Source: Cellulosilyticum lentocellum DSM 5427 (lineage in GTDB: Bacteria > Bacillota > Clostridia > Lachnospirales > Cellulosilyticaceae). Taken from it: a stretch of 64,000 bases of DNA. The notes below the pieces were generated by a model. That model was not told the origin of the DNA. It did no database searches and saw only the letters and a program-made list of their open reading frames with translations. Below, in pieces: positions 1 to 64,000 of the stretch. Position 1 is the first letter of the stretch; each line of letters begins with the position of its first letter. The position numbers and the translations under genes were made by a program. Location: contig NC_015275.1 in the NCBI RefSeq assembly GCF_000178835.2, positions 4,617,001-4,681,000 on the forward strand, given 5' to 3'.

Positions 1-1
1 A

Positions 2-658
2 TATGGCCTTTTAGGCCCCTCTGGTTGTGGGAAAAGTACTTCTGTTAAAATCATGGCTGGTATTTCTAAACAAGACTCCGGAAAAGTCTATATATTAGGC
101 CAGGAAATGCCGAATCTAATGCTCATGTCCCAAATAGGATATATGTCTCAGTCTAGCGCCCTTTATCCTACACTTTCTGGCTATGAAAATCTAAAGTTCT
201 TCGGAAGCTTATATGGTTTTAATAAACAGCTCCTTCAAGAAAGATTTGAATATGTATCCACCCTTGTTAACTTAACCGACTATCTACCTAAATATGTTTC
301 CACCTATTCTGGTGGCATGAAGCAAAGACTAGCTTTAGCTATTTCACTCTTAGCTAATCCTAAAGTTCTCATTCTTGATGAGCCCACGGTAGGAATAGAC
401 CCTCTTCTTAGATATAGTATTTGGGAGGAATTATATAAGCTTGCTGAGCAAAAGATAACTATTCTTATTACAACTCATGTTATGGATGAAGCTGCTAAAT
501 GTCATGAGCTAGCTATGATGTATAATGGCACGATCCTTGCTGCGGGTACTCCTGAACAAATTCTAGAAAAAGCTCAAGTTACTAATATAGAAGATGCCTT
601 TATCTATTTTGGCAAATCTCATATTTCTTCAAAGGAGGTCCTTTCCTATGAGAATTAA
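2..658 (+). CDS. ABC transporter ATP-binding subunit (5' end outside window)
   Basis: ATPase of an ABC-2 type exporter; it would hydrolyse ATP on the cytoplasmic face to drive the permease encoded next. The frame is open from base 2, so the N-terminus lies outside the window and 218 residues are visible. Motifs in order are Walker A (GPSGCGKST, about residues 5-13), a signature loop YSGGM (about 102-106, a variant of LSGGQ), Walker B VLILDEP (about 122) and the switch histidine in TTH (about 159). The stop overlaps the start of the permease by 11 bases, so the two are translationally coupled. The substrate cannot be read from the sequence. Confidence 0.93.
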   Translation, partial: YGLLGPSGCGKSTSVKIMAGISKQDSGKVYILGQEMPNLMLMSQIGYMSQSSALYPTLSGYENLKFFGSLYGFNKQLLQERFEYVSTLVNLTDYLPKYVSTYSGGMKQRLALAISLLANPKVLILDEPTVGIDPLLRYSIWEELYKLAEQKITILITTHVMDEAAKCHELAMMYNGTILAAGTPEQILEKAQVTNIEDAFIYFGKSHISSKEVLSYEN

Positions 659-1808
659 AGCTTTAACTACAAGAATTCTAACTCAAGTCACCCATGATAA
701 GAGAACCATTGCTCTTATTCTTATTGCTCCCCTTGTTATCTTAAGCCTTGTTTATTTCATCCTTAATTCTGAAAGTAGCAGTTATAACCTTGGTATTGTT
801 ACAGCTCCTGGTGCTTATATTGAAGAACTTACTCATAATGATGATTTGGATATCAAGCTTACCTATCTTAAAAGTGAAGATATCCCAAATGCTATAAAAA
901 ATAAAGAAATCCTCGCAGCCATTGATATGAATCCAAGTATGACTGAGGCCAAAATTTACTTAGACGGTACAAACAGTTTAGATGCTGAAAAAGTCCAAGC
1001 ATTAGTAAAAAGTTCCGCTCTAAAAGTACTTCAAAATAATATGAAACAAAATGCTGAAGATACTAAAGAAAAGCTTAGCACTCTCTTAGATAGCCTCACT
1101 CAATTAAAGACTAAAATGCCTCAAGTGAAATTACAGGTACCAGAAATAGATCTATCTGAGCTTAATATGACTGAGCCAAACTTTACTACTGACTATATTT
1201 ATGGTGAAGAGGATACCTCTTTCTTTGATAACTTCGGAGCTGGGCTTATTGGGATTATTATCTTCTTCGTTGTCTTTCTAATTGCTGGCATTAATTTTCT
1301 TACTGAAAGAACTTCAGGCACTTTGGAAAAGCTCCTCTCTACACCTATCAAAAGGAGTGAAATAATCATCGGCTATGTATTTGGCTTTAGTTTATTAGCC
1401 TTGCTTCAAACGCTCCTGATTACTTTCTTTGTTATTTATGTTCTCGGTCTAAAAGTAGTCGGTAGTATATGGTACGTACTTCTTATTAACCTTTTAACCG
1501 CTATTACTGCCCTAACACTTGGTATTTTACTCTCTAGTTTAGCTAATAATGAATTTCAAATGGTTCAATTCATCCCTATTGTGATTCTCCCTCAAGTCTT
1601 TTTATGTGGCTTATTTAATTTATCAAATGGTTGGGAGATTGTCGGACTCTTGATGCCTCTTCACTATACAACTAATGCTTTAACAGAAGTCATGCTTAAA
1701 GGTAGTGGTTTTGAAAGGATTTGGCTAGACTGTCTCATCCTCTTAGGTTGTTCTTTAATATTCATGTTCTTAAATATACAGCTACTTAAGCGACAAAGAA
1801 GCTTGTAA
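648..1808 (+). CDS. ABC-2 type transporter permease
   Basis: Membrane partner of the preceding ATPase, 386 residues. The start is the ATG at 648 because AAAGGAGG lies at 631-638; an upstream in-frame start at 594 would have no ribosome site. One membrane span lies near residues 19-40, then a polar extracytoplasmic domain to about residue 200, then five or six spans at the C-terminus. This is the architecture of the ABC2_membrane_3 / YhgE-like export permeases. The frequent cargo of this group (drugs, lipids, peptides) is family knowledge; nothing here identifies the actual substrate. Confidence 0.9.
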   Translation: MRIKALTTRILTQVTHDKRTIALILIAPLVILSLVYFILNSESSSYNLGIVTAPGAYIEELTHNDDLDIKLTYLKSEDIPNAIKNKEILAAIDMNPSMTEAKIYLDGTNSLDAEKVQALVKSSALKVLQNNMKQNAEDTKEKLSTLLDSLTQLKTKMPQVKLQVPEIDLSELNMTEPNFTTDYIYGEEDTSFFDNFGAGLIGIIIFFVVFLIAGINFLTERTSGTLEKLLSTPIKRSEIIIGYVFGFSLLALLQTLLITFFVIYVLGLKVVGSIWYVLLINLLTAITALTLGILLSSLANNEFQMVQFIPIVILPQVFLCGLFNLSNGWEIVGLLMPLHYTTNALTEVMLKGSGFERIWLDCLILLGCSLIFMFLNIQLLKRQRSL

Positions 1809-1858
1809 AAGATTTTTGATTTTTTACTAGGGACTTCTCAAGTACGAGACATATATAG

Positions 1859-2319
1859 AAGTGTAAAAACAAATTAAATAACTTCCCACGGCATAATCAC
1901 CGCAGCATCAACCTGAGGAACTGACCGGGTCAGCCAAGTCTCAATCTATTGTTATAGGTACCTCTGGACTTAAGGAAAATGTTCACTTGTGCGCTGACAG
2001 GGAGGCGCCACTTATAAGTTATGAAGTGTGTTTTTACATCTATTGCAGTACCAAAAATAAAGTTTCAACCAGAGTCCTAATGCCTTAGCTTCCTAATCAT
2101 AAAGGGTGCACCGGCTAAGACTTTAAGGAGCTCCTCACTCATTGGTTTAGCTTTCACAACTGTCCTTAGTAGGCACCATGCTTGTCATAGTAGTGCTGAG
2201 GAGCCATTCTATGCCTTGTATAAGGTCTATTTAGGCAGTCATGAAAGTTTTCATCAAGGGTCTGGAGCAAAAAAGCAAGAGCACATACACCGTTATGCTG
2301 TATGTGCTCTTGCTTTTTT
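1859..2319 (+). ncRNA. candidate large structured RNA, about 460 nt, class unknown
   Basis: No convincing coding frame runs through this stretch, but it is full of complementary segments. 1862-1871 pairs with 2029-2038 (10 bp plus a G-U), enclosing 1936-1940/1967-1971 and 1984-1988/2024-2028. 2084-2089 pairs with 2114-2119, 2130-2137 pairs with 2197-2204 (8 bp GCTCCTCA/TGAGGAGC), and 2269-2289 pairs with 2299-2319 (21 bp perfect). The last hairpin ends in six T residues and looks like a terminator. The plus strand is preferred because the terminator then lies at the 3' end, but the hairpin would work on either strand. Base composition is richer in G+C than the flanking spacers. I cannot match it to a known class. 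No promoter is clear; it may be read through from the ABC operon. Confidence 0.5.
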
Positions 2320-2320
2320 G
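2269..2320 (+). terminator. strong intrinsic terminator ending the candidate RNA
   Basis: A perfect 21-bp stem with a 9-base loop, with A-tract and T-tract symmetry, so it could stop transcription on both strands. It closes the candidate structured RNA. Confidence 0.85.
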
Positions 2321-2526
2321 TATGTCTAAAAACCGCCTTTAAACTCACTATAAATCTCCGTATATGATTATAAGGATTATCCTCCCTATTTCACTATTAC
2401 TTTAGGAGCAATTAATGTAGGTACTGAGTCTAACTTCATCCTATTTTCATTGACTCTTCACTTCCTCAACACGTTTTAAAGCTATACTACATTCATAACG
2501 GTATAATAAATTCCCTAGTTTAATAA

Positions 2527-2577
2527 TAAAGACCTAGAACGCCACTCTCCCCTTTACTCAATGTTCTAGGTCCTTAT
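2527..2577 (-). terminator. terminator after the DUF4179-like gene
   Basis: Arms GACCTAGAAC (2531-2540) and GTTCTAGGTC (2563-2572) flanked by A/T tracts, directly downstream of the minus-strand gene ending at 2583. The spacer 2321-2526 between this and the RNA terminator holds nothing I can identify. Confidence 0.8.
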
Positions 2578-2582
2578 TTATG

Positions 2583-4103
2583 CTATTGTAAAGGAATCTC
2601 CACTCCTTCAATCACTATACTTTGTACTTCTTCTATATTGATAAAATCATATACCAGCAAATCGCTGGCACTATCTATAGTCGGTGTTTTAATCCCTTCT
2701 GTTAATCCTTCTACTTTACTTAAATTATGTCCCTCTTTATTTTCTCCACTTCTCACTACATTATAATACATATTAAATTTTATATTGCGTGTATTCATCC
2801 CCGTATTATTTAAATCAATTTTTGTACCGTCTTTCATTTTCAAATAAACTTCTTGTAAAGCTTCTATCTTTTTAGAACCTTTATAGCCTTCTAGAGTAGC
2901 GCCTAATGCTGATACTTCTACTTTTGTAATAGTTAACTTTTGTTTTTCGTTTTTAATGGTTTGACTCATATGTCTTGTTTTAGTCTGACTATTTTTATCC
3001 AGTTGAAACTCTACTTGCCACTTACCATCTAGGACATTTTCAAAATAATTATTCCCTACTTTAAATTTAAGATAAGGTAAGTCTTCTTTTTTAAACTGAT
3101 TAAATACGTAGTAGTCTTTATTTAATGCTTCTTTCTCACTCCAATAGTGCTCACTCTGAGAAGGTTCATAGCTTTGGCCGGTTCTTTCATCTATCATTTC
3201 TATATACGTACTTTGATTTTCTATATTCACTTGATCATAATAACTTGTAATCAGTTCTATTCCTGTATCGCTAACATAAAAAGCATCTAGTTTTATTTCC
3301 TTAAAATCCTCGACTAGAATTTGATTAAGTCCTAAAGCACTTGTATAGCTTTTCCAAGGCTGTTTTATTTCTATTGGTGTTAGCTCCTCTAGTTTTATAT
3401 CAGATACTTTGGACAAATTTCTCCATACTCTTATGCCACTTGCTTCTAGTGTTAGCTTTTGACCATATAACTGCTGGTTAGATGATAAATCTATGATACA
3501 ATTCAGCTGCTTTTTATCTTCAGATAAACTGCTTTGTACTCCCCAGCCCATACTACCTGGTCTTTCTGTTTGTACTTGCATTTGTTTTACTTCACTACCC
3601 TCTTCGAAGGTACCTCCATCATCTTTAGTAAAGCTTGCTATAAACAATCCGGATTTTTTATCAATTAAAGCTCCTTCAGCAGTAAAAGTTAAGCCTTCAG
3701 CACTCATACTTTTTTCAATAGGTTGTACTTGATCTTTAAACGGAAAAAACTCACCAAATATATCTTTTAAAGTAGGATTATAATTAACTGCTGCTACAGT
3801 TCCTACAACTAAAGCTGCTGCTACTAACGGAATCAGTATTCTCTTTGTAAGCTGTCCTCTACCTCCTTTTCGCTTAGCCCCATTACTTCTCTCATTTGTT
3901 TCTAAATGTATACTGTTGTTCTCTTTATATGTTTCATCAGGTACGCGCTTATCCTCTGACATTTTCCCTATATTCCTAGTTGCTAAAGCTTTTATGCGAT
4001 CTATTGAAACCTGTGGTACTTCCCTTATTTCTGCCTCATCCATAACCTCTTCCATTAAATCCTCTTGTATATCTTCCATAAGCTCAGTTAACTTCTTATT
4101 CAT
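2583..4103 (-). CDS. DUF4179-like membrane protein, probable anti-sigma partner
   Basis: 506-residue single-span protein. An acidic cytoplasmic N-terminus of about 85 residues is followed by a span near residues 88-106 and a large extracellular domain resembling the DUF4179 (and C-terminal DUF5643-like) proteins encoded next to ECF sigma factors in Clostridia. The ATG at 4103 is chosen over the GTG at 4112 because AAAGGGGTG precedes it at good spacing. It overlaps the end of the sigma gene in an ATGAATAA arrangement, so the two are translationally coupled. The role as the sigma-binding membrane sensor is inferred from the pairing; no zinc-finger anti-sigma motif is visible. Confidence 0.75.
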   Translation of the reverse strand: MNKKLTELMEDIQEDLMEEVMDEAEIREVPQVSIDRIKALATRNIGKMSEDKRVPDETYKENNSIHLETNERSNGAKRKGGRGQLTKRILIPLVAAALVVGTVAAVNYNPTLKDIFGEFFPFKDQVQPIEKSMSAEGLTFTAEGALIDKKSGLFIASFTKDDGGTFEEGSEVKQMQVQTERPGSMGWGVQSSLSEDKKQLNCIIDLSSNQQLYGQKLTLEASGIRVWRNLSKVSDIKLEELTPIEIKQPWKSYTSALGLNQILVEDFKEIKLDAFYVSDTGIELITSYYDQVNIENQSTYIEMIDERTGQSYEPSQSEHYWSEKEALNKDYYVFNQFKKEDLPYLKFKVGNNYFENVLDGKWQVEFQLDKNSQTKTRHMSQTIKNEKQKLTITKVEVSALGATLEGYKGSKKIEALQEVYLKMKDGTKIDLNNTGMNTRNIKFNMYYNVVRSGENKEGHNLSKVEGLTEGIKTPTIDSASDLLVYDFINIEEVQSIVIEGVEIPLQ

Positions 4104-4647
4104 ATGCCACACCCCTTTCTTTCAGTGCACGTTCTAGCTTCTTCTTTCCCCTAAACAGCTTAGTTCCTACTGTCTGTACGTTTAAATGAAGGATTTCTGC
4201 TATGTCGATTATTTTTTCCATATAGAAATATCTTCTTATAAAAATTTCTCTATCCGGCTCTGGCAATGTATTAAGTGCTGCCAACACTAGCTTATTGTCC
4301 TCTTCCTGCACTAAGCTATCTTCTGGGGTTTCATAATCTATACTGTCTTCTTCTAATGGGATGAACTCCCTTCTTCCTTTACTTCTCATGAGATTAATAG
4401 TATGGTTTCTAGCCATCGCACCTAGATAAGCTTTAAGCTTTCCTGTTTCTATCTCTAATGTTCTTTGCTTCTGCCAAACTTTAATAAATACGTCTGCACA
4501 GAGTTCTTCTATCTCTGTTGTTTGTAACATACCTGATGAAACTTTCATAATAACCCGTACTAAATAAGCCCCATACTCATCTATTAACTGCTCATAGCAA
4601 ATCATATCGCCACTTTGTATGCCTTTTATGATTTCTTCTTCCTTCAT
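4096..4647 (-). CDS. ECF-type RNA polymerase sigma factor
   Basis: 183 residues, the usual length for a sigma-70 family ECF factor. Region 2 is seen in ELCADVFIKVWQKQ and the following AMARNHTINLMRSKGRR segment (core and -10 contacts). Region 4 is the C-terminal helix-turn-helix from ALNTLPEPDREIF through VQTVGTKLFRGKKKL. GAGGAGGA precedes the ATG. It is the first gene of a two-gene unit with the DUF4179-like membrane protein, with an 8-base overlap. Targets are unknown; autoregulation is common in this family, but no promoter pair could be compared here. Confidence 0.93.
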   Translation of the reverse strand: MKEEEIIKGIQSGDMICYEQLIDEYGAYLVRVIMKVSSGMLQTTEIEELCADVFIKVWQKQRTLEIETGKLKAYLGAMARNHTINLMRSKGRREFIPLEEDSIDYETPEDSLVQEEDNKLVLAALNTLPEPDREIFIRRYFYMEKIIDIAEILHLNVQTVGTKLFRGKKKLERALKERGVAYE

Positions 4648-4800
4648 GTTGTCCTCCTCTAATTTTCTCTTATACTTATATAGACAACTACGATAGTTAC
4701 TTCATTCCCTATTTATAAAAAAATAATACGATTAATTCAAGCATATTTTACCATATATTCCTGTACTGCAATTTTAAAGCTTATCGCTTATTTTTTGTGC

Positions 4801-4832
4801 TAAAAAAGGCATCCTTTTCTTAGGATGCCTTG
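4801..4832 (-). terminator. terminator after the second sigma unit
   Basis: Stem AAGGCATCC (4807-4815) with GGATGCCTT (4823-4831) and a T-tract on the minus strand, just downstream of the gene ending at 4883. Confidence 0.85.
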
Positions 4833-4882
4833 CTATAATCTCTATATTAGATATTATTTGTTCTACAAATCTTCCACTTCAC

Positions 4883-6226
4883 TTACTGCTCTCTCTTTCT
4901 GATTACTATGCTCATTCCTGAAGGCATTTCACTATTCTCATTTTGCTCTGCCTCCTCTAGTGCCTTAAGCAATTGACCATTTACTATATCCTCAGGAGTT
5001 ACATTATCAATCATAACCAACATTTCTTTGGTTTCAGAAAATAATCCATAGCTTTTAAACTCATAACCTTCTTCCTTTAAGATAACATAAGACTCTTTTA
5101 ATATTCCTTCCAGATTTTTAGCCGATGTATCAGTTAGTTCTGTTCTAATAGAAATAAACATATTAGAAGTTAACTCCTTATTAAAGGACATATCTAATAC
5201 AATACTTTTCTCTAATGATTCTCTCTCACTCTTCTCCAATCTCTCAGGATCTACAAAGTCTACCATAGCAGTATTGTCCTCTAACTGAGGTATTCTCGAT
5301 AAAAGTGAAATGACTTCTTTTGCACAGGTTTCTCCTAGTCTATCTCTTGTATTAAACTTGCCTTGTACATAACTCTCATACCCATCATACTGTATTGTCC
5401 CTTTTCTATACTCTATTGTGAAATGAGTATCTATGCTAGTTTTCGAACTCACATTGACCATATAGTTATTAAATTTGAAATTATAACGAGCCTTTCCGAC
5501 TTCCAAATCTAACTTTGGGTATTTCTCAGCTACATACGCTTCAACCTTATGAGTGGCAAAAGCTGCTGAGATAGGATTACCAAGTAAATCATTAGCACCC
5601 CATAGAACTATTCCCATAAGAGAAATCCCTAATACTCCTGCAATAAATCTTTTTATCCATGGCATCGTCTGCTTAGACTCCTTTCCAAAAACATATCCAA
5701 ATAAAGCACCAATAGCCGTACCTATTCCCACTAAAATCGTATAAATAATACTTAGAAACAGAGGCATGATAAATAATTCTGGCATACGGCCTAACCATTC
5801 TATGTCCTCTAAAAGGCTTTGAATGATAATACCTAGATAAGATAATGTAAAGATTCCTACTGGTACCCAATAGTATTTCTTTCTTAGTAAGACACATCCT
5901 GCTATCCCTATACATGGCATAATAAGTACGTTATAAAACATACCTTGAGAGTTAGATAAGTAAATGCCTAATAACCCACCTATAATTAATATAATAAGCC
6001 CTATGGAAATGATCTTACTTTTTATATTACTAATAACCTTTCGGTCATCTACTTTATACTCCCTATCTATCTCTTCACTACTAAATAATGCTTTGCAGCT
6101 TTCACAGTTTTCTATATGCTTAGCAACTAACATCTCACTATCATCACTGGCTACTTTGTCTTTTACTAGGGGCATCAAATCTAAGCAAACATTGCAATTA
6201 ATCTCTACGTCTTCTATTTTTTTCAT
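4883..6226 (-). CDS. zinc-finger anti-sigma-type multi-span membrane protein
   Basis: 447 residues. The N-terminal cytoplasmic segment carries Cys-x2-Cys, then a His-x3-Cys-x2-Cys pattern (HIENCESC), the zinc-binding anti-sigma (ZAS-like) signature. Five or so membrane spans follow in the middle, and a C-terminal soluble domain of about 200 residues that I do not recognise. The ATG at 6226 has GGAGGG six bases upstream and shares ATGA with the stop of the sigma gene, a four-base overlap. Inferred role: holds the adjacent sigma factor at the membrane and releases it on an envelope signal. Confidence 0.8.
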   Translation of the reverse strand: MKKIEDVEINCNVCLDLMPLVKDKVASDDSEMLVAKHIENCESCKALFSSEEIDREYKVDDRKVISNIKSKIISIGLIILIIGGLLGIYLSNSQGMFYNVLIMPCIGIAGCVLLRKKYYWVPVGIFTLSYLGIIIQSLLEDIEWLGRMPELFIMPLFLSIIYTILVGIGTAIGALFGYVFGKESKQTMPWIKRFIAGVLGISLMGIVLWGANDLLGNPISAAFATHKVEAYVAEKYPKLDLEVGKARYNFKFNNYMVNVSSKTSIDTHFTIEYRKGTIQYDGYESYVQGKFNTRDRLGETCAKEVISLLSRIPQLEDNTAMVDFVDPERLEKSERESLEKSIVLDMSFNKELTSNMFISIRTELTDTSAKNLEGILKESYVILKEEGYEFKSYGLFSETKEMLVMIDNVTPEDIVNGQLLKALEEAEQNENSEMPSGMSIVIRKREQ

Positions 6227-6711
6227 CCAAATCCCTCCTCTAATAACTTCTCCTTTAGCCATCGTTTAGTTCTAAATTCTATTACCCTAGCTGAGTTTTC
6301 CGATATACCTAACTTTTTACCTATTTCAGCGAATGCATAGCCTTCTGCCCTCATATAAATAATTTGCTTTGTTCGCTCATCCTTTTCCCCTAAAAGTTCA
6401 TTAATCCTTTTTATAATTTCCTTATCTATAAAAGCTTGCTCTATTCCATCTGTTACATAAATTTCAAACAATGCACTACTATCTATATCTTTATTTTGCC
6501 TTCGTAGCTGCTGTAACCATACATTCCTCGCGATTCCAAATAGCCATGTCTTTATAGAGGCATCACCTCTATATGTTCCTATCCTTCTAATGGCAATCAC
6601 GAATATCTCTGAAAGTAAATCCTCCGAAAGGGCTGGATTATGTGTTAAACTTACTAAATATCTAAAGACATCTTCCTTATACATTTGATACAGCTGTTCT
6701 ATCTCTAACAC
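6223..6711 (-). CDS. ECF-type RNA polymerase sigma factor
   Basis: 162 residues. Region 2 is seen in LSEDLLSEIFVIAIRRIGTYR and TWLFGIARNVWLQQLRRQ; region 4 in the segment from TKQIIYMRAEGYAFAEI to SENSARVIEFRTKRWL. The start is a GTG at 6711 with GAGGAGGGG four to five bases upstream. It is followed, with a four-base overlap, by its putative zinc-finger anti-sigma partner. This is the second sigma/membrane-protein pair within 4.2 kb, separated from the first by a terminator, so they are independent units. Confidence 0.93.
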   Translation of the reverse strand: MLEIEQLYQMYKEDVFRYLVSLTHNPALSEDLLSEIFVIAIRRIGTYRGDASIKTWLFGIARNVWLQQLRRQNKDIDSSALFEIYVTDGIEQAFIDKEIIKRINELLGEKDERTKQIIYMRAEGYAFAEIGKKLGISENSARVIEFRTKRWLKEKLLEEGFG

Positions 6712-6812
6712 TTAACCCCTCCTCTCTCTTTATAAGTCACACTTTTAAAGACTTTGTTACAACAAAAATAAAAAATAAGTAACTTGTTTCCAAGCTCTTA
6801 TTTTTTATAGAA

Positions 6813-8690
6813 CTACTTATTTAAAATAGTTAAGTTCTTATCCATATCTGGATAGAAGTAACTTCTACCTTCCTGGCTATTGGCTTCTCCAGCTATGGTG
6901 TAAAATTGTATGTTCTTTGTATCTATGCCCATTACTAGCTTTATGTAATAAGTTATATCGTCTACATTGATATTAGTCTTTACACCCTTTATGATTTCTA
7001 GCGCGCTAGCCGTAATAGTACTTATATCTCCATCGTTTAATATCTTGCTTAAGAAGGTACTCATGACGTATTGTTGCATTTGAATACGTCCAACATCACC
7101 GTTTATATAACCTTTTCTATATCTTAAAACCCCTAATACATCGCTTCCATTCAATTGTTGAAGCCCTGCTTTAATATTAATGTTAAGTCCCTGAGCACTA
7201 TCCCTATAATACATATCTTGTGGTATATCTAATTCTAATCCGCCTATACTATCAATTGTTTTTTCCACAGCTGTAAAGTCTATAATAACATAGCTTGCAA
7301 TCTGAATATTTAACATTTCTTCTATTTCTTTTACAGCTAATTGTTCTATGTATTGTCCCTGGCTATAGGCATACATCTCTCCTATTTTACTTACAAAAAC
7401 AGATTCTGGCTTTAGTAAATTACTTTGTTCTTCATCCCACTCAATCTTTGTATCTCTAGGAATAGAAACAATTCTTACTTCATCTTGATTATCATTAAAA
7501 TTCACTACAAAAATAGTATCTGTTCGTGTACCATCCGCATCAAGACCAAACACTGCTATATTGTTTGCTCCCGGTAACTTAGTAGTTTCGTTAGTATCCT
7601 TATTACTTTGCTGAGCACTAGGTATGACTCCTCCATCTTTCTTTGGTATAGCATTAGTTAAACAAACTAAAATAACCCCCACCAAAAGAAGCCCTCCTAT
7701 AATAGAAACTCCTAACTTATGCTTTTTAAACATTGTAATTTTTATAATTCTCTCTTTAATGTGATTAGGATTTTCTCCCATTCCCTGTACTAGATATTGC
7801 TGGTTTTTAGGTGTGAAAACTATATTTAATAATGTATTAGCATACTGCTTTCTGTTAACTCCTAAAGCCATTACTCTTTCATCACAAGCTATTTCCATAT
7901 CTTCTTTCATTAATTTCATAGCCAGCCATGCTAGAGGATTAAACCAATGAAATGCTACTGCTAAAATTTGAAGATAAGTTACCTTGTTATCTCTATACTT
8001 CAAGTGAATTAATTCATGATATAACATCATTTCTACTTCTTCTATACTAAACCCTTCAGGTATACAAATGATTGGCCTTAAAAAGCCAAAGATCATTGGG
8101 TACTTCCCTTTAACCATACTAATATCAGCATGAATATGTACCTTTTCTTTGATCTGCTGTGCACGTATAAGAATTTTTTCATCTGTTACCTTTTCTGCAC
8201 CTTTTAATTCTTTCTTTAATTTACAATATCCGTATCCAAAATAACCAATTACCACTATACTCCCTAACAGCCATATAAGTAGCAGTATTAAGCTTACTGT
8301 CTCGCTAAGTAAGCTGTTCCTTAGTGGGCTATTATTATTGAACATATCCGCTTCTGCCTTCATAGCTTGTCCAGACTCTTCATTAGCTGTTGTAATTATA
8401 ATATCTTTTTCAGGACTAAATTCAGCCTCTAATAACACCTTTTCCTGTAAACTGGAAGCATTTGATGTATTCAGCCTAGCACTTGATATTCCTGTATCAA
8501 ATAAGTTAAAAATGCTTATTTTGCTACTCGGTAATACTGGTATAATTAGCCTAATTAAAACTACAATCCACAAACCGTATATTAAGCTTCTTTGTATTTT
8601 CCCTTTAAGTAACACTCTTAATAGCAGTATAATTCCAATAATGCCGCTAGCCATTAAACTCCAACTTAAAATCTCCCCTATGACATTCAT
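6813..8690 (-). CDS. M56 (BlaR1-like) metallopeptidase fused to an LCP domain
   Basis: 625 residues. The N-terminal half is a BlaR1/MecR1-type M56 protease with membrane spans near 5-27, 36-53 and 130-150, zinc motif HELIH (225-229) and a downstream ACDER segment (268-272). After a span near 327-345 there is a complete-looking LytR-CpsA-Psr domain with FGLDADGTRTDT (381-392), VSIPRDTK (408-415) and a late RYRKGY...GDVGRIQ segment. LCP enzymes attach glycopolymers to peptidoglycan, and M56 proteases usually cleave a repressor after ligand sensing. The LCP part replaces the penicillin-binding sensor of BlaR1. One base separates it from the blaI-type gene upstream. Confidence 0.88.
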   Translation of the reverse strand: MNVIGEILSWSLMASGIIGIILLLRVLLKGKIQRSLIYGLWIVVLIRLIIPVLPSSKISIFNLFDTGISSARLNTSNASSLQEKVLLEAEFSPEKDIIITTANEESGQAMKAEADMFNNNSPLRNSLLSETVSLILLLIWLLGSIVVIGYFGYGYCKLKKELKGAEKVTDEKILIRAQQIKEKVHIHADISMVKGKYPMIFGFLRPIICIPEGFSIEEVEMMLYHELIHLKYRDNKVTYLQILAVAFHWFNPLAWLAMKLMKEDMEIACDERVMALGVNRKQYANTLLNIVFTPKNQQYLVQGMGENPNHIKERIIKITMFKKHKLGVSIIGGLLLVGVILVCLTNAIPKKDGGVIPSAQQSNKDTNETTKLPGANNIAVFGLDADGTRTDTIFVVNFNDNQDEVRIVSIPRDTKIEWDEEQSNLLKPESVFVSKIGEMYAYSQGQYIEQLAVKEIEEMLNIQIASYVIIDFTAVEKTIDSIGGLELDIPQDMYYRDSAQGLNINIKAGLQQLNGSDVLGVLRYRKGYINGDVGRIQMQQYVMSTFLSKILNDGDISTITASALEIIKGVKTNINVDDITYYIKLVMGIDTKNIQFYTIAGEANSQEGRSYFYPDMDKNLTILNK

Positions 8691-8691
8691 A

Positions 8692-9063
8692 CTATTCCTC
8701 CTCTATTTTATCAATGAGCTTACGTAATTCTTCCTGCTCTTTTTCTGTTAACTTTCCCCTTTTAGCAAAAGCAGTAACTAACATCCCCATAGACCCTTCA
8801 AATACTGTATTAATTAAATTCTTAGCTTCTTTTATTTGACACTCTTCTTTCTGAACTAAGGGATAATACTTAAAAGTACTAGTTGTTTTATCTGCATCAA
8901 TAAAGCCTTTCTCCATTAATCTCACAATAAGTGTGCGTACTGTGGTATTAGACCAAGCTTTTTCTTTTTTTAACTCCTCTATAATTTCTTTTAAACTCAA
9001 TGGGGACAGCTCCCATAATACATGCATGATTTTCCATTCTGCTTCTGTAATATTCTTTTCCAT
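8692..9063 (-). CDS. BlaI/MecI/CopY-family repressor
   Basis: 123-residue winged-helix repressor; the N-terminal segment (TEAEWKIMHVLWE, then SNTTVRTLIVRLMEKGFI) is typical of BlaI. The ATG at 9063 is chosen because GGAGG lies five bases upstream; an ATG 12 bases earlier is possible. It is co-transcribed with the M56-LCP gene, whose protease domain would be expected to inactivate it. Two palindromic operators lie upstream. No beta-lactamase gene is nearby, so the regulated process is more likely wall homeostasis than resistance (inference). Confidence 0.92.
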   Translation of the reverse strand: MEKNITEAEWKIMHVLWELSPLSLKEIIEELKKEKAWSNTTVRTLIVRLMEKGFIDADKTTSTFKYYPLVQKEECQIKEAKNLINTVFEGSMGMLVTAFAKRGKLTEKEQEELRKLIDKIEEE

Positions 9064-9233
9064 ACTAACCTCCATTACCTTTCTTCCTCTAGATGTTCAA
9101 GCTAATCCTACTGTAATAATTCTTATCATTACAACTAAACTCATTAGCATAGTCTTTAGAAATAATCTCTTTAATTTTTTAGACTATATCTTATTCTCCT
9201 TCTATCACTCTTTATCTAATAGATACCAACACC

Positions 9234-9284
9234 AACTACAGTTGTAGTTGTTTATAGACTACAACTGTAGTTCATTATTGTCAA
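9234..9284 (-). promoter_or_regulatory. BlaI-type double operator and promoter
   Basis: Two dyads of the BlaI/MecI kind: AACTACA-GT-TGTAGTT (9234-9249) and ACTACA-AC-TGTAGT (9258-9271), centres 23 bp apart. A minus-strand -35 TTGACA lies at 9279-9284. A -10 at 17 bp would be TAGTCT, a weak match that sits between and partly within the operators. Binding would block the promoter of the blaI/M56-LCP unit. This region accounts for much of the spacer 9064-9414. Confidence 0.8.
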
Positions 9285-9340
9285 TACTATTCTATCATTT
9301 ATGTATAATTACCTATAATATATTTTAAGAGCGATAAATA

Positions 9341-9366
9341 AAAAAGCACTTCATAATGAAGTGCTG
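9341..9366 (-). terminator. terminator after the XRE-family gene
   Basis: Stem GCACTTC/GAAGTGC (9346-9364) with a T-tract on the minus strand, downstream of the gene ending at 9415. Confidence 0.8.
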
Positions 9367-9414
9367 TAAGTTAATAAACCCGCTATTTGTTTAGTTGATA
9401 TTTCTCCTCAGCCT

Positions 9415-9846
9415 CTATTCTTTCGGAATAATGACTTCTGTTTCTGTCACCACCGTCGTGGTTTTGATATTTTGAAAACTATTAAATGATACTATGCCTA
9501 CTATAACCAATATTATATTTATGACTACAATGGTAGTAATAACAATTATAATACTTTTCCAAATAAGATGAGCACGACGATTTTTTATAGCAAGCTGCTC
9601 ATTTATCCTAGATAATTGCTCTGCTACAATATTAATATCTTTTTCATCCTCTAACTTAGAACCCAGTAGCTCACTTACTGATACGTCAAAGAGTGCCGCA
9701 ATTTTGATTAATATATCTGCATCAGGTATAGAAAGTCCTTTTTCCCACTTTGAAATCGTCTGACGAACTACATTTAATCTAATAGCAATTTCTTCTTGTG
9801 TAAATCCTTTTGTTTTCCTTAATGCTTTTAGGTTTTCACTAAACAC
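9415..9846 (-). CDS. XRE-family membrane-anchored transcriptional regulator
   Basis: 143 residues. An N-terminal Cro/CI-type helix-turn-helix (LRKTKGFTQEEIA, then VVRQTISKWEKG) occupies residues 1-60, followed by a polar linker and one membrane span near 96-120. The start is a GTG at 9846 with AAGGAGGG seven bases upstream; starting further upstream would add residues with no family match. Membrane-tethered XRE regulators are common in Firmicutes, but their targets are unknown here. It is a single-gene unit between terminators. Confidence 0.85.
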   Translation of the reverse strand: MFSENLKALRKTKGFTQEEIAIRLNVVRQTISKWEKGLSIPDADILIKIAALFDVSVSELLGSKLEDEKDINIVAEQLSRINEQLAIKNRRAHLIWKSIIIVITTIVVINIILVIVGIVSFNSFQNIKTTTVVTETEVIIPKE

Positions 9847-9992
9847 AAGTGATCCCTCCTTTGCTATTTTTAATAGTAATCTATACTTAACTGTTGCTAC
9901 AAGCAACGCATATTAACATTACAAAAAATAGGCACATCCTTCATTATATGCTCTAAAATTATTAACTCTTTAGCTTTCCATTGCCTATAGTC

Positions 9993-10325
9993 CTAAAAAA
10001 TACCTTGTACTAATATCATATAAAGAACCGTCCCTCCACCAATGCTCAGGAGAGTATTCCTTTTCCATAGGTGTAGTAAAGCAGTGCCGGCAACCCCTAT
10101 TAATTCGGGTAATCCAAATGGCATTGTAGTAAATGAAATACCCTTTAAACAATAGATTACTAATAATCCAATAACTGCATAAGGAAGTACTTTCCCCAAA
10201 TAAGCAATATACTCAGGAACTTCTTTATAGTCTGGAAACAAAATAAAGGGCAAGAATCTAGTGGTCATAGTTCCTAGAGCCACACAGCCAATAATAATTA
10301 ACGTTTGTACGGGTGTTAAATACAT
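9993..10325 (-). CDS. azlD: AzlD-family branched-chain amino acid export subunit
   Basis: 110 residues, four hydrophobic spans, typical size of AzlD. It is the small partner of AzlC in a two-component branched-chain amino acid (and azaleucine) exporter of the inner membrane. Its ATG lies inside the last codons of the azlC-type gene (10-base overlap), the usual coupled arrangement. No clear terminator follows. Confidence 0.9.
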
Positions 10326-11032
10326 ATCTGCTCATCCCCCTCTACCTTCGGATCTAATTTTCTTCTAAGTAAAGTTAAGCTAGCTAAAATAAGAATCATA
10401 GCTGGAATAATAAAATCACTTGGTCCAAATATAACTAAGCTTATACTAGCAGCGCCTACCCCTAATAAAGCAGGAACCCGGTTTTTCCTTTCCTTCCATT
10501 GGTCCAAAAAAATAACTACAAATAATGCTGTTAATGAAAAATCTAATCCTTCTGTATTAAACGTAATAAAGTTCCCCAATAATCCGCCTAATACTGACCC
10601 TAATGCCCAATAGCTATAGTTTAGAAATGAAATAAAAAAATAGAACCATCCCTTATCTACACCTTCTGGGACTTGAGCACTATAATTGACTGAAAAGGTT
10701 TCATCGCACATCATGAAAATAAGAAAAGGCTTTAATCTTCCTACTCCTCTATATTTCTTAAGCATTGATATGCCATAAAACAAATGTCTTGCATTAACTA
10801 ATAAAGTTAAAATAAGCGTTTGTACTGGAGCAAACGTGCTTGTTAGTAATGTAATTGCCACAAACTGCATGCTTCCGCAAAAAGCTATGGTACTCATTAA
10901 AAATGACCATAAAGCACCATACCCTTTACTTGCCATTAGTACGCCATAAGCTATACCTAAAAATATAAATCCTGCCAAAACCGGAATAGTATGTGGAATA
11001 GCCGCTTTTAGAGCCTTTTTCTTTGTATTCAT
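10316..11032 (-). CDS. azlC: AzlC-family branched-chain amino acid exporter
   Basis: 238 residues with about seven or eight hydrophobic segments; the segments [14 protein letters not shown] and [10 protein letters not shown] near the N-terminus are characteristic of AzlC. Together with the overlapping azlD-type gene it should export branched-chain amino acids. A GGGGGAG ribosome site precedes the ATG. The regulator usually found with this pair (AzlB/Lrp type) is absent; the nearest regulator genes are XRE downstream and LysR 2.5 kb upstream. Confidence 0.92.
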
Positions 11033-11187
11033 TTTTCTCCCCCTTAATTTCTTTACATATCCATCTATCTATGTTCCATTACTAGCTTTTTATCATGTGA
11101 CTAAGTTTTATCATAGTACTTATTATAAAAAATTGCAAAAATAGTAGCCAGTCTTATCAACTATAGGCTACTATTTTAACTATCCCG

Positions 11188-13404
11188 CTATATCTTTAAA
11201 AAATGACTCACTTCTCCTGTATGACATAATGCTAAACGGTGAAGTGCCCTAGTACAAGCAATATAAAGAAGTTGTTTATCCTCCGGCTCATCATAATTCA
11301 CTTCATTCACTTCATAGACAATAACTGCATCATATTCTAATCCTTTTGCCATATAAACTGGCATAATGTGAATACCTTTTTGATAACCTTCTTCTTCTGG
11401 ATTTAATTGGTGAATATCTAGCTTTCTAGAAAGCTTACTATACACATGATTCACTTGTTTTTGAGATTTACAGATGATTGCTATGGTTTCATAGCCTTCT
11501 TTTTGATAAGTCTTAACTCGATCTTCTATCCACTCCAGTTCTTGAGCTTCATTTTCATGCTCAGCAATAACAGGGACTTCTTCATGTCTTTCAAAAGCAA
11601 TAGCACCTACCTCTCCATCTCTCAACTTAGAGGTAAATAAGCTAATTTCATAAGATGAACGATAACTTTTAGTAAGACTTAGCTTTAATGCGTTTTTAGG
11701 CTCTAAACATCTAATAACCTCATCATATAAATCTTCTGTTTCTGATTTTTCAATGGTTTGACCGATATCACCTAGGATAGTATATTGTGTACCTTTAAAG
11801 ATTTCTCCTAAGACTTTATATTGTAATGGATAATAATCTTGAGCTTCATCTATAAGTACTTGTTTAATCTGAGGATAAAGTCTTTCACCTTCTAACTTTA
11901 ACTTCAAGTAAAGTAGAGCCATTCCATCTTCATAAGTTACTAGGTCCGCTCTTAAACTCTTTGCTGTAAAAGTGCGAATCGAATCACTAGACTTAGGCAA
12001 ATTTAACCCTGATGCGGCGCGATTAAATAAGCTTTCATCCTTAAATAATTTCTCATATAATCTAAAACAATTAACCTTAGTAAAACTTCTTATTGTGCCT
12101 AACGTTTGATCTCTATAGCTATTTAACTTTTCATTAACCTTTTCGTCTACATCATAGCCGCCTTCACCTTTAAGCATTTTAAAAAGTTCTTTTCGTTTTG
12201 CTTTTTCTAACTCTCGTAGCTTTTTCTCTAGCCTATTTTGAATTCGATCTAAACGTCTACCAACAGCCATATTAATAGGATTATCTAGGAAGTTCTTTTT
12301 GAGGCTTTTTGCATCTGCAATCAATTCTTCTGCATAATAAACGTCTTTAAACTGAATAAGCTCTTTTTCATAAATATCAATTAAACGGTCTAACATGTGT
12401 ACAAATTGGCTAGACCCTTTAAAGCGAATGGTATTTCTAATAGCCTTTCTATTTTTATTCGTAATCATGTATTCTAATTGACTACTTCTAGAACGCATGC
12501 GAATACTCTGTTTAAAATAAGTTTCAAAGAAATCTTCCATAGTACTATATTTTACATTCTCTTCCCCTAGCTCTGGTAAAACAGTACTTACATATTCTCC
12601 AAATAAGTGGTTGGGAGAGATAATCATAATGTTATCGCTAGTAAGTCCCTCTGCCATACGTTCATATAATAAAAAGGCAATTCGATGCATCGCAATAGAC
12701 GTTTTTCCACTTCCTGCTACCCCTTGAACAATAAGTACATCATTTCCTTTATTTCTAATAATCATATCTTGCTCTTTTTGAATGGTCTCAACGATGTTTT
12801 TCATATAGGTCGAAGCATTGTTGCCTAAAGCTTCTTTTAGCATGTCGTCTGTAATAGTTAAGGAGCAATCAAAGAAATAATCTAGCTTTCCCTTTTCAAT
12901 TTCGTATTGTCTCTTTAAACTCACTTCCCCGCGAATCTCTCCACAAGGGGCCTCATAGCTAGCAGGTCCTAATTCATTACGATAAAACATACTTGCAATA
13001 GGTGCTCTCCAGTCATAAACCATTACCTCATAGGTATCATCGTTCATAACATTTTGATAACCAATGTAAACAGCTTCTGTACTTTCTCCTTCTTCTGTAA
13101 AATCAAAACGTCCAAAGTATGGTTTATCTAACACACGTTTATATTTTTCTAACTTCCCTAGTTTATGTTCATATTGAGAGGTTTCTATTCTCTCCATAGT
13201 ATGATATTGAGTAAGTTCAATATTTCTATCGTAATCATCAACAGCTGGTACTCCCCCTGCCCACATCTCTCTTCTGAGAGCTATAAGGTTTCTCTTTTGT
13301 TCATCAACCGCATCTCCCCCTAATGAAATCTGTTCATTAAGAAATTCTGTTACTTTATCTAAGTAAACTTGTTCTGCTTTTAATACTACTTCATAATCAC
13401 TCAC
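11188..13404 (-). CDS. helD: HelD-like superfamily I helicase / RNA polymerase recycling factor
   Basis: 738 residues. The charged N-terminal coiled-coil segment, the Walker A motif GVAGSGKTS (about 228-236), the Walker B VLIDEAQD, the following GDIGQTI and the C-terminal LLYIACTRAL motif VI give a UvrD-like helicase core split by an insert. This matches the HelD family (B. subtilis protein 774 residues), which binds stalled RNA polymerase and releases it from nucleic acid using ATP. It is a single gene, divergent from the lysR-type gene. Confidence 0.9.
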   Translation of the reverse strand: MSDYEVVLKAEQVYLDKVTEFLNEQISLGGDAVDEQKRNLIALRREMWAGGVPAVDDYDRNIELTQYHTMERIETSQYEHKLGKLEKYKRVLDKPYFGRFDFTEEGESTEAVYIGYQNVMNDDTYEVMVYDWRAPIASMFYRNELGPASYEAPCGEIRGEVSLKRQYEIEKGKLDYFFDCSLTITDDMLKEALGNNASTYMKNIVETIQKEQDMIIRNKGNDVLIVQGVAGSGKTSIAMHRIAFLLYERMAEGLTSDNIMIISPNHLFGEYVSTVLPELGEENVKYSTMEDFFETYFKQSIRMRSRSSQLEYMITNKNRKAIRNTIRFKGSSQFVHMLDRLIDIYEKELIQFKDVYYAEELIADAKSLKKNFLDNPINMAVGRRLDRIQNRLEKKLRELEKAKRKELFKMLKGEGGYDVDEKVNEKLNSYRDQTLGTIRSFTKVNCFRLYEKLFKDESLFNRAASGLNLPKSSDSIRTFTAKSLRADLVTYEDGMALLYLKLKLEGERLYPQIKQVLIDEAQDYYPLQYKVLGEIFKGTQYTILGDIGQTIEKSETEDLYDEVIRCLEPKNALKLSLTKSYRSSYEISLFTSKLRDGEVGAIAFERHEEVPVIAEHENEAQELEWIEDRVKTYQKEGYETIAIICKSQKQVNHVYSKLSRKLDIHQLNPEEEGYQKGIHIMPVYMAKGLEYDAVIVYEVNEVNYDEPEDKQLLYIACTRALHRLALCHTGEVSHFLKI

Positions 13405-13576
13405 TACTCTTCCTCCACTTCTATCTGTTTATGATAGCATTTATGAAGCTTACTGACTAGCTGTATAATTTAGCAAGTAACGATAAATATATTCTGAATT
13501 TTTATTTACTTTGTCGGATAATAAATTATAATAAAATTATCAAATATTTATATCATTCATAACTGGAGGTTATATC

Positions 13577-14467
13577 TTGATTAGTGAACTTCATTTATAT
13601 CATGTTTTTTATACAGTGGCTCAGTATCAAAGCTTTTCTCAAGCAGCCAAAGCCCTTTATATTTCTCAACCAGCAGTTAGTAAATCTATTAAAGCCTTAG
13701 AATCTTCTCTAGGAACCTCCCTTTTTTCTAGGCGTTCTAAAGGCATTTCTCTTACACCAGAAGGCGAGCTTTTTTATAAACATGTTCAAACGGCCTTAGA
13801 AGCCTTAGAAGAAGGCGAAAAACTTCTCCTTAAGCTTCATTCCTTAAATGCAGGGCAAATTAATCTAGGAGTTAGTTCTACTTTAGGAACACATTTTCTC
13901 ATGCCTCTGCTAAAAAGCTTTATGGAACGTTACCCTCATATTAAATTACAAATTATTAATGATTCTACAACAAAGACATTAGACTTAGCAAAAAAAGGGG
14001 TACTTGATATTGTTATTGTAAGTTCATCTAACTATTATGATGGTCTTAGTTTCATCCCTTTAAAGAAAATTGAGGATATCTTCGTTTGTAGTCCTAGTTA
14101 CTATGAATCCATTTCTTCTCTAACCTTACCAGAGCTTTGCGAACAGGCTTCTTTTATGTTTTTATCTAAAGATAGTGTCACTAGACTTTACTTGGAAACA
14201 GTCCTTGCTAATCAGGGAATTTCCATTGTTCCTGATATTGTTGCTGGAGATATGAATTTCCTTATTGCTTGTGCAAAACTCGGACTTGGTATTACTTCTG
14301 TTATTAAAGACTTTGTATCAGAAGAGTTGGCAACTGGATCCTTGGTAGAAATTCCTTTTACTCTCTCTCCAAGTAAACGTTCTATTGATATTGCTTATGC
14401 TACTGACACTACTTTTTCTAAAGCAACTTCTTGTTTTATTGACTTTTTAAATCAAGAGCTATTATAA
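13577..14467 (+). CDS. LysR-family transcriptional regulator
   Basis: 296 residues, a normal LysR length. The N-terminal winged helix-turn-helix (QSFSQAAKALYISQPAVSKSIKALE) is followed by a periplasmic-binding-like effector domain. The start is TTG at 13577, with TGGAGGT six bases upstream. It is transcribed divergently from the helD gene over a 172-base gap. LysR proteins usually regulate a divergent neighbour, but HelD would be an unusual target; the effector is unknown. Confidence 0.93.
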   Translation: MISELHLYHVFYTVAQYQSFSQAAKALYISQPAVSKSIKALESSLGTSLFSRRSKGISLTPEGELFYKHVQTALEALEEGEKLLLKLHSLNAGQINLGVSSTLGTHFLMPLLKSFMERYPHIKLQIINDSTTKTLDLAKKGVLDIVIVSSSNYYDGLSFIPLKKIEDIFVCSPSYYESISSLTLPELCEQASFMFLSKDSVTRLYLETVLANQGISIVPDIVAGDMNFLIACAKLGLGITSVIKDFVSEELATGSLVEIPFTLSPSKRSIDIAYATDTTFSKATSCFIDFLNQELL

Positions 14468-14473
14468 ATAATA

Positions 14474-14520
14474 AGCCTGTTAAGCAGTGGCACATCTGTG
14501 CCCTGTCTAACAGGCTCATT
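14474..14520. terminator. bidirectional terminator between lysR and tetR genes
   Basis: Outer arms AGCCTGTTA (14474-14482) and TAACAGGCT (14508-14516) with an inner GGCACA/TGTGCC stem (14489-14502); convergent genes end on both sides. Confidence 0.8.
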
Positions 14521-14521
14521 T

Positions 14522-15127
14522 CTATTCTGGCTTAAAAGCTTCCTTAAATTCAAGTACATGCCTTTTTAGTTTCTGTTTAACTTCCTCATCAAACTCATCA
14601 TATTGATTTAGCATCAAGAAGATCGGCGAATAAAACGCTATTGCTATATACTCCGGATCAACGCTTCTGAACTCTCCTTTTGAAATAAGATATTTAAATA
14701 TGCTGGACTGGAAATGAATTACATCCTCCATATAAAGCTTTCTATAAAGTTCTTGAATCTTTTTATTATTAAATTGCTCAATAATAAGCATCCTTCTAAA
14801 CTTAACTGCATATTCATCACAAAAATAGTACTCGAATATTTTAAATGTAATCTGCATAAGCAGTTCATTCGAAATCCCTTGATACATATCTACCTTACTA
14901 TCTCCTATCGTATAAGGGATTTGCATCGCTTCATAAAAAGTAGTAGCTTTTTCATAACAAACTTCAACTACTCCATCAAAAATATCTTGCTTGTTCTTAA
15001 AATGATTGTATAAAGAACTTTCCTTAATCCCTACTGCCCGTGAAATATCCCTTACCGAAACAGCATTGTATCCTTGCATTGAAAACAAGGTTAACGCTTC
15101 ATAAACTATCTTCTCTTTTGTCTTCAT
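14522..15127 (-). CDS. TetR/AcrR-family transcriptional regulator
   Basis: 201 residues. The N-terminal helix-turn-helix (SVRDISRAVGIKESSLYNHF) is diagnostic; the C-terminal ligand domain is not assignable. The ATG at 15127 is chosen because GGGAGAAGG lies just upstream; a TTG at 15139 is the alternative. It starts only 15 bases after the chemoreceptor gene and is probably co-transcribed with it, an uncommon pairing. Confidence 0.88.
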   Translation of the reverse strand: MKTKEKIVYEALTLFSMQGYNAVSVRDISRAVGIKESSLYNHFKNKQDIFDGVVEVCYEKATTFYEAMQIPYTIGDSKVDMYQGISNELLMQITFKIFEYYFCDEYAVKFRRMLIIEQFNNKKIQELYRKLYMEDVIHFQSSIFKYLISKGEFRSVDPEYIAIAFYSPIFLMLNQYDEFDEEVKQKLKRHVLEFKEAFKPE

Positions 15128-15142
15128 ACCTTCTCCCAAAAC

Positions 15143-16852
15143 TTATAGCTTAAATACATTCATACCTTGATCTAAACTATTAGCAATCTCTTTTAATTGA
15201 ATAGCATTCTCCGAAACATTAACCATAATACTACTTACTTCTGTAGCAGAAGCTGATGTTTCCTGTGTACTAGCCGCATTTTCATCTGCTATAGCTGATA
15301 AACTATGTACAATATCCACTACCTTTACTCTTGCTTCGTCCATCTTCTTAGTTCGTTCTAGAATGGCTTGAACTCCCTCAATAGAATTATCTATTCCTTT
15401 CTTTACTTCAACAAAGATGGTATTCGTTTTTTCTACATTTTCATTTTGCTTTTCTATTATTTCTTTAACTTCTTTCATAGTTCCAACAGCAGTTGTAGAA
15501 TCTTTAATGAGAGAAGAAATGATTTCCTCTATCTTTCTAGCTGAATCATTAGATTGTTCTGCTAGTTTCTGAATTTGAGTTGCTACTACTGCAAAGCCTC
15601 TTCCTTGTTCCCCTGCTCTTGCTGCTTCAATAGATGCATTGAGGGATAAAAGATTGGTTTCATCTGCAATAGAGGTGATTAGTGCTATTGCTTCTTTAAT
15701 TTTTAAAGCTGATTCATTAGTTGTATTCGTTTGTTTATAAATGACATCGATAGAATCACTTGCTTTTTTATTTATATTATCTAATTCTTTTAAAGTCTCC
15801 GTTGCTGCTTCACTAGATATCTTTATCTGCTTAGCATGATCATTAAGTGTTGCTACAGCTTTATTAGTCTCTTCTATCATGTCACCTATAACAATGACGT
15901 GGTCTGTTGCTTTTTGTGTTTCCTCTGCTTGACTAGTTGCCCCTGCTGCCATATCATGAACAGCATTTTCTACTTGTTCTATAGTTATAGCTGTCTCTGA
16001 GGCATTGGTGCTAAGAAGTTCTGACGCAGAAAATAAGTTATTTCCTTGCTCTTTAATATGAGTAACAACCTTTAATAAACTTTCTCTTAACGTTGTAATG
16101 GCTCTACTCATTTCTCCTGTTTCATCTTTACGCTTATTAAGTTTATTCTGCTCTTCATCCTCAACAAAATCTAATTCTGCAATTCTTGTTACCAATGTTG
16201 TAGCTTTTTTAATAGGACGTACTAAATAGCCTGTAATAACATATCCCATAATTAAAGCTACAACAAGAGCAAATCCCCCTCCTGATATGCTTCTCCTAAT
16301 AATTCTCTCTATTGGTTTTAGAATATCTGCTTCATCAGCTGTAATCACTAATATGTCATTAGTATTTTTTGTTATATAATAAGCAGCATATTTTTTAAGC
16401 CCCTTAAAGTCATAACCAACAACAGTTGGTTCTGATACGTTTCCTTCATTAAGTTGTTTTACCACCTCTGTTACTACTTTATTCTCTACTGGTTTACCTA
16501 TTTTGTCAGTCGTAGGATGATATAGCATAGTTCCATCTTTTTTCACTATATAAGCATAACTTGAATCAATCCCCTTTATTCCTATACCTGCTACCAGTTC
16601 TTTTAGTGCTTCTACATACTCTCCATTACTTTCGGATAGAATCTTGTCAACTTCATCCCCATACGCTACAACTAAGTCATATAAGTAATTTTGATTTACA
16701 TTTGATAGGCTATCACTTGCCAGAGGAATAGCGGTCCATATATTTATGCCTGTAGTTATTATGATAACAATTAGTAGTAAAAAAACCATTTTTGTCTTTA
16801 GAGAATAAATATTTATTTCCCTCTTTTTAGTCCCTTCTTTTTGCTCTTTCAT
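15143..16852 (-). CDS. methyl-accepting chemotaxis protein
   Basis: 569-residue transmembrane chemoreceptor. It has a span near 20-42, a dCache-like extracellular sensor (about 45-185), a second span near 188-208, HAMP and linker (about 210-265), and a cytoplasmic signalling domain whose hairpin tip reads [19 protein letters not shown]. The ATG at 16852 has GGGGTG six bases upstream. It transmits ligand binding to CheA/CheW; the ligand is unknown, and no che or flagellar genes occur in the window. Confidence 0.94.
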
Positions 16853-16978
16853 ATATATCACCCCATTTACAGTATCTTAATATAAAATATAAACCCTGTT
16901 CCCCCTCTTTTCAACATATTCAATACATTTTAGGCATATCGTTCTACAAATAAAGCTTATTTTTTTAAACTTTTATGA

Positions 16979-17512
16979 CTATTGTTTAATATACTCGTCT
17001 TTAAGAATGGCATATTCATAGGTATCACTCCAAATGGGATTTCCTTTTTCATCTTTTTTGAAATAGATGTTTTGTTTTAAATGACCTTCTCTTCTCATTC
17101 CTAAACGCTCCAACAATCTCCAAGATGCTGTATTAAGCGGATTACACATGGCAACAATTCTTCTTGCTCCCCTAGTATTAAAACCATAAGCTATAACAGC
17201 ATTTGCTGCTTCTGTAGCATACCCTCTCCCTTGATAAGACCGATTAAACACATAACCTATTTCCCATGTTTTAAACTCTTGTTTTGCAAAGTAAATATTG
17301 CCAATGAGCTTATTATTTTCTTTTAGACAAACCGCTAAAAACGCTGGACTTTCTGCCCTACTTTTAGCTTCATTTTGACTTGCTTCTATAGAAAAAGCTT
17401 GATAAGGCTCATAACGCACTACTTCCTCATCAGAAAGATACTCATATAAATCTTTCCAGTCCTCTTCTTTAAAGCGTCTTATTACTAATCGTTCTGTCTC
17501 TAATTGTTGCAT
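16979..17512 (-). CDS. GNAT N-acetyltransferase, RimJ/RimL type
   Basis: 177 residues. LETERLVIRRF at the N-terminus and the acetyl-CoA loop in RSYQGRGYATEA are typical of RimJ/RimL-like GNAT enzymes that acetylate alpha-amino groups. The ATG at 17512 follows GGGGG and lies one base after the stop of rsgA, so translation is likely coupled. The acceptor is unknown; linkage to a ribosome-assembly GTPase makes a ribosomal target attractive but unproven. Confidence 0.9.
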   Translation of the reverse strand: MQQLETERLVIRRFKEEDWKDLYEYLSDEEVVRYEPYQAFSIEASQNEAKSRAESPAFLAVCLKENNKLIGNIYFAKQEFKTWEIGYVFNRSYQGRGYATEAANAVIAYGFNTRGARRIVAMCNPLNTASWRLLERLGMRREGHLKQNIYFKKDEKGNPIWSDTYEYAILKDEYIKQ

Positions 17513-17513
17513 A

Positions 17514-18587
17514 TTAAAAATCCCCCTTATTATACTGATCCTTATTTCTGGCTTGTTTCTTTTGTTTAATAAACTTGGCATTGCTTTTAGCCTTTTCTTT
17601 TACTCTTTGAAAATATAATGCCTTATTAGCACTATAGGCTGCTTCCTTCTGCAATTTTAAATAGCTTTGCCATCTTGTAGGTAATAAATCGCCATTTATC
17701 AGTGCTTCATTAATAGCACAACCTGGTTCATTATGATGTGTGCAATCAGAAAATTTACATTGCTGTATTAGACCTTCTATATCTACAAAGGTCTCTCCTA
17801 GGCCTGTAGTAATATCCCACATACCTAATTCTCTCATTCCAGGTGTATCAATCAGCATAGCCCCATTTTCTAGAAATAATAATTGCCTATGAGTAGTCGT
17901 ATGATGCCCTTTAGAATCTTCTTCCCTTATGCCACTAGTCTTCATACAATCTGCTCCTAAGAGAGCATTTACTAAACTTGATTTTCCTACACCTGATGAA
18001 CCTAAACATACTATGGTTTTACCAGGTTGTATAAATTTGTTTAGGTTTTCTAAACCAAATCCTGTCTTAGAACTAATGACAATTACCTCTACCCCTATTG
18101 CTGTATCAGCTACCTGCTTTACTAAGTCCTCATAGTTAGGGGTTAAATCTGCTTTTGTTAATACGACTACAGGAATGCCCCCACTTTGCCAACTTGCTGC
18201 TAGGTAACGTTCTAAACGTTTTAAATTAAAATCATGGTTTAAAGACATCAGTATAAACACATAATCAAAGTTAGCAGCTACTACTTGCTCTCCTCTGCCT
18301 ACATCTGGATCCTTTCTAGAAAAGTAAGACTTGCGCTCTAAAGTCTTTACGATACGGCTACTGCCACTTGCATTATAATCAATAAGTACAAAGTCTCCTA
18401 CCGTCGGAAATATCTCTCCTGTTTCTCCATGATGATAAATACTCGCCTTTAATACGGCATCTCTTTCTCCACTATTACATATCACCTTATAAAGTTCTCT
18501 ATGAACTGCAACAATACGTCCTAATAGGTAATCTCCTTCAATATCAACTACTTGCTCAATATATCCTAATCTTCTTAAATCTATCAT
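17514..18587 (-). CDS. rsgA: ribosome small-subunit-dependent GTPase RsgA
   Basis: 357 residues. The circularly permuted G-motif order is visible: TKAD (G4) comes before GSSGVGKSS (G1), then DTPG (G3). An N-terminal OB fold precedes it, and a C-terminal zinc site follows (CKFSDCTHHNEPGC). RsgA checks late 30S maturation. The ATG at 18587 has GGAGG five bases upstream. It is followed by a GNAT gene after one base. In many Firmicutes rsgA lies in the prpC-prkC cluster; here it does not. Confidence 0.95.
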   Translation of the reverse strand: MIDLRRLGYIEQVVDIEGDYLLGRIVAVHRELYKVICNSGERDAVLKASIYHHGETGEIFPTVGDFVLIDYNASGSSRIVKTLERKSYFSRKDPDVGRGEQVVAANFDYVFILMSLNHDFNLKRLERYLAASWQSGGIPVVVLTKADLTPNYEDLVKQVADTAIGVEVIVISSKTGFGLENLNKFIQPGKTIVCLGSSGVGKSSLVNALLGADCMKTSGIREEDSKGHHTTTHRQLLFLENGAMLIDTPGMRELGMWDITTGLGETFVDIEGLIQQCKFSDCTHHNEPGCAINEALINGDLLPTRWQSYLKLQKEAAYSANKALYFQRVKEKAKSNAKFIKQKKQARNKDQYNKGDF

Positions 18588-18690
18588 GATTGCCTCCACT
18601 ATTTTATGTTTTAGTTAGCTTGCTCGCTTTTACTAAAATCAATAGTGTCAAATACTTTTATACCGTTTGTCTTTCAAAAATGCATGCAAA

Positions 18691-18717
18691 AAAGACACAC
18701 CTATGTGATGTGTCTTT
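18691..18717 (-). terminator. terminator of the small frameshifted gene
   Basis: Stem AAAGACACA/TGTGTCTTT followed on the minus strand by six T residues; it overlaps the stop codon of the small gene described next. Confidence 0.8.
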
Positions 18718-18849
18718 ACTGGCCACAGTATTCACGAAAGGTTTCACAAAACGGCATCACAAATAAAGGGCTAGAGTCACCTTTAGCATTTGCTTTGCCA
18801 CTATTTGATTTTAGTTGTTTACCACCATTAATTTATTATTAGTCATCAT
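18716..18849 (-). pseudogene. small protein gene with an interrupted reading frame
   Basis: On the minus strand, AAAGGAG is followed by ATGATG at 18849 and a frame that begins MMTNNKL but stops after 12 residues. The -1 frame, entered about codon 7, continues without a break for a plausible 37-residue tail (GGKQLKSNSG... ending in MPFCETFREYCGQ) and ends at 18716 exactly where a terminator begins. The total length of 134 bases is one short of a multiple of three, so a single missing base would restore one frame of 44 residues. It could be a natural mutation, a sequence error in the AT-rich stretch, or a frameshift site; no classical slippery heptamer is present. Function unknown. Confidence 0.55.
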
Positions 18850-18955
18850 ACAACACTCCTTTCGCTTCTACATTAAAGCATTTAATTCTTAACATAGAAA
18901 GTTGTTTTACTTTTCAAACTCTAACATATTTAATACCTTTTTTCAAGCCTGTTAA

Positions 18956-20596
18956 TCAAAATCCATTTCTTTTTTTTATTAATTCTTGGTATTTATTATC
19001 TAGCTCCTCATACATTGGTGTTCCTTGCTTTTCTCTACTTAACTGTCCTATGATGTATGCTATTTCATTTTCTAATAACATCTTATCTTCTTTATTGCTC
19101 TTCATTTCTTTTCTATGAGTTTCATCTTGTGCTACTTGTTTTTGTTCTTTTCTTTCTAAGTACTCTCTAATGCCATATTCATAACGTCTAATGATCTGGT
19201 TTTCAAAAACTAATAATTTATCACACAGCTGCTCTAACATATACCTGTCATGTGTTACCAAAATCAGGGTTCCATTGTAATCTTTAAGTGTCTCTTCTAG
19301 CTGCTCTCTAACATGAAGATCTATATGATTAGTAGGCTCATCTAGAATAAGTACTTCACATCCTTGACGAATAAGAAGCAATAATTTGAGCTTCATACGC
19401 TCTCCTAAACTAAGAACCTCGGCTTTATCATACAAGCGATCATTGGAAAAACCCATTTGTACAAGTGCCATACGTATTTGACGCTCTTCTTCTTTATTGG
19501 TGGTTTCAAATACCTGCAAGATACTTTTCTCCTCCTTTATATCTAAAACATCCTGGCTGATATAGCCAATCTTCCTTTCTTCACTAATTCTTATTTCTCC
19601 TTCAAGTGGTACTTGTTTTAATATTGCTTTAACTAAGGTTGATTTGCCACAACCATTAACACCATATACCCCTATCTTCTCTCCTCTTTTGACGTAAAAG
19701 GAACTTTGGTTAAAAATCAACTTATTCCCATAGAATTTACGAATATCTTTTGCTTGTAAGATAGTATCTCCAACTTTTTTAGTGGCTTCTAGCTGAAATA
19801 ATACTTTTATTTCTTCTTCTGGTTTTATTAAGCCACCTACTTCTATTTTTTCTAATCTTTTAATTCTAGACTTAACTGCCTTATCCATTTTTTTAGCTTT
19901 TACCCTATTGTACTCTTTTCCCCCGAACTTATTTCCTGTAGCAATTGCCTTTTTACGAGACTCTCTATGAGCTTTTTCAGACCATCCCTTTAGTTCTTCT
20001 ATTTGTCCTCTAATTTGTGATTTAAGTTTCTCTTGTTCCATAAATAAATGGAGCTGACTCTCATATCGTCTCCTTTTCTCTTCTCTGTAAAAGGAATAAT
20101 TTCCGTTATAATTAACGATCTTCCCTTGATCAATTTCCATAATACTATCAATACATTGGTCTAGAAAAAAGCGGTCATGTGATATGATAACAACTGCCCC
20201 TTTAAAAGCTTTTATTTGTTTAATAAGCCACTTTACCCCTTCATAATCCAGGTGATTAGTTGGCTCATCTAGCACTAGAAAATCTTTCTTACTATAAAGA
20301 AGTTGTGTTAAAAGTTTCTTTGTCCTCTCTCCTCCGCTCAATGTTTGTTCTAAATCTAAATACTCTGTAGCTTGCTTCATATATCCTATATCCATACCAC
20401 TATATTGACAAAGGAGCTGACCACTTGTAGGCTTAACTGTATTGGTAATTATATCAGCTAACGTTGTTTTACCTGCCCCATTACTTCCTACTATTCCTAT
20501 CTTTTTTCCTGATTCAATCTCAAAATTAATATCATTTAATATTACTTTGTCACCAAACTCTTTACTAATATGCTTTCCTTGTAAAATAGCTGTCAT
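18956..20596 (-). CDS. ABC-F family ATPase, probable ribosome-protection type
   Basis: 546 residues with two ABC domains and no membrane spans. Domain 1 has Walker A GSNGAGKTT, signature LSGGE and LVLDEPTNHLD. Domain 2 has GVNGCGKST, a degenerate LSLGE signature and LILDEPTNHID. A charged linker lies between the domains and a basic, glutamine- and lysine-rich C-terminal extension follows. ABC-F proteins act in the ribosomal E site; the antibiotic-resistance members (Vml, Lsa, CplR types) have this size. The attenuator leader upstream supports drug-inducible protection. The second of two adjacent ATGs is chosen for its spacing from GAGG. Confidence 0.9.
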   Translation of the reverse strand: MTAILQGKHISKEFGDKVILNDINFEIESGKKIGIVGSNGAGKTTLADIITNTVKPTSGQLLCQYSGMDIGYMKQATEYLDLEQTLSGGERTKKLLTQLLYSKKDFLVLDEPTNHLDYEGVKWLIKQIKAFKGAVVIISHDRFFLDQCIDSIMEIDQGKIVNYNGNYSFYREEKRRRYESQLHLFMEQEKLKSQIRGQIEELKGWSEKAHRESRKKAIATGNKFGGKEYNRVKAKKMDKAVKSRIKRLEKIEVGGLIKPEEEIKVLFQLEATKKVGDTILQAKDIRKFYGNKLIFNQSSFYVKRGEKIGVYGVNGCGKSTLVKAILKQVPLEGEIRISEERKIGYISQDVLDIKEEKSILQVFETTNKEEERQIRMALVQMGFSNDRLYDKAEVLSLGERMKLKLLLLIRQGCEVLILDEPTNHIDLHVREQLEETLKDYNGTLILVTHDRYMLEQLCDKLLVFENQIIRRYEYGIREYLERKEQKQVAQDETHRKEMKSNKEDKMLLENEIAYIIGQLSREKQGTPMYEELDNKYQELIKKRNGF

Positions 20597-20684
20597 CATT
20601 TCACCTCATATTTTACGAAAGCACACCTCTTTTGTTATGCATCTCCATCTCTTTATTTCTCATCTTCTTGTCTATTAGTTTAGA

Positions 20685-20728
20685 TTTTAAAAAGACTGCA
20701 AATGAACTCATGCTCATTTACAGTCTTT
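20685..20728 (-). terminator. leader terminator (attenuator) upstream of the ABC-F gene
   Basis: Stem AAGACTG...CAGTCTT (about 20692-20727) with a minus-strand T-tract. It lies between the promoter and the ABC-F start, about 90 bases before the gene, so it would end transcription before the gene unless relieved. Confidence 0.75.
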
Positions 20729-20798
20729 TAATAATCCTTATTTACTTCTATAGACCTGTAGCCCTAAAATACGCTTTTCTAAAGGCTACACAATTAAT

Positions 20799-20906
20799 CT
20801 ATATATAAATCTTGGACAATGACTTATGAGTATGATTAGCTTCATAGATTTTTGCACAACAAGAAAGAGTATGCTCTCTCTTTAATTGTAAAAATAATCT
20901 GTTCAT
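20799..20906 (-). CDS. second leader ORF upstream of the ABC-F gene
   Basis: A 35-codon frame beginning MNRLFLQLKREH whose ATG overlaps the stop of the first leader peptide (TAATG). It ends at 20799, before the TGTAGCC/GGGCTACA inverted repeat and the attenuator. It has no family match. It could be translated by re-initiation and place ribosomes in the region that controls the hairpin choice. Confidence 0.4.
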   Translation of the reverse strand: MNRLFLQLKREHTLSCCAKIYEANHTHKSLSKIYI

Positions 20907-20926
20907 TAAGCTAAAATCATTCTCAT
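20906..20926 (-). CDS. leader peptide MRMILA upstream of the ABC-F gene
   Basis: A six-codon frame with AAGGAG six bases before its ATG, about 35 bases downstream of the predicted promoter. Short leader peptides whose translation is stalled by an antibiotic are the usual sensors in ABC-F and Erm attenuators. The assignment is by position and ribosome site only. Confidence 0.5.
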   Translation of the reverse strand: MRMILA

Positions 20927-20961
20927 TTCATTCTCCTTTTCTTCATTTCATATTTACCTTC

Positions 20962-20990
20962 ATACTACAACTTTAACTGCCATATTTCAA
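20962..20990 (-). promoter_or_regulatory. promoter of the ABC-F leader
   Basis: -35 TTGAAA (20985-20990), 17-base spacer, -10 TAGTAT (20962-20967) on the minus strand. It drives a leader of about 360 bases with two small ORFs and a terminator. Confidence 0.6.
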
Positions 20991-21025
20991 GCCCTTTTTC
21001 GTACTATACTTAATGTAGCTCCTAT

Positions 21026-21601
21026 TTATGCTTTATTGGCTACACAATTTTTGGCCTGTTGTATCAACTTATGATACACCACTAATATTTCTGGTTCATT
21101 GCAATACTTTTCAAGTTCTTCTATCGGAATCCACATGACACCACTATTTTCTTCTCTATTTATTTCTACAGCTTCCTTTTCATCTGCAATAAGTATATAG
21201 GCAACTGATAGATGCATATGTGTCGGTACATAACATCCTCTTTTAATATGCCCCCATACAGGTAGAATATCTAATGAAGCTATGGTATTCATGAGTGGTT
21301 TAATATGCTTTACCCCTGTTTCTTCTGTTGCTTCTTTAAGTGCTACATGTAATAAATCTTCATCCCCATCAGCATGTCCTCCAGTCCATGCCCATGTCTT
21401 ATAAATATTATGATGGACCATAAGTACCTTATCTAGCATCTCATTCATAATAAAGCCTGAACTTGTAAGATGAGCAAATTCATTTTCTCTCAATAATATA
21501 GTATCAGGGAATCTTTCAATATATTCTAGTATCACTTTCTTCTCGCTCATTTCCTGAGCATTTACAGGTGAATAAGCTAATATTTCTTGCTTATAATTCA
21601 T
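21026..21601 (-). CDS. NUDIX hydrolase
   Basis: 191 residues. A NUDIX box is visible as GGHADGDEDLLHVALKEATE followed by ETGV (consensus Gx5Ex7REUxEExGU, with Lys for Arg), the magnesium site for hydrolysis of a nucleoside diphosphate linked to another moiety. The ATG at 21601 has GGAGG five bases upstream. The substrate is not predictable. It lies directly upstream of the ABC-F leader promoter, with no obvious terminator between, so some read-through is possible. Confidence 0.9.
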   Translation of the reverse strand: MNYKQEILAYSPVNAQEMSEKKVILEYIERFPDTILLRENEFAHLTSSGFIMNEMLDKVLMVHHNIYKTWAWTGGHADGDEDLLHVALKEATEETGVKHIKPLMNTIASLDILPVWGHIKRGCYVPTHMHLSVAYILIADEKEAVEINREENSGVMWIPIEELEKYCNEPEILVVYHKLIQQAKNCVANKA

Positions 21602-21717
21602 GAGGTCCTCCACTATACTTAGCTAATATCTTAAGTCGTATACTGCTATCTATTTTTAGTTACCCCTTTATAATAGCATAAGTTAATACATGGTAAACCA
21701 GGGCTCCTTATACTACC

Positions 21718-22143
21718 TTAAAGTTTTTCTTTAATTCTTCTAATAAGTTCTTCATATTCTGCTTCACTTAAAAGTACTTTAGGCTCTGGCATCATTTCAA
21801 AAGTTCCTCCAAAACCTGGTCCCCCTTCATATTTAGGAACAATATGATAGTGTAAATGAGTCATCTTATCTGCATAAGCACCATAGTTAATCTTATAAGC
21901 ACCAAAAGCTTCACTCATTGCCTTAGCTACTCTAGCCACATCCTTCATAAAAGCGTTTCTTTCATCATCACTTAAATCAAATAACTCGCTTTTATGTTCT
22001 TTATACGCAACTAAGCATCTTCCTCTATAAGTTTGCTCCTTAAATAAATACAGAGTACTTGCCTCTAGATCACAGATTTTAATCATAATATCTGTTAAAC
22101 GATGGTCTTTCACACAATAAAAACAGTCATTATCAAAATTCAT
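21718..22143 (-). CDS. HIT-family hydrolase
   Basis: 141 residues with the histidine triad HLHYHIVPK near residues 99-107; the central His is the nucleophile for nucleotide phosphoramide or dinucleoside hydrolysis. An N-terminal Cys pair (CFYC) suggests a zinc site, as in many HIT proteins. It is a single gene in the same direction as its neighbours; the natural substrate is unknown. Confidence 0.9.
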   Translation of the reverse strand: MNFDNDCFYCVKDHRLTDIMIKICDLEASTLYLFKEQTYRGRCLVAYKEHKSELFDLSDDERNAFMKDVARVAKAMSEAFGAYKINYGAYADKMTHLHYHIVPKYEGGPGFGGTFEMMPEPKVLLSEAEYEELIRRIKEKL

Positions 22144-22318
22144 ATTCTTTCTCCTTTAGTTTTAATTTTTACAACTGATTTTATTATATATAATTTAAAA
22201 CAAATTACCTTTTCATATTTTGTCTTCATTGACTTAAATCTTACAATTATAGCTTATTTTTATACCTATCATCACTTCGATAAATCAGTATTATCTTACA
22301 GCCTATTCCCATACTATA

Positions 22319-23200
22319 TTAAAACAGACTTAACTGCTCTACTTCATGATTTTTCCTACTGGCTTTAATAATATCTGGCATCTTATATAGCAAACCATAC
22401 TTTTCACACTCTCTGACAAATAGCTTTCTAAGCTTAGCAAAATCAACACTCCTACACTCATATTGATTACCATAATGCTGAATATACTCCTCTTTAATTC
22501 CCGGGAAATATTGATCTAATTTTTCAAAATACCATTCTCGTTGATTCTCTCTTAAGGTCATTCCAATAGCAGGATAGATAAATCTAGCACCTGAAGCTGC
22601 CGCCTTAACTACAATTGATTTAATATTTTCTTCATTATCTGCTATAAATGGAAGTACTGGCATCATCAATACTCCAGTAAAAATACCTGCCTCAGCTAAA
22701 GCCTTAATTGCTTTGAATCTTTCAGATGAGGGGGCTACTCTCGGCTCTATGATTTTACACAAATCATCTTTATAAGCAGTTATAGTTATTTTTGCAATAA
22801 CTGGTGAATGATTATTGATTGCTTTTAAAATATCTATATCTCTAGTAATTAACGGACTTTTGGTAGCAATTGCTACTCCAAAACCATATTGATTAATAAG
22901 TTCCAATGCACCTCTTGTTAGCCCATATTGTTTTTCAAATGGATTATAAGGATCTGACATAGCTCCTGTACCTATAATGCCTGTTTTTACCTTACGCCTC
23001 AGTTCATTATGCAGTATTAAAAGCGCATCTTTCTTTGCTTTAACCTCATCAAAGCTTTCTATGCCATAACAGCTACTACGACTATCACAATAAATACATC
23101 CATGGCAGCAGCCTTTATAAATATTCATATTATAGTCTATTCCAAACCAATGTTCTCCTTTAGCATAGGATAACATGGTCTTTGCTGGTATAAATTCCAT
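22319..23200 (-). CDS. SPL-like radical SAM protein
   Basis: 293 residues. The N-terminal Cys-x3-Cys-x2-Cys in CCHGCIYC binds a 4Fe-4S cluster for S-adenosylmethionine cleavage; the preceding FGIDYNMNIYKG is typical of the spore photoproduct lyase-like (Rv2578c-type) radical SAM group. These are widespread and mostly uncharacterised. It lacks the length and C-terminal features of true spore photoproduct lyase. It ends about 175 bases before the HIT gene. Confidence 0.87.
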   Translation of the reverse strand: MEFIPAKTMLSYAKGEHWFGIDYNMNIYKGCCHGCIYCDSRSSCYGIESFDEVKAKKDALLILHNELRRKVKTGIIGTGAMSDPYNPFEKQYGLTRGALELINQYGFGVAIATKSPLITRDIDILKAINNHSPVIAKITITAYKDDLCKIIEPRVAPSSERFKAIKALAEAGIFTGVLMMPVLPFIADNEENIKSIVVKAAASGARFIYPAIGMTLRENQREWYFEKLDQYFPGIKEEYIQHYGNQYECRSVDFAKLRKLFVRECEKYGLLYKMPDIIKASRKNHEVEQLSLF

Positions 23201-23240
23201 TTTTATTCTCCTTAGTCCTACTTTTAATACTTATAATATA

Positions 23241-23280
23241 AGGCATTAAATATGACAGATGTACGTCACATTTAATGCCT
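23241..23280. repeat. near-perfect hairpin without T-tract
   Basis: Arms AGGCATTAAATATGA and TCACATTTAATGCCT around a 10-base loop, between aroB and the radical SAM gene. No run of T follows on either strand, so it may be an mRNA-processing or stability element rather than a terminator. Confidence 0.7.
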
Positions 23281-23316
23281 CTATTGTACCATATTTAGTT
23301 TAATGAAATGGAGGAC

Positions 23317-24456
23317 TTATTTATTTCGCATTTCCTCAATAGCTTCAGATATAAATGTCTCCTCTAGAGCAATAGAATAGTTCCCATCATCATATTGCTT
23401 AATCTTACCTATTCCTTCTTGAAAAACAAAACGTATTTTCCCTTTTCTTACCTTTTTATCTGTATATAATTTACTTACTAGTTCCTGAGTTGTAATATGT
23501 GCTGGAATATGAGTACTAAGTCCTGTTTTTTCATAAAGTGCAATAACCCTATCAGCTTCTTTCTCACTTATATATCCTAGTTTTTGTCCTATTCTAACTT
23601 GGCTAGCCATTCCAATAGCAACAGCCTCACCATGTAAAAGCGTATAGTCACTTAAGGTTTCTATAGCACGACCTACGGTATGACCTAGATTTAAAATCTG
23701 CCTTAAATTTGCTTCCCTTTCATCTAGCTTAACTACCTCATACTTAATCTTACAATTCATTTCAGCAATATGGATACATATTTCTTTTTGCCTCTCTGTA
23801 ACACCCTCATTGGTTAAAAGCTGGGCTATATATTCTTCTAAGAATTCAAAAAACTCTATATCTGCCATACAAGCATGTTTAATAGTCTCTGCTAATCCAT
23901 TACTTACTTGTTGAATAGGCAAAGTGCCCCAAGTTGCTAAATCAATGTATACTTTTTTAGGTTGATAAATAAGACCTATTAAATTGGTAGCAAGCTCTGT
24001 ATCTACAGCTGTCTTTCCTCCTACTGAAGCATCTGCTGCGCCTAAAATAGTAGTTGAATAATTAATAAAAGGAATCCCCCTGCCAAAAGTCCCTGCAACG
24101 AATCCAGCCAGGTCTGTTACTACGCCTCCACCTAATGCAATAATGCAGCTATCTCTTTTATGCCCTTTTTCTAACATAGTATCTTCTAGTATTTCCTTAG
24201 TACGTCTCACTTTAGAAGTTTCTCCAGCTGGGAAGCTTAATAAATCTACATTAAACCCTTCCTTAAGCATTAGTTCATACAGCTTATCACCATATAATTC
24301 TTTTACGACTGAGTCTGTTATGATAGCATATCTGCTAATGCCTTGTCCTAAATTTCCTTTTAACTCTCTAATAAGTGTATTAAAAAGGTTATGCCCTATT
24401 TCAATATCATAAGAATCATCTACCACTCTTTTTAGTTCTACGTAGAATTTACTCAT
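23317..24456 (-). CDS. aroB: 3-dehydroquinate synthase
   Basis: 379 residues. GGGVVTDLAGFVAGTFGRG (nucleotide-binding loop) and the metal-binding LNLGHTVGRAIE and LLHGEAVAIGM segments identify the NAD- and zinc-dependent enzyme that makes 3-dehydroquinate from DAHP, the second shikimate step. It is slightly longer than usual at the C-terminus. No other aro genes are present. It follows the sensor kinase gene by 58 bases. Confidence 0.95.
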   Translation of the reverse strand: MSKFYVELKRVVDDSYDIEIGHNLFNTLIRELKGNLGQGISRYAIITDSVVKELYGDKLYELMLKEGFNVDLLSFPAGETSKVRRTKEILEDTMLEKGHKRDSCIIALGGGVVTDLAGFVAGTFGRGIPFINYSTTILGAADASVGGKTAVDTELATNLIGLIYQPKKVYIDLATWGTLPIQQVSNGLAETIKHACMADIEFFEFLEEYIAQLLTNEGVTERQKEICIHIAEMNCKIKYEVVKLDEREANLRQILNLGHTVGRAIETLSDYTLLHGEAVAIGMASQVRIGQKLGYISEKEADRVIALYEKTGLSTHIPAHITTQELVSKLYTDKKVRKGKIRFVFQEGIGKIKQYDDGNYSIALEETFISEAIEEMRNK

Positions 24457-24514
24457 AATCAGCCTCCTTTTATGTATTATAATATACCTTATTCTAACAC
24501 ATGTTTCTAAATTT

Positions 24515-26968
24515 TTAATACAAATTATAAATATCTGAGAACTCCATTTTGGTTTGTTCTATTCTAGGTTCAAACTCTAAAGGTTCAACCTCGCTATCCT
24601 CAAGCACTCTAATAGGGAATTTTATGACAATCTCAGTTCCCTTACCCAATTCACTTTTCGCATCAATTGTTCCTTCATGCATTTTCACAAGTGACTTAAC
24701 CAATGCTAGTCCAATTCCACTCCCTTCACACTTTCTGGTTAAAAGAGAGTCAACTTGAATAAATGGATTAAATATAGTAGTAAGCTTTTCTTTTGGAATA
24801 CCTACCCCGGTATCCTTTACTACTACTATAAGACCTTCATCTTGCAATGAGAGATTAACTGATATTATTCCTCCTCTATATGTATACTTAACAGAGTTAG
24901 ATAAGATATTTAATATGATGCGTTCTAGCTTCTCCGCATCACATGCTGTAATAACTTCTTCTACATCTGTATCAAACAGTAAAGTAATCCCTCTACTCTC
25001 AATGTAATCTGCTACAGATAAAGTTGTTTCTTCTATGACATTAACAATATTTAAATTTTCTAGCTTCATCTTGTAATGTCCAGTATCAATACTTGTTAGT
25101 TCCATAATGTTGTTAGATAATCTTAATATTCTATAAGTATTCTGCTTAACCGTGCTTAAGTATTTCACCAAATCAAAATTAGGCTGCACATTGATATGAC
25201 CTTGTTTTATCCCCTTTTCTAATAATTGTACTGTTGCTAGAATAATATTAAGTGGTGTTCTGAATTCATGCGACATATTAGCAAAAAATTCACTTTTTAT
25301 TTTTTCTATTTGCAGTGCCTCTTCATAGACTTTTCTTGCCTCTTCCTGTTCTTTTTGCTTTGAGATATCTCTACCTGTGCAGACATAATACTGCTTATTA
25401 CTAGTATATTTTATACTCCACTCAATCCATTTATAACTTTTATTTTTACAATAACCTCTACATATAATTCCTCTTACAGCGCGCTCATTGTTTATACAAA
25501 ATTTTTTTTCAAAAAAGCGTTGCTGATCTTCTCTATAAACAAAATCACTAGAAGAACGTCCTATCAGTTCACTAGGTTTCCAACCTAATACAGACTCCCA
25601 TGCTCCATTTACTTTCTCAACACGTCCATCCATTGCTATTATGGCCATAAGGTCACTTGCAGTTTCTGCAAAGTTTTGTAATTCTTCTTCTAATTCTTCT
25701 CGCTTCTCTAGTTCTCTCTTGACAACTTTTGTTAATACCTCATTCTGTATAATTAATGCCAGTTGTCTTGAAAGCTTGAAAATTTGTGTTTCCCTACTTG
25801 GATTAGCATTAGCTAAGTTACTATAGCTACAGATAAGGATTCCTAAAAGCTCATCTTCTAGCACTATAGGATAACATCCTAGATAGCTTAAATCTTTTAC
25901 TTTGAATGCCTCTCTCTGTTCAATGTCTATGTACTTATAATAGTCATGTGCTAATTTTATGCCCCATAAGTTACCTCCACTTATCATTTCATCTCTAAAA
26001 CTATTAGTTAATTTAATTTCATCCATTAAATCTAACTCACAAGATTCCATTCCTTCTTTGTATGTACAGTATAAACTATTTTTAGCTTTATTATAAATAC
26101 CTATAATGATGCCATCTGCCTCAATTTCTTCTAATACTTCTTGAATACTTCCATTAATCCCCTTCATTTGATATAAGTATTTAATGTGTTCACTTCCAAG
26201 CTCTATATCTTGGGTATACAATTTATTTCTCATATATTCTTTATAATAATTTTTATCTAGCTGACGCTCCATTTTTTTATATAGTGTTATCTCTTCTCTC
26301 ATACCCAAAATGTACTGGACCTGGCCTGAACTACTTGTAATAGGAATAAAATTAAATTGATACCATCTCTGTTTATTGTCTATTTCTATAACTTTCTCAT
26401 AACAAATTGCCTCTTTTTTTATTAGAAGTTCATCTTCTCCCTCTTGAATAATACGAGTAAATTCTTGGTTCCAGATGTCTTCATCATTCTTTCCTAGTAT
26501 ACTGCTTCGTTCTAAGTGCTGTGTTAGTGCTGATGCTTTATTAATAAAGCATTCATTTACAAACCTATACTTTTTTTCTTGATCTTTAAGCCACACTACA
26601 AAAGGTAATTTATCTAATAATCTTTCTAGCTCTTTTACATTATATATGGGTTCATTTTCTCTCAAAATAATATAATATATTTGCTCTTCGTTCCATTTCC
26701 CTATATTTAATATACCTTCATAACTTATTTCCTCATCATTTATATTCCTCAAACTTACTAAAAATTTAGTATGCCCAAGTCTTAATAACTCTTCCCAACT
26801 TATAAATTTTACTTCTCCTGGAATCAGGAATTTATCTAGTTTCTTCTCTTGATAAGCAGATAATGTGTATTGTAAGTCTTCTAGTAAGCATTTGTTACAA
26901 AATTCTATTTTACCCTCAGCATTAACAATTAAAATTCTATCTCTTATTTTATCTAGAAACTCTTTCAT
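24515..26968 (-). CDS. orphan multi-PAS/GAF sensor histidine kinase
   Basis: 817 residues, no membrane spans. In order: an N-terminal PAS-like segment (1-100), a second PAS (about 115-235, beginning FVVWLKDQEKKYRFVN), a GAF-like region (about 260-415), a third PAS (about 425-545), HisKA with phospho-acceptor His in MSHEFRTPLN (about 565), and HATPase_c with the N box ILNILSNSVKYT, DTGVGIP and GSGIGLALV. It should autophosphorylate in response to a cytoplasmic signal. No response regulator gene is adjacent. Confidence 0.93.
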   Translation of the reverse strand: MKEFLDKIRDRILIVNAEGKIEFCNKCLLEDLQYTLSAYQEKKLDKFLIPGEVKFISWEELLRLGHTKFLVSLRNINDEEISYEGILNIGKWNEEQIYYIILRENEPIYNVKELERLLDKLPFVVWLKDQEKKYRFVNECFINKASALTQHLERSSILGKNDEDIWNQEFTRIIQEGEDELLIKKEAICYEKVIEIDNKQRWYQFNFIPITSSSGQVQYILGMREEITLYKKMERQLDKNYYKEYMRNKLYTQDIELGSEHIKYLYQMKGINGSIQEVLEEIEADGIIIGIYNKAKNSLYCTYKEGMESCELDLMDEIKLTNSFRDEMISGGNLWGIKLAHDYYKYIDIEQREAFKVKDLSYLGCYPIVLEDELLGILICSYSNLANANPSRETQIFKLSRQLALIIQNEVLTKVVKRELEKREELEEELQNFAETASDLMAIIAMDGRVEKVNGAWESVLGWKPSELIGRSSSDFVYREDQQRFFEKKFCINNERAVRGIICRGYCKNKSYKWIEWSIKYTSNKQYYVCTGRDISKQKEQEEARKVYEEALQIEKIKSEFFANMSHEFRTPLNIILATVQLLEKGIKQGHINVQPNFDLVKYLSTVKQNTYRILRLSNNIMELTSIDTGHYKMKLENLNIVNVIEETTLSVADYIESRGITLLFDTDVEEVITACDAEKLERIILNILSNSVKYTYRGGIISVNLSLQDEGLIVVVKDTGVGIPKEKLTTIFNPFIQVDSLLTRKCEGSGIGLALVKSLVKMHEGTIDAKSELGKGTEIVIKFPIRVLEDSEVEPLEFEPRIEQTKMEFSDIYNLY

Positions 26969-27181
26969 TTTTTCATTCTCCCATAACCTACTATAATATT
27001 ACACAATCTTACATTTTTACTTTTTTTTTAATTATTTATTATTTTAATACAAAAGCTACACATTTAATAGTAATTTTTGTAATTTTTTAAAAAATACAGG
27101 TGTTAAATACACCTCATAGTTATTATTATTTATTAAACCTATTTTAAAATAGATTTATAAATGTAACTTATTTCTCTACAA

Positions 27182-27230
27182 CAAAAAAATCGATAGACAC
27201 CACCTCCATGGCAGTCTATCGATTTCCTTA
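27182..27230 (-). terminator. terminator after clpA
   Basis: Perfect arms AAATCGATAGAC (27187-27198) and GTCTATCGATTT (27214-27225) with a minus-strand T-tract. The remaining spacer to 26968 is very AT-rich and shows nothing else. Confidence 0.9.
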
Positions 27231-27232
27231 TC

Positions 27233-29479
27233 TTAATTAACTTTTATTTTAAACTCTTCTTCTACTAAACTGATTTTACAACTTCCACCTTCATTTAAAC
27301 TTCCAAATAAAATTTCTTGTGCCAAAAGAGGCTTTATTTTACTTTCTATTAAACGTGAAATTTCTCGTGCTCCATACTCCGCAGAAACTCCCTTTGTGAC
27401 TATATATTCTATACATTTTTGATTAAAGCTTAGTTTAATTCCTTTTTCTTTTGCCACTTTTTTAAGCTTACTAAGCTCTTTTCGTACAATTAATAATGCC
27501 ATATCTTCTGTAATATGATTAAATGCAATAATACTTGATAAACGATTTCTAAATTCAGGAGAAAATACTTTCTTAACTTCATCATTAATTGCTTCTCCTT
27601 GAATCTTTCTTTCACCAAATCCCACAAGGTTTTTACCTATTCTTGAAGCACCTGCATTAGATGTCATAATTAAAATAACATTTCTAAAGTCAGCCTTGCG
27701 TCCCTTATTGTCTGTAAGCGTTGCATAGTCCATGACTTGAAGTAAGATATTATAGATATCTTGATGTGCTTTTTCTATTTCATCCAGTAAAAGTACACAG
27801 TAGGGAGACTTTCTAATTGCATCTGTTAATAAACCGCCTTCTTCATACCCTATATATCCCGGTGGTGAACCTATTAGCTTTGAGGCAGTATGCTTTTCTG
27901 TATATTCACTCATATCAAAACGTATCAGCTTGATACCTAACTCATTAGCTAAACATTTTGCAATTTCAGTTTTACCTACTCCTGTTGGTCCTACAAAAAG
28001 TAAGCTAGCTATAGGCTTATTCATTTCACTTAGCCCTGCTCTAGATAATTTAATACTCATCACTACTTGTTCGATTGCTTTATCCTGTCCAAATACTTGT
28101 TTTTTTAGGTTCTGTTCTAATTGTCCTAATACCTGTACTTCATTTTTTTCTATCTTTTGCTGCGGTATATGACATATCTTAGATAATGTCTGCTCTATAA
28201 TAGATAAATCTATAATAGGTTTCTTTTTACGATTTTTAGAACCACTATCATATACTGTATAATAGGCTCCTGCCTCATCAAGTAAATCTATAGCCTTATC
28301 TGGTAGAAATCGATCATTCATATATTGCTGACTTAATTGTACAGCACCTCTAATGGCTTCATCTGTATAGGTTACCCCATGATAAGCTTCATAACTAGAC
28401 TTTAATCCTCTTAAAATAGTAATAGCCTCTTCTATACTAGGTTCTAATACTTCAATAGCTTGAAATCTTCTAACAAGCCCTTTATCTTTTTCAACATACT
28501 TTTTATATTCTTCAAAAGTAGTCGCACCAATAAACTTTATACTTCCTTCTGTTAAGTATGGTTTTAATAAATTAGATGCATCTAAAGAACCTGCTCCTAA
28601 AGAACCTGCTCCCACGATATTATGAATCTCATCTATATAAACAATAGGTTTATATTGCTTCTTTAAAATATCCAAAATCTTTTTTAAACGCTTTTCAAAA
28701 TCTCCTCTATATTGTGTACCTGCTAAAGTGGCTCCTAAATCCAAGCTGAAAATTTGAGCCCCTTCTAATACTTTAGGAACCTTTCCCTCATTTAATAATT
28801 GTGCAATTCCCATTGTAATAGCTGTTTTTCCCACTCCAGGTTCACCTATATGAATAGGATTATTCTTGTTTTTTCTACAAAGTACTTGTATTGTACGTTT
28901 CAAGATTTCTTCTCGTCCTATAAGTGGCTCATTACTTGCTGCTACAACTTTATTTAGATTGGTTACATACTTGGCTATACTCTCTATATCCTTTTCTTCT
29001 GAAGTAGTTTGTTCCTCTTCCTCTTCATCAGAAGGCTTCTCTAGTTGTGTGCTATCATCATCTTGTGCATGACAAAGCTCGAATAATAAATCCCTTAAAG
29101 TAACGCCCTGCTCTAAAATATAATAAACACCATAACTTTCTGGCAAACCCATAATCCCTGATAGCAAGTGATCTAATTCAATCTGTTCTTTCCCACTATT
29201 AATTACCTGTTCACTTGATCGTATATATACTTGCTGTAAGCTAAAACTTTCTATTGGTTCTATATCTTCTTTCTTTTCTAGGTTTTCTTCCAGATATCCC
29301 TCTAAATTAGTTTTGAGCACTTGAATATCTCCATTACAAGCTTCAAATGCTTCACAAAATACAGATACATCACACATAACTAGCAATATGTGCTCAGGTG
29401 TAATGTATTCATGTTTATAATTACAAGCCAGTTCTTTAGCTTTCATAATAAGCCTACTGACAACCTTTGAAATATACAC
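27233..29479 (-). CDS. clpA: ATP-dependent Clp protease ATP-binding subunit ClpA
   Basis: 748 residues with an N-terminal Clp_N double repeat, an acidic linker (DEEEEEQ), AAA module 1 (GEPGVGKTA, IVYIDEIHNI) and AAA module 2 (FVGPTGVGKTE, VLLLDEIEKAH), then the ClpB-type C-terminal domain. A VGF tripeptide after the TSNAG segment sits where ClpA has its ClpP-binding IGL/IGF loop, so docking to ClpP is expected. It lacks the ClpB middle domain. The start is a GTG three bases after the clpS stop, with GAGGTG upstream. Confidence 0.94.
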   Translation of the reverse strand: MYISKVVSRLIMKAKELACNYKHEYITPEHILLVMCDVSVFCEAFEACNGDIQVLKTNLEGYLEENLEKKEDIEPIESFSLQQVYIRSSEQVINSGKEQIELDHLLSGIMGLPESYGVYYILEQGVTLRDLLFELCHAQDDDSTQLEKPSDEEEEEQTTSEEKDIESIAKYVTNLNKVVAASNEPLIGREEILKRTIQVLCRKNKNNPIHIGEPGVGKTAITMGIAQLLNEGKVPKVLEGAQIFSLDLGATLAGTQYRGDFEKRLKKILDILKKQYKPIVYIDEIHNIVGAGSLGAGSLDASNLLKPYLTEGSIKFIGATTFEEYKKYVEKDKGLVRRFQAIEVLEPSIEEAITILRGLKSSYEAYHGVTYTDEAIRGAVQLSQQYMNDRFLPDKAIDLLDEAGAYYTVYDSGSKNRKKKPIIDLSIIEQTLSKICHIPQQKIEKNEVQVLGQLEQNLKKQVFGQDKAIEQVVMSIKLSRAGLSEMNKPIASLLFVGPTGVGKTEIAKCLANELGIKLIRFDMSEYTEKHTASKLIGSPPGYIGYEEGGLLTDAIRKSPYCVLLLDEIEKAHQDIYNILLQVMDYATLTDNKGRKADFRNVILIMTSNAGASRIGKNLVGFGERKIQGEAINDEVKKVFSPEFRNRLSSIIAFNHITEDMALLIVRKELSKLKKVAKEKGIKLSFNQKCIEYIVTKGVSAEYGAREISRLIESKIKPLLAQEILFGSLNEGGSCKISLVEEEFKIKVN

Positions 29480-29482
29480 CTT

Positions 29483-29782
29483 CTACACCTCTTCTACACT
29501 TAGTTTAAATGGAAATCCTTCTTCTTTTGCCCAAGACATAGCTGTTCCAGCTTTAGTCATTGCAATATCATATGAGTAAATACCAGCCACACCATGCCCT
29601 GCTTTATGAACATCCATCATAATCTTTTCTGCCTCTGCTGCACTCTTATTAAATATCTGTGTTAATACCTCAACAACAAATTCCATTGTTGTGTAATCAT
29701 CGTTAAACATAATAACCTGATATTGCTTAGGCAATTTTACCTTAGCTTTTATTTTTTGGTTTAAATCATGATTTGGTTTCAT
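29483..29782 (-). CDS. clpS: ATP-dependent Clp protease adaptor ClpS
   Basis: 99 residues; QVIMFNDDYTTMEFVVEVL and the later VHKAGHGVAGIY segment are hallmarks of ClpS, which delivers N-degron substrates to ClpA. The ATG at 29782 follows GGAGAGG. It is immediately upstream of clpA, the classic two-gene operon that in Firmicutes is confined to lineages which have ClpA in addition to ClpC. Confidence 0.95.
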   Translation of the reverse strand: MKPNHDLNQKIKAKVKLPKQYQVIMFNDDYTTMEFVVEVLTQIFNKSAAEAEKIMMDVHKAGHGVAGIYSYDIAMTKAGTAMSWAKEEGFPFKLSVEEV

Positions 29783-29828
29783 AAATTTCCTCTCCAATAG
29801 CTTATTGATACTATTATATCACATCAAA

Positions 29829-29882
29829 ATAAAAGATAGCTTATTTCCTCCCTTACTTCTTGGAACAAGCTATCTTTTTATT
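29829..29882 (-). terminator. terminator between the DUF2087 regulator and clpS
   Basis: Arms AAAAGATAGCTT (29831-29842) and AAGCTATCTTTTT (29867-29879), with a 24-base loop and a T/A tract on both sides. Confidence 0.75.
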
Positions 29883-29898
29883 ATACCATTATTTTATT

Positions 29899-30663
29899 TT
29901 ATGCCCCCTTTACCCAGTAGATACCACCTTTTTCTGTACGGCTTAAAAAGCCATACTCTAATAGTTCTCTTTTCAAAAGTGAATAATCAATATAAATATT
30001 CATTAATAGACGGTTAACTTCTACATCCTCGTATTTCTCTCCTTTTGAAAAATGCTCTGTAATATATTCTAATATAACTTTCCTTGCCTTTTCTGTATTA
30101 GGATAACTTCTTAATCTACCTGAAGGTGTTATATGATTCTCAAGTATCTTCCTCTTATCTCGATCAGGCATGCCTAGATTCTGATTAATGGTATAAATGT
30201 ATCCTTCTTGATTTGAACACACATCCCATGAGCTATGCCCCGTATTTTGCTTTTCCCCCAGTAAAGTCATTACTGTCAAAAATACTTTTGCTTGTTTTTC
30301 CTTTTCTCTCAATTTATAACGATGATTACGAATAGTCGATCCTGCCACCCCTAAATAATTAGCTATCTCCTTATCTGATAAACCACTTGCAAATAGATTG
30401 ATTAACTCTAGCTGTAATTCTGATAAACCCATAGTATTTGGAGACATTTTTAATAGATATGCTAATACTGAATGATGTACCTCTTGAATATGTAACAGAA
30501 CTGCTTTCTGAGCATCAAATAATTTACCGTGTATAGAATAAATTTCTCCCTTAGAAAAATACTGTCCACATAAAAGACATGTATACCCTTGATCCCCTTC
30601 CTTATATCCCCTTAATAATTCTTCATTTGAGGCATTTTCAAATAATGCTATCTCTAATTGCAT
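29899..30663 (-). CDS. LuxR-type HTH / DUF2087 transcriptional regulator with Cys-His N-domain
   Basis: 254 residues. A putative metal-binding N-terminal segment has CLLCG (about 29-33) and later histidines (HIQEVHH), then a LuxR-like helix-turn-helix (ASGLSDKEIANYLGVAGSTIRNH), and a C-terminal DUF2087 module (RLRSYPNTEKARKVILEY and the LLKRELLEYGFLSRT tail). DUF2087 proteins are predicted regulators, often with an HTH. Target genes are not indicated by the context, as it is bounded by terminators. Confidence 0.8.
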   Translation of the reverse strand: MQLEIALFENASNEELLRGYKEGDQGYTCLLCGQYFSKGEIYSIHGKLFDAQKAVLLHIQEVHHSVLAYLLKMSPNTMGLSELQLELINLFASGLSDKEIANYLGVAGSTIRNHRYKLREKEKQAKVFLTVMTLLGEKQNTGHSSWDVCSNQEGYIYTINQNLGMPDRDKRKILENHITPSGRLRSYPNTEKARKVILEYITEHFSKGEKYEDVEVNRLLMNIYIDYSLLKRELLEYGFLSRTEKGGIYWVKGA

Positions 30664-30885
30664 GACTCTCCTCCTCTTTTGTAATCATATTCTATTATTG
30701 TAATTTTTTTACATTTTTATTATAATAACTCTTTTTTGATAAATTGTCTATAATTTCAAGAACATTTTATCCATTCGTTGATATGAACTTATCTCCGGCT
30801 CTACATTAGGTTGAAATAGGTTTTTCCTTGAAACTATTGTGAAGCATATAATTATCCTATAAAAATAATTAAAACTTTTTCAAAC
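30664..30885. other. spacer with no recognised element
   Basis: AT-rich stretch upstream of the DUF2087 regulator. I see no reading frame with a ribosome site and no structured RNA; it presumably holds the regulator's promoter. Confidence 0.5.
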
Positions 30886-30936
30886 AAAAAAGCACCATAT
30901 AACTAGTATACATTTCTAGCTATATAGAGCTTTTTT
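30886..30936 (-). terminator. terminator after the small membrane protein gene
   Basis: AAAAAAGC (30886-30893) and GCTTTTTT (30929-30936) with a largely complementary interior; downstream of the gene ending at 30977. Confidence 0.75.
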
Positions 30937-30976
30937 CATCTGCATTAACAAGTATTAACTTCTAGGCACACCTATT

Positions 30977-31342
30977 TTATGTCCGTTCCTTATATTGCTC
31001 TAAGTATTCTATCAAGCGCGGCCTATCCTCTTTATTGATCTGATATTTTAAAATATTGATAGCTCCATATTGTCCCTTAAAAATAATAATACTATTTCTT
31101 TTAAGGGCAACATCTGAGATATTATATGTATATATTTTAATACTTCTTCCTAATCTTTTTATTTCTATCTCATTATCTCTAATTTCAATTTCTTTTATCC
31201 ATATGACTGTTACATAGTAGATAAACCATCCTGCACATAGGGCTATCGTCCATATTCCTACTTGACTCACAAAACATAATATTAACATTATGATTATAAT
31301 TCCACCAATAAACCACTCATTTTTGCTTCCCTTAATGCGCAC
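30977..31342 (-). CDS. small membrane protein, PH-like C-terminal domain
   Basis: 121 residues. Two hydrophobic segments (about 10-28 and 32-50) are followed by a beta-rich tail (EIEIRDNEIEIKRLGR, KIYTYNISDVAL) reminiscent of bacterial PH-like domains. The start is a GTG at 31342 with GAGGTGA upstream. Function unknown. A 17-bp perfect hairpin lies between it and the YitT gene. Confidence 0.7.
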   Translation of the reverse strand: MRIKGSKNEWFIGGIIIIMLILCFVSQVGIWTIALCAGWFIYYVTVIWIKEIEIRDNEIEIKRLGRSIKIYTYNISDVALKRNSIIIFKGQYGAINILKYQINKEDRPRLIEYLEQYKERT

Positions 31343-31430
31343 TCGATCACCTCATTTATTGTTGTTATTCAACTCTATAAATAATTATATACCAATGTAA
31401 ATATTTTGTATATTTCTATTAATCAAGTAC

Positions 31431-31468
31431 AGCATAATAGGACTATCCTATGATAGTCCTATTATGCT
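31431..31468. repeat. 17-bp perfect hairpin without T-tract
   Basis: Arms at 31431-31447 and 31452-31468 (AGCATAATAGGACTATC and its complement) around CTAT. It directly follows the YitT-family gene but has no T-run on either side. Confidence 0.8.
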
Positions 31469-31473
31469 AAACC

Positions 31474-32358
31474 CTATGCTAATGAATTATATTCCTCTAT
31501 AAAACCTTCTCCTAATACCTCTCTTACATCTGCTATCGTCACAAATGCTGCTTTATCAATCTCTCTTACTAACTCTCTAAGCTTGGTGATCTCTTTTTGT
31601 GACACAACAACAAATAACATTTCCTTATCTTGCTTTGTATACATTCCCTTTGCCTTAATCCCCGTTACACCTCGAGGTATTTTTTGCATAATTGCCTCTG
31701 AAATTTCTGCATTTTTGTCTGACATAATAAATGCCGCCTTAGCATAATTCATTCCTTCAAGTACATTGGTAATAACCTTAGAAGTAATAAAAACTGCAAT
31801 AATAGCATACATTGCTTTTGTTGAACCAAAAACCATCATTCCGGCTAAAATAATAATTGCATCAATAGCTAACATTAATTTTGCAATAGGAAATCTGGTA
31901 TGCTTAAATTTAATAATAGTTGCTAACATATCCGTGCCACCTGTGGTAGCCCCTGCTTTTAACACAACACCTATACCTAACCCTAGAATAGCACCACCGA
32001 ATACTCCTCCTAATAAAAGATCATTATTAACCTTCAATATATTAGGAATAAATTCTGTATACCAAAGTGCTGCAGTTAATAAACCTACTGCCCATAGTGA
32101 TTTTTTTGCAAATTCGAATCCTCTTTGCTTAATACTAATAATAAAAAGTGGAATATTTAAAACTAAATTGGTAACCCATAATGGAATTTCAAACCCTAAG
32201 GTCTCTACAGATACTTCTTTAACTATAATCGTTACACCCGATAAGCCACCTGTAACAAGTCCTAATGGTGATGTAAACCAGTTAATGCCTAATGCTAGTA
32301 TAGTAGTTCCTAGCAAAATCATTAGAAATTCTTTTTTTGTAATTAATAACTTCTTCAT
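31474..32358 (-). CDS. YitT-family membrane protein
   Basis: 294 residues: five or six membrane spans (first at ILLGTTILALGINWF), the GLVTGGLSG and AGATTGGTDML glycine-rich signatures of YitT, and a C-terminal DUF2179 domain of about 80 residues (MLFVVVSQKEITKLRELV). The ATG at 32358 follows AAGGAG; upstream in-frame starts lack a site. Transport function is suspected for the family but the substrate is not established. Confidence 0.9.
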   Translation of the reverse strand: MKKLLITKKEFLMILLGTTILALGINWFTSPLGLVTGGLSGVTIIVKEVSVETLGFEIPLWVTNLVLNIPLFIISIKQRGFEFAKKSLWAVGLLTAALWYTEFIPNILKVNNDLLLGGVFGGAILGLGIGVVLKAGATTGGTDMLATIIKFKHTRFPIAKLMLAIDAIIILAGMMVFGSTKAMYAIIAVFITSKVITNVLEGMNYAKAAFIMSDKNAEISEAIMQKIPRGVTGIKAKGMYTKQDKEMLFVVVSQKEITKLRELVREIDKAAFVTIADVREVLGEGFIEEYNSLA

Positions 32359-32419
32359 GTTGTCTCCTTCCTCTGCTGTGCTTAGTAAGTTCATTAATTA
32401 GCTCTATACACACAAAAAG

Positions 32420-32447
32420 AAAAGCCGTTATTAGTAACAGCTTTTCC
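32420..32447 (-). terminator. terminator
   Basis: GAAAAGCcGTTA-TTAG-TAACaGCTTTTC with T-rich flanks on both strands, downstream of the minus-strand gene ending at 32516. Confidence 0.75.
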
Positions 32448-32515
32448 CTTTTTTACTTATTATAACCTATTAAACATATTTTGTATAATCCTATTATCCA
32501 AATAATTTCATACCT

Positions 32516-32839
32516 CTATCTACTTTGAGATTCGATCTGCATTGTAATGTACCCTTCTTCTTTTTGAATGCTTAACTTCTTTGCCTCTAAATGGAGCTCA
32601 AAATTGGCAAAGCTTGAAAACAAATCAACATCTCTTAAAACATGAACAGTCACCCATTTAGAAAGAGGTGTTGTACGAACCAATATTGCTCTAGACATAG
32701 GAAACTGTATACGAGACATTCTTGCTACTTCTAAATTTAGATTAAGAGGATAGGAATATGTTTCAATAAAAAAATCCTGATCTCCTTCCCTCTCAATAAC
32801 TCTTGCCTCTAAGTTAGTTCTGAATAATTCATGTTCCAT
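32516..32839 (-). CDS. hypothetical protein, 107 residues
   Basis: Not recognised. Soluble, no signal peptide or membrane span, mixed alpha/beta character with several hydrophobic beta-like strands (RAILVRTTPLSKWVTVHVL). It is a monocistronic gene with its own terminator. Codon use is like its neighbours, so it looks like a genuine gene. Confidence 0.65.
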   Translation of the reverse strand: MEHELFRTNLEARVIEREGDQDFFIETYSYPLNLNLEVARMSRIQFPMSRAILVRTTPLSKWVTVHVLRDVDLFSSFANFELHLEAKKLSIQKEEGYITMQIESQSR

Positions 32840-32942
32840 GGACTACCCTTTCTAATAATCAATCTTTTTTTATACTTACCTTATCCTCTTATTATTTTAG
32901 TGTCAACACCTCATTATTAATGACGATACATATTGTTAAATT

Positions 32943-33503
32943 CTAAATGCATAAATTTGCTTTTTTTAGAGATGATTTGAGTATAGGGCCCACGACAGTG
33001 GCTATTATAATTTTAATGCCATCACCTACTAAAAATGGAAGCACACAACTGCTTAATGCCCCTACTAAACTTACTTTCATTTGATACATAAACCAAATAG
33101 TTCCTAATGCATAGGCTATAGCCGTTCCTAAAATCATTCCTGCAACATACATATATACTTTTCCTTCAAATCGCTCTATGCAATAACCACTAATAATAGC
33201 TAAGAAAATAAAGCCTATTAAATAGCCTCCTGTAGGACCTACTAGTTTTCCTACTCCTCCGGTAAATCCTGAGAATACAGGAAGACCGATAAGACCAATT
33301 AATAAGTAGATACAATAACTTATTGTCCCCTTTTTGGAACCCAATATAAACACTGTTATGTAGATTACTAAATTTGTTAATGAAATAGGTACTCCACCTG
33401 GTAATTGAATAGATAATGGCGCTAGAATACATGTAATTGCTGCCATTAAAGCTATAAGTACCATTTGATAAGTTTGAGATTTTTTGTTATCTAACTTTTG
33501 CAT
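32943..33503 (-). CDS. bioY: biotin transporter BioY
   Basis: 186 residues with about six spans; the segments VPISLTNLVIYITVFILG and LIGLPVFSGFTGGVGKLVGPTGGYLIGF are the BioY signature (biotin-binding S component of an ECF transporter, or a stand-alone carrier). AAGGAGG precedes the ATG. The ECF A/T subunits are not here and would be shared from elsewhere. A BirA-type operator overlaps its promoter. Confidence 0.95.
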   Translation of the reverse strand: MQKLDNKKSQTYQMVLIALMAAITCILAPLSIQLPGGVPISLTNLVIYITVFILGSKKGTISYCIYLLIGLIGLPVFSGFTGGVGKLVGPTGGYLIGFIFLAIISGYCIERFEGKVYMYVAGMILGTAIAYALGTIWFMYQMKVSLVGALSSCVLPFLVGDGIKIIIATVVGPILKSSLKKANLCI

Positions 33504-33540
33504 ATTTTTATTCCTCCTTATATAATAAACTTCCCCTTTT

Positions 33541-33595
33541 ATTATAGGAGCCTTACCGCCAATTTGTCAACACATTTAATTTTACAGGTTTACAA
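33541..33595 (-). promoter_or_regulatory. bioY promoter with BirA-type operator
   Basis: Minus-strand -35 TTGACA (33565-33570), 18-base spacer, -10 TATAAT (33541-33546). The operator half-sites TTGTAAACC (33587-33595) and TGTTGACAA (33564-33572) are separated by 14 bases, the geometry known for Firmicute BirA. The inner half covers the -35 box, so biotin-charged BirA would repress. Confidence 0.8.
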
Positions 33596-33606
33596 TTAGC
33601 ATTAGA

Positions 33607-33634
33607 AAAAAGGACATTGGAAATGTCCTTTTTC
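33607..33634 (-). terminator. terminator after the repeat-rich acetyltransferase gene
   Basis: AAAAAGGACATT-GGA-AATGTCCTTTTT, a perfect 12-bp stem with T-tract, seven bases beyond the stop codon. Confidence 0.9.
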
Positions 33635-33640
33635 TATATC

Positions 33641-35806
33641 TTACTTTTCAGTTTCAATTTCTTTAATTACTTTTGCCGGATTACCACCTATTAACACATT
33701 ATCTGGCACATCTGCTAATACTACTGAACCAGGTACGACAACCACATTATCCCCTATAGTAACACCTGGGTTAATGATTGAGCCTCCACCAATCCACACA
33801 TTATTTCCTATGGTAATAGGTTTAGCATATTCATAGCCTATACTTCTCTTCTCAGGATTTAAAGGGTACGCGGAGGTATAAATTCCTACTTGAGGAGATA
33901 AAATACAATTATCGCCTATTTTGACCTGGCAACTATCTAAAATAACACATTCATAACCAGCATAAAAATTATCTCCAATATGAATATTATAGCCATAATC
34001 ACATCTAAAATTAGGTTCAATGTGTATATATTCTCCTGTAGAACCAAAAAGCTCTTTTAATATTTTTATAGTAGCCTTTTTATCTTCTACATCAGTATTG
34101 TTAAACTCTCTTAATAACCTTCTTGCACGTCGTTTATCATTAGCGAACTCATCTCCCCATGCAATATAAAGTTCACCTGCTAGCATCTTTTCTTTTTCAG
34201 TCTTAATATGTACTTCTATCTCTGTCGATGCTGTACGTATATTCTCAAGGATCTTTTCTTCTTCACTAGCATCATCTTTAACAGGCCTAATAAGCGCCGC
34301 TATTTCTGCTTCATCTAGCTGTAGTTTAGGTATTTGTATCTCCCTATCATCCTCTATCAATTCATCTTCTGCATATTCTTCATCATCTTCGTAGTCACTA
34401 TAGTCCTCGTCATCTTCATCATCACTATAGTCCTCATCATCTTCATTATCGCTGTATTCTTCATGATCTTCATCATATTCTTCACTTTCATCGATTTCAT
34501 ATAAAGTAGCTTCTTCTGCTACTTCTTCTATATCTTCAAAATCATCTTCAAATTCTTGATCTAATTCAGAAATTTTTTGTTCTAAACTTTCATGCTCTAA
34601 CTTAATTGGACGATGTTTTATCTTCTCTATTGGTATACCAAAAATAGACTTTCTTTTTTGCTTTGCATCCTCTTCTTGTAATATCTCTCTAGCTTTCTCA
34701 GCTTCTTGTATTAGCCTTTCTGTCTCCTCGGCTTCTTGTCTTAATCTTTCTGCTTCCTCTGCTTCTTGCCTTAATCTTTCTGCTTCTTCTGCTTCTTGCC
34801 TTAACCTCTCTGCTTCTTGCCTTAACCTTTCCGCTTCCTCGGCTTCTTGTCTTAATCTTTCTGCTTCCTCTGCTTCTTGCCTCAATCTTTCTGCTTCTTC
34901 TGCTTCTTGCCTTAACCTTTCCGCTTCCTCGGCTTCTTGTCTTAATCTTTCTGCTTCCTCTGCTTCTTGCCTCAATCTTTCTGCTTCTTCTGCTTCTTGC
35001 CTTAACCTTTCCGCTTCCTCGGCTTCTTGTCTTAATCTTTCTGCTTCCTCTGCTTCTTGCCTCAATCTTTCTGCTTCTTCTGCTTCTTGCCTTAACCTCT
35101 CTGCTTCTTCTGCTTCTTGCCTTAACCTCTCTGCTTCTTCTGCTTCTTGCCTTAACCTTTCCGCTTCCTCGGCTTCTTGTCTTAACCTTTCTGCTTCTTC
35201 TGCTTCTTGCCTTAACCTTTCTGCTTCTTCTGCTTCTTCTGCTTCTTGCCTTAACCTTTCCGCTTCTTCCTGTATTTTCTGTAATAATTCCTCTTCTTCT
35301 ATTTGTTCCTTACTTTTCTCTGGTATACGATATTCATATAATGATACTGTTCTATTTTCTATAGAAGATGGTGATTCCTTAATATAAGTTGCCCCTAATT
35401 TTTCATAGAATCCATTAGCAAACGGGTCACTAAAGATGTATAGTTTCTCTATACCATTTTCTCTACAATACTCCTGGGCGTATTCCATTAATTCTGTTCC
35501 AATGCCACTTCTTATATAAGCTGGGCGAATATAAATATGGTCTAACCAATAGCCCCGGCTAATAAATACTTCACCATTCCAATGTTCTTGATTTACCTCA
35601 ACAATAGAAAAATATCCGATAATGGTATCTTTCTTCTGCGCTACATACACAATATTCTGCTCAATGTAATCCTCCGTTATAGTAAGTTCATCATGCCATA
35701 CTTCAAAATATTCTTCTGGATAATTCCAATAACGCTTTGCTCCAAATGATATACTCGTTAAGAATAATGCGTCTGTTGCTAATGCTCTTCTTATAGTAAG
35801 CTCCAT
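33641..35806 (-). CDS. GNAT / coiled-coil repeat / acidic / maltose-acetyltransferase-like fusion protein
   Basis: 721 residues, no signal peptide. Residues 1-160 form a GNAT domain with an acetyl-CoA loop RPAYIRSGIGTEL (94-106). About 180-360 is a coiled coil of some 18 ten-residue repeats (AERLRQEAEE), then a degenerate tail to 385. About 420-505 is extremely acidic (runs of D, E, Y, S). From about 545 a Mac segment and left-handed beta-helix hexapeptide repeats resemble maltose/galactoside O-acetyltransferase. At the usual catalytic histidine (YTATHPL in relatives) this protein reads YTSAYPL, so Tyr replaces His. Two acyltransferase folds joined by a long helical arm in one chain is unusual; function unknown. 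Confidence 0.85.
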   Translation of the reverse strand: MELTIRRALATDALFLTSISFGAKRYWNYPEEYFEVWHDELTITEDYIEQNIVYVAQKKDTIIGYFSIVEVNQEHWNGEVFISRGYWLDHIYIRPAYIRSGIGTELMEYAQEYCRENGIEKLYIFSDPFANGFYEKLGATYIKESPSSIENRTVSLYEYRIPEKSKEQIEEEELLQKIQEEAERLRQEAEEAEEAERLRQEAEEAERLRQEAEEAERLRQEAEEAERLRQEAEEAERLRQEAEEAERLRQEAEEAERLRQEAEEAERLRQEAEEAERLRQEAEEAERLRQEAEEAERLRQEAEEAERLRQEAEEAERLRQEAEEAERLRQEAERLRQEAEEAERLRQEAEEAERLRQEAEETERLIQEAEKAREILQEEDAKQKRKSIFGIPIEKIKHRPIKLEHESLEQKISELDQEFEDDFEDIEEVAEEATLYEIDESEEYDEDHEEYSDNEDDEDYSDDEDDEDYSDYEDDEEYAEDELIEDDREIQIPKLQLDEAEIAALIRPVKDDASEEEKILENIRTASTEIEVHIKTEKEKMLAGELYIAWGDEFANDKRRARRLLREFNNTDVEDKKATIKILKELFGSTGEYIHIEPNFRCDYGYNIHIGDNFYAGYECVILDSCQVKIGDNCILSPQVGIYTSAYPLNPEKRSIGYEYAKPITIGNNVWIGGGSIINPGVTIGDNVVVVPGSVVLADVPDNVLIGGNPAKVIKEIETEK
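34735..35268 (-). repeat. 30-bp in-frame tandem repeats with 90-bp higher-order unit
   Basis: About 18 copies of a 30-bp unit encode AERLRQEAEE within the fusion gene. Between 34831 and 35100 three successive 90-bp blocks share the same three synonymous variants in order, showing recent block duplication. Near 34810-34830 one unit is shortened to 18-21 bp. Confidence 0.9.
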
Positions 35807-35967
35807 GCTATATATCCCCCTTTAAATAGGTGCTTCTGACTTCCCTCTTATAAGTTTTTCCTATTGTACTTTAGTAAAATATCCTATATAAAAAATATAC
35901 TGTAATTATCTTGTATCATCAATAGATTTTTGAATATATTCTTAATATTTTAAATTAAATTTTGAAC

Positions 35968-36013
35968 AAAAAAAGTCATCGTATATGTAGATTTTATACG
36001 ATGACCTTTTTTA
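35968..36013 (-). terminator. terminator after the 45-residue gene
   Basis: Arms AAGTCATCGTATA (35973-35985) and TATACGATGAC (35995-36005) followed by T-runs on both strands; directly after the small gene's stop. Confidence 0.85.
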
Positions 36014-36151
36014 TTACTTTTTAAGAATATCCCCTACACCTTGAGTCCCAGAGCTTACAGTGTGTTTATACCCACTAGTAGAATTTTTCGCTTCTTTTGT
36101 ATTATCTATTCTGCTTTGCATTTCGCTTGTTAAGTCTCTATTCTTCGACAT
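36014..36151 (-). CDS. small hypothetical protein, 45 residues
   Basis: A short gene with ATAGGAG seven bases before its ATG and a strong terminator immediately after its stop. The product is polar and basic, beginning MSKNRDLTSEMQSRI and ending in VGDILKK, with many Ser, Thr and Lys and no membrane span. Not recognised; the tight bracketing by ribosome site and terminator makes it a likely real gene. Confidence 0.7.
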   Translation of the reverse strand: MSKNRDLTSEMQSRIDNTKEAKNSTSGYKHTVSSGTQGVGDILKK

Positions 36152-36243
36152 GGTTTCTCCTATACTAGTTAGTCACTAACTCATTAATTTTGTATTATCT
36201 TGACTCTCTATAAGAGTTTGCCCCGTGTATTTTAAACTATTCA

Positions 36244-37353
36244 TTATATACCATACTTATTAATTTCATTATATTCATAGTCATAAGTTGCTATTGTAGT
36301 ATTATTATTAGAATCATATACTATGCCTTGTATATCATAATCTGTTTCACTTTCTATATTTCTAGCAATATCTCTTAAAGATGTTCTAAGAGTAGTATCT
36401 GTATCTAATCCTTTATTCATATTCCATGCATCTTTAATAGATGATGTCACATCAATGTAGATTTTAAAAGTAACTATCTCTCTACTATCACTTATAGATG
36501 CCTCAACCTTATTGATACTAATACTTTGACTATAATCTTTAATATTAATGCTACTTGTCTTTTTAACAGCATTAATAACATCAGTCTCATCAAAATCATA
36601 GTTGCTTCCATAAGTTAAAGTATCTTTTTTAGAATATGAGAATTCGTATTTATTATTATTACTTCCTGTATAAATAATAGTTCCATCAATAATAATATCA
36701 TCATGTCTGTCTCGTACAGTATCACATACATCCTCTACAAAATTCTTGATTTCCCTAGTTGATAGCTTATTGAAAGCCTTATTCTCAGCAGATGTATCAT
36801 AAGAAATCTTAACACTTAGTCTACTTCCAGAGACTCTTACTCTAAAGTCTAGTTCTATATCATCAAAGTAATCTTCGTACAGCCTCTCTAGTTCATTTTC
36901 AGTCGCAGTAAGCTCTGTTCCTAAAATATCTGTTCCTGAGGTTTGGTCATACCCACTGCTACTAGAGGTAGAAGTAACTCCACTTGATTTTAATTTTGCT
37001 AATTCTTGTTTAAGGGAGGTAATTTCATAGTCTTTAGCTCTTAATTCTGTTTGTAAACTTAAAACCGAAGAATAATTAGAACCACTTGTAACATATAAAT
37101 TACCATTTGATTGATCCCAATTAATTTCTAAGCCTACTGCATCACAAAATGTTCTTGCTGGTAAATAGGTGGTTCCATCAATTGAAATAGGAACAGTAGA
37201 TAAATATTTTTGCCCTCCATTGTAATAAAAGTTAACCGGATGATAATTAACCGATTTATTCTTTTTATATCCTGCTGCTTGCATAGGAATACAGGCAAGT
37301 AATGCTCCTACTGTAATTGCTATCAAACACTTTTTCTTATTTATTAATTGCAT
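36244..37353 (-). CDS. secreted stalk-domain (copper amine oxidase N-like) protein
   Basis: 369 residues. The N-terminus has a signal peptide (KKKCLIAITVGALLACIPMQAAG). Residues about 50-95 form a copper amine oxidase N-terminal-like (stalk) domain with the typical DGTTYLPARTFCDAVGLEI segment. A short coiled coil (SLQTELRAKDYEITSLKQEL) follows, then a repeat of two alpha/beta units of about 100 residues that I do not recognise. Such proteins are abundant on clostridial surfaces; no catalytic function is implied. Confidence 0.82.
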   Translation of the reverse strand: MQLINKKKCLIAITVGALLACIPMQAAGYKKNKSVNYHPVNFYYNGGQKYLSTVPISIDGTTYLPARTFCDAVGLEINWDQSNGNLYVTSGSNYSSVLSLQTELRAKDYEITSLKQELAKLKSSGVTSTSSSSGYDQTSGTDILGTELTATENELERLYEDYFDDIELDFRVRVSGSRLSVKISYDTSAENKAFNKLSTREIKNFVEDVCDTVRDRHDDIIIDGTIIYTGSNNNKYEFSYSKKDTLTYGSNYDFDETDVINAVKKTSSINIKDYSQSISINKVEASISDSREIVTFKIYIDVTSSIKDAWNMNKGLDTDTTLRTSLRDIARNIESETDYDIQGIVYDSNNNTTIATYDYEYNEINKYGI

Positions 37354-37418
37354 AACAATTCTCCCCCTGTATAAAATTTAAAGCTATACCATTTTTATCG
37401 TCTTAATCTAGATAAAAC

Positions 37419-39197
37419 TTAAATTTCGTAACTTAACTTCATAAATTCATTGATATCTTCTTCAATAATAGCTAATGAATTCTTCCAAAATGCTGCATCA
37501 GTTACATCTATATTAATTGTTCTTGTAACATCTTCTATCTTTAATTTACCTGTTACAGCTAATAGCTTTTTATAATCCTCCACAAAGCTAGTTCCTCTTT
37601 TAAGATACTCCGCATATAGACCTTTAGCAAAAAGAAGACCAAATGCATAAGGGAAGTTATAGAAATTAGCATCTGCATAATAATAATGACTCTTCCACGT
37701 CCACATATATGGATGTAAGTACTCTTGATCTAGTCCATCTCCGTAAGCCTCTTTTTGTGCCTCTACCATTAATTCTTTAATGCGTTTTACTGTTAAAGGA
37801 CTATCTTCTCTTTCTTTAAATACATTAGTTTCAAACAAATACCTAGAATAAATATCTACAATAACCTGAGTACTATCGCTAATTTCTGTTTCTAAAATAG
37901 CAAACGCTTCTTCTTTTGATCCCTCTTTAATAGCAGCTTTTTTGACGATTGTCTCACAGAAAGTAGATGCTGTCTCAGCTAAAGGCATAGGATAGTTAGT
38001 ATTTAAAATACTTTCCTCCTTAAGGCATTCTCCGTGAAAACCATGTCCTAGTTCATGTGCCATGGTAATAGTATCGCCTAGATTATCCCCATAGTTAAGG
38101 AGAATTCTACTTTCACCAATGCTATGAACAGCACAGCAAAAAGCTCCGCCTACCTTACCTTCTTTAGGTAGTACATCTATCCATTTATGCTCCATCGCCT
38201 TTTTAGCATAATCCCCTAAACTATTATCAAAACTTCTAAATTGTTTTTCAACAAAAGCTTTTCCTTGTTCATAAGAATACTTCATTTCTTTTTCAATAAC
38301 AGGTGCATATAACTCATAAAATGGTAAACCATTATTATATCCTAGCATCTCCGCTTTTCTTCTAAGATATTTTCTAAAGGTAGGTAAGCTTTCTTTCATA
38401 GCACTAAGCATAGCATCTAAGGTCGCCTTACTCATTCTTGAGTCTTCTAATGTCATAGCAAGTGGTGACTCATAACCTCTCATTTTAGAAACAGTAATAA
38501 CCTCTCCTTTAATGCCGTTTAATGCTGCTGCTATTCCATCTTCTATCTTTTTATAAGAATCAATTTCTGCTAAATAAGCCTTTTTTCTTAGGTCTGCATT
38601 TTTTTCATATGCCATATTAAGTACTACCGTTAATGGTAATTCTTCCTTTTTACCTTCAACCTCAATTTCTACTTTATGATTAGAAATAAGTAAGTTCTTG
38701 TAATTTACCCAAGCTGTTGAACCTGTATTTTTCATTTTAGCTAACAGTACTTCTTCTTTCTCACGCAAGAGATGTTTACTATGTTCTACTATTTCTTGAA
38801 GGAAAAATCTAAAAGATTGTAAAAAGGTAGAGTGATCAATAATGGCATTAATATCTTTGATTTCACTAATCCATTTGCTAATTTTAGTTTCTGCTTCTGC
38901 CAAATCACTTTGTTTTTGGTCAATAATATCAGCGTATTTATTACCTTCCTCATCTTTAGAATTAACACTTACAGTAAGTTCTGAGAATACACCCAACTTT
39001 TCAAAGGTTAAGCTTATCTTCTCAGCTAATGCTATGTAAGCTTCTAGTTTTTTCTGCTCGTCTTCATGATTTTCAGTCATTTCTGTTGCTAACTTGTTCA
39101 TTTCTTTAATATACGTATCTAACTTTGTTAAATCTCCTTGAAAAGCTTCTCCTGAAAAAGACTCATATAATTCCTTTAAACTCCAATTCAAATCCAT
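37419..39197 (-). CDS. pepF: oligoendopeptidase F (M3B)
   Basis: 592 residues. The zinc site AHELGHGFHGE (HELGH about residues 379-383) and the C-terminal MWTWKSHYYYADANFYNFPYAF-type segment identify an M3B oligopeptidase, cytoplasmic, cleaving short peptides. The ATG at 39197 follows AAAGGGAG; 17 extra residues from an upstream start are not family-like. Single gene. Confidence 0.93.
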   Translation of the reverse strand: MDLNWSLKELYESFSGEAFQGDLTKLDTYIKEMNKLATEMTENHEDEQKKLEAYIALAEKISLTFEKLGVFSELTVSVNSKDEEGNKYADIIDQKQSDLAEAETKISKWISEIKDINAIIDHSTFLQSFRFFLQEIVEHSKHLLREKEEVLLAKMKNTGSTAWVNYKNLLISNHKVEIEVEGKKEELPLTVVLNMAYEKNADLRKKAYLAEIDSYKKIEDGIAAALNGIKGEVITVSKMRGYESPLAMTLEDSRMSKATLDAMLSAMKESLPTFRKYLRRKAEMLGYNNGLPFYELYAPVIEKEMKYSYEQGKAFVEKQFRSFDNSLGDYAKKAMEHKWIDVLPKEGKVGGAFCCAVHSIGESRILLNYGDNLGDTITMAHELGHGFHGECLKEESILNTNYPMPLAETASTFCETIVKKAAIKEGSKEEAFAILETEISDSTQVIVDIYSRYLFETNVFKEREDSPLTVKRIKELMVEAQKEAYGDGLDQEYLHPYMWTWKSHYYYADANFYNFPYAFGLLFAKGLYAEYLKRGTSFVEDYKKLLAVTGKLKIEDVTRTINIDVTDAAFWKNSLAIIEEDINEFMKLSYEI

Positions 39198-39292
39198 TTG
39201 TTTTCTCCCTTTCTGCTTATATATTTCTAAAAAACCATTAATAAACATATTCAGCTATCAAAACTCATATGTTTATCAATGGTGTATACTTA

Positions 39293-39745
39293 CTATTTTA
39301 CATTTTTAAGTGCTAGAAAAAGATAGCTTTCATCAGCTACAATGCGATAGATGCCTTGTGCTTTAAGCTTATAGACGCTCACAAAAGCTAAATCCTTCGC
39401 TACTATTTCCTCACATTCAAAACTACCCTGTTCAAATACATTATATCCTGTTTCCTGAGCTAAATCTTTTAGGGTATTAGCTTCTTCTCTAATACTCTCT
39501 GATAGATTTTCATTATTCCAAGCCCATACCCAACTATGATCTTCATATCCCCATGAACCAATGCAAGCTACTTCAAAGCGCAATACTTCTCCATTATCCT
39601 TTTTTAATTCAAGACTTTTGTTAGCTTGACTAAAGCTATAGGTTTGATACGTATTCAGAGCATACTTCTGTGTTAAGTTACTTTGTTTTATTTTAACTTC
39701 CTGCTGACACTTCATTAAAAATGCTTCAAAATCCTTATCCGTCAT
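39293..39745 (-). CDS. DUF6882-like hypothetical protein
   Basis: 150 residues. Recognisable only by the tryptophan-rich motif (CIGSWGYEDHSWVWAWNN) seen in the DUF6882 family; soluble, alpha/beta. The ATG at 39745 follows AAAGGAG. Function unknown. It lies between pepF and the Rieske oxidoreductase, all in the same direction but with gaps of about 90 bases. Confidence 0.7.
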   Translation of the reverse strand: MTDKDFEAFLMKCQQEVKIKQSNLTQKYALNTYQTYSFSQANKSLELKKDNGEVLRFEVACIGSWGYEDHSWVWAWNNENLSESIREEANTLKDLAQETGYNVFEQGSFECEEIVAKDLAFVSVYKLKAQGIYRIVADESYLFLALKNVK

Positions 39746-39835
39746 TACTTTCTCCTTTAAACAACTTCTTTTACTTCCTACTCTTAACTTAACACTTTTT
39801 CCTTCTTTTGTGAACACTACTAACCCTATTCTATG

Positions 39836-41377
39836 CTAAATTAGATTAGGATGTATTTTATTTTTACCTTCCTTATATCCATTTAATTTATGAGTGCTTG
39901 GTCCTTCTAGAACCTCCCCATCTATATTAAATCTTGAACCATGGAATGGACAATCCCAACTCTTTTCAGCACTATTCCATCTTAATCTAGCACCTACATG
40001 AGGACAAATAATATCCACAATATGATAATGTTCTTCTTCGTCTTGATAAATACCATATACATTCCCGTCTTCTAGCTCTGCTACTATAGCTTCCCCCTTA
40101 TCTGGCAGTGTATCTTTGGGGACGGTTCTTAATTTCCCTTGCATATAGTTTTTAATTCCCTCTATATTATGATTAATAAAAGTTTTTCCTTTGTAAGCTG
40201 ATACCCTTTGTGGATTAAATAAGTCTTCAAAAGGACTCGTACCCATTAATAATAAATCTTTTAGAACGAGTGCTGCATTGGTGGCGTTACTCATTCCCCA
40301 TTTATTAAATCCTGTAGCTACATATATATTATGATATTTGCTACTATTTAAGTATCCAATATAAGGAACGCTATCGGGTGTAACATAGTCTTGCAAAGAC
40401 CACTGACTATATACCTCATCGCTATTAAATACTTCTTTTCCAAACTGCTTTAATTCTTCAAAATGAGTAGCTTCATATTGATCATCTCCTACTCTATGAT
40501 GTCCTCCACCTATAAGGACTATATCCTGCTCGTAAATAGGCCTAATAGATCTAATAGGACTATCTACTGAAATAAAACTGCCCTTAGGTAATTTTTCTTT
40601 GTCTACCTTTAAACCTAGTACATATATTCTTTGCATATTAAGCCTTGTAAAATATAAGCCCAGACCATCATACATAGGATAATGAGAAGCTATAACTATT
40701 CTCCTAGCAGATACTTTACAGCCTTTATCTGTTTCTAACACACTTACTTCTCCTGGCACCAATCTAGTAATTGGTGTTTCTTCAAATATACATCCCCCAT
40801 CTGCTGTAAATTTTTCTGCCAAGCTGGATATATACTTCTTAGGGTTAAATAATGCAGCGCCCTCCCATTCTAATGCAGCCTTTACTTTTATAGGAAGTGG
40901 AATCTGGTCCTTATAATTGACCTCAATTCCCAACCTTTTGCATGCTTCTGCTTCATCTTGAATAGCCTTGATGTACTTTTCATCCGCCGTATAAATATAC
41001 GATGGCATATTCATAAAATCACACTCAATTTGTTCTTTAGAAATAGTTTCTTTAACAAATTCTATAGCTTTCCTATTAGCATCTGCATACTGTTTTGCTT
41101 TTCCTGGACTTTTAGTATGCATTAATTTATCATAAATAAGCCCATGTTGTATCGTTAGCTTAGCTGTTGTACGTAAGGAAGTACCCATCCCAATCTGATT
41201 CGCTTCAAAAACAGCCACTCTTTTCCCCATATGCTTTAATAAATATGCTAGTGTTATACCACCTAGACCTCCTCCAATTATTGCAAACTCTACTTCCATA
41301 TCTTCTTTTAAACAAGGATATAATTTGCTTTCTGTATTATTTAAAAAAATAGGGGCATGTTTCTCCAACTTACTCAT
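39836..41377 (-). CDS. FAD-dependent oxidoreductase with C-terminal Rieske domain
   Basis: 513 residues. The N-terminal dinucleotide fold (FAIIGGGLGGITLAYLL, then VFEANQIGMG) is of the DAO type. The C-terminal 90 residues form a Rieske 2Fe-2S domain with CPHVGARL and CPFHGSRF cluster ligands. The architecture is that of B. subtilis YhfW. Substrate unknown. The ATG at 41377 is used, with AAGGA six bases before it. Confidence 0.9.
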   Translation of the reverse strand: MSKLEKHAPIFLNNTESKLYPCLKEDMEVEFAIIGGGLGGITLAYLLKHMGKRVAVFEANQIGMGTSLRTTAKLTIQHGLIYDKLMHTKSPGKAKQYADANRKAIEFVKETISKEQIECDFMNMPSYIYTADEKYIKAIQDEAEACKRLGIEVNYKDQIPLPIKVKAALEWEGAALFNPKKYISSLAEKFTADGGCIFEETPITRLVPGEVSVLETDKGCKVSARRIVIASHYPMYDGLGLYFTRLNMQRIYVLGLKVDKEKLPKGSFISVDSPIRSIRPIYEQDIVLIGGGHHRVGDDQYEATHFEELKQFGKEVFNSDEVYSQWSLQDYVTPDSVPYIGYLNSSKYHNIYVATGFNKWGMSNATNAALVLKDLLLMGTSPFEDLFNPQRVSAYKGKTFINHNIEGIKNYMQGKLRTVPKDTLPDKGEAIVAELEDGNVYGIYQDEEEHYHIVDIICPHVGARLRWNSAEKSWDCPFHGSRFNIDGEVLEGPSTHKLNGYKEGKNKIHPNLI

Positions 41378-41633
41378 CACTATTCCTTTCCTCTACAAGA
41401 CTCATCTGTAGTGTTTTATTTAATAACTATTATGAATGCTTTTCTAATTTATTATCCTTGTTTTTCTTATAGGATTATTTCATTAGAGAAACTCTTTTTA
41501 TCCTTATATTTCATATTCTAATAAGTAATATTGTATGTTACCCTTAGTGTAAATTCTATTTTAGAGTTGTCTTAATAATCCACTGTGAAATATGAATAAA
41601 AATACTACACATTTTATAGATATTCATAATAAT

Positions 41634-41662
41634 TTGTCAATTTTATCAAAAAATTATATAAT
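41634..41662 (+). promoter_or_regulatory. promoter of asd
   Basis: TTGTCA (41634-41639), 17-base spacer, TATAAT (41657-41662). The rest of the spacer 41381-41733 is AT-rich; no lysine riboswitch or T-box is visible. Confidence 0.7.
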
Positions 41663-41733
41663 ATATTGTCATTTAGTTATTTACTTAGTAAAATAGAGTA
41701 ATTAGTAAGATATTAAAAAGGTAAAGGTGATTA

Positions 41734-42828
41734 ATGATGGAGAAAAAATTAAAAGTAGGTATCGTTGGTGGTACTGGTATGGTAGGTCAACGCTTTTTAG
41801 CTTTACTTGAAAACCACCCTTATTTTGATGTAAAAGTAATCGCTGCAAGCAGTCGTTCTGCTGGTCAAACTTATGAAAAAGCTGTTGAAGGCAGATGGAA
41901 AATGAGTACATCTATTCCTGAGACTGTAAAAAATCTAATTGTATTAGATGCTGCTAAGGTTGAGGAAGTTGCTTCTCAAGTTGACTTCATCTTCTGTGCT
42001 GTTGATATGAAAAAAGATGAAATCAAAGCTTTAGAAGAAGCATATGCTAAAACTGAAACACCTGTTGTTTCAAACAACTCTGCTCACAGATGGACACCAG
42101 ATGTACCAATGGTTATTCCTGAAATTAATGATGAGCACTTAAAAGTTATTGAGGCTCAAAGAAAACGTCTTGGTACAACAAAAGGTTTCATCGCAGTTAA
42201 ACCAAACTGCTCTATTCAAAGTTATGTACCTATGCTTTCTGCTTTACTTGATTATGAGCCAACTACTGTAGTAGCTTCTACTTACCAAGCTATTTCTGGC
42301 GCTGGTAAGACCTTCAAAGAATGGCCAGAAATGATTGATAATGTTATTCCATACATTGGTGGAGAAGAAGAAAAAAGTGAACAAGAACCTCTTAGAATTT
42401 GGGGTAAAGTAGAAAATGATGCAATTGTTAAAGCTACTAGCCCTGTTATTACAACACAATGTATTCGTGTACCTGTCTTAGATGGACATCTTGCAACTGT
42501 GTTTGTTTCATTCAAGAAAAAACCAACTAAAGAACAAATCCTTGAAGCTTGGAAAAATTATAAAGGTAAACCTCAAGAGCTTAATCTTCCAAGTGCACCA
42601 AAACAATTCATTACTTATTTCGAAGAAGATAACAGACCTCAAACAGGTTTGGATCGTAATACTGAAAAAGGTATGGGTGTATGTGTGGGTCGTTTAAGAG
42701 AAGATACTGTTTATGATTACAAATTTGTAGGTCTTTCTCATAATACTGTAAGAGGTGCTGCTGGCGGTGCTGTTCTTATCGCTGAACTTCTTGCAGCTGA
42801 AGGCTATATTACAAGTAAAGAAGCTTAG
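41734..42828 (+). CDS. asd: aspartate-semialdehyde dehydrogenase
   Basis: 364 residues. The N-terminal VGIVGGTGMVGQRFL binds NADP, and the catalytic cysteine lies in KPNCSIQSYVPML. The length and the AASSRSAGQ segment place it in the archaeal/fungal-like ASADH branch rather than the E. coli type. It makes aspartate semialdehyde for lysine, diaminopimelate, threonine and methionine. AAAGGTGA precedes two adjacent ATGs; the second (41737) is equally possible. Monocistronic, with its own promoter and terminator. Confidence 0.95.
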   Translation: MMEKKLKVGIVGGTGMVGQRFLALLENHPYFDVKVIAASSRSAGQTYEKAVEGRWKMSTSIPETVKNLIVLDAAKVEEVASQVDFIFCAVDMKKDEIKALEEAYAKTETPVVSNNSAHRWTPDVPMVIPEINDEHLKVIEAQRKRLGTTKGFIAVKPNCSIQSYVPMLSALLDYEPTTVVASTYQAISGAGKTFKEWPEMIDNVIPYIGGEEEKSEQEPLRIWGKVENDAIVKATSPVITTQCIRVPVLDGHLATVFVSFKKKPTKEQILEAWKNYKGKPQELNLPSAPKQFITYFEEDNRPQTGLDRNTEKGMGVCVGRLREDTVYDYKFVGLSHNTVRGAAGGAVLIAELLAAEGYITSKEA

Positions 42829-42877
42829 ATTACAAAATGGTGCTGTTGCATAATTAATATTTATAAGTGTTTAAGAA

Positions 42878-42930
42878 TAAAAGGTCGATGAAACTAGAAT
42901 ATTTAAACTAGTTTCATCGACCTTTTATTC
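42878..42930 (+). terminator. terminator after asd
   Basis: AAAAGGTCGATGAAACTAG and its complement around a 10-base loop, followed by TTTTATTC. Confidence 0.92.
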
Positions 42931-43202
42931 TTATTACCCAACCTAACCATAGATTGTGCCATTTATCATTACAATAAACTGATTCAATATAATCATTATT
43001 TAATTTTATCTTTATTATTATAAAATACACAATTCTAAATAAATATTTGTGTTTATATATTTTCATTAAGGTACTATGTGTTTGATTTGCAGAATAAATA
43101 TATGTCAATTATCAAAATATTGTAATTGGTTATTTATAGAATTCTAATATTTAATTATTCTAAATATAATATTATTAGAGTTATAAATATTAGGTGATTT
43201 TC
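42931..43202. other. AT-rich spacer upstream of the patatin gene
   Basis: Very AT-rich; I find no gene with a ribosome site and no structured RNA. It probably contains the promoter of the patatin-like gene. Confidence 0.5.
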
Positions 43203-44201
43203 TTGAGCCTTCCTTATAAAAATCTTGTTTTCTCTGGTGGCGGCGTATTAGGCATTGCTTACCTAGGTGTGTTAGACTACTTATACAAAATCAATCTTCC
43301 CCCACAAATATTGCGTGTGGCTGGTACTTCTGCAGGAGCCATAACTGCTTGTCTCACTTCTTTTAATCTTTCCTTTGATGATCTAAAAGAAATAGCTGAT
43401 TCACTAGATTATAATAAGGTCCCCGGTAAAGATGATGTTAGTGTTGATTCAAAGTCACCCCCTAGATATTTTACACAATCAATCAAATCACATCTGGATA
43501 ATATTTTTGGTAATGCTGAGTGTGTTTATAGACTCATTACACAGTTTGGTTGGTATTCTTCTAGTTATCTTTATGAATGGATAAAGGAACAGATTGCTAG
43601 TCAATTTAACTCTGATTTAAAATCACCACCATATACTTTTTCTGATTTTAAAAATACTGCTATTCACAAAAACGAGATTCCATTTAAAGATTTGTATATA
43701 GTAGGGACTGACTCTTCCAAAAGTACTTCCATCATCTTTTCTTACGAGTTTACTCCGAATATGGAAGTAGCAGAAGCCGTACGCATTTCTATGTCTGTTC
43801 CCCTTTTATTTGAAGCCATTAAATCCTCACCATTTTCTTCTTCTTCAAAAGATTCACCTCAAGTTTATGTAGATGGCGGCCTCCTTTATAACTATCCCAT
43901 TAATATTTTTGATAGCCTTTCACCACAAAAAGAAACTCTAGGAACTTATTTCAAAAATGCGCTGCCTCCTGCTTCTATCAATAATCTAGTAGATTTTATT
44001 TCTAGTACCATCTCATGCACAACAAGACTTCAAGCACTACTATTCCAGGAAAACAAATCTAACCTTGCTCGTAGTATACCGATTTTTACTAGCGATATTC
44101 AACCTATGAATTTTAACATTACTGTAGGAGACCCAACTTATCTCTTCCTATACGAGCAAGGCTATCTCGGAACAGAGGTATTCTTTTCTCTTTTATCCTA
44201 A
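43203..44201 (+). CDS. patatin-like phospholipase
   Basis: 332 residues. The oxyanion loop SGGGVLG (about 10-16), the nucleophile GTSAG (Ser 43) and the aspartate of the VDGG motif (Asp 224) form the patatin Ser-Asp dyad, so a lipid acyl hydrolase is expected. There is no signal peptide, so it acts in the cytoplasm or is released another way. The start is a TTG at 43203 with AGGTG six bases upstream; a GTG at 43194 would place the site inside the gene. Single gene. Confidence 0.88.
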   Translation: MSLPYKNLVFSGGGVLGIAYLGVLDYLYKINLPPQILRVAGTSAGAITACLTSFNLSFDDLKEIADSLDYNKVPGKDDVSVDSKSPPRYFTQSIKSHLDNIFGNAECVYRLITQFGWYSSSYLYEWIKEQIASQFNSDLKSPPYTFSDFKNTAIHKNEIPFKDLYIVGTDSSKSTSIIFSYEFTPNMEVAEAVRISMSVPLLFEAIKSSPFSSSSKDSPQVYVDGGLLYNYPINIFDSLSPQKETLGTYFKNALPPASINNLVDFISSTISCTTRLQALLFQENKSNLARSIPIFTSDIQPMNFNITVGDPTYLFLYEQGYLGTEVFFSLLS

Positions 44202-44383
44202 GTGCTTAATTTAAAATATGAATCAAATAAAATATAATAATTCATATTTCTTTAAAACTTAATATTTTTAATATTATTGTTTATGTGTTTTTTATTTGTT
44301 AAATATGCTTATTGGGGCTTTTTAAGGTCATAAAATAAGTGACAAAGAAAGTTAAGTAGCGCATAAAGCCATAAGCTTTAAAT

Positions 44384-44425
44384 AAAAAAGAGGCAATGAG
44401 TATTAATACCATTGCCTCCATTTTT
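44384..44425 (-). terminator. terminator after the small membrane protein gene
   Basis: GAGGCAATG (44390-44398) with CATTGCCTC (44410-44418) and A/T tracts. The 44202-44383 spacer also holds a weaker ATTCATATTT-type hairpin after the patatin gene. Confidence 0.8.
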
Positions 44426-44430
44426 AATTA

Positions 44431-44730
44431 TTATCGTAGGCTATTTCTTAACTTATCAAATAAACTATCTTCAAATATAAAGTCAATTAATGCCCATATA
44501 GTTCCTAATAAAAATCCTTGTGGAATCTCACCAGTTCCTACCAATACTGTTATAAATAAGGCCATAATTGCTAATACCCCAAATATAGTATATTGATATA
44601 CTTTTTTCTTTTTTAATAATGCTCTCGTTTTCTTTTGTAAAGATTCAAATACTTTTATCTCCATTTTATTAAAACCTTCACAAAGGAAACTAAATGAAAT
44701 AAATCCAAGTAATATACCTAAAAAAATCAT
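44431..44730 (-). CDS. small membrane protein, 99 residues
   Basis: Three hydrophobic segments (about 1-17, 47-64, 68-86) with a basic KKTRALLKKKK loop in between. Not recognised. It ends at a good terminator and starts with ATG after a GGAGG-like site, so it is likely real. Confidence 0.65.
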   Translation of the reverse strand: MIFLGILLGFISFSFLCEGFNKMEIKVFESLQKKTRALLKKKKVYQYTIFGVLAIMALFITVLVGTGEIPQGFLLGTIWALIDFIFEDSLFDKLRNSLR

Positions 44731-44798
44731 GCCTGTTCCTCCCTAGTTATCTTATGTTAAATACCTTTATTGATTTTTAAGCCTCATTTCTTTAAATA

Positions 44799-44833
44799 AA
44801 AAGTCGCTTGCATAATCCTATGCAAGCGACTCA
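44799..44833 (-). terminator. terminator after proS
   Basis: AGTCGCTTGCATA (44802-44814) and its complement (44819-44831) with a 4-base loop; the minus-strand T-tract follows. Confidence 0.9.
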
Positions 44834-44870
44834 TGTGCTACTTCTATTATCAATTACTCTTATGAATTTC

Positions 44871-46577
44871 TTATGATAATTCTGCAATAAGAGCAGCTAC
44901 TTCTTTTTCTACATCTCCAAGATCTACAAGCTTTTTAACGCTCTTATCTCTAGTCATAAGCTCTACTTTACCTTCTTTTAGATTCTTTTCACCTACAACG
45001 ACCCTTACTGGAATACCAAGTAAGTCTGCATCAGCAAATTGTACACCTGCACCTACATTTCTATCATCCATGATTACTTCATATTTACTGCTAAGTTTGT
45101 TATATATTTCATTTCCGATAGCATCCATATCTGTTTTCTTACTCTTAAGTACACAGATATGCACTTGCCATGGTGCTACTGACATTGGCCAAATTGGTCC
45201 CCATTCATCATGACGCGCTTCGATAATACAAGCAAGCAATCTACCTACGCCAATTCCATAGCAACCCATAATAGGTGTTTTAGCTTTACCATCTGAATCA
45301 ATATAGGTCATTCCCATACTTTCAGAATATCTTGTTCCAAGCTGGAATATATTTCCCACTTCTACACCACGTTTAAATTGTAATTTACCATGGCAACATG
45401 GACATTCTTGACCTTCTAATACTTCTGCCACATCATGGAAGTCAGCATCTTTAATGTCTCTTGAAATACTAATACCTTTAATATGATAGTCTTTTTTATT
45501 GCCACCTACTACAAGGTTTTTCTCATTTCTAAGTGACTCATCAAAGATAATCTTTGCATCTCTTGCATCTAGATTGTATGGTCCCATAAATCCAAAACAA
45601 AGATTTGGAGTATCTTCGTATTTCTCAAATGGTGTAATAGTAGCTTTAACTACCTTTTGTAATTTAGCTTCATTAACTTGAAGATCTCCTCTAATAAATA
45701 CAATAAGAGGTTCTTTATGTCCTTCCATCTCAAATACACAAGCTTTTAAAGTTTTGTCAGCTGTTACGCCTAACATATTTGCTACTTCTTCAATGGTATG
45801 TGCATTTGGTGTGTGTACTTCTTCAATAGTACCTTCCTCTGTAGTTGCTACTGGTAATTTACCTGTTGCAACTTCCATATTAGATTGGTAGTCACAGCTA
45901 TCACAAATAATGATTGTATCTTCTCCGATATCTGTAAGAAGCATGAACTCATGTGCTACTTTCCCCCCCATCATACCTGTATCTGATTGTACACATACTG
46001 TTTCTGGCACACCTGCTCTAGCAAATATTCTATGATATGCTTGTAAGCATTGTTCATAGTAGGCTTCTAAGTCTTCTTGTGAAGTGTGGAAAGAGTAAGC
46101 ATCTTTCATTGTGAACTCACGCACACGGATAAGACCACCTCTTGCTCTTGGTTCATCTCTAAATTTAGTTTGGATTTGATAAATCATAAATGGATAGTTG
46201 TTGTAAGATTTAGCTTCTGTTCTAGCTAGATGAACTGCTGCCTCTTCATGTGTCATACCTAATACCATGTCTTTGCCGCCTCTATCTTTGAAACGAACAA
46301 GTTCACTTCCTACTGCATCAAAACGTCCTGACTCTCTCCAAAGATCTCCTGGTAAAGCCACTGGAAAGAGAACTTCTTGACCATCAATAGCATCCATTTC
46401 TTGACGAATGATATTTTCAATCTTAGATACGACTCTTTTTGCTGGTGGTAATAGAGAATAAATACCATTTGTTACTTGTCTTACATAACCACCTCTTAAT
46501 AAATAAATATGACTAATACTAGTTGCTTCGCCTGGTTTTTCTTTGAATCTTTCTCCTAGGAGCTTACTCATTAACAT
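44871..46577 (-). CDS. proS: prolyl-tRNA synthetase
   Basis: 568 residues, class II. Motif 2 lies in TKFRDEPRARGGLIRVREF, and motif 3 in MGCYGIGVGRLLACIIEARHD. The insertion between motifs 2 and 3 (about 220-400) is the bacterial-type Ala-tRNA editing domain. A C-terminal anticodon-binding domain completes it. It is controlled by a T-box leader upstream. Confidence 0.96.
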   Translation of the reverse strand: MLMSKLLGERFKEKPGEATSISHIYLLRGGYVRQVTNGIYSLLPPAKRVVSKIENIIRQEMDAIDGQEVLFPVALPGDLWRESGRFDAVGSELVRFKDRGGKDMVLGMTHEEAAVHLARTEAKSYNNYPFMIYQIQTKFRDEPRARGGLIRVREFTMKDAYSFHTSQEDLEAYYEQCLQAYHRIFARAGVPETVCVQSDTGMMGGKVAHEFMLLTDIGEDTIIICDSCDYQSNMEVATGKLPVATTEEGTIEEVHTPNAHTIEEVANMLGVTADKTLKACVFEMEGHKEPLIVFIRGDLQVNEAKLQKVVKATITPFEKYEDTPNLCFGFMGPYNLDARDAKIIFDESLRNEKNLVVGGNKKDYHIKGISISRDIKDADFHDVAEVLEGQECPCCHGKLQFKRGVEVGNIFQLGTRYSESMGMTYIDSDGKAKTPIMGCYGIGVGRLLACIIEARHDEWGPIWPMSVAPWQVHICVLKSKKTDMDAIGNEIYNKLSSKYEVIMDDRNVGAGVQFADADLLGIPVRVVVGEKNLKEGKVELMTRDKSVKKLVDLGDVEKEVAALIAELS

Positions 46578-46652
46578 AGCACTTCATCCTTTTCTTTTAT
46601 TATTTTATTCATGATCACTTCATCAATTGTCTATTCCAAGCAGATACTTCAT

Positions 46653-46935
46653 CAAAAAAGGCCCCATGCATCAAATATGCATAGGGGCCTTTATCTATCC
46701 GGCGGTACCACCCTAATTAATCACAACATGTCTATCAATTATTAGTTTAATAGAAGTTATGAATATCTCAAGTTTCTCTATAACGGGAGTTCCCGCTGCA
46801 CTTATGATTTCATGCAGAGCTTAGAGCTTGGACAATATGTGCTTGCTTTAGAAGCCTTTCACCCGGTGGGCTTCCTCTCTTTATAATTACTTGAAAGCAA
46901 ATCTCACTTATTGATTTCTCGTCATCACTAGTTTA
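46653..46935 (-). promoter_or_regulatory. T-box riboswitch upstream of proS
   Basis: The T-box GGTGGTACCGCC lies at 46701-46712 on the minus strand, followed by a terminator (stem AAGGCCCC.../GGGGCCTT, 46654-46692, T-run). Upstream, the Stem I elements AGAGAGGAAGC and the CCGGGTGAAAGGCTTC apical part are visible. Uncharged tRNA should stabilise the antiterminator and allow proS transcription. I could not assign the specifier codon with certainty; a proline codon is expected. Confidence 0.92.
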
Positions 46936-47084
46936 TCAGTATTAATTATCTATTATAAGAATAAACATCCCTCATAGCCTTGTCAAGTACCTACCATAAA
47001 TTGCGCTTTCCGAACTCATTCCATTAATTCACTAGGTTTAACTCACTCGCATTTAAAAGGATAATTTAAGTTAATCATAATTAT

Positions 47085-47113
47085 TTGACTATTTATCCCT
47101 ATGGTGCTATAAT
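47085..47113 (+). promoter_or_regulatory. promoter of the TPP-riboswitch/thiT unit
   Basis: TTGACT (47085-47090), 17-base spacer, TATAAT (47108-47113), just ahead of the aptamer. Confidence 0.8.
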
Positions 47114-47135
47114 TTGCTCAATAATAAATATGATG

Positions 47136-47263
47136 CTAGGGGAGCTTTCGAGCTGAGAGTGCATATGGTGCAGACCCTTTAACTTGTCCACGGATAATGC
47201 CGCAGCAAGGAAGCGAATGTGCGATACGATTAGTTTTGCCACACATTCGTGTGGTTATTTTTA
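47136..47263 (+). promoter_or_regulatory. TPP riboswitch with terminator platform
   Basis: The aptamer 47136-47214 has the conserved GGGGAGC, GCTGAGA, GACCCTT and GGATAATGCC...AAGG elements of the THI box. CGAATGTG (47214-47221) can pair with CACATTCG (47242-47249), which overlaps the hairpin CCACAC-ATTC-GTGTGG (47239-47254) followed by T residues. This gives a simple switch between antiterminator and terminator upstream of thiT. Confidence 0.95.
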
Positions 47264-47314
47264 TGCCACTTTGTACCCCCTAGCAAATTAAATATATTTG
47301 AAGGGGGTTTTATT

Positions 47315-47980
47315 ATGCCTAATATTTTTGCTAAATTAAGCGAAGTTAGTTTAGTATCATGGAGTATTATTTTTGTTATTGCTATTTTATCTATTGGTGG
47401 ATTATTAATTATTTCAAAGAAGGATAAGTATGCCAGCTCTACCATCACCACTAAAACGATTGTTTATGGTGGTATGTGTGTTGCCCTTTCCTTTATTCTG
47501 TCCTACATCAGACTTTATAAAATGCCTCAAGGTGGTTCTATTACTTTAGCTAGCATGTTTCCTATTATTTTATATTCTCTCGTTTTCGGGCCTGTTCCTG
47601 GTATTATTGCTGGTGTTGCATATGGATTTATGCAGTTTATTCAAGATCCTAGTATGGTTCACTGGGCACAATTATTTCTAGACTATCCTTTAGCATTCGC
47701 TTGCCTTGGTCTTGCTGGATTTGCACCAAAACTTTCTAAAAATATCCAGGTAGGAACTACTATTGGTATCATCATCTCAGTACTTAGCCGTGCTATCATG
47801 CATATTATTTCTGGTGTGGTTTTCTTTGCTGAGTATGCAGGAGAACAGTCACCTTTGATTTACTCCATCATTTATAATGCTTCTTACCTAGTTCCTGAAT
47901 TAATTATTACTTTAGTACTTGCCCTAATTATTGTCTCCACCCCTGTCTATTCACAATTAAAGCGTTCAACATTTATATAA
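47315..47980 (+). CDS. thiT: energy-coupled thiamine transporter S component ThiT
   Basis: 221 residues with about six spans. The GGSITLASMFPIILYS and GPVPGIIAGVAYGFMQ segments are the ThiT signature. It is the thiamine-binding component of an ECF transporter, consistent with the TPP riboswitch directly upstream. The ATG at 47315 follows AAGGGGG; the N-terminus is about 25 residues longer than usual and hydrophobic. Confidence 0.94.
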   Translation: MPNIFAKLSEVSLVSWSIIFVIAILSIGGLLIISKKDKYASSTITTKTIVYGGMCVALSFILSYIRLYKMPQGGSITLASMFPIILYSLVFGPVPGIIAGVAYGFMQFIQDPSMVHWAQLFLDYPLAFACLGLAGFAPKLSKNIQVGTTIGIIISVLSRAIMHIISGVVFFAEYAGEQSPLIYSIIYNASYLVPELIITLVLALIIVSTPVYSQLKRSTFI

Positions 47981-48004
47981 TAACTCTTTTTATAAATTAA
48001 CTTT

Positions 48005-48055
48005 AAAAAGGTACGCCTGCCAAGAAATTTTTCTTCACAGACTTACCTTTTTTTA
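48005..48055 (+). terminator. probable terminator after thiT
   Basis: Imperfect AAAAAGGTacGcCTG / CAGaCttACCTTTTT hairpin with a T-run. Confidence 0.6.
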
Positions 48056-48123
48056 TACTATAATCTCATTATTTACTCGTTTGTTACCTTGCAAACCTTC
48101 TTATTATAATTCACTTTTTTTAC

Positions 48124-48420
48124 TTAGTCTCTTTTTAAAACCTGGATTACAAACAGTGATATTAGACTGGCACTAGCTACTAGTAAAAGCTTCTTTATTT
48201 TACCTTCTTGTTCCTTGACTTCTGGCGAAAACACAGAGACCTTTCTCTCTACGTCCTGAAATTCACCTAGTTCTTCATCTAAGTAGACTTGTGCCTTTTC
48301 TCTTAATTTACTCTTGTACTTATAGTTCTTCACTATACTTACAATAGCTAGAATGCTACTTATGATCGTTACTACTTGTAAAATTAGTTCTATAGTTCTT
48401 AGTACTTTGCATTTACTCAT
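48124..48420 (-). CDS. small membrane protein, 98 residues
   Basis: Two spans (about 10-28 and 76-93) flank a charged cytoplasmic segment with coiled-coil character. Not recognised. It lies 11 bases after the iclR-type gene stop, with AGGAGG before its ATG, so it is probably co-transcribed with it. Confidence 0.65.
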   Translation of the reverse strand: MSKCKVLRTIELILQVVTIISSILAIVSIVKNYKYKSKLREKAQVYLDEELGEFQDVERKVSVFSPEVKEQEGKIKKLLLVASASLISLFVIQVLKRD

Positions 48421-48431
48421 CTTCCATCCTC

Positions 48432-49193
48432 CTAATACTTAGTATATCCTAGCCTTCTTGATATATCCCTTGCTGTCTCTTTGATTAATGTAATATGTTC
48501 TGCTCTTTTATCTGTAATGAACTGAGGTTCTTTTCCTCCTACGCTAATAGCGGCTATAATCTGCCCTCTATAATCATAAATAGGTGCTGCTATACAAAAA
48601 ATACCTTCCTCATGTTCTTCGTTATCTATAGCATAACCTTGTTTTCTAGCTTCTTTGATTTCATCCAATACACTTTCCGGTGATGTTAATGTCCTGTGAG
48701 TAAATGTCTCAAATGTTACTTTGGATAGCTCACTCAAAATTTCTTCATCGGTATTCTGAGATAGAAGAATCTTACCCACTCCCGATGCATACAGAGGAAT
48801 TCTTTTGCCAATTTGAGAGTACATACGAAATGCATTTATACTTTCTATCTTTTCTATAAATACCGCTTCATTCCCCTCTAAAATAGCCATCTGAACAGGT
48901 AAGCCTAAAATATGAACTAATTTTCTTAAATAAGGTGACGCTTCTGTTTTCAGTTCAATATTGTTGAGTTTCATACTACTTAATTCTACTAGTTTAAGAC
49001 CCACCTTATAGTTATTCCCTTCTCTCTCAATAAACCCTCTATTTTCTAGTGTAGCTAATAAACGATGAACTGTTATTTTATTCAATTCTAAAATACTTTC
49101 AAATTCTTTGGGCTGCATACCTTCTGGATGCTCTGCTAAGATTTCTAAAAGTTGTAATGCACGGTCTACTGTCTGCAGTATCGCCTTAGCCAT
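48432..49193 (-). CDS. IclR-family transcriptional regulator
   Basis: 253 residues. The N-terminal winged helix (TVDRALQLLEILAEHPEGM, then NKITVHRLLATLENRGFI) and the C-terminal GAF-like effector domain are typical. It lies next to a kduD-like gene, as KdgR-type regulators of pectin/uronate catabolism often do, but a terminator separates the two units. The ATG at 49193 is chosen over a GTG nine bases upstream. Confidence 0.9.
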   Translation of the reverse strand: MAKAILQTVDRALQLLEILAEHPEGMQPKEFESILELNKITVHRLLATLENRGFIEREGNNYKVGLKLVELSSMKLNNIELKTEASPYLRKLVHILGLPVQMAILEGNEAVFIEKIESINAFRMYSQIGKRIPLYASGVGKILLSQNTDEEILSELSKVTFETFTHRTLTSPESVLDEIKEARKQGYAIDNEEHEEGIFCIAAPIYDYRGQIIAAISVGGKEPQFITDKRAEHITLIKETARDISRRLGYTKY

Positions 49194-49302
49194 ACATCTC
49201 ACCCAGCTTTCTGTCTATATTATTTAACTCCTATTATATATTAATGAATAATATAAAACAATCTACCGTTTCATGACTAATCATGTATTTATTTACTGCA
49301 AA

Positions 49303-49342
49303 AATAAAAGATATAACCTTTCTAATGGTTATATCTTTCATG
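49303..49342 (-). terminator. terminator after the kduD-like gene
   Basis: AAAGATATAACC and GGTTATATCTTT (49307-49338) with a T-rich minus-strand tail. Confidence 0.8.
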
Positions 49343-49388
49343 TAATACTCGAATGCTCTATTAAATCCCTATTAATCATTATTACCTT

Positions 49389-50156
49389 TTATCTCGCTAG
49401 CCATCCTCCATCTACTGCTAGAGTATATCCATTGATATACTCTGCTGCTTCTGAAGCTAAAAAGACTGCTGCTCCTGCTAAATCTTCGGGGGTTCCCCAA
49501 CGCCCAGCAGGTATACGTTCTAAAATACTTGTTTGTCTCTCTTCGTCACTTCTTAAAGCTGCTGTATTATCTGTTGCCATATAGCCTGGTGCAATAGCAT
49601 TAATATTAATATGATGCACTGCCCATTCATTTGCCATTGATTTTGTAATACCCATTATAGCACTCTTACTTGCTGTATAGGAAGGTACACGAATCCCGCC
49701 TTGAAAAGATAGCATAGAAGCAATATTGATAATCTTTCCGCCATTTCCTTGTAAAATAAACTGTTTTGCTACTGCTTGTGATAAGAAGAATGTTGTCTTT
49801 AAGTTAATATTAATAACATCATCCCAGTTTTTCTCCGAAAAGTCTATAGTATCTTCTCTTCTAATAATCCCCGCATTATTTACTAAGATATCAACCTTCC
49901 CAAATGCTTTTAATGTTTCTTGTATAATCTCAGCTATTGGCTCTTGTGAAATCAAGTTAGCTTTGATTCCAATAAATCTTCTTCCTAATTCTTTTACTTT
50001 AGCTTCTGTCTCTGATAAATCTGTTGTTCCAACCCCAACGATGTCCGCTCCTGCACTAGCTAATCCTACTGCTATACCCTGACCTAAACCTCTTGTTGCG
50101 CCAGTTACAATTGCTACTTTACCTGCTAATGAAAACTTATTCAATATATTATTCAT
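49389..50156 (-). CDS. kduD: short-chain dehydrogenase, KduD-like
   Basis: 255 residues. The NAD-binding TGATRGLGQG motif, the NNAG motif and the SYTASK catalytic Tyr/Lys are present. The overall reading, with an IclR regulator adjacent, fits 2-dehydro-3-deoxy-D-gluconate 5-dehydrogenase; the substrate is inferred and other sugar-acid SDRs are possible. The ATG at 50156 follows GGAGGG. No kduI, kdgK or kdgA is in the window. Confidence 0.8.
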   Translation of the reverse strand: MNNILNKFSLAGKVAIVTGATRGLGQGIAVGLASAGADIVGVGTTDLSETEAKVKELGRRFIGIKANLISQEPIAEIIQETLKAFGKVDILVNNAGIIRREDTIDFSEKNWDDVININLKTTFFLSQAVAKQFILQGNGGKIINIASMLSFQGGIRVPSYTASKSAIMGITKSMANEWAVHHININAIAPGYMATDNTAALRSDEERQTSILERIPAGRWGTPEDLAGAAVFLASEAAEYINGYTLAVDGGWLAR

Positions 50157-50584
50157 CCTATATCCCTCCATTATTGTTTCTATTTCTGCATCTAATCTTC
50201 TCTCTAGATGAGCTTATTTTTGATAAATAGGTTTACGAAATTTATTATTTTTTGTTTCACCTTGCAATACGGTTGCTTATTGTATTTCATTATATGTAAC
50301 AATGTTTCTTATAGTGTAATAATATTACTTTTATATCTAAACGTCAACACTATTTTATTAATTATTTTTTTAACGATATCTATTGATTATCAAAGACTTA
50401 GTTAAGTTTATATCAAAGTATATTCCTTTCCTCAGCCTCGTCATCCATCTCCCGATTTAAGCATTTTATATGATTAATTTTGTACTATTGTGTAGATAAT
50501 TTCATAGATAACGCTACATTAATTCGCCTAATTATTTACAGTTTTTATGCTACACTTTAAAAAAACTCATGGAGAGAGGTACAA
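50157..50584. other. divergent spacer, promoters not resolved
   Basis: AT-rich region between the kduD-like gene and the exported HEAT-like gene. A short imperfect dyad GTAACAATGTTTC at 50296-50308 lies next to a minus-strand TATAAT and could be an operator for the adjacent IclR-type regulator; this is weak. No gene is evident. Confidence 0.4.
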
Positions 50585-51184
50585 ATGAAAAAAATAAATA
50601 TATTTACACCCTGCATTTTTTTGCTGCTTTTTTGCTCTATAATCTGTGTATTACTTGCTTATCCTGGCCTTAATACCATAGAGGCAGCTACTACGCATCA
50701 ATCTATTAGTTTAGAAAGTTTAGCAATCAAACAAAAAGATTTAGAAGCCACATTAGAAGCGTTAAAACTAGACTTAGCTAAAACCTCTGATAGCCTCAAT
50801 TCTTATAACCAAAGGCTCTCTATTGTAGAAAGCAACATCACTACTACTCAAACAATGTTGGTTTCTTATTATATGGATAAATTATCAGATCCTACTTATG
50901 TCACTACTTATAATACAGACTATACTTGGTATACTGCAGCAGAAGCACTTGGAGAGCTAGGAAAACCTTCTATCCCTGCTCTTATTAAACGTTTAGATAC
51001 TACTAATCCCTATGAACGGTCACTCGTATTTTATGCTCTTCTTCTAGCCTCTCAAGCTGAAAATGTTAAAGTTTTTGCGGGGAATGATTATATCCATACT
51101 CATTTAGACTTTAATACTAATACTCATAACGCTCAAAAAATGATAGCTTTAGAATGGTGGGAAAAGTATAAAAGTTACTTTTAA
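50585..51184 (+). CDS. exported HEAT-repeat-like protein
   Basis: 199 residues. A signal-anchor or signal peptide covers 1-38 (no lipobox), then a coiled-coil stretch (LESLAIKQKDLEATLEALK) and a C-terminal HEAT-like helical repeat (AAEALGELGKPSIPALIKRL). Function unknown; probably a protein-binding surface outside the membrane. GGAGAGG precedes the ATG. Its downstream terminator has been split by the insertion sequence. Confidence 0.75.
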   Translation: MKKINIFTPCIFLLLFCSIICVLLAYPGLNTIEAATTHQSISLESLAIKQKDLEATLEALKLDLAKTSDSLNSYNQRLSIVESNITTTQTMLVSYYMDKLSDPTYVTTYNTDYTWYTAAEALGELGKPSIPALIKRLDTTNPYERSLVFYALLLASQAENVKVFAGNDYIHTHLDFNTNTHNAQKMIALEWWEKYKSYF

Positions 51185-51228
51185 CTCTTCTATAAATATG
51201 TCATGCTCACTCCTAATATAGATATTTT

Positions 51229-51242
51229 AAAAAGGTATGTCT
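51229..51242 (+). terminator. left arm of a terminator split by the IS
   Basis: AAAAAGGTATGTCT is complementary to AGGCATACCTTTTT at 52913-52926. Without the IS and one target copy these arms would flank the 10-base loop CTCTCATAGG. The element therefore sits in the loop of an original terminator. Confidence 0.8.
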
Positions 51243-51252
51243 CTCTCATAGG
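51243..51252 (+). repeat. target-site duplication, left copy
   Basis: CTCTCATAGG, identical to 52903-52912. Confidence 0.92.
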
Positions 51253-51399
51253 CAATGTCATTAAGTTAACATTGTGATAGAAACGCATCCCTAGGAAAAG
51301 AAGTTGAAGATTTATTTCTTCAGCTTCTTTTTCTATTTCCAGGTACCACAAATAGACAGATTTGCATCTGCCTCAAAATTTATATTCTTTTACAAAGAT

Positions 51400-52716
51400 T
51401 TATGCTACTCTATAAAGGAAGCCATGAAAAAGCTTGATAGTTAAGTTTCGTTCCCTATGCCTATTAGGCCGTACAGGAATGAGATTTCTTGCGATTATGA
51501 CTTCTAAATCAGGTGATGTTGCTTTTCCATGATAGAATAACCTACACATATGCACTGCAACTGAGAAATTTGCTTTATATGTATGCTTTCTTTGCTTTTT
51601 TTCAATGACTACGTGCCATGTAATCATTTCTGCAAAGTTATACATTATCATATGTGCATAGATTTCTTGTTGGATACACATCACCTTTTTTGAATGAAAA
51701 TCTAACATTCCAATCGTATATTTCAAATCTCGAAAAGATGTTTCAATCCCCCAACGAGAAGCATACAGTTTTTTTACCTCATCAGGAGGATACTTTTCAC
51801 TGTTTAGATTTGTAACTATTGTTTCATAGGAAGTTTCTGAAATAGGAAATCTCACTATTCGGAAGTGTAATTCATAGAATTTAGCAGGTTCAGATTTCTT
51901 GTTTTTAAGTGGTAAATAATCAAACGGTTGGGCTGAAGAAACACTTCGATAATGATTTTTGTCTTTGAAAAGTTCTTTGACTGCATTCGTTTTCTTTCTT
52001 GTAAGTTTTAAAGAAATATCAATATCAAAACAGTCTGTTTTGGGTAAATCCAATCCATTCTTTATACCATTAATTCCATCTTTGACACGAATAAGAAAGA
52101 ACCATCCTTTTTCTTGAATGTGAGCCATGCTGTTGAAAGATTCATAACCTCTATCAGCTATCACGAGTGCTTTAGGAATTTCAGAACGATCAACCATTTC
52201 TTGTAGAGCGTTATGTTCATTCTTTTCTTTAGATTTTTGTATTATCACATCATGATAAATAGAATAATTTATATTATACAACGCATTTATATGCAGAAGA
52301 TTATATGATTTTCTTCCATCTTTTCCAGAATGAAATGAATTTAAATCATCAGGATTGGTAGGAATCTGTACATCAGACCCATCAACAGCAAGTATGGGCA
52401 TATCTTCATTAAAGTTATCTATAAGTTTACTTGAAAAGCCGTCAAATATCTTCTTAAACGCTTCAGGCTTTATCTTTTTTCTCTGCTGAACAAACGCAGA
52501 AGAAGTTGGTGTATCTGCAGATGCACCAAATAGATCTAATAATTCGTTTGTAAGGCTCCCACTTCCCATTCCAATAATTCCAGCTAAAATTTTATTCATG
52601 GGCAATTTCCTTTTGCGTAAAAAATCACTACCTGGATTGGTACAATAATCTTGCGGATTGTCAGCTATCTTTTGGATTTCATCTACTAAAAGCTTTTTAA
52701 TTTGTTTGGGTTTCAT
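51400..52716 (-). CDS. IS4-family DDE transposase
   Basis: 438 residues. The catalytic residues are visible as LAVDGSDV (first Asp), VIADRGYES (second Asp) and the Y2R3E6K signature YASRWGIETSFRDLK (Glu). The ATG at 52716 follows AAGGAGG; the in-frame extension upstream runs into a 15-bp hairpin. It cuts and joins the element's ends. The frame is intact, so the element may be active. Confidence 0.94.
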   Translation of the reverse strand: MKPKQIKKLLVDEIQKIADNPQDYCTNPGSDFLRKRKLPMNKILAGIIGMGSGSLTNELLDLFGASADTPTSSAFVQQRKKIKPEAFKKIFDGFSSKLIDNFNEDMPILAVDGSDVQIPTNPDDLNSFHSGKDGRKSYNLLHINALYNINYSIYHDVIIQKSKEKNEHNALQEMVDRSEIPKALVIADRGYESFNSMAHIQEKGWFFLIRVKDGINGIKNGLDLPKTDCFDIDISLKLTRKKTNAVKELFKDKNHYRSVSSAQPFDYLPLKNKKSEPAKFYELHFRIVRFPISETSYETIVTNLNSEKYPPDEVKKLYASRWGIETSFRDLKYTIGMLDFHSKKVMCIQQEIYAHMIMYNFAEMITWHVVIEKKQRKHTYKANFSVAVHMCRLFYHGKATSPDLEVIIARNLIPVRPNRHRERNLTIKLFHGFLYRVA

Positions 52717-52755
52717 ATGTGTCCTCCTTGTAACTAAGTTTCCTTTAATTACAAG

Positions 52756-52800
52756 GGCCGCTCTCACTACCTCTTTATTCAATCAGTAGTGAGAGCGGCC
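52756..52800 (-). repeat. 15-bp hairpin upstream of the transposase start
   Basis: GGCCGCTCTCACTAC (52756-52770) with its perfect complement (52786-52800), 20 bases before the ribosome site. It would form in read-through transcripts. In other IS families such hairpins keep transposase translation low when an outside promoter reads in. Confidence 0.8.
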
Positions 52801-52828
52801 GCACATTTTCTTTGTCTTGTCAACTACT

Positions 52829-52876
52829 TTTTCAAAAAAAGATCCCTATACCATTTGATTGGTATAGAGATCTTTT
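52829..52876. terminator. terminator near the right end of the IS
   Basis: AAAGATC-CTATACCA and TGGTATAG-GATCTTTTTT arms (imperfect) with A/T-runs on both sides; it should stop transcription into or out of the element. Confidence 0.8.
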
Positions 52877-52902
52877 TTCGTCATCTTAACTTAATGACAT
52901 TG

Positions 52903-52912
52903 CTCTCATAGG
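52903..52912 (+). repeat. target-site duplication, right copy
   Basis: CTCTCATAGG, identical to 51243-51252; the right terminator arm AGGCATACCTTTTT begins directly after it. Confidence 0.92.
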
Positions 52913-53011
52913 AGGCATACCTTTTTAATTATGTTTTTCACATAAAATCACTCAATATCTTCATCTATTCTATGATAGTGTACAAACTTAATAAAAATAT
53001 TTATTTTTATA

Positions 53012-53040
53012 TTGTATTTTTCTTTTTAAAATACTATAAT
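53012..53040 (+). promoter_or_regulatory. promoter of guaB
   Basis: TTGTAT (53012-53017), 17-base spacer, TATAAT (53035-53040). No purine riboswitch is visible. Confidence 0.65.
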
Positions 53041-53074
53041 ATTCACTAAATTCAATAATAAGGAGCAATTTAAA

Positions 53075-54583
53075 ATGGCATATTATTTTGAAGAACCTTC
53101 TCGTACCTTTAGTGAATATCTTCTCGTTCCTGGGTATTCCTCTGTAGAATGCATGACTAAAAATGTAAGTTTAAAAACCCCACTCACTAAATTTAAAAAA
53201 GGTGAAACCCCAGCTATTTCTCTTAATATTCCTCTTGTATCTGCTATTATGCAATCTGTGTCTGATGATAAGATGGCTGTTGCTTTAGCAAAAGAAGGTG
53301 GTATTTCTTTTATCTATGGATCACAATCCATCGAAAATGAAGCCGCTATGGTAAGACGTGTAAAAAGCTATAAAGCAGGCTTTGTAGAAAGTATATCAAA
53401 TCTTAGACCAGAGCAAACTTTAGCCGATATTTTGGCACTTAAAAAGAAAACTGGTCATTCCACCGTAGCTATTACTGATGATGGCACTGCTAATGGAAAG
53501 CTTGTAGGACTCGTTACAAGCCGTGATTATCGTGTAAGCCGTATGGAACCTACCACACTTATTAGCAGCTTTATGAGACCATTTAATGAGCTTATATACG
53601 GTCATGAGGGCATTACCCTTTCTGAAGCTAATAATATGCTTTGGGATCATAAACTTAATGTCCTTCCTGTCATCAGTAATGAACAAAAGTTACTTTATTT
53701 TGTATTTAGAAAAGACTATGATTCTCACAAAGAAAATCCTAACGAACTCTTAGACGGTTCTAAACGTTATATGGTGGGTGCCGGTATTAATACTCGTGAT
53801 TATGAAGAACGTATTCCTGCTCTTATAGAAGCTGGAGCTGATGTACTATGTATTGACTCTTCAGAAGGATTTTCTGAATGGCAAGCACGCACCTTGCAAT
53901 TTGTTCGTCAAAAATATGGCGATACTATCAAAATCGGTGCTGGTAATGTAGTTGATAAAGAAGGCTTTCTATTCTTAGCAAAAGCAGGTGCTGACTTCAT
54001 TAAAGTAGGTATTGGAGGAGGCTCTATCTGTATTACTCGTGAACAAAAAGGTATTGGTCGTGGTCAAGCTACTGCTGTTATTGAAGTAGCTAAGGCTAGA
54101 GATGAATATTTTGAAGAAACTGGTATTTATATACCTATTTGTTCAGATGGTGGAATTGTTCATGATTACCATGTTACCTTAGCTTTAGCAATGGGCTCTG
54201 ATTTCATTATGTTGGGACGCTATTTCTCTCGTTTTGATGAAAGCCCAACCAATAAAGTTAATATTAATGGTAACTATATGAAAGAATACTGGGGCGAAGG
54301 TTCTGCTAGAGCTAGAAACTGGCAGCGTTATGATATGGGCGGAGATAGCAAGCTCTCCTTTGAGGAAGGTGTTGACTCTTATGTTCCATATGCTGGTAGC
54401 CTTAAAGATAATGTAGGACTTACTCTTAATAAAGTAAAGTCTACTATGTGTAATTGTGGTGTACTTACTATTCCTGAGCTTCAAAAGAATGCTAAGATTA
54501 CCCTTGTTTCCAACACAAGTATTATTGAAGGTGGCGCTCATGATGTTCTTCTAAAAGATCAACATCGTTTTCCAGTAAAATAA
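53075..54583 (+). CDS. guaB: IMP dehydrogenase
   Basis: 502 residues, a little longer than the common 485-490. The catalytic loop [12 protein letters not shown] contains the nucleophilic Cys, and the mobile flap reads [13 protein letters not shown]. Two CBS domains (about 110-225) lie in the expected insert. It oxidises IMP to XMP with NAD, the first guanine-specific step. AAGGAG precedes the ATG. Single gene with its own promoter and terminator. Confidence 0.95.
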
Positions 54584-54604
54584 CTACTAGTGACTTTATT
54601 AAGA

Positions 54605-54648
54605 TAAAATAAGGAGGCCTAAGCTAATACTTAGACCTCCTTATTTTA
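54605..54648. terminator. bidirectional terminator between guaB and the CAP gene
   Basis: TAAAATAAGGAGG-c-CTAAG and its complement with one mismatch; T-runs on both strands serve both convergent genes. Confidence 0.88.
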
Positions 54649-54666
54649 TACCTTTAATGACATAGC

Positions 54667-55554
54667 TTATTTACCGATAAACATTTGTGTCCAATAGTTT
54701 CCATCTGCTTCATAACCAATACCAATATGAGTATAGCTAGCATTTAGAATATTTGCTCTATGGCCTGAACTATTCATCCAGCCTTTTACAACTTGCTCTG
54801 GTGTTTGATATCCTTGTGCAATATTTTCTCCCGCACTTTTATAGCTAATACCATATTTCTTTAACATTTCAAATGGCGTTCCATAAGTTGGACTTGTATG
54901 ACTGAAATAATTATTTTTCTTCATGTCTTGTGATTTAAGACGTGCTACGTTTCTCACACTTTCATCCATTTCAAGTGGTTTTAATCCCTGTTTTGCTCTT
55001 TCTGCATTTACAAGTTCTAGTACTTTATTCTCATAAGCTGTTTGTGTGCTTACATCAGTGTCTGTAGTAGAGTCATTTCCTGTGTTTGTATCATTATTAG
55101 TTCCGTTATCATTCCCTGTACTAGTGTCATTATTAATTCCGTTATCAGTTCCTGTATTGTTACCATTGTTTATGTCGCAATCAGTATCTGTATTTGCTCC
55201 ATTGTTTGTCCCATTATTAGTTCCTGTATTTGTTCCATTGTTTATTTCACAATCAGTCCCTGTATTTGCTCCATTGTTTGTCCCATTATTAGTTCCTGTA
55301 TTTGTTCCATTGTTTATTTCGCAATCAATTCCTGTATTGGTATCATTGCTTGTTTCGTTATCTGTTCCCACGTTTGTACTATTATTTGGCCTTTGTGGTT
55401 TAGTAGCTGTTCCTGGTTTGTGGCTCGCTTGATTATGAGGACGATTACCTCCTGGTCTATGGCTTTTTGCATATAAGGAAGAGCTTGATCCTAAGATAGT
55501 TGCTCCAATAAGTGTTAATGTCATTGCTTTTGTAACTAATTTTTTTGATTTCAT
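54667..55554 (-). CDS. secreted CAP-domain (SCP-like) protein with Asn/Thr/Gly repeats
   Basis: 295 residues. A signal peptide (about 1-29) is followed by a low-complexity region of Asn, Thr, Gly and Asp (about 55-165) that includes three isolated Cys in DCE/DCD motifs. The C-terminal CAP domain of about 125 residues has VLELVNAERAKQGLKPL, HTSPTYGTPFEML, AGENIAQGY and GHRANIL segments. YkwD-like CAP proteins are extracellular; their activity is unknown. GGAG-rich sequence precedes the ATG. Confidence 0.9.
   Translation of the reverse strand: MKSKKLVTKAMTLTLIGATILGSSSSLYAKSHRPGGNRPHNQASHKPGTATKPQRPNNSTNVGTDNETSNDTNTGIDCEINNGTNTGTNNGTNNGANTGTDCEINNGTNTGTNNGTNNGANTDTDCDINNGNNTGTDNGINNDTSTGNDNGTNNDTNTGNDSTTDTDVSTQTAYENKVLELVNAERAKQGLKPLEMDESVRNVARLKSQDMKKNNYFSHTSPTYGTPFEMLKKYGISYKSAGENIAQGYQTPEQVVKGWMNSSGHRANILNASYTHIGIGYEADGNYWTQMFIGK
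55178..55321 (-). repeat. 72-bp tandem repeat in the CAP gene
   Basis: Two near-identical 72-bp units (55178-55249, 55250-55321) and a partial third encode a 24-residue unit rich in Asn, Thr and Gly with one Cys. Confidence 0.88.
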
Positions 55555-55754
55555 GTTTTTTCTCCTCTTATCGTTGGTCTCAATTTGGATTCAAAGTTAT
55601 TACACTTTGTTTAATTCGTGTAACAACTTTGTAATATTTATTATACATGATCTCACCATATTTTCAACCTTTATTAGCTTCCTATTAATTCCATCCTCCT
55701 GCATTTATTACATATTTATTACATATTATGATTGTGATTCAACTATAAAAGCAC

Positions 55755-55790
55755 AAAAAAAGACGCCGGGAGTAACGGCGCCTTTTTTTG
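55755..55790. terminator. terminator after glnN
   Basis: AAAAAGaCGCCG and CGGCGcCTTTTT around GGAGTAA, strong T-runs on both strands. The rest of 55555-55754 holds the CAP gene promoter region; nothing else is seen. Confidence 0.88.
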
Positions 55791-55804
55791 GAGTATCTAT
55801 GTGA

Positions 55805-57892
55805 TTATACGTAGAAGAGTAGGTCTACGTATGTTGGAAATGGCCAAGCAACTGAAGCTACCATTGTCTCTAATTCATCAGCTACTACTCTAAGAGTTTG
55901 CATTGCTTCAAATACATATTCTCTGTAGTATTTAGCTGATTCAAGAGCATCTTCATAGTTTTTAGCTTCAAGTAATACTTTATCGAGCTCTTCAATTTTG
56001 CTCATTAATGATTCTGTAAGATTTGATAATTTAGTAGCATAGCTTACTTCTTTTTCAACACTTACATTTAAGCCAAGCTCTTGTTTAACTTTAAGTGTTT
56101 CAAATACTTCTTTGTTGTATTTAAGCACGGCTGGTAAAATTTCTTTTTGTGCCATGTCTAACATTGTTAATGCTTCTATATTAATTGTTTTAGCATAGCC
56201 TTCTAATAGGATTTCACAACGTGATTTAACTTCTGTTGCTGTGAAAATACCATGTTTCTCAAAGAGTTTAATACTTTTCTCCATTCCAAATCTAGGAATA
56301 GCATCCACAGATGTTTTAAGGTTAAGAAGACCTCTTCTTTCTGCTTCTTCTACCCATTCATCACTGTAGTTGTTACCATTAAAAATAACCCTCTTATGGT
56401 CTTTCATAGTTTCTTTTACAATTGCCATAACTTCAGCTTCAAGGTCAGTCGCTGCATCCAATCTATCTGCAAATTCTTCAAGTACTTCTGCTACACTTGT
56501 GTTAAGCACAATGTTAGGGCCAGAAATAGATACTGATGAACCTAGGCTACGGAATTCAAATTTATTACCTGTGAAAGCAAATGGAGATGTTCTATTACGA
56601 TCAGTTGTATCTTTTACAAATCTAGGAAGTGCAGATACTCCCGTCTCCATAAAGCATCTAGCTGTTTCACTAACTGCTTCACCTTTTTCAATGCATTCTA
56701 AGATGTTAGTAAGCTCATCACCTAAGAACATAGAAATAATTGCTGGTGGTGCTTCGTTAGCTCCAAGTCTGTGGTCATTTCCTGCACTAGCAACAGATAC
56801 TCTTAAAAGATCTGCATATTCATCTACTGCTTTAATAACAGCAGCTAAGAATAATAAGAATTGAGTATTATCCTTTGGTGATTTACCTGGCTCAAGCAGG
56901 TTTTCTCCTTCACTTGTGGACATTGACCAGTTATTGTGTTTACCTGAACCATTAACACCTGCAAATGGTTTTTCATGAAGTAAGCATACAAGACCATGTC
57001 TTTCTGCTACCTTCTTCATCATTTCCATTGTTAATTGGTTATGATCTGTTGCAATATTAGTAGTACCAAAGATAGGTGCTAATTCATGTTGTGCTGGTGC
57101 AACTTCATTGTGCTTTGTTTTTGCTAAAATACCTAATTTCCAAAGCTCATTATCCAAATCTTTCATGTACTCAGATACTCTAGTTCTGATATTACCAAAG
57201 TAATGATCCTCTAATTCTTGACCTTTTGCTGGTTTAGCACCAAAAAGTGTTCTACCTGTTAAGATAAGATCTTTACGTTTTGCGTACATTTCTTTATCTA
57301 CTAGAAAATATTCTTGTTCTGGTCCAACAGTTGTTGTTACTCTAGTTACTGATTTACCAAATTTATTAAGAATTCTAATCGCTTGTTTGTTAAGTGCTTC
57401 CATTGAACGAAGAAGTGGTGTTTTCTTATCAAGTACTTCTCCACCGTATGACCCAAAAGCTGTTGGAATATATAAGGTGTCATCTTTTACAAATGCATAC
57501 GATGTTGGGTCCCAAGTTGTATATCCACGAGCTTCAAATGTTGCACGAAGACCACCTGATGGAAATGAAGAAGCATCTGGTTCACCTTTGATAAGTTCTT
57601 TTCCTGAAAACTCTAAAATAACCTTTCCATCTGCAGATGGTGAGATAAATGCATCATGTTTTTCTGCTGTAATACCTGTCATAGGTTGGAACCAGTGTGT
57701 ATAGTGTGTAGCTCCTTTTTCAACTGCCCAGTCTTTCATAGCGGCTGCTACTACATCAGCAATATCTCTACTAAGTTCTTTACCTTCTGCCATTGTTTTC
57801 TTCAATGCTTTGAAGGTGTTTTTTGGTAATCTTTCTTGCATAACTGTTTCATTAAATACGTTACATCCAAAAATTTCACTTACATTTGCCAT
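55805..57892 (-). CDS. glnN: type III glutamine synthetase
   Basis: 695 residues, the size of GSIII (GlnN), a dodecameric ATP-dependent enzyme forming glutamine from glutamate and ammonia. FPSGGLRATFEARGYTTWDPTS near the N-terminus and GVNGSGKHNNWSMST in the catalytic core are characteristic. GAGGAGG precedes the ATG. It is close to gltD at the right end, so the nitrogen-assimilation theme is consistent, but it is a separate unit. Confidence 0.96.
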   Translation of the reverse strand: MANVSEIFGCNVFNETVMQERLPKNTFKALKKTMAEGKELSRDIADVVAAAMKDWAVEKGATHYTHWFQPMTGITAEKHDAFISPSADGKVILEFSGKELIKGEPDASSFPSGGLRATFEARGYTTWDPTSYAFVKDDTLYIPTAFGSYGGEVLDKKTPLLRSMEALNKQAIRILNKFGKSVTRVTTTVGPEQEYFLVDKEMYAKRKDLILTGRTLFGAKPAKGQELEDHYFGNIRTRVSEYMKDLDNELWKLGILAKTKHNEVAPAQHELAPIFGTTNIATDHNQLTMEMMKKVAERHGLVCLLHEKPFAGVNGSGKHNNWSMSTSEGENLLEPGKSPKDNTQFLLFLAAVIKAVDEYADLLRVSVASAGNDHRLGANEAPPAIISMFLGDELTNILECIEKGEAVSETARCFMETGVSALPRFVKDTTDRNRTSPFAFTGNKFEFRSLGSSVSISGPNIVLNTSVAEVLEEFADRLDAATDLEAEVMAIVKETMKDHKRVIFNGNNYSDEWVEEAERRGLLNLKTSVDAIPRFGMEKSIKLFEKHGIFTATEVKSRCEILLEGYAKTINIEALTMLDMAQKEILPAVLKYNKEVFETLKVKQELGLNVSVEKEVSYATKLSNLTESLMSKIEELDKVLLEAKNYEDALESAKYYREYVFEAMQTLRVVADELETMVASVAWPFPTYVDLLFYV

Positions 57893-57951
57893 ACTAAATT
57901 CCTCCTCAAATATCTCTTTATATTTTTTTACTTGATATCACCATTTTTTAC

Positions 57952-59268
57952 TTAAGGTTCTAAGCGATGTACATCTCTAGGGAACATACTTGCTTGCCTT
58001 ACATTTTGTAGGTCTAAGAGCTTCATAACGAACCTCTCTAGTCCTATACCAAGTCCACCATGTGGTGGCATTCCATATTTATGAATACTCAGATAATGAC
58101 TCAATTCTTCAGGATCTATACCCATTTCTTTCATCTTATCAACTTGTTGCTGGTAATCATGAATACGTTGCCCACCTGTTGTAATTTCTAGTCCCCTAAA
58201 AAGTAAGTCGAAGCTTAGTGCAAATCTGCTATCCTCTTTATCATTCATCGCATAGAATGGTCTTTTAGAAGCTGGAAAATGAGTGATAAATAGGAATTCA
58301 CTATTCCAATGCTCTTTTGCATATTCACAAAGAAGTACTTCATCTTCTGGCTCTAAATCATATTTATTCTTTCCACCTCTACCTTTAATAAGGTCCAAAG
58401 CTTCAACGAAAGTTATAGAAGGAATATCCTTAATAATAGGGAGTTTAACCTCTAATAAGTCTAAGTATTCCTTGCAATGAGATTCTAAATAATTCATTAC
58501 ATACTTAATCATGGCTGTTTCCATCTCCATAACATCGTACATACTATCTATATATCCCATTTCAAAATCTAGGCCTATATATTCGTTAAGGTGTCTAGAA
58601 GTGTTATGCTTCTCTGCTCTATAGACTGGTGCTATTTCAAAAACTCTATCAAAAAAAGCAACACAAGTTTGTTTATAAAATTGTGGGCTTTGAGCTAAGA
58701 AAGCATCCTGGTTAAAGTAGTCTAACTTAAAGATATTAGCACCACCTTCAGCCCCTGCAGCTACAATCTTTGGCGTATGCACTTGAGTAAAACCTTGGCT
58801 TTCCATAAACTCTCTAAACCCAGATACGACGCCTTCTTGCACTTTAAAGATTGCTCTTTCATAAGGATTTCTGAGAGCCACACTACGATTATCTAAGTTT
58901 GCCTCTAAACCACAGCCTAATTTTTTATGTCCTACATTTAATGGATAATCTGCTGCTGGCATACTTAAAATCTCAAGGTCTTCAAGTTGAAGTTCAAAGC
59001 CTAAATTAGCTCTTTCATCCTCTCTAATATGACCCTTAACTCTTACATAAGCACCAACCTTAAGCTGTTCAATGCTTGCTTTACATCTATCTTTTTCATA
59101 AATAGCTTGCACAATATATCTTCCAGTTCTAAGAATAACAAATGCAAACTCACTCATTGTTCTTATTTTATGAACGCAAGCTTCTATAATGACTAATTCA
59201 TCTGGGTTCTTCTTAATGCCCTCTACATCTAATACTCGTTTAAGCGATACTCCATCTATACTCTGCAT
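57952..59268 (-). CDS. aspS: aspartyl-tRNA synthetase, archaeal-like (probably non-discriminating)
   Basis: 438 residues, much shorter than the 590-residue bacterial AspRS. It has an N-terminal OB anticodon domain, the class II motif 2 segment FEIAPVYRAEKHNTSRHLNEY and a C-terminal GGLGIGLERFVMKLL motif 3. It lacks the GAD insertion. Being last in an operon with gatCAB strongly suggests that it charges both tRNA-Asp and tRNA-Asn, the latter corrected by the amidotransferase. AAGGAG precedes the ATG. Confidence 0.92.
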   Translation of the reverse strand: MQSIDGVSLKRVLDVEGIKKNPDELVIIEACVHKIRTMSEFAFVILRTGRYIVQAIYEKDRCKASIEQLKVGAYVRVKGHIREDERANLGFELQLEDLEILSMPAADYPLNVGHKKLGCGLEANLDNRSVALRNPYERAIFKVQEGVVSGFREFMESQGFTQVHTPKIVAAGAEGGANIFKLDYFNQDAFLAQSPQFYKQTCVAFFDRVFEIAPVYRAEKHNTSRHLNEYIGLDFEMGYIDSMYDVMEMETAMIKYVMNYLESHCKEYLDLLEVKLPIIKDIPSITFVEALDLIKGRGGKNKYDLEPEDEVLLCEYAKEHWNSEFLFITHFPASKRPFYAMNDKEDSRFALSFDLLFRGLEITTGGQRIHDYQQQVDKMKEMGIDPEELSHYLSIHKYGMPPHGGLGIGLERFVMKLLDLQNVRQASMFPRDVHRLEP

Positions 59269-59290
59269 AACACTACTCTCCTTTCCAAGG

Positions 59291-60730
59291 CTACTTGCGC
59301 TTCATTAATTCCTCTTCAAGTAAACCTTTAATTGTTTTCGGATTGGCCCTACCTGCAAGTCTCTTTGAACATTGTCCCATAAGGAATCCAAATAACTTTT
59401 CTTTTCCTGCTAAATAGCCTTCTACTTCAGCAGTGAACTCCTCTACTACTCCAAGAACTACTTCTTTTATTTCTTCCTGATTATCATTCATAAGGAAGCC
59501 TTCTTCCTTAGCGATTTGCTCAGGTGATTTATTTTCTTCTAACATTAATTTCAGAATGGCTTTTGCATTGTTTCTATTAACAATATCTTCCTCTGCCATT
59601 TTTACCAGATGAGCAAATGCTTCTGCTGTGAACGGAATATTTTTGCTATCTAATTCTCCTTCATTTACATATTTGAGTAGCTCTACTACTACAAAGTTAG
59701 CAACTGCTTTATAATTAGAATAACTTGTTACTGCTTCATTATAAAAATCAGATATAGCTTTGTCTGCTACAAGAATGTTGGCATCTGCCTGATTTAAACC
59801 ATAACTATTTAGATAAATCTCCATTCTTTCATCAATCAGTACAGGCAATTCTGCTTTAATAGTTTCTATATCTTCATCTGTAATTACAATAGGCATTACA
59901 TCTGGCTCTTTAAAGTAACGATAATCGTGAGCATCTTCCTTTGAACGCATTGGTACGGTAATACCTCTATTATCATTAAACTTTCTTGTTTCTTGAACAA
60001 TCTCTTCTCCATTATTTAAAAGCTTAGTCTGACGTTCTATTTCATAATCAATAGCTCTTACAATAGATTTAAGTGAGTTCAAGTTTTTTATTTCTACCTT
60101 TGTTCCTAGAGTATTACTTTCTGCTCTTCTAAGAGAAATGTTAACATCAGCTCTTAAAGAACCTTCCTCCATCTTACAAAGGCTAACCCCTGCATATTGA
60201 AGAAGTCCTGCTACTTTTTCAATATAAGCTCTTGCTTCTTCTGCAGAGTTCATATCTGGCTCAGATACGATTTCTAAAAGCGGTACGCCGCAACGGTTAT
60301 AATCTGCTAAACTTGTATTTTCAATATCATCATGAATAAGCTTACCTGCATCTTCTTCAATATGTGCATGATGAATACGAACATATTTTTCTCCTAAATC
60401 AGCTTCTATTTTTACCTTACCTGATAAACAAATAGGTAAATCAAATTGTGAAATTTGATAAGCCTTAGGAAGATCTGGATAAAAATAATTTTTTCTATCT
60501 ATTTTAGTAAAGCTTCCTACACCACAGCCTAAAGCAAGTGCCGCTTTAATACCATATTTAACAACTTGCTGATTAATAACTGGTAGAGTACCTGGAAGTC
60601 CAGTACAAACTGGACAACAACGTGTATTTTGCTCGCCTCCAAAATCCACTTCACAACTACAAAATATTTTTGTTTTAGTAAGAAGCTGAGCATGTATTTC
60701 AAGTCCTATAACTGGAACATAATTTACCAT
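59291..60730 (-). CDS. gatB: Asp/Glu-tRNA amidotransferase subunit B
   Basis: 479 residues. Segments VIGLEIHAQLLTKTKIFCSC, NTRCCPVCTGLPGTLP (zinc cysteines) and YFYPDLPKAYQISQ are diagnostic; the C-terminal helical YqeY-like tail binds tRNA. It phosphorylates and amidates misacylated Asp-tRNA-Asn or Glu-tRNA-Gln using ammonia from GatA. The ATG at 60730 follows AGGTGA, just after the gatA stop. Confidence 0.96.
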   Translation of the reverse strand: MVNYVPVIGLEIHAQLLTKTKIFCSCEVDFGGEQNTRCCPVCTGLPGTLPVINQQVVKYGIKAALALGCGVGSFTKIDRKNYFYPDLPKAYQISQFDLPICLSGKVKIEADLGEKYVRIHHAHIEEDAGKLIHDDIENTSLADYNRCGVPLLEIVSEPDMNSAEEARAYIEKVAGLLQYAGVSLCKMEEGSLRADVNISLRRAESNTLGTKVEIKNLNSLKSIVRAIDYEIERQTKLLNNGEEIVQETRKFNDNRGITVPMRSKEDAHDYRYFKEPDVMPIVITDEDIETIKAELPVLIDERMEIYLNSYGLNQADANILVADKAISDFYNEAVTSYSNYKAVANFVVVELLKYVNEGELDSKNIPFTAEAFAHLVKMAEEDIVNRNNAKAILKLMLEENKSPEQIAKEEGFLMNDNQEEIKEVVLGVVEEFTAEVEGYLAGKEKLFGFLMGQCSKRLAGRANPKTIKGLLEEELMKRK

Positions 60731-60739
60731 ATTAATCAC

Positions 60740-62200
60740 CTACACTTTCTTTAGCATACTAGGATCTATCCTCGTAAATTCTTTTTCAAATGCATTAGCT
60801 ACTCCTATCACTTTTGCATCATCGAAAGCTTTACCTACGATAGACATGCCTATTGGCATACCATCTGAATCATAACCACATGTTGTGTTAATAGCTGGAA
60901 GTCCTGCAATATTAACTGTTACAGTACAAATATCAGCTAAATACATCTTAACCGGGTCATTTTCAATAGCGCCTATTTTATATGCCGTTGTAGGTGCTGT
61001 TGGTGTAATCATGACATCACAGCTTTTAAAGATTTCTTCATATTCTTGCTTTATTTTTTGTCTAATATACAATGCTTTTTTATAATAAGCATCATAATAG
61101 CCACTTGATAAAGCATAAGTTCCAAGAAGAATTCTTCTTTTTACCTCATTACCAAAGCCTTCCTTACGTGTACGTGTAATACGTTCTTCATAAGTTTTTG
61201 CTTTTGGTGTACAATAACCAAACTTGATACCATCATATCTAGAAAGATTTGAACTTGCTTCAGCTGATGATAAAAGATAATAGGCTGCAATAGCATATTT
61301 TAAGCTTGGCATGGAAACCTCTACGATTTCTGCCCCTAAACTTTCATATTTCTTAATTGCTTCTAATACAGATTCTTTTACCTCTTCATCTATACCTTCT
61401 CCAAAAAATTCTTTTGGAACAGCAATCTTTAGACCTTTTATATCCATATCTAATTGACTGCTAAAATCTATTTCTTTATGAGATGATGTACCATCATGAC
61501 CATCGTAACCTGATATAACTTTTAAAAGTGCTGCACATTCTTTTGCACTTTGTGCAATAGGTCCAATTTGATCTAAGGAACTACCAAAAGCAACTAGACC
61601 AAAACGAGAAACTGTGCCATAAGTTGGTTTCATACCTGTTACGCCACAAAAAGCAGCTGGTTGTCTAATAGAACCTCCTGTATCTGAACCAAGGGCTACT
61701 ACTGAAAGTTTTGCAGCTACTGCTGCTGCGCTCCCACCAGAAGAACCACCAGGTACTCTCGTTATATCATACGGATTTTTTGTTTTCTTATAATATGAGG
61801 TTTGTGTTGAACCACCCATAGCAAATTCATCCATACTTACTTTACCTAAGATAACTGCATCCTCAGCTAGTAACTTTTTGATGACCGTTGCATTATAAGG
61901 TGGTACAAAATTATATAGCATCTTTGAAGCACAGGTTGTTAAGATACCTTCTGTACAAATATTATCCTTAATACTTATTGGAATACCTGTAAGTAGGTTG
62001 CTGTTACCTTCCGCAATCCTTTTATCTGCTTTTTCAGCAGCTTTGATTGCTTCTTCTTCACAAACTGTAATATAGCTATCTATCTGATCATCTAATTGTT
62101 TTATTCTATCTAAGTAATACTTGGTTAACTCTACTGACGTGATTTCTTTTTGATCAAGCATCTCTCTGAGCTCAAATAGGCTCTTATCACATAGTGACAT
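60740..62200 (-). CDS. gatA: Asp/Glu-tRNA amidotransferase subunit A
   Basis: 486 residues, amidase-signature family. The catalytic Lys lies in IPISIKDNIC, and the Ser pair in the GGSSGGSAAAVAA and SDTGGSIRQPAAFCG segments; this subunit releases ammonia from glutamine. The ATG at 62200 follows GAGGAGGAG, 19 bases after gatC. Confidence 0.97.
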   Translation of the reverse strand: MSLCDKSLFELREMLDQKEITSVELTKYYLDRIKQLDDQIDSYITVCEEEAIKAAEKADKRIAEGNSNLLTGIPISIKDNICTEGILTTCASKMLYNFVPPYNATVIKKLLAEDAVILGKVSMDEFAMGGSTQTSYYKKTKNPYDITRVPGGSSGGSAAAVAAKLSVVALGSDTGGSIRQPAAFCGVTGMKPTYGTVSRFGLVAFGSSLDQIGPIAQSAKECAALLKVISGYDGHDGTSSHKEIDFSSQLDMDIKGLKIAVPKEFFGEGIDEEVKESVLEAIKKYESLGAEIVEVSMPSLKYAIAAYYLLSSAEASSNLSRYDGIKFGYCTPKAKTYEERITRTRKEGFGNEVKRRILLGTYALSSGYYDAYYKKALYIRQKIKQEYEEIFKSCDVMITPTAPTTAYKIGAIENDPVKMYLADICTVTVNIAGLPAINTTCGYDSDGMPIGMSIVGKAFDDAKVIGVANAFEKEFTRIDPSMLKKV

Positions 62201-62218
62201 AACTCTCCTCCTCACTAA

Positions 62219-62503
62219 CTACTCCATAATCTTCGGTACTACGAAAAATCCATCTTTCTTATGAGAAGCATTATTTAGAACGACTTCTCTGTCATAAGAA
62301 GATACTATTTCATCTGCTCTTAAATCTTTTAGGCTTACTCCTTCACCATTAAGATTTTCATCACCTTCCATAGTTACCTCATTCATGGTGTCCATTAGTT
62401 CTACTATTGCGCTCATCTCAGATACTAATCTCTCTTTTTCTGTCTCATCAATTTCTATCTTAGACAGTTTAGCTAAATAAGTAATTAAGTCTGTGTCTAA
62501 CAA
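62219..62503 (-). CDS. gatC: Asp/Glu-tRNA amidotransferase subunit C
   Basis: 94 residues, typical for GatC, which stabilises the A-B complex. The segment LAKLSKIEIDETEKERL and the C-terminal GFFVVPKIME are characteristic. The start is a TTG at 62503 with AGGTGA six bases upstream. First gene of gatC-gatA-gatB-aspS. Confidence 0.94.
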   Translation of the reverse strand: MLDTDLITYLAKLSKIEIDETEKERLVSEMSAIVELMDTMNEVTMEGDENLNGEGVSLKDLRADEIVSSYDREVVLNNASHKKDGFFVVPKIME

Positions 62504-62742
62504 CTCCTATCACCTGCCTCATGATTACTCCAAATTCATTTTTTTACTTTAATTTCTAACTACTCCTAGTCTTTCTTGCTTACTTCATTGTTTTCTTACT
62601 TTGGTTTTCAATTGTTCTTTGGATTGTTTGGTTTGTTATTGTTTTTGGATTTTTGAATAATACTTTTGTGTTATTTGTTTTGCTTACTCCTACTCCTGTC
62701 TTCTACTCTCAATACAAGTTACTCCTCAAGAACAGAAACAAA
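62504..62742 (-). promoter_or_regulatory. unusual untranslated leader of the gat operon
   Basis: On the minus strand about 100 bases in the middle of this leader are almost free of T and poor in G (AACAAACCAAACAATCC-type sequence), flanked by five copies of GGAGTA. No start codon with a usable frame is present and no T-box motif is seen. It would be a largely unstructured mRNA segment. Role unknown. Confidence 0.5.
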
Positions 62743-62797
62743 AATAAAGGCGCTAACTAAACACAAATAAATTGTGTTTAAAGTTAGCGCCTTTGCT
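62743..62797 (-). terminator. terminator-like hairpin between the gat promoter and gatC
   Basis: AAAGGCGCTAACT (62746-62758) with AGTTAGCGCCTTT (62782-62794), an inner AAACACAA/TTGTGTTT stem, and a T-rich tail only on the minus strand. It lies about 20-75 bases after the predicted start of transcription and so could act as an attenuator or end a short RNA. Confidence 0.7.
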
Positions 62798-62821
62798 AAG
62801 TTCATGTTCTATTGAAACCAT

Positions 62822-62827
62822 ATTATA
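62822..62827 (-). promoter_or_regulatory. predicted -10 box of the gat operon
   Basis: A consensus TATAAT on the minus strand; the -35 is weak (TTGATA at 15 bases or TCTTGA at 17). It follows the gltD terminator, so it is the likely promoter for the gat operon. Confidence 0.5.
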
Positions 62828-62956
62828 ACGTTTTTTTCAAAATATCAAGACCTAATTTTCATTTTTTCACTAATTTACAAAAAATTCATTGCACAAGTTA
62901 AAATATTATCTATTTTTACTTTAGTGGACGTTAATCATTTACTTTATTCTTAAGCA

Positions 62957-62991
62957 TAAATAAAGGAGGTTACTTTAACCTCCTTTATTTA
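62957..62991 (-). terminator. terminator after gltD
   Basis: A perfect 15-bp stem AAATAAAGGAGGTTA / TAACCTCCTTTATTT with a 3-base loop, abutting the gltD stop codon. Confidence 0.92.
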
Positions 62992-63999
62992 TTATCTTAA
63001 ATTAGTATATCCCATTAAGTACTCATCTACTTCTTTAGCTGCTTCTCGTCCTTCTCTAATAGCCCATACAACTAAAGACTGTCCTCTATGCATATCTCCT
63101 GCTGTAAATACTTTTTCTATGTTAGTCTTATACTCTCCAAGCTCAGTAGTTACATTTGTTCTGGCATCTACATCCACCCCAAAGCTATCTGTTACATAGT
63201 TTTCAGAACCTAAGAAACCTGCTGCAATTAAAACAAGGTCTGCATCTAATAATTGCTCAGAACCTTCCACTTCTCGCATTTCCCTTCTGCCTGTTTCTTC
63301 ATTAGTAACAAACTTCACTTTAACTACTTTAACACCTACTAAATCACCATTTTCATCCTTGCAAAACTCTTTAACTGTTGTTTCATAAATTCTAGGATCA
63401 GAGCCAAAGGTTTCTATAGCTTCTTCTTGGCCATAATCAGTTTTGCAAACTCTTGCCCATTGCGGCCAAGGATTATTATCTGCTCTTTGATCTGGTAGTT
63501 TAGGCATCATCTCTATCTGAACAACAGATTTACAGCCATGTCTAATAGAAGTCCCTACACAGTCATTACCAGTATCTCCACCACCAATAACAACTACATT
63601 TTTACCTTTTGCACTCATATAAGTTCCATCTTCTAAATTAGAGTTTAATAAACTCATAGTTGTTGATTTTAAGAAATCTACTGCAAAATAAATTCCTTTT
63701 GCATCTCTACCTGGTGCATTAATATCTCTAGGATTAGAAGCACCACAAGCTAAAATAACTGCATCATATTCTTTTAAAAGCTTATTTGCTTTATACTTCC
63801 TTCCTATGTCTGCATTGGTAATGAACTTAATACCTTCTTGTACCATTAAATCTACGCGTCTTTCTATGATATGCTTTTCTATTTTCATGTTAGGAATACC
63901 ATACATTAATAATCCGCCCACCCTGTCGCTTCTCTCATATACAGTGACAGTATGACCTCTTTTATTAAGCTGTGCTGCTGCTGCAAGTCCTGCTGGACC
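62992..63999 (-). CDS. gltD: glutamate synthase small subunit (5' end outside window)
   Basis: 335 C-terminal residues are visible; the frame is open to the window edge. It starts within the first FAD fold (GPAGLAAAAQL, then TVYERSDRVGG); an NADPH-binding VVVIGGGDTGNDC and the C-terminal FAD motif VFTAGDMHRGQSLVVWAIREG follow. The beta subunit of glutamate synthase passes electrons from NADPH to the large subunit GltB, which should lie beyond the window. Related NADPH oxidoreductases are the alternative, but the motifs fit GltD well. Confidence 0.93.
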   Translation of the reverse strand, partial: GPAGLAAAAQLNKRGHTVTVYERSDRVGGLLMYGIPNMKIEKHIIERRVDLMVQEGIKFITNADIGRKYKANKLLKEYDAVILACGASNPRDINAPGRDAKGIYFAVDFLKSTTMSLLNSNLEDGTYMSAKGKNVVVIGGGDTGNDCVGTSIRHGCKSVVQIEMMPKLPDQRADNNPWPQWARVCKTDYGQEEAIETFGSDPRIYETTVKEFCKDENGDLVGVKVVKVKFVTNEETGRREMREVEGSEQLLDADLVLIAAGFLGSENYVTDSFGVDVDARTNVTTELGEYKTNIEKVFTAGDMHRGQSLVVWAIREGREAAKEVDEYLMGYTNLR

Positions 64000-64000
64000 T

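Follow-up and report, generated by a model that had tools for sequence, protein, structure and literature searches.

Positions 1859-2319 of the window, by which we mean the whole 64,000-nucleotide piece of the Cellulosilyticum lentocellum chromosome analysed here, raise the question of what a stretch without a credible gene might encode. It lies on the 3' side of an ABC-2 transporter permease gene (594-1808, + strand); beyond its other end come a convergent gene encoding 509 aa, for which Pfam gave no match at E 0.001, and then a sigma-70-like gene confirmed by Pfam. The open reading frames overlapping the stretch measure only 33-60 aa, in agreement with the original prediction, which had seen no credible gene there but a candidate large structured RNA of no matching class. 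That claim would have been contradicted by a lack of homologues with compensatory changes, by a confident Rfam hit or by a conserved peptide. Homologues with compensatory changes were found, no Rfam family is hit at the gathering threshold, and no peptide is supported across the aligned copies; together with covariation in 29 copies and a diverged but topologically matching RNA in another species, this speaks for the prediction. The stretch very likely belongs to a structured non-coding RNA gene family, and, no catalogued family having been matched, a new class of RNA is the best reading.

Copies, modules and predicted fold of the RNA

The RNA family comprises 38 copies in the C. lentocellum chromosome (G000; 4,714,237 bases in one contig), one of which is window 1861-2319; these 38 are full length over domains 2-3. 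A BLAST search with the region as query returned 42 matches in this chromosome, some of which are parts of one and the same copy. When domains 2-3 were searched for with a covariance model (R2), we obtained 44 matches up to E 0.1; 38 of these span the whole model at E 4.8e-18 or better, and the other six are fragments or chance matches, including one to the opposite strand of the window copy. The domain 1 model (R1) matched strongly in 29 copies and weakly in L043. Domain 1 is an optional module: it is whole in 29 of the 38 copies, reduced in L043 and absent from eight (L042, L044-L048, L128 and L192). L044 retains a short P1-closed hairpin where domain 1 would be, while in L042 and L045-L047 the putative promoter and the 5' region of P1 join domain 2 directly.

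The + strand of 1855-2325 folds with a minimum free energy of -149.7 kcal/mol, compared to -118.45 (sd 6.27) in 100 shuffles, none of which was as good (z -4.98). The minus strand reaches z -3.51, and the terminator hairpin contributes part of the z on both strands. The arms proposed in the original prediction, P1 (1862-1871/2029-2038, TGTAAAAACA/TGTTTTTACA) and the later-named helix A (2130-2137/2197-2204, GCTCCTCA/TGAGGAGC), are present as claimed, and so is a long hairpin near 2269-2319, where a strong terminator had been called. Arms and structure stood; overlooked had been the other copies, the motif upstream and a helix pairing 2149-2162 with 2236-2249 (helix B), which makes a pseudoknot (Table 1).

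Covariation was assessed in 29 aligned copies over 48 pairs of domain 1 and 40 pairs of domains 2-3, where 98.2% and 93.2% of the pair cells, respectively, are paired; sliding the partners lowers pairing to 31-49%. In domain 1, 10 pairs are changed on both sides versus 4.7 in shuffles (reached in 0 of 500), and the further pair types are as numerous as in shuffles (31 versus 30.0; 184 of 500). For domains 2-3 it is the covariation score that exceeds the shuffles (0.212 versus 0.151; 0 of 500), the double-changed pairs being at shuffle level (8 versus 7.9; 292 of 500). Since paralogues share history and are not independent, these controls cannot be taken as probabilities. In an unguided scan of 40 sequences helix B scored highest of all helices. 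Six of its 14 pairs have both-side changes, and helix A is near-invariant within the genome, five of its eight pairs never varying. As the arms of the two helices interleave, they are predicted to form an H-type pseudoknot. Paired columns hold 229 G-U versus 48 A-C cells, and this excess of G-U places the RNA on the + strand. The covariation supports the predicted fold of an RNA.

Of the 38 copies, 34 have a terminator-like hairpin after the body, versus 6 of 38 control segments, which begin 250 bases past the RNA body; in four copies none was found by the test used. One of the 34, L046, is a weak chance call, its hairpin being interrupted by an insertion sequence. In each of two genomes an RNA copy has an insertion sequence of IS3 type, recognised by eye, inside or at its terminator hairpin (L046:3099-3190 and L052:100-150), as though the hairpin served as a target.

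Table 1. Features of the window copy, with sigma-factor-like genes next to RNA loci (positions in the window unless a locus is named)
Feature	Position	Strand	Remarks
-35-like box CTAGGGA (family consensus TTAGGGA)	1827..1833	+	box mean pairwise identity 0.90, 29 copies
15-base spacer	1834..1848	+	length nearly constant, sequence free; identity 0.44
-10-like box ACATATA	1849..1855	+	identity 0.95
Inferred RNA	1861..2319	+	start about 6 bases past the -10-like box (inferred), end at the terminator
Domain 1, closed by P1 (1862-1871 with 2029-2038)	1862..2038	+	complete in 29 of the 38 copies
Conserved core of domain 1	1885..2013	+	mean pairwise identity 0.88
Domains 2-3, closed by P2 (CCAG 2069-2072 with CTGG 2262-2265)	2069..2265	+	
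Helix A, 5' arm GCTCCTCA	2130..2137	+	8-bp helix; compensated version in G005
Helix A, 3' arm TGAGGAGC	2197..2204	+	
Helix B, 5' arm	2149..2162	+	pairs with 2236-2249; crosses helix A (pseudoknot)
Helix B, 3' arm	2236..2249	+	
Terminator-like hairpin and U run	2269..2319	+	stem identity 0.39 between copies, hairpin kept
Sigma-factor-like neighbours	window 2583-4647; L192:1659-3470; L049:8093-9548		only the window one Pfam-confirmed

The upstream motif and its other sites

The family motif TTAGGGA-N15-ACATATA stands in exact form before 30 of the 38 copies. The whole genome holds 34 exact sites, 30 of which precede RNA copies, versus a single site for a control with the pattern backwards. The window copy, L018, L035 and L042 show one mismatch at the same spacing (the scripted call placed L018 and L042 in other registers), a weaker form with a 14-base spacer stands before L032, and by the test used the motif is absent from three copies (L038b, L048 and L192). 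The inferred start, about 6 bases past the second box, coincides with the first bases of P1. The family carries its own promoter-like motif, the promoter activity of which we infer from sequence.

The exact motif occurs in 7 of the 24 genomes of the taxonomic family and in 16 of the 392 genomes of the order, namely those seven and nine outside the family; the latter have one match each, fewer than the approximately 27 matches of the backwards control there. Judged by eye, it precedes DUF1659/DUF2922-type operons in G017, G019, G021 and G023, which suggests an alternative sigma regulon of unknown kind; Pfam was run for these domains only on the C. lentocellum pair (L119). Operons of this type with a promoter-like motif ahead of them were seen in two genera (L119, L146, L147, L149, L150 and L193:9050-9230), and the operon motif has one mismatch in the congener G005. 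The motif also precedes alike-looking proteins, four in G014 and one in G001. A profile scan covering three of them found phage-type DnaD-like/replication-initiation profiles, clear in one G014 protein and in the G001 protein and weak in another G014 protein. Further sites lie ahead of an endolysin-like amidase and of an unproven RNA with a terminator (L145), both in G001, and ahead of a tRNA-Gln gene in C. lentocellum.

Members in relatives and proposed spread within the genome

The genome of G005, from the same genus, contains an R2 match of 46 bits preceded by ATAGGGA-N15-ACATATA. It keeps the order of the window copy (motif, P1, P2, helices A and B, terminator) in strongly diverged sequence, with 8/8 pairs in P1, 5/6 in P2, 8/8 in helix A and 13/13 in helix B. 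Its helix A (GCCCCUC/GAGGGGC) is compensated relative to the window copy, its inner domain 1 differs, and the genome holds a second, partial locus. Sporanaerobium hydrogeniformans XHS1971 (G007) has two diverged loci in which helix B pairs at 11/11 and 12/12 positions. Because relatives carry diverged members, the RNA is older than C. lentocellum. One of the Sporanaerobium loci adjoins a BREX operon (BrxA, BrxB and BrxC by Pfam; L052:656-7000).

R1 matched 2 of the 24 genomes of the taxonomic family and, under stricter filters, 2 of 295 genomes of the order, the source genome included in each case; as R1 also misses G005, wider absence is not proven by it. An R2 match in G023 (E 0.095) was not accepted as a member, and a 23-base match in G016 (L053) was judged by eye to be chance. 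A pattern search of genome contigs gave three matches, one in Sporanaerobium and two in metagenome-assembled genomes of Flavobacteriales and Deltaproteobacteria, for which membership was not established. Plasmids and phages gave no blastn match, and viral contigs no match to a single pattern; in both searches records near the own genome were possibly excluded. Three loci with promoter-like motif and terminator, L115 and L127 in C. lentocellum and L145 in G001, are possible remote members of unproven homology: L127 scores 13.3 bits with R2, and L115 and L145 have no match up to E 1. A 16S rRNA gene lies convergent to L115.

The copies, which contain no coding gene, are many and dispersed, and gain relative to kin is shown at one site. 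Copy L030 lies between hisA and hisF on the opposite strand, where the gap between the genes is 742 bp, compared to 49, 117, 57 and 30 bp in the congeners G001, G006, G002 and G005, respectively. The hisA search matched in six of the seven genus genomes, five of them with an adjacent weaker match taken as hisF; the exceptions are G003 with a single match and G004 with none. As L030 splits a gene pair that is tight in four congeners, the copies look inserted. No target-site duplication was detected in the 32 of 38 copies tested, the unit edges being uncertain; the longest word shared by the flanks of these 32 averages 7.19 for matched versus 7.05 for mismatched flanks (permutation p 0.27). Terminal inverted repeats were assessed by eye alone, and a scan of five loci reports a different, outer repeat. 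Since the promoter-like motif, outside the inferred transcript, is copied along, movement at the DNA level is favoured, and copying through RNA, as by a SINE proper, is disfavoured on the same ground. Mobile amplification of the family is plausible from its dispersal and the one gained site, with no mover identified.

Another repeat family, characterised by internal inverted repeats (L023:3790-4151) and with 67 matches in the C. lentocellum genome, lies within a few hundred bases of 10 of the 38 RNA copies by hand count and flanks three of these on both sides in opposite orientation. Sigma-factor-like genes together with a larger gene adjoin two RNA copies and one fragment (Table 1).

Alternative readings and proposed explanation

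A divergent member of a known large class such as OLE, ROOL, GOLLD, raiA or HEARO/omega RNA would be generically alike in size, terminator and pseudoknot, but the searches make this extremely unlikely. Rfam 15 at the gathering threshold found no family anywhere in the window, and only rRNA and tRNA in L023, L038, L052 and five other loci. A permissive scan of the window copy gave 18 sub-threshold matches up to E 10, most of them on the terminator; in L019 every such match falls on or overlaps the terminator hairpin, and L193 produced one snoRNA-type chance match. The kinship with OLE, ROOL, GOLLD and raiA suggested in the original prediction was not recovered, none of the four being matched at E up to 10 in the window copy or up to 1 in L019 and L193. 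The HEARO model, which we take to be RF02033, matched neither in the gathering scan nor in the permissive scans of these three members, and no IscB was recognised by eye among the neighbours of the copies, not all of which were scanned. A likeness to T-boxes (AGGGTGCACC) was dropped because L036 and L038 lack it, and a CsrA sponge because the GGA motifs are mostly in stems and, by hand estimate, not above expectation. Our literature search, outside the scope of which most subscription journals fell, found no earlier description of the RNA among the papers listed. The notion of a gene for a conserved small peptide can practically be dismissed: short frames exist, and the most shared stop among those of at least 30 aa (antisense, ending at window 1932) is common to 15 of the 29 aligned copies, but the remaining 14, window copy included, do not keep this frame open over 30 aa, its starts differ (9 TTG, 3 ATG, 3 GTG), and indels among the copies do not come in threes.

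Position after the ABC-2 permease gene and the terminal hairpin would also suit a cis element of neighbouring genes, be it a UTR, a riboswitch-like leader or a 3' terminator module. We regard this as very unlikely, as the copies have their own promoter-like motif and adjoin varied genes in mixed orientations: 15 antisense-tandem, 6 sense-tandem, 8 convergent and 4 divergent in a hand count that assigned 33 of 36 places, ignored spurious-looking small reading frames and excluded L128 and L192. The alternative to be taken most seriously, though we still hold it to be unlikely, is a selfish dispersed DNA repeat, MITE-like in the manner of BOX or bcr1, in which fold and transcript matter little and structure persists through kinship. 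It would account for many copies in varied intergenic places, modular losses and decayed fragments, a copy inside a gene pair tight in congeners, and the bias of the copies towards the presumed lagging strand (26 of 38; p 0.034 with the origin taken to be at base 1). It would not account for the compensatory changes, which point to selection on the RNA, for the near-constant promoter spacing with a free spacer, for terminators kept despite changed stems, or for the same architecture in a diverged congener.

Known systems share single traits with the family. HEARO, the omega RNA of IscB-IsrB, is a structured RNA of a few hundred nucleotides tied to mobile elements, with many copies in some genomes; it is similar in size, structure and copy habit and differs in that the Rfam scans gave no HEARO match and no IscB was recognised by eye among those neighbours that were scanned. 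BOX elements are likewise modular in build, and we know of no promoter, terminator and pseudoknot belonging to bcr1. As far as the available part of the source goes, bcr1-bcr18 of the Bacillus cereus group are dispersed, mostly chromosomal and lineage-restricted elements of 100-400 bp with mobile features, bcr1 averaging 39 copies per strain (PMC6542083). Our family resembles them in dispersal and lineage restriction; the mobility of bcr elements is tied there to a TTTAT motif (PMC6542083), whereas no target duplication was detected here. BOX elements of Streptococcus pneumoniae, of 84-200 bp, also occur in many intergenic copies and, in the accessible portion of their description, are not termed promoter-terminator RNA genes (PMC2267715). 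OLE, ROOL, GOLLD and raiA are large, ornately folded non-coding RNAs of bacteria, raiA occurring in Clostridia, according to those parts of the sources that were at hand (PMC12286853, PMC11706538). ROOL and GOLLD are described as encoded by phages or prophages, in many cases close to tRNA islands, and, unlike for our family, dispersal in tens of chromosomal copies goes unmentioned in what was available of that source (PMC12286853).

The explanation we prefer, and consider probable, is a new family of structured non-coding RNA genes, trans-acting and amplified as a non-autonomous DNA element, with expression and function inferred. Comparison at the sequence level establishes the copies, the motif, the predicted fold, its strand, a sister-species member and one copy within a gene pair tight in congeners. 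Transcription, for which RNA polymerase probably uses a special sigma factor or activator, would begin about 6 bases past ACATATA and produce an RNA of about 460 nt ending at the terminator. That this is a stand-alone transcript is likely, transcription and start site being inferred in the absence of expression data. The RNA would fold into the P1-closed domain 1 and a P2-closed domain with the H-type pseudoknot of helices A and B, and would most likely act in trans via a bound partner; such action is plausible, both it and the partner being inferred. Within the genome the unit, bringing its own promoter and terminator, would have been amplified as a non-autonomous DNA element. Only tentatively, as a possibility we rather doubt, do we extend this to a mobile RNA gene, SINE-like in habit, the only cargo of which is the structured RNA, with a fold that aids its own spread or upkeep and a dedicated promoter class connecting it to a host regulon, which in relatives includes the DUF1659/DUF2922 operon, DnaD-like replication initiators and the endolysin-like amidase.

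A large structured RNA of unknown function usually has one or few genes per genome. With about 38 variants in one genome, in addition to diverged relatives, structure, constraint and function become comparable within one organism. The shared promoter class offers a handle on the timing of expression and on the sigma factor, and, if the copies move, C. lentocellum would harbour a mobile element with a folded RNA as its sole recognisable product.
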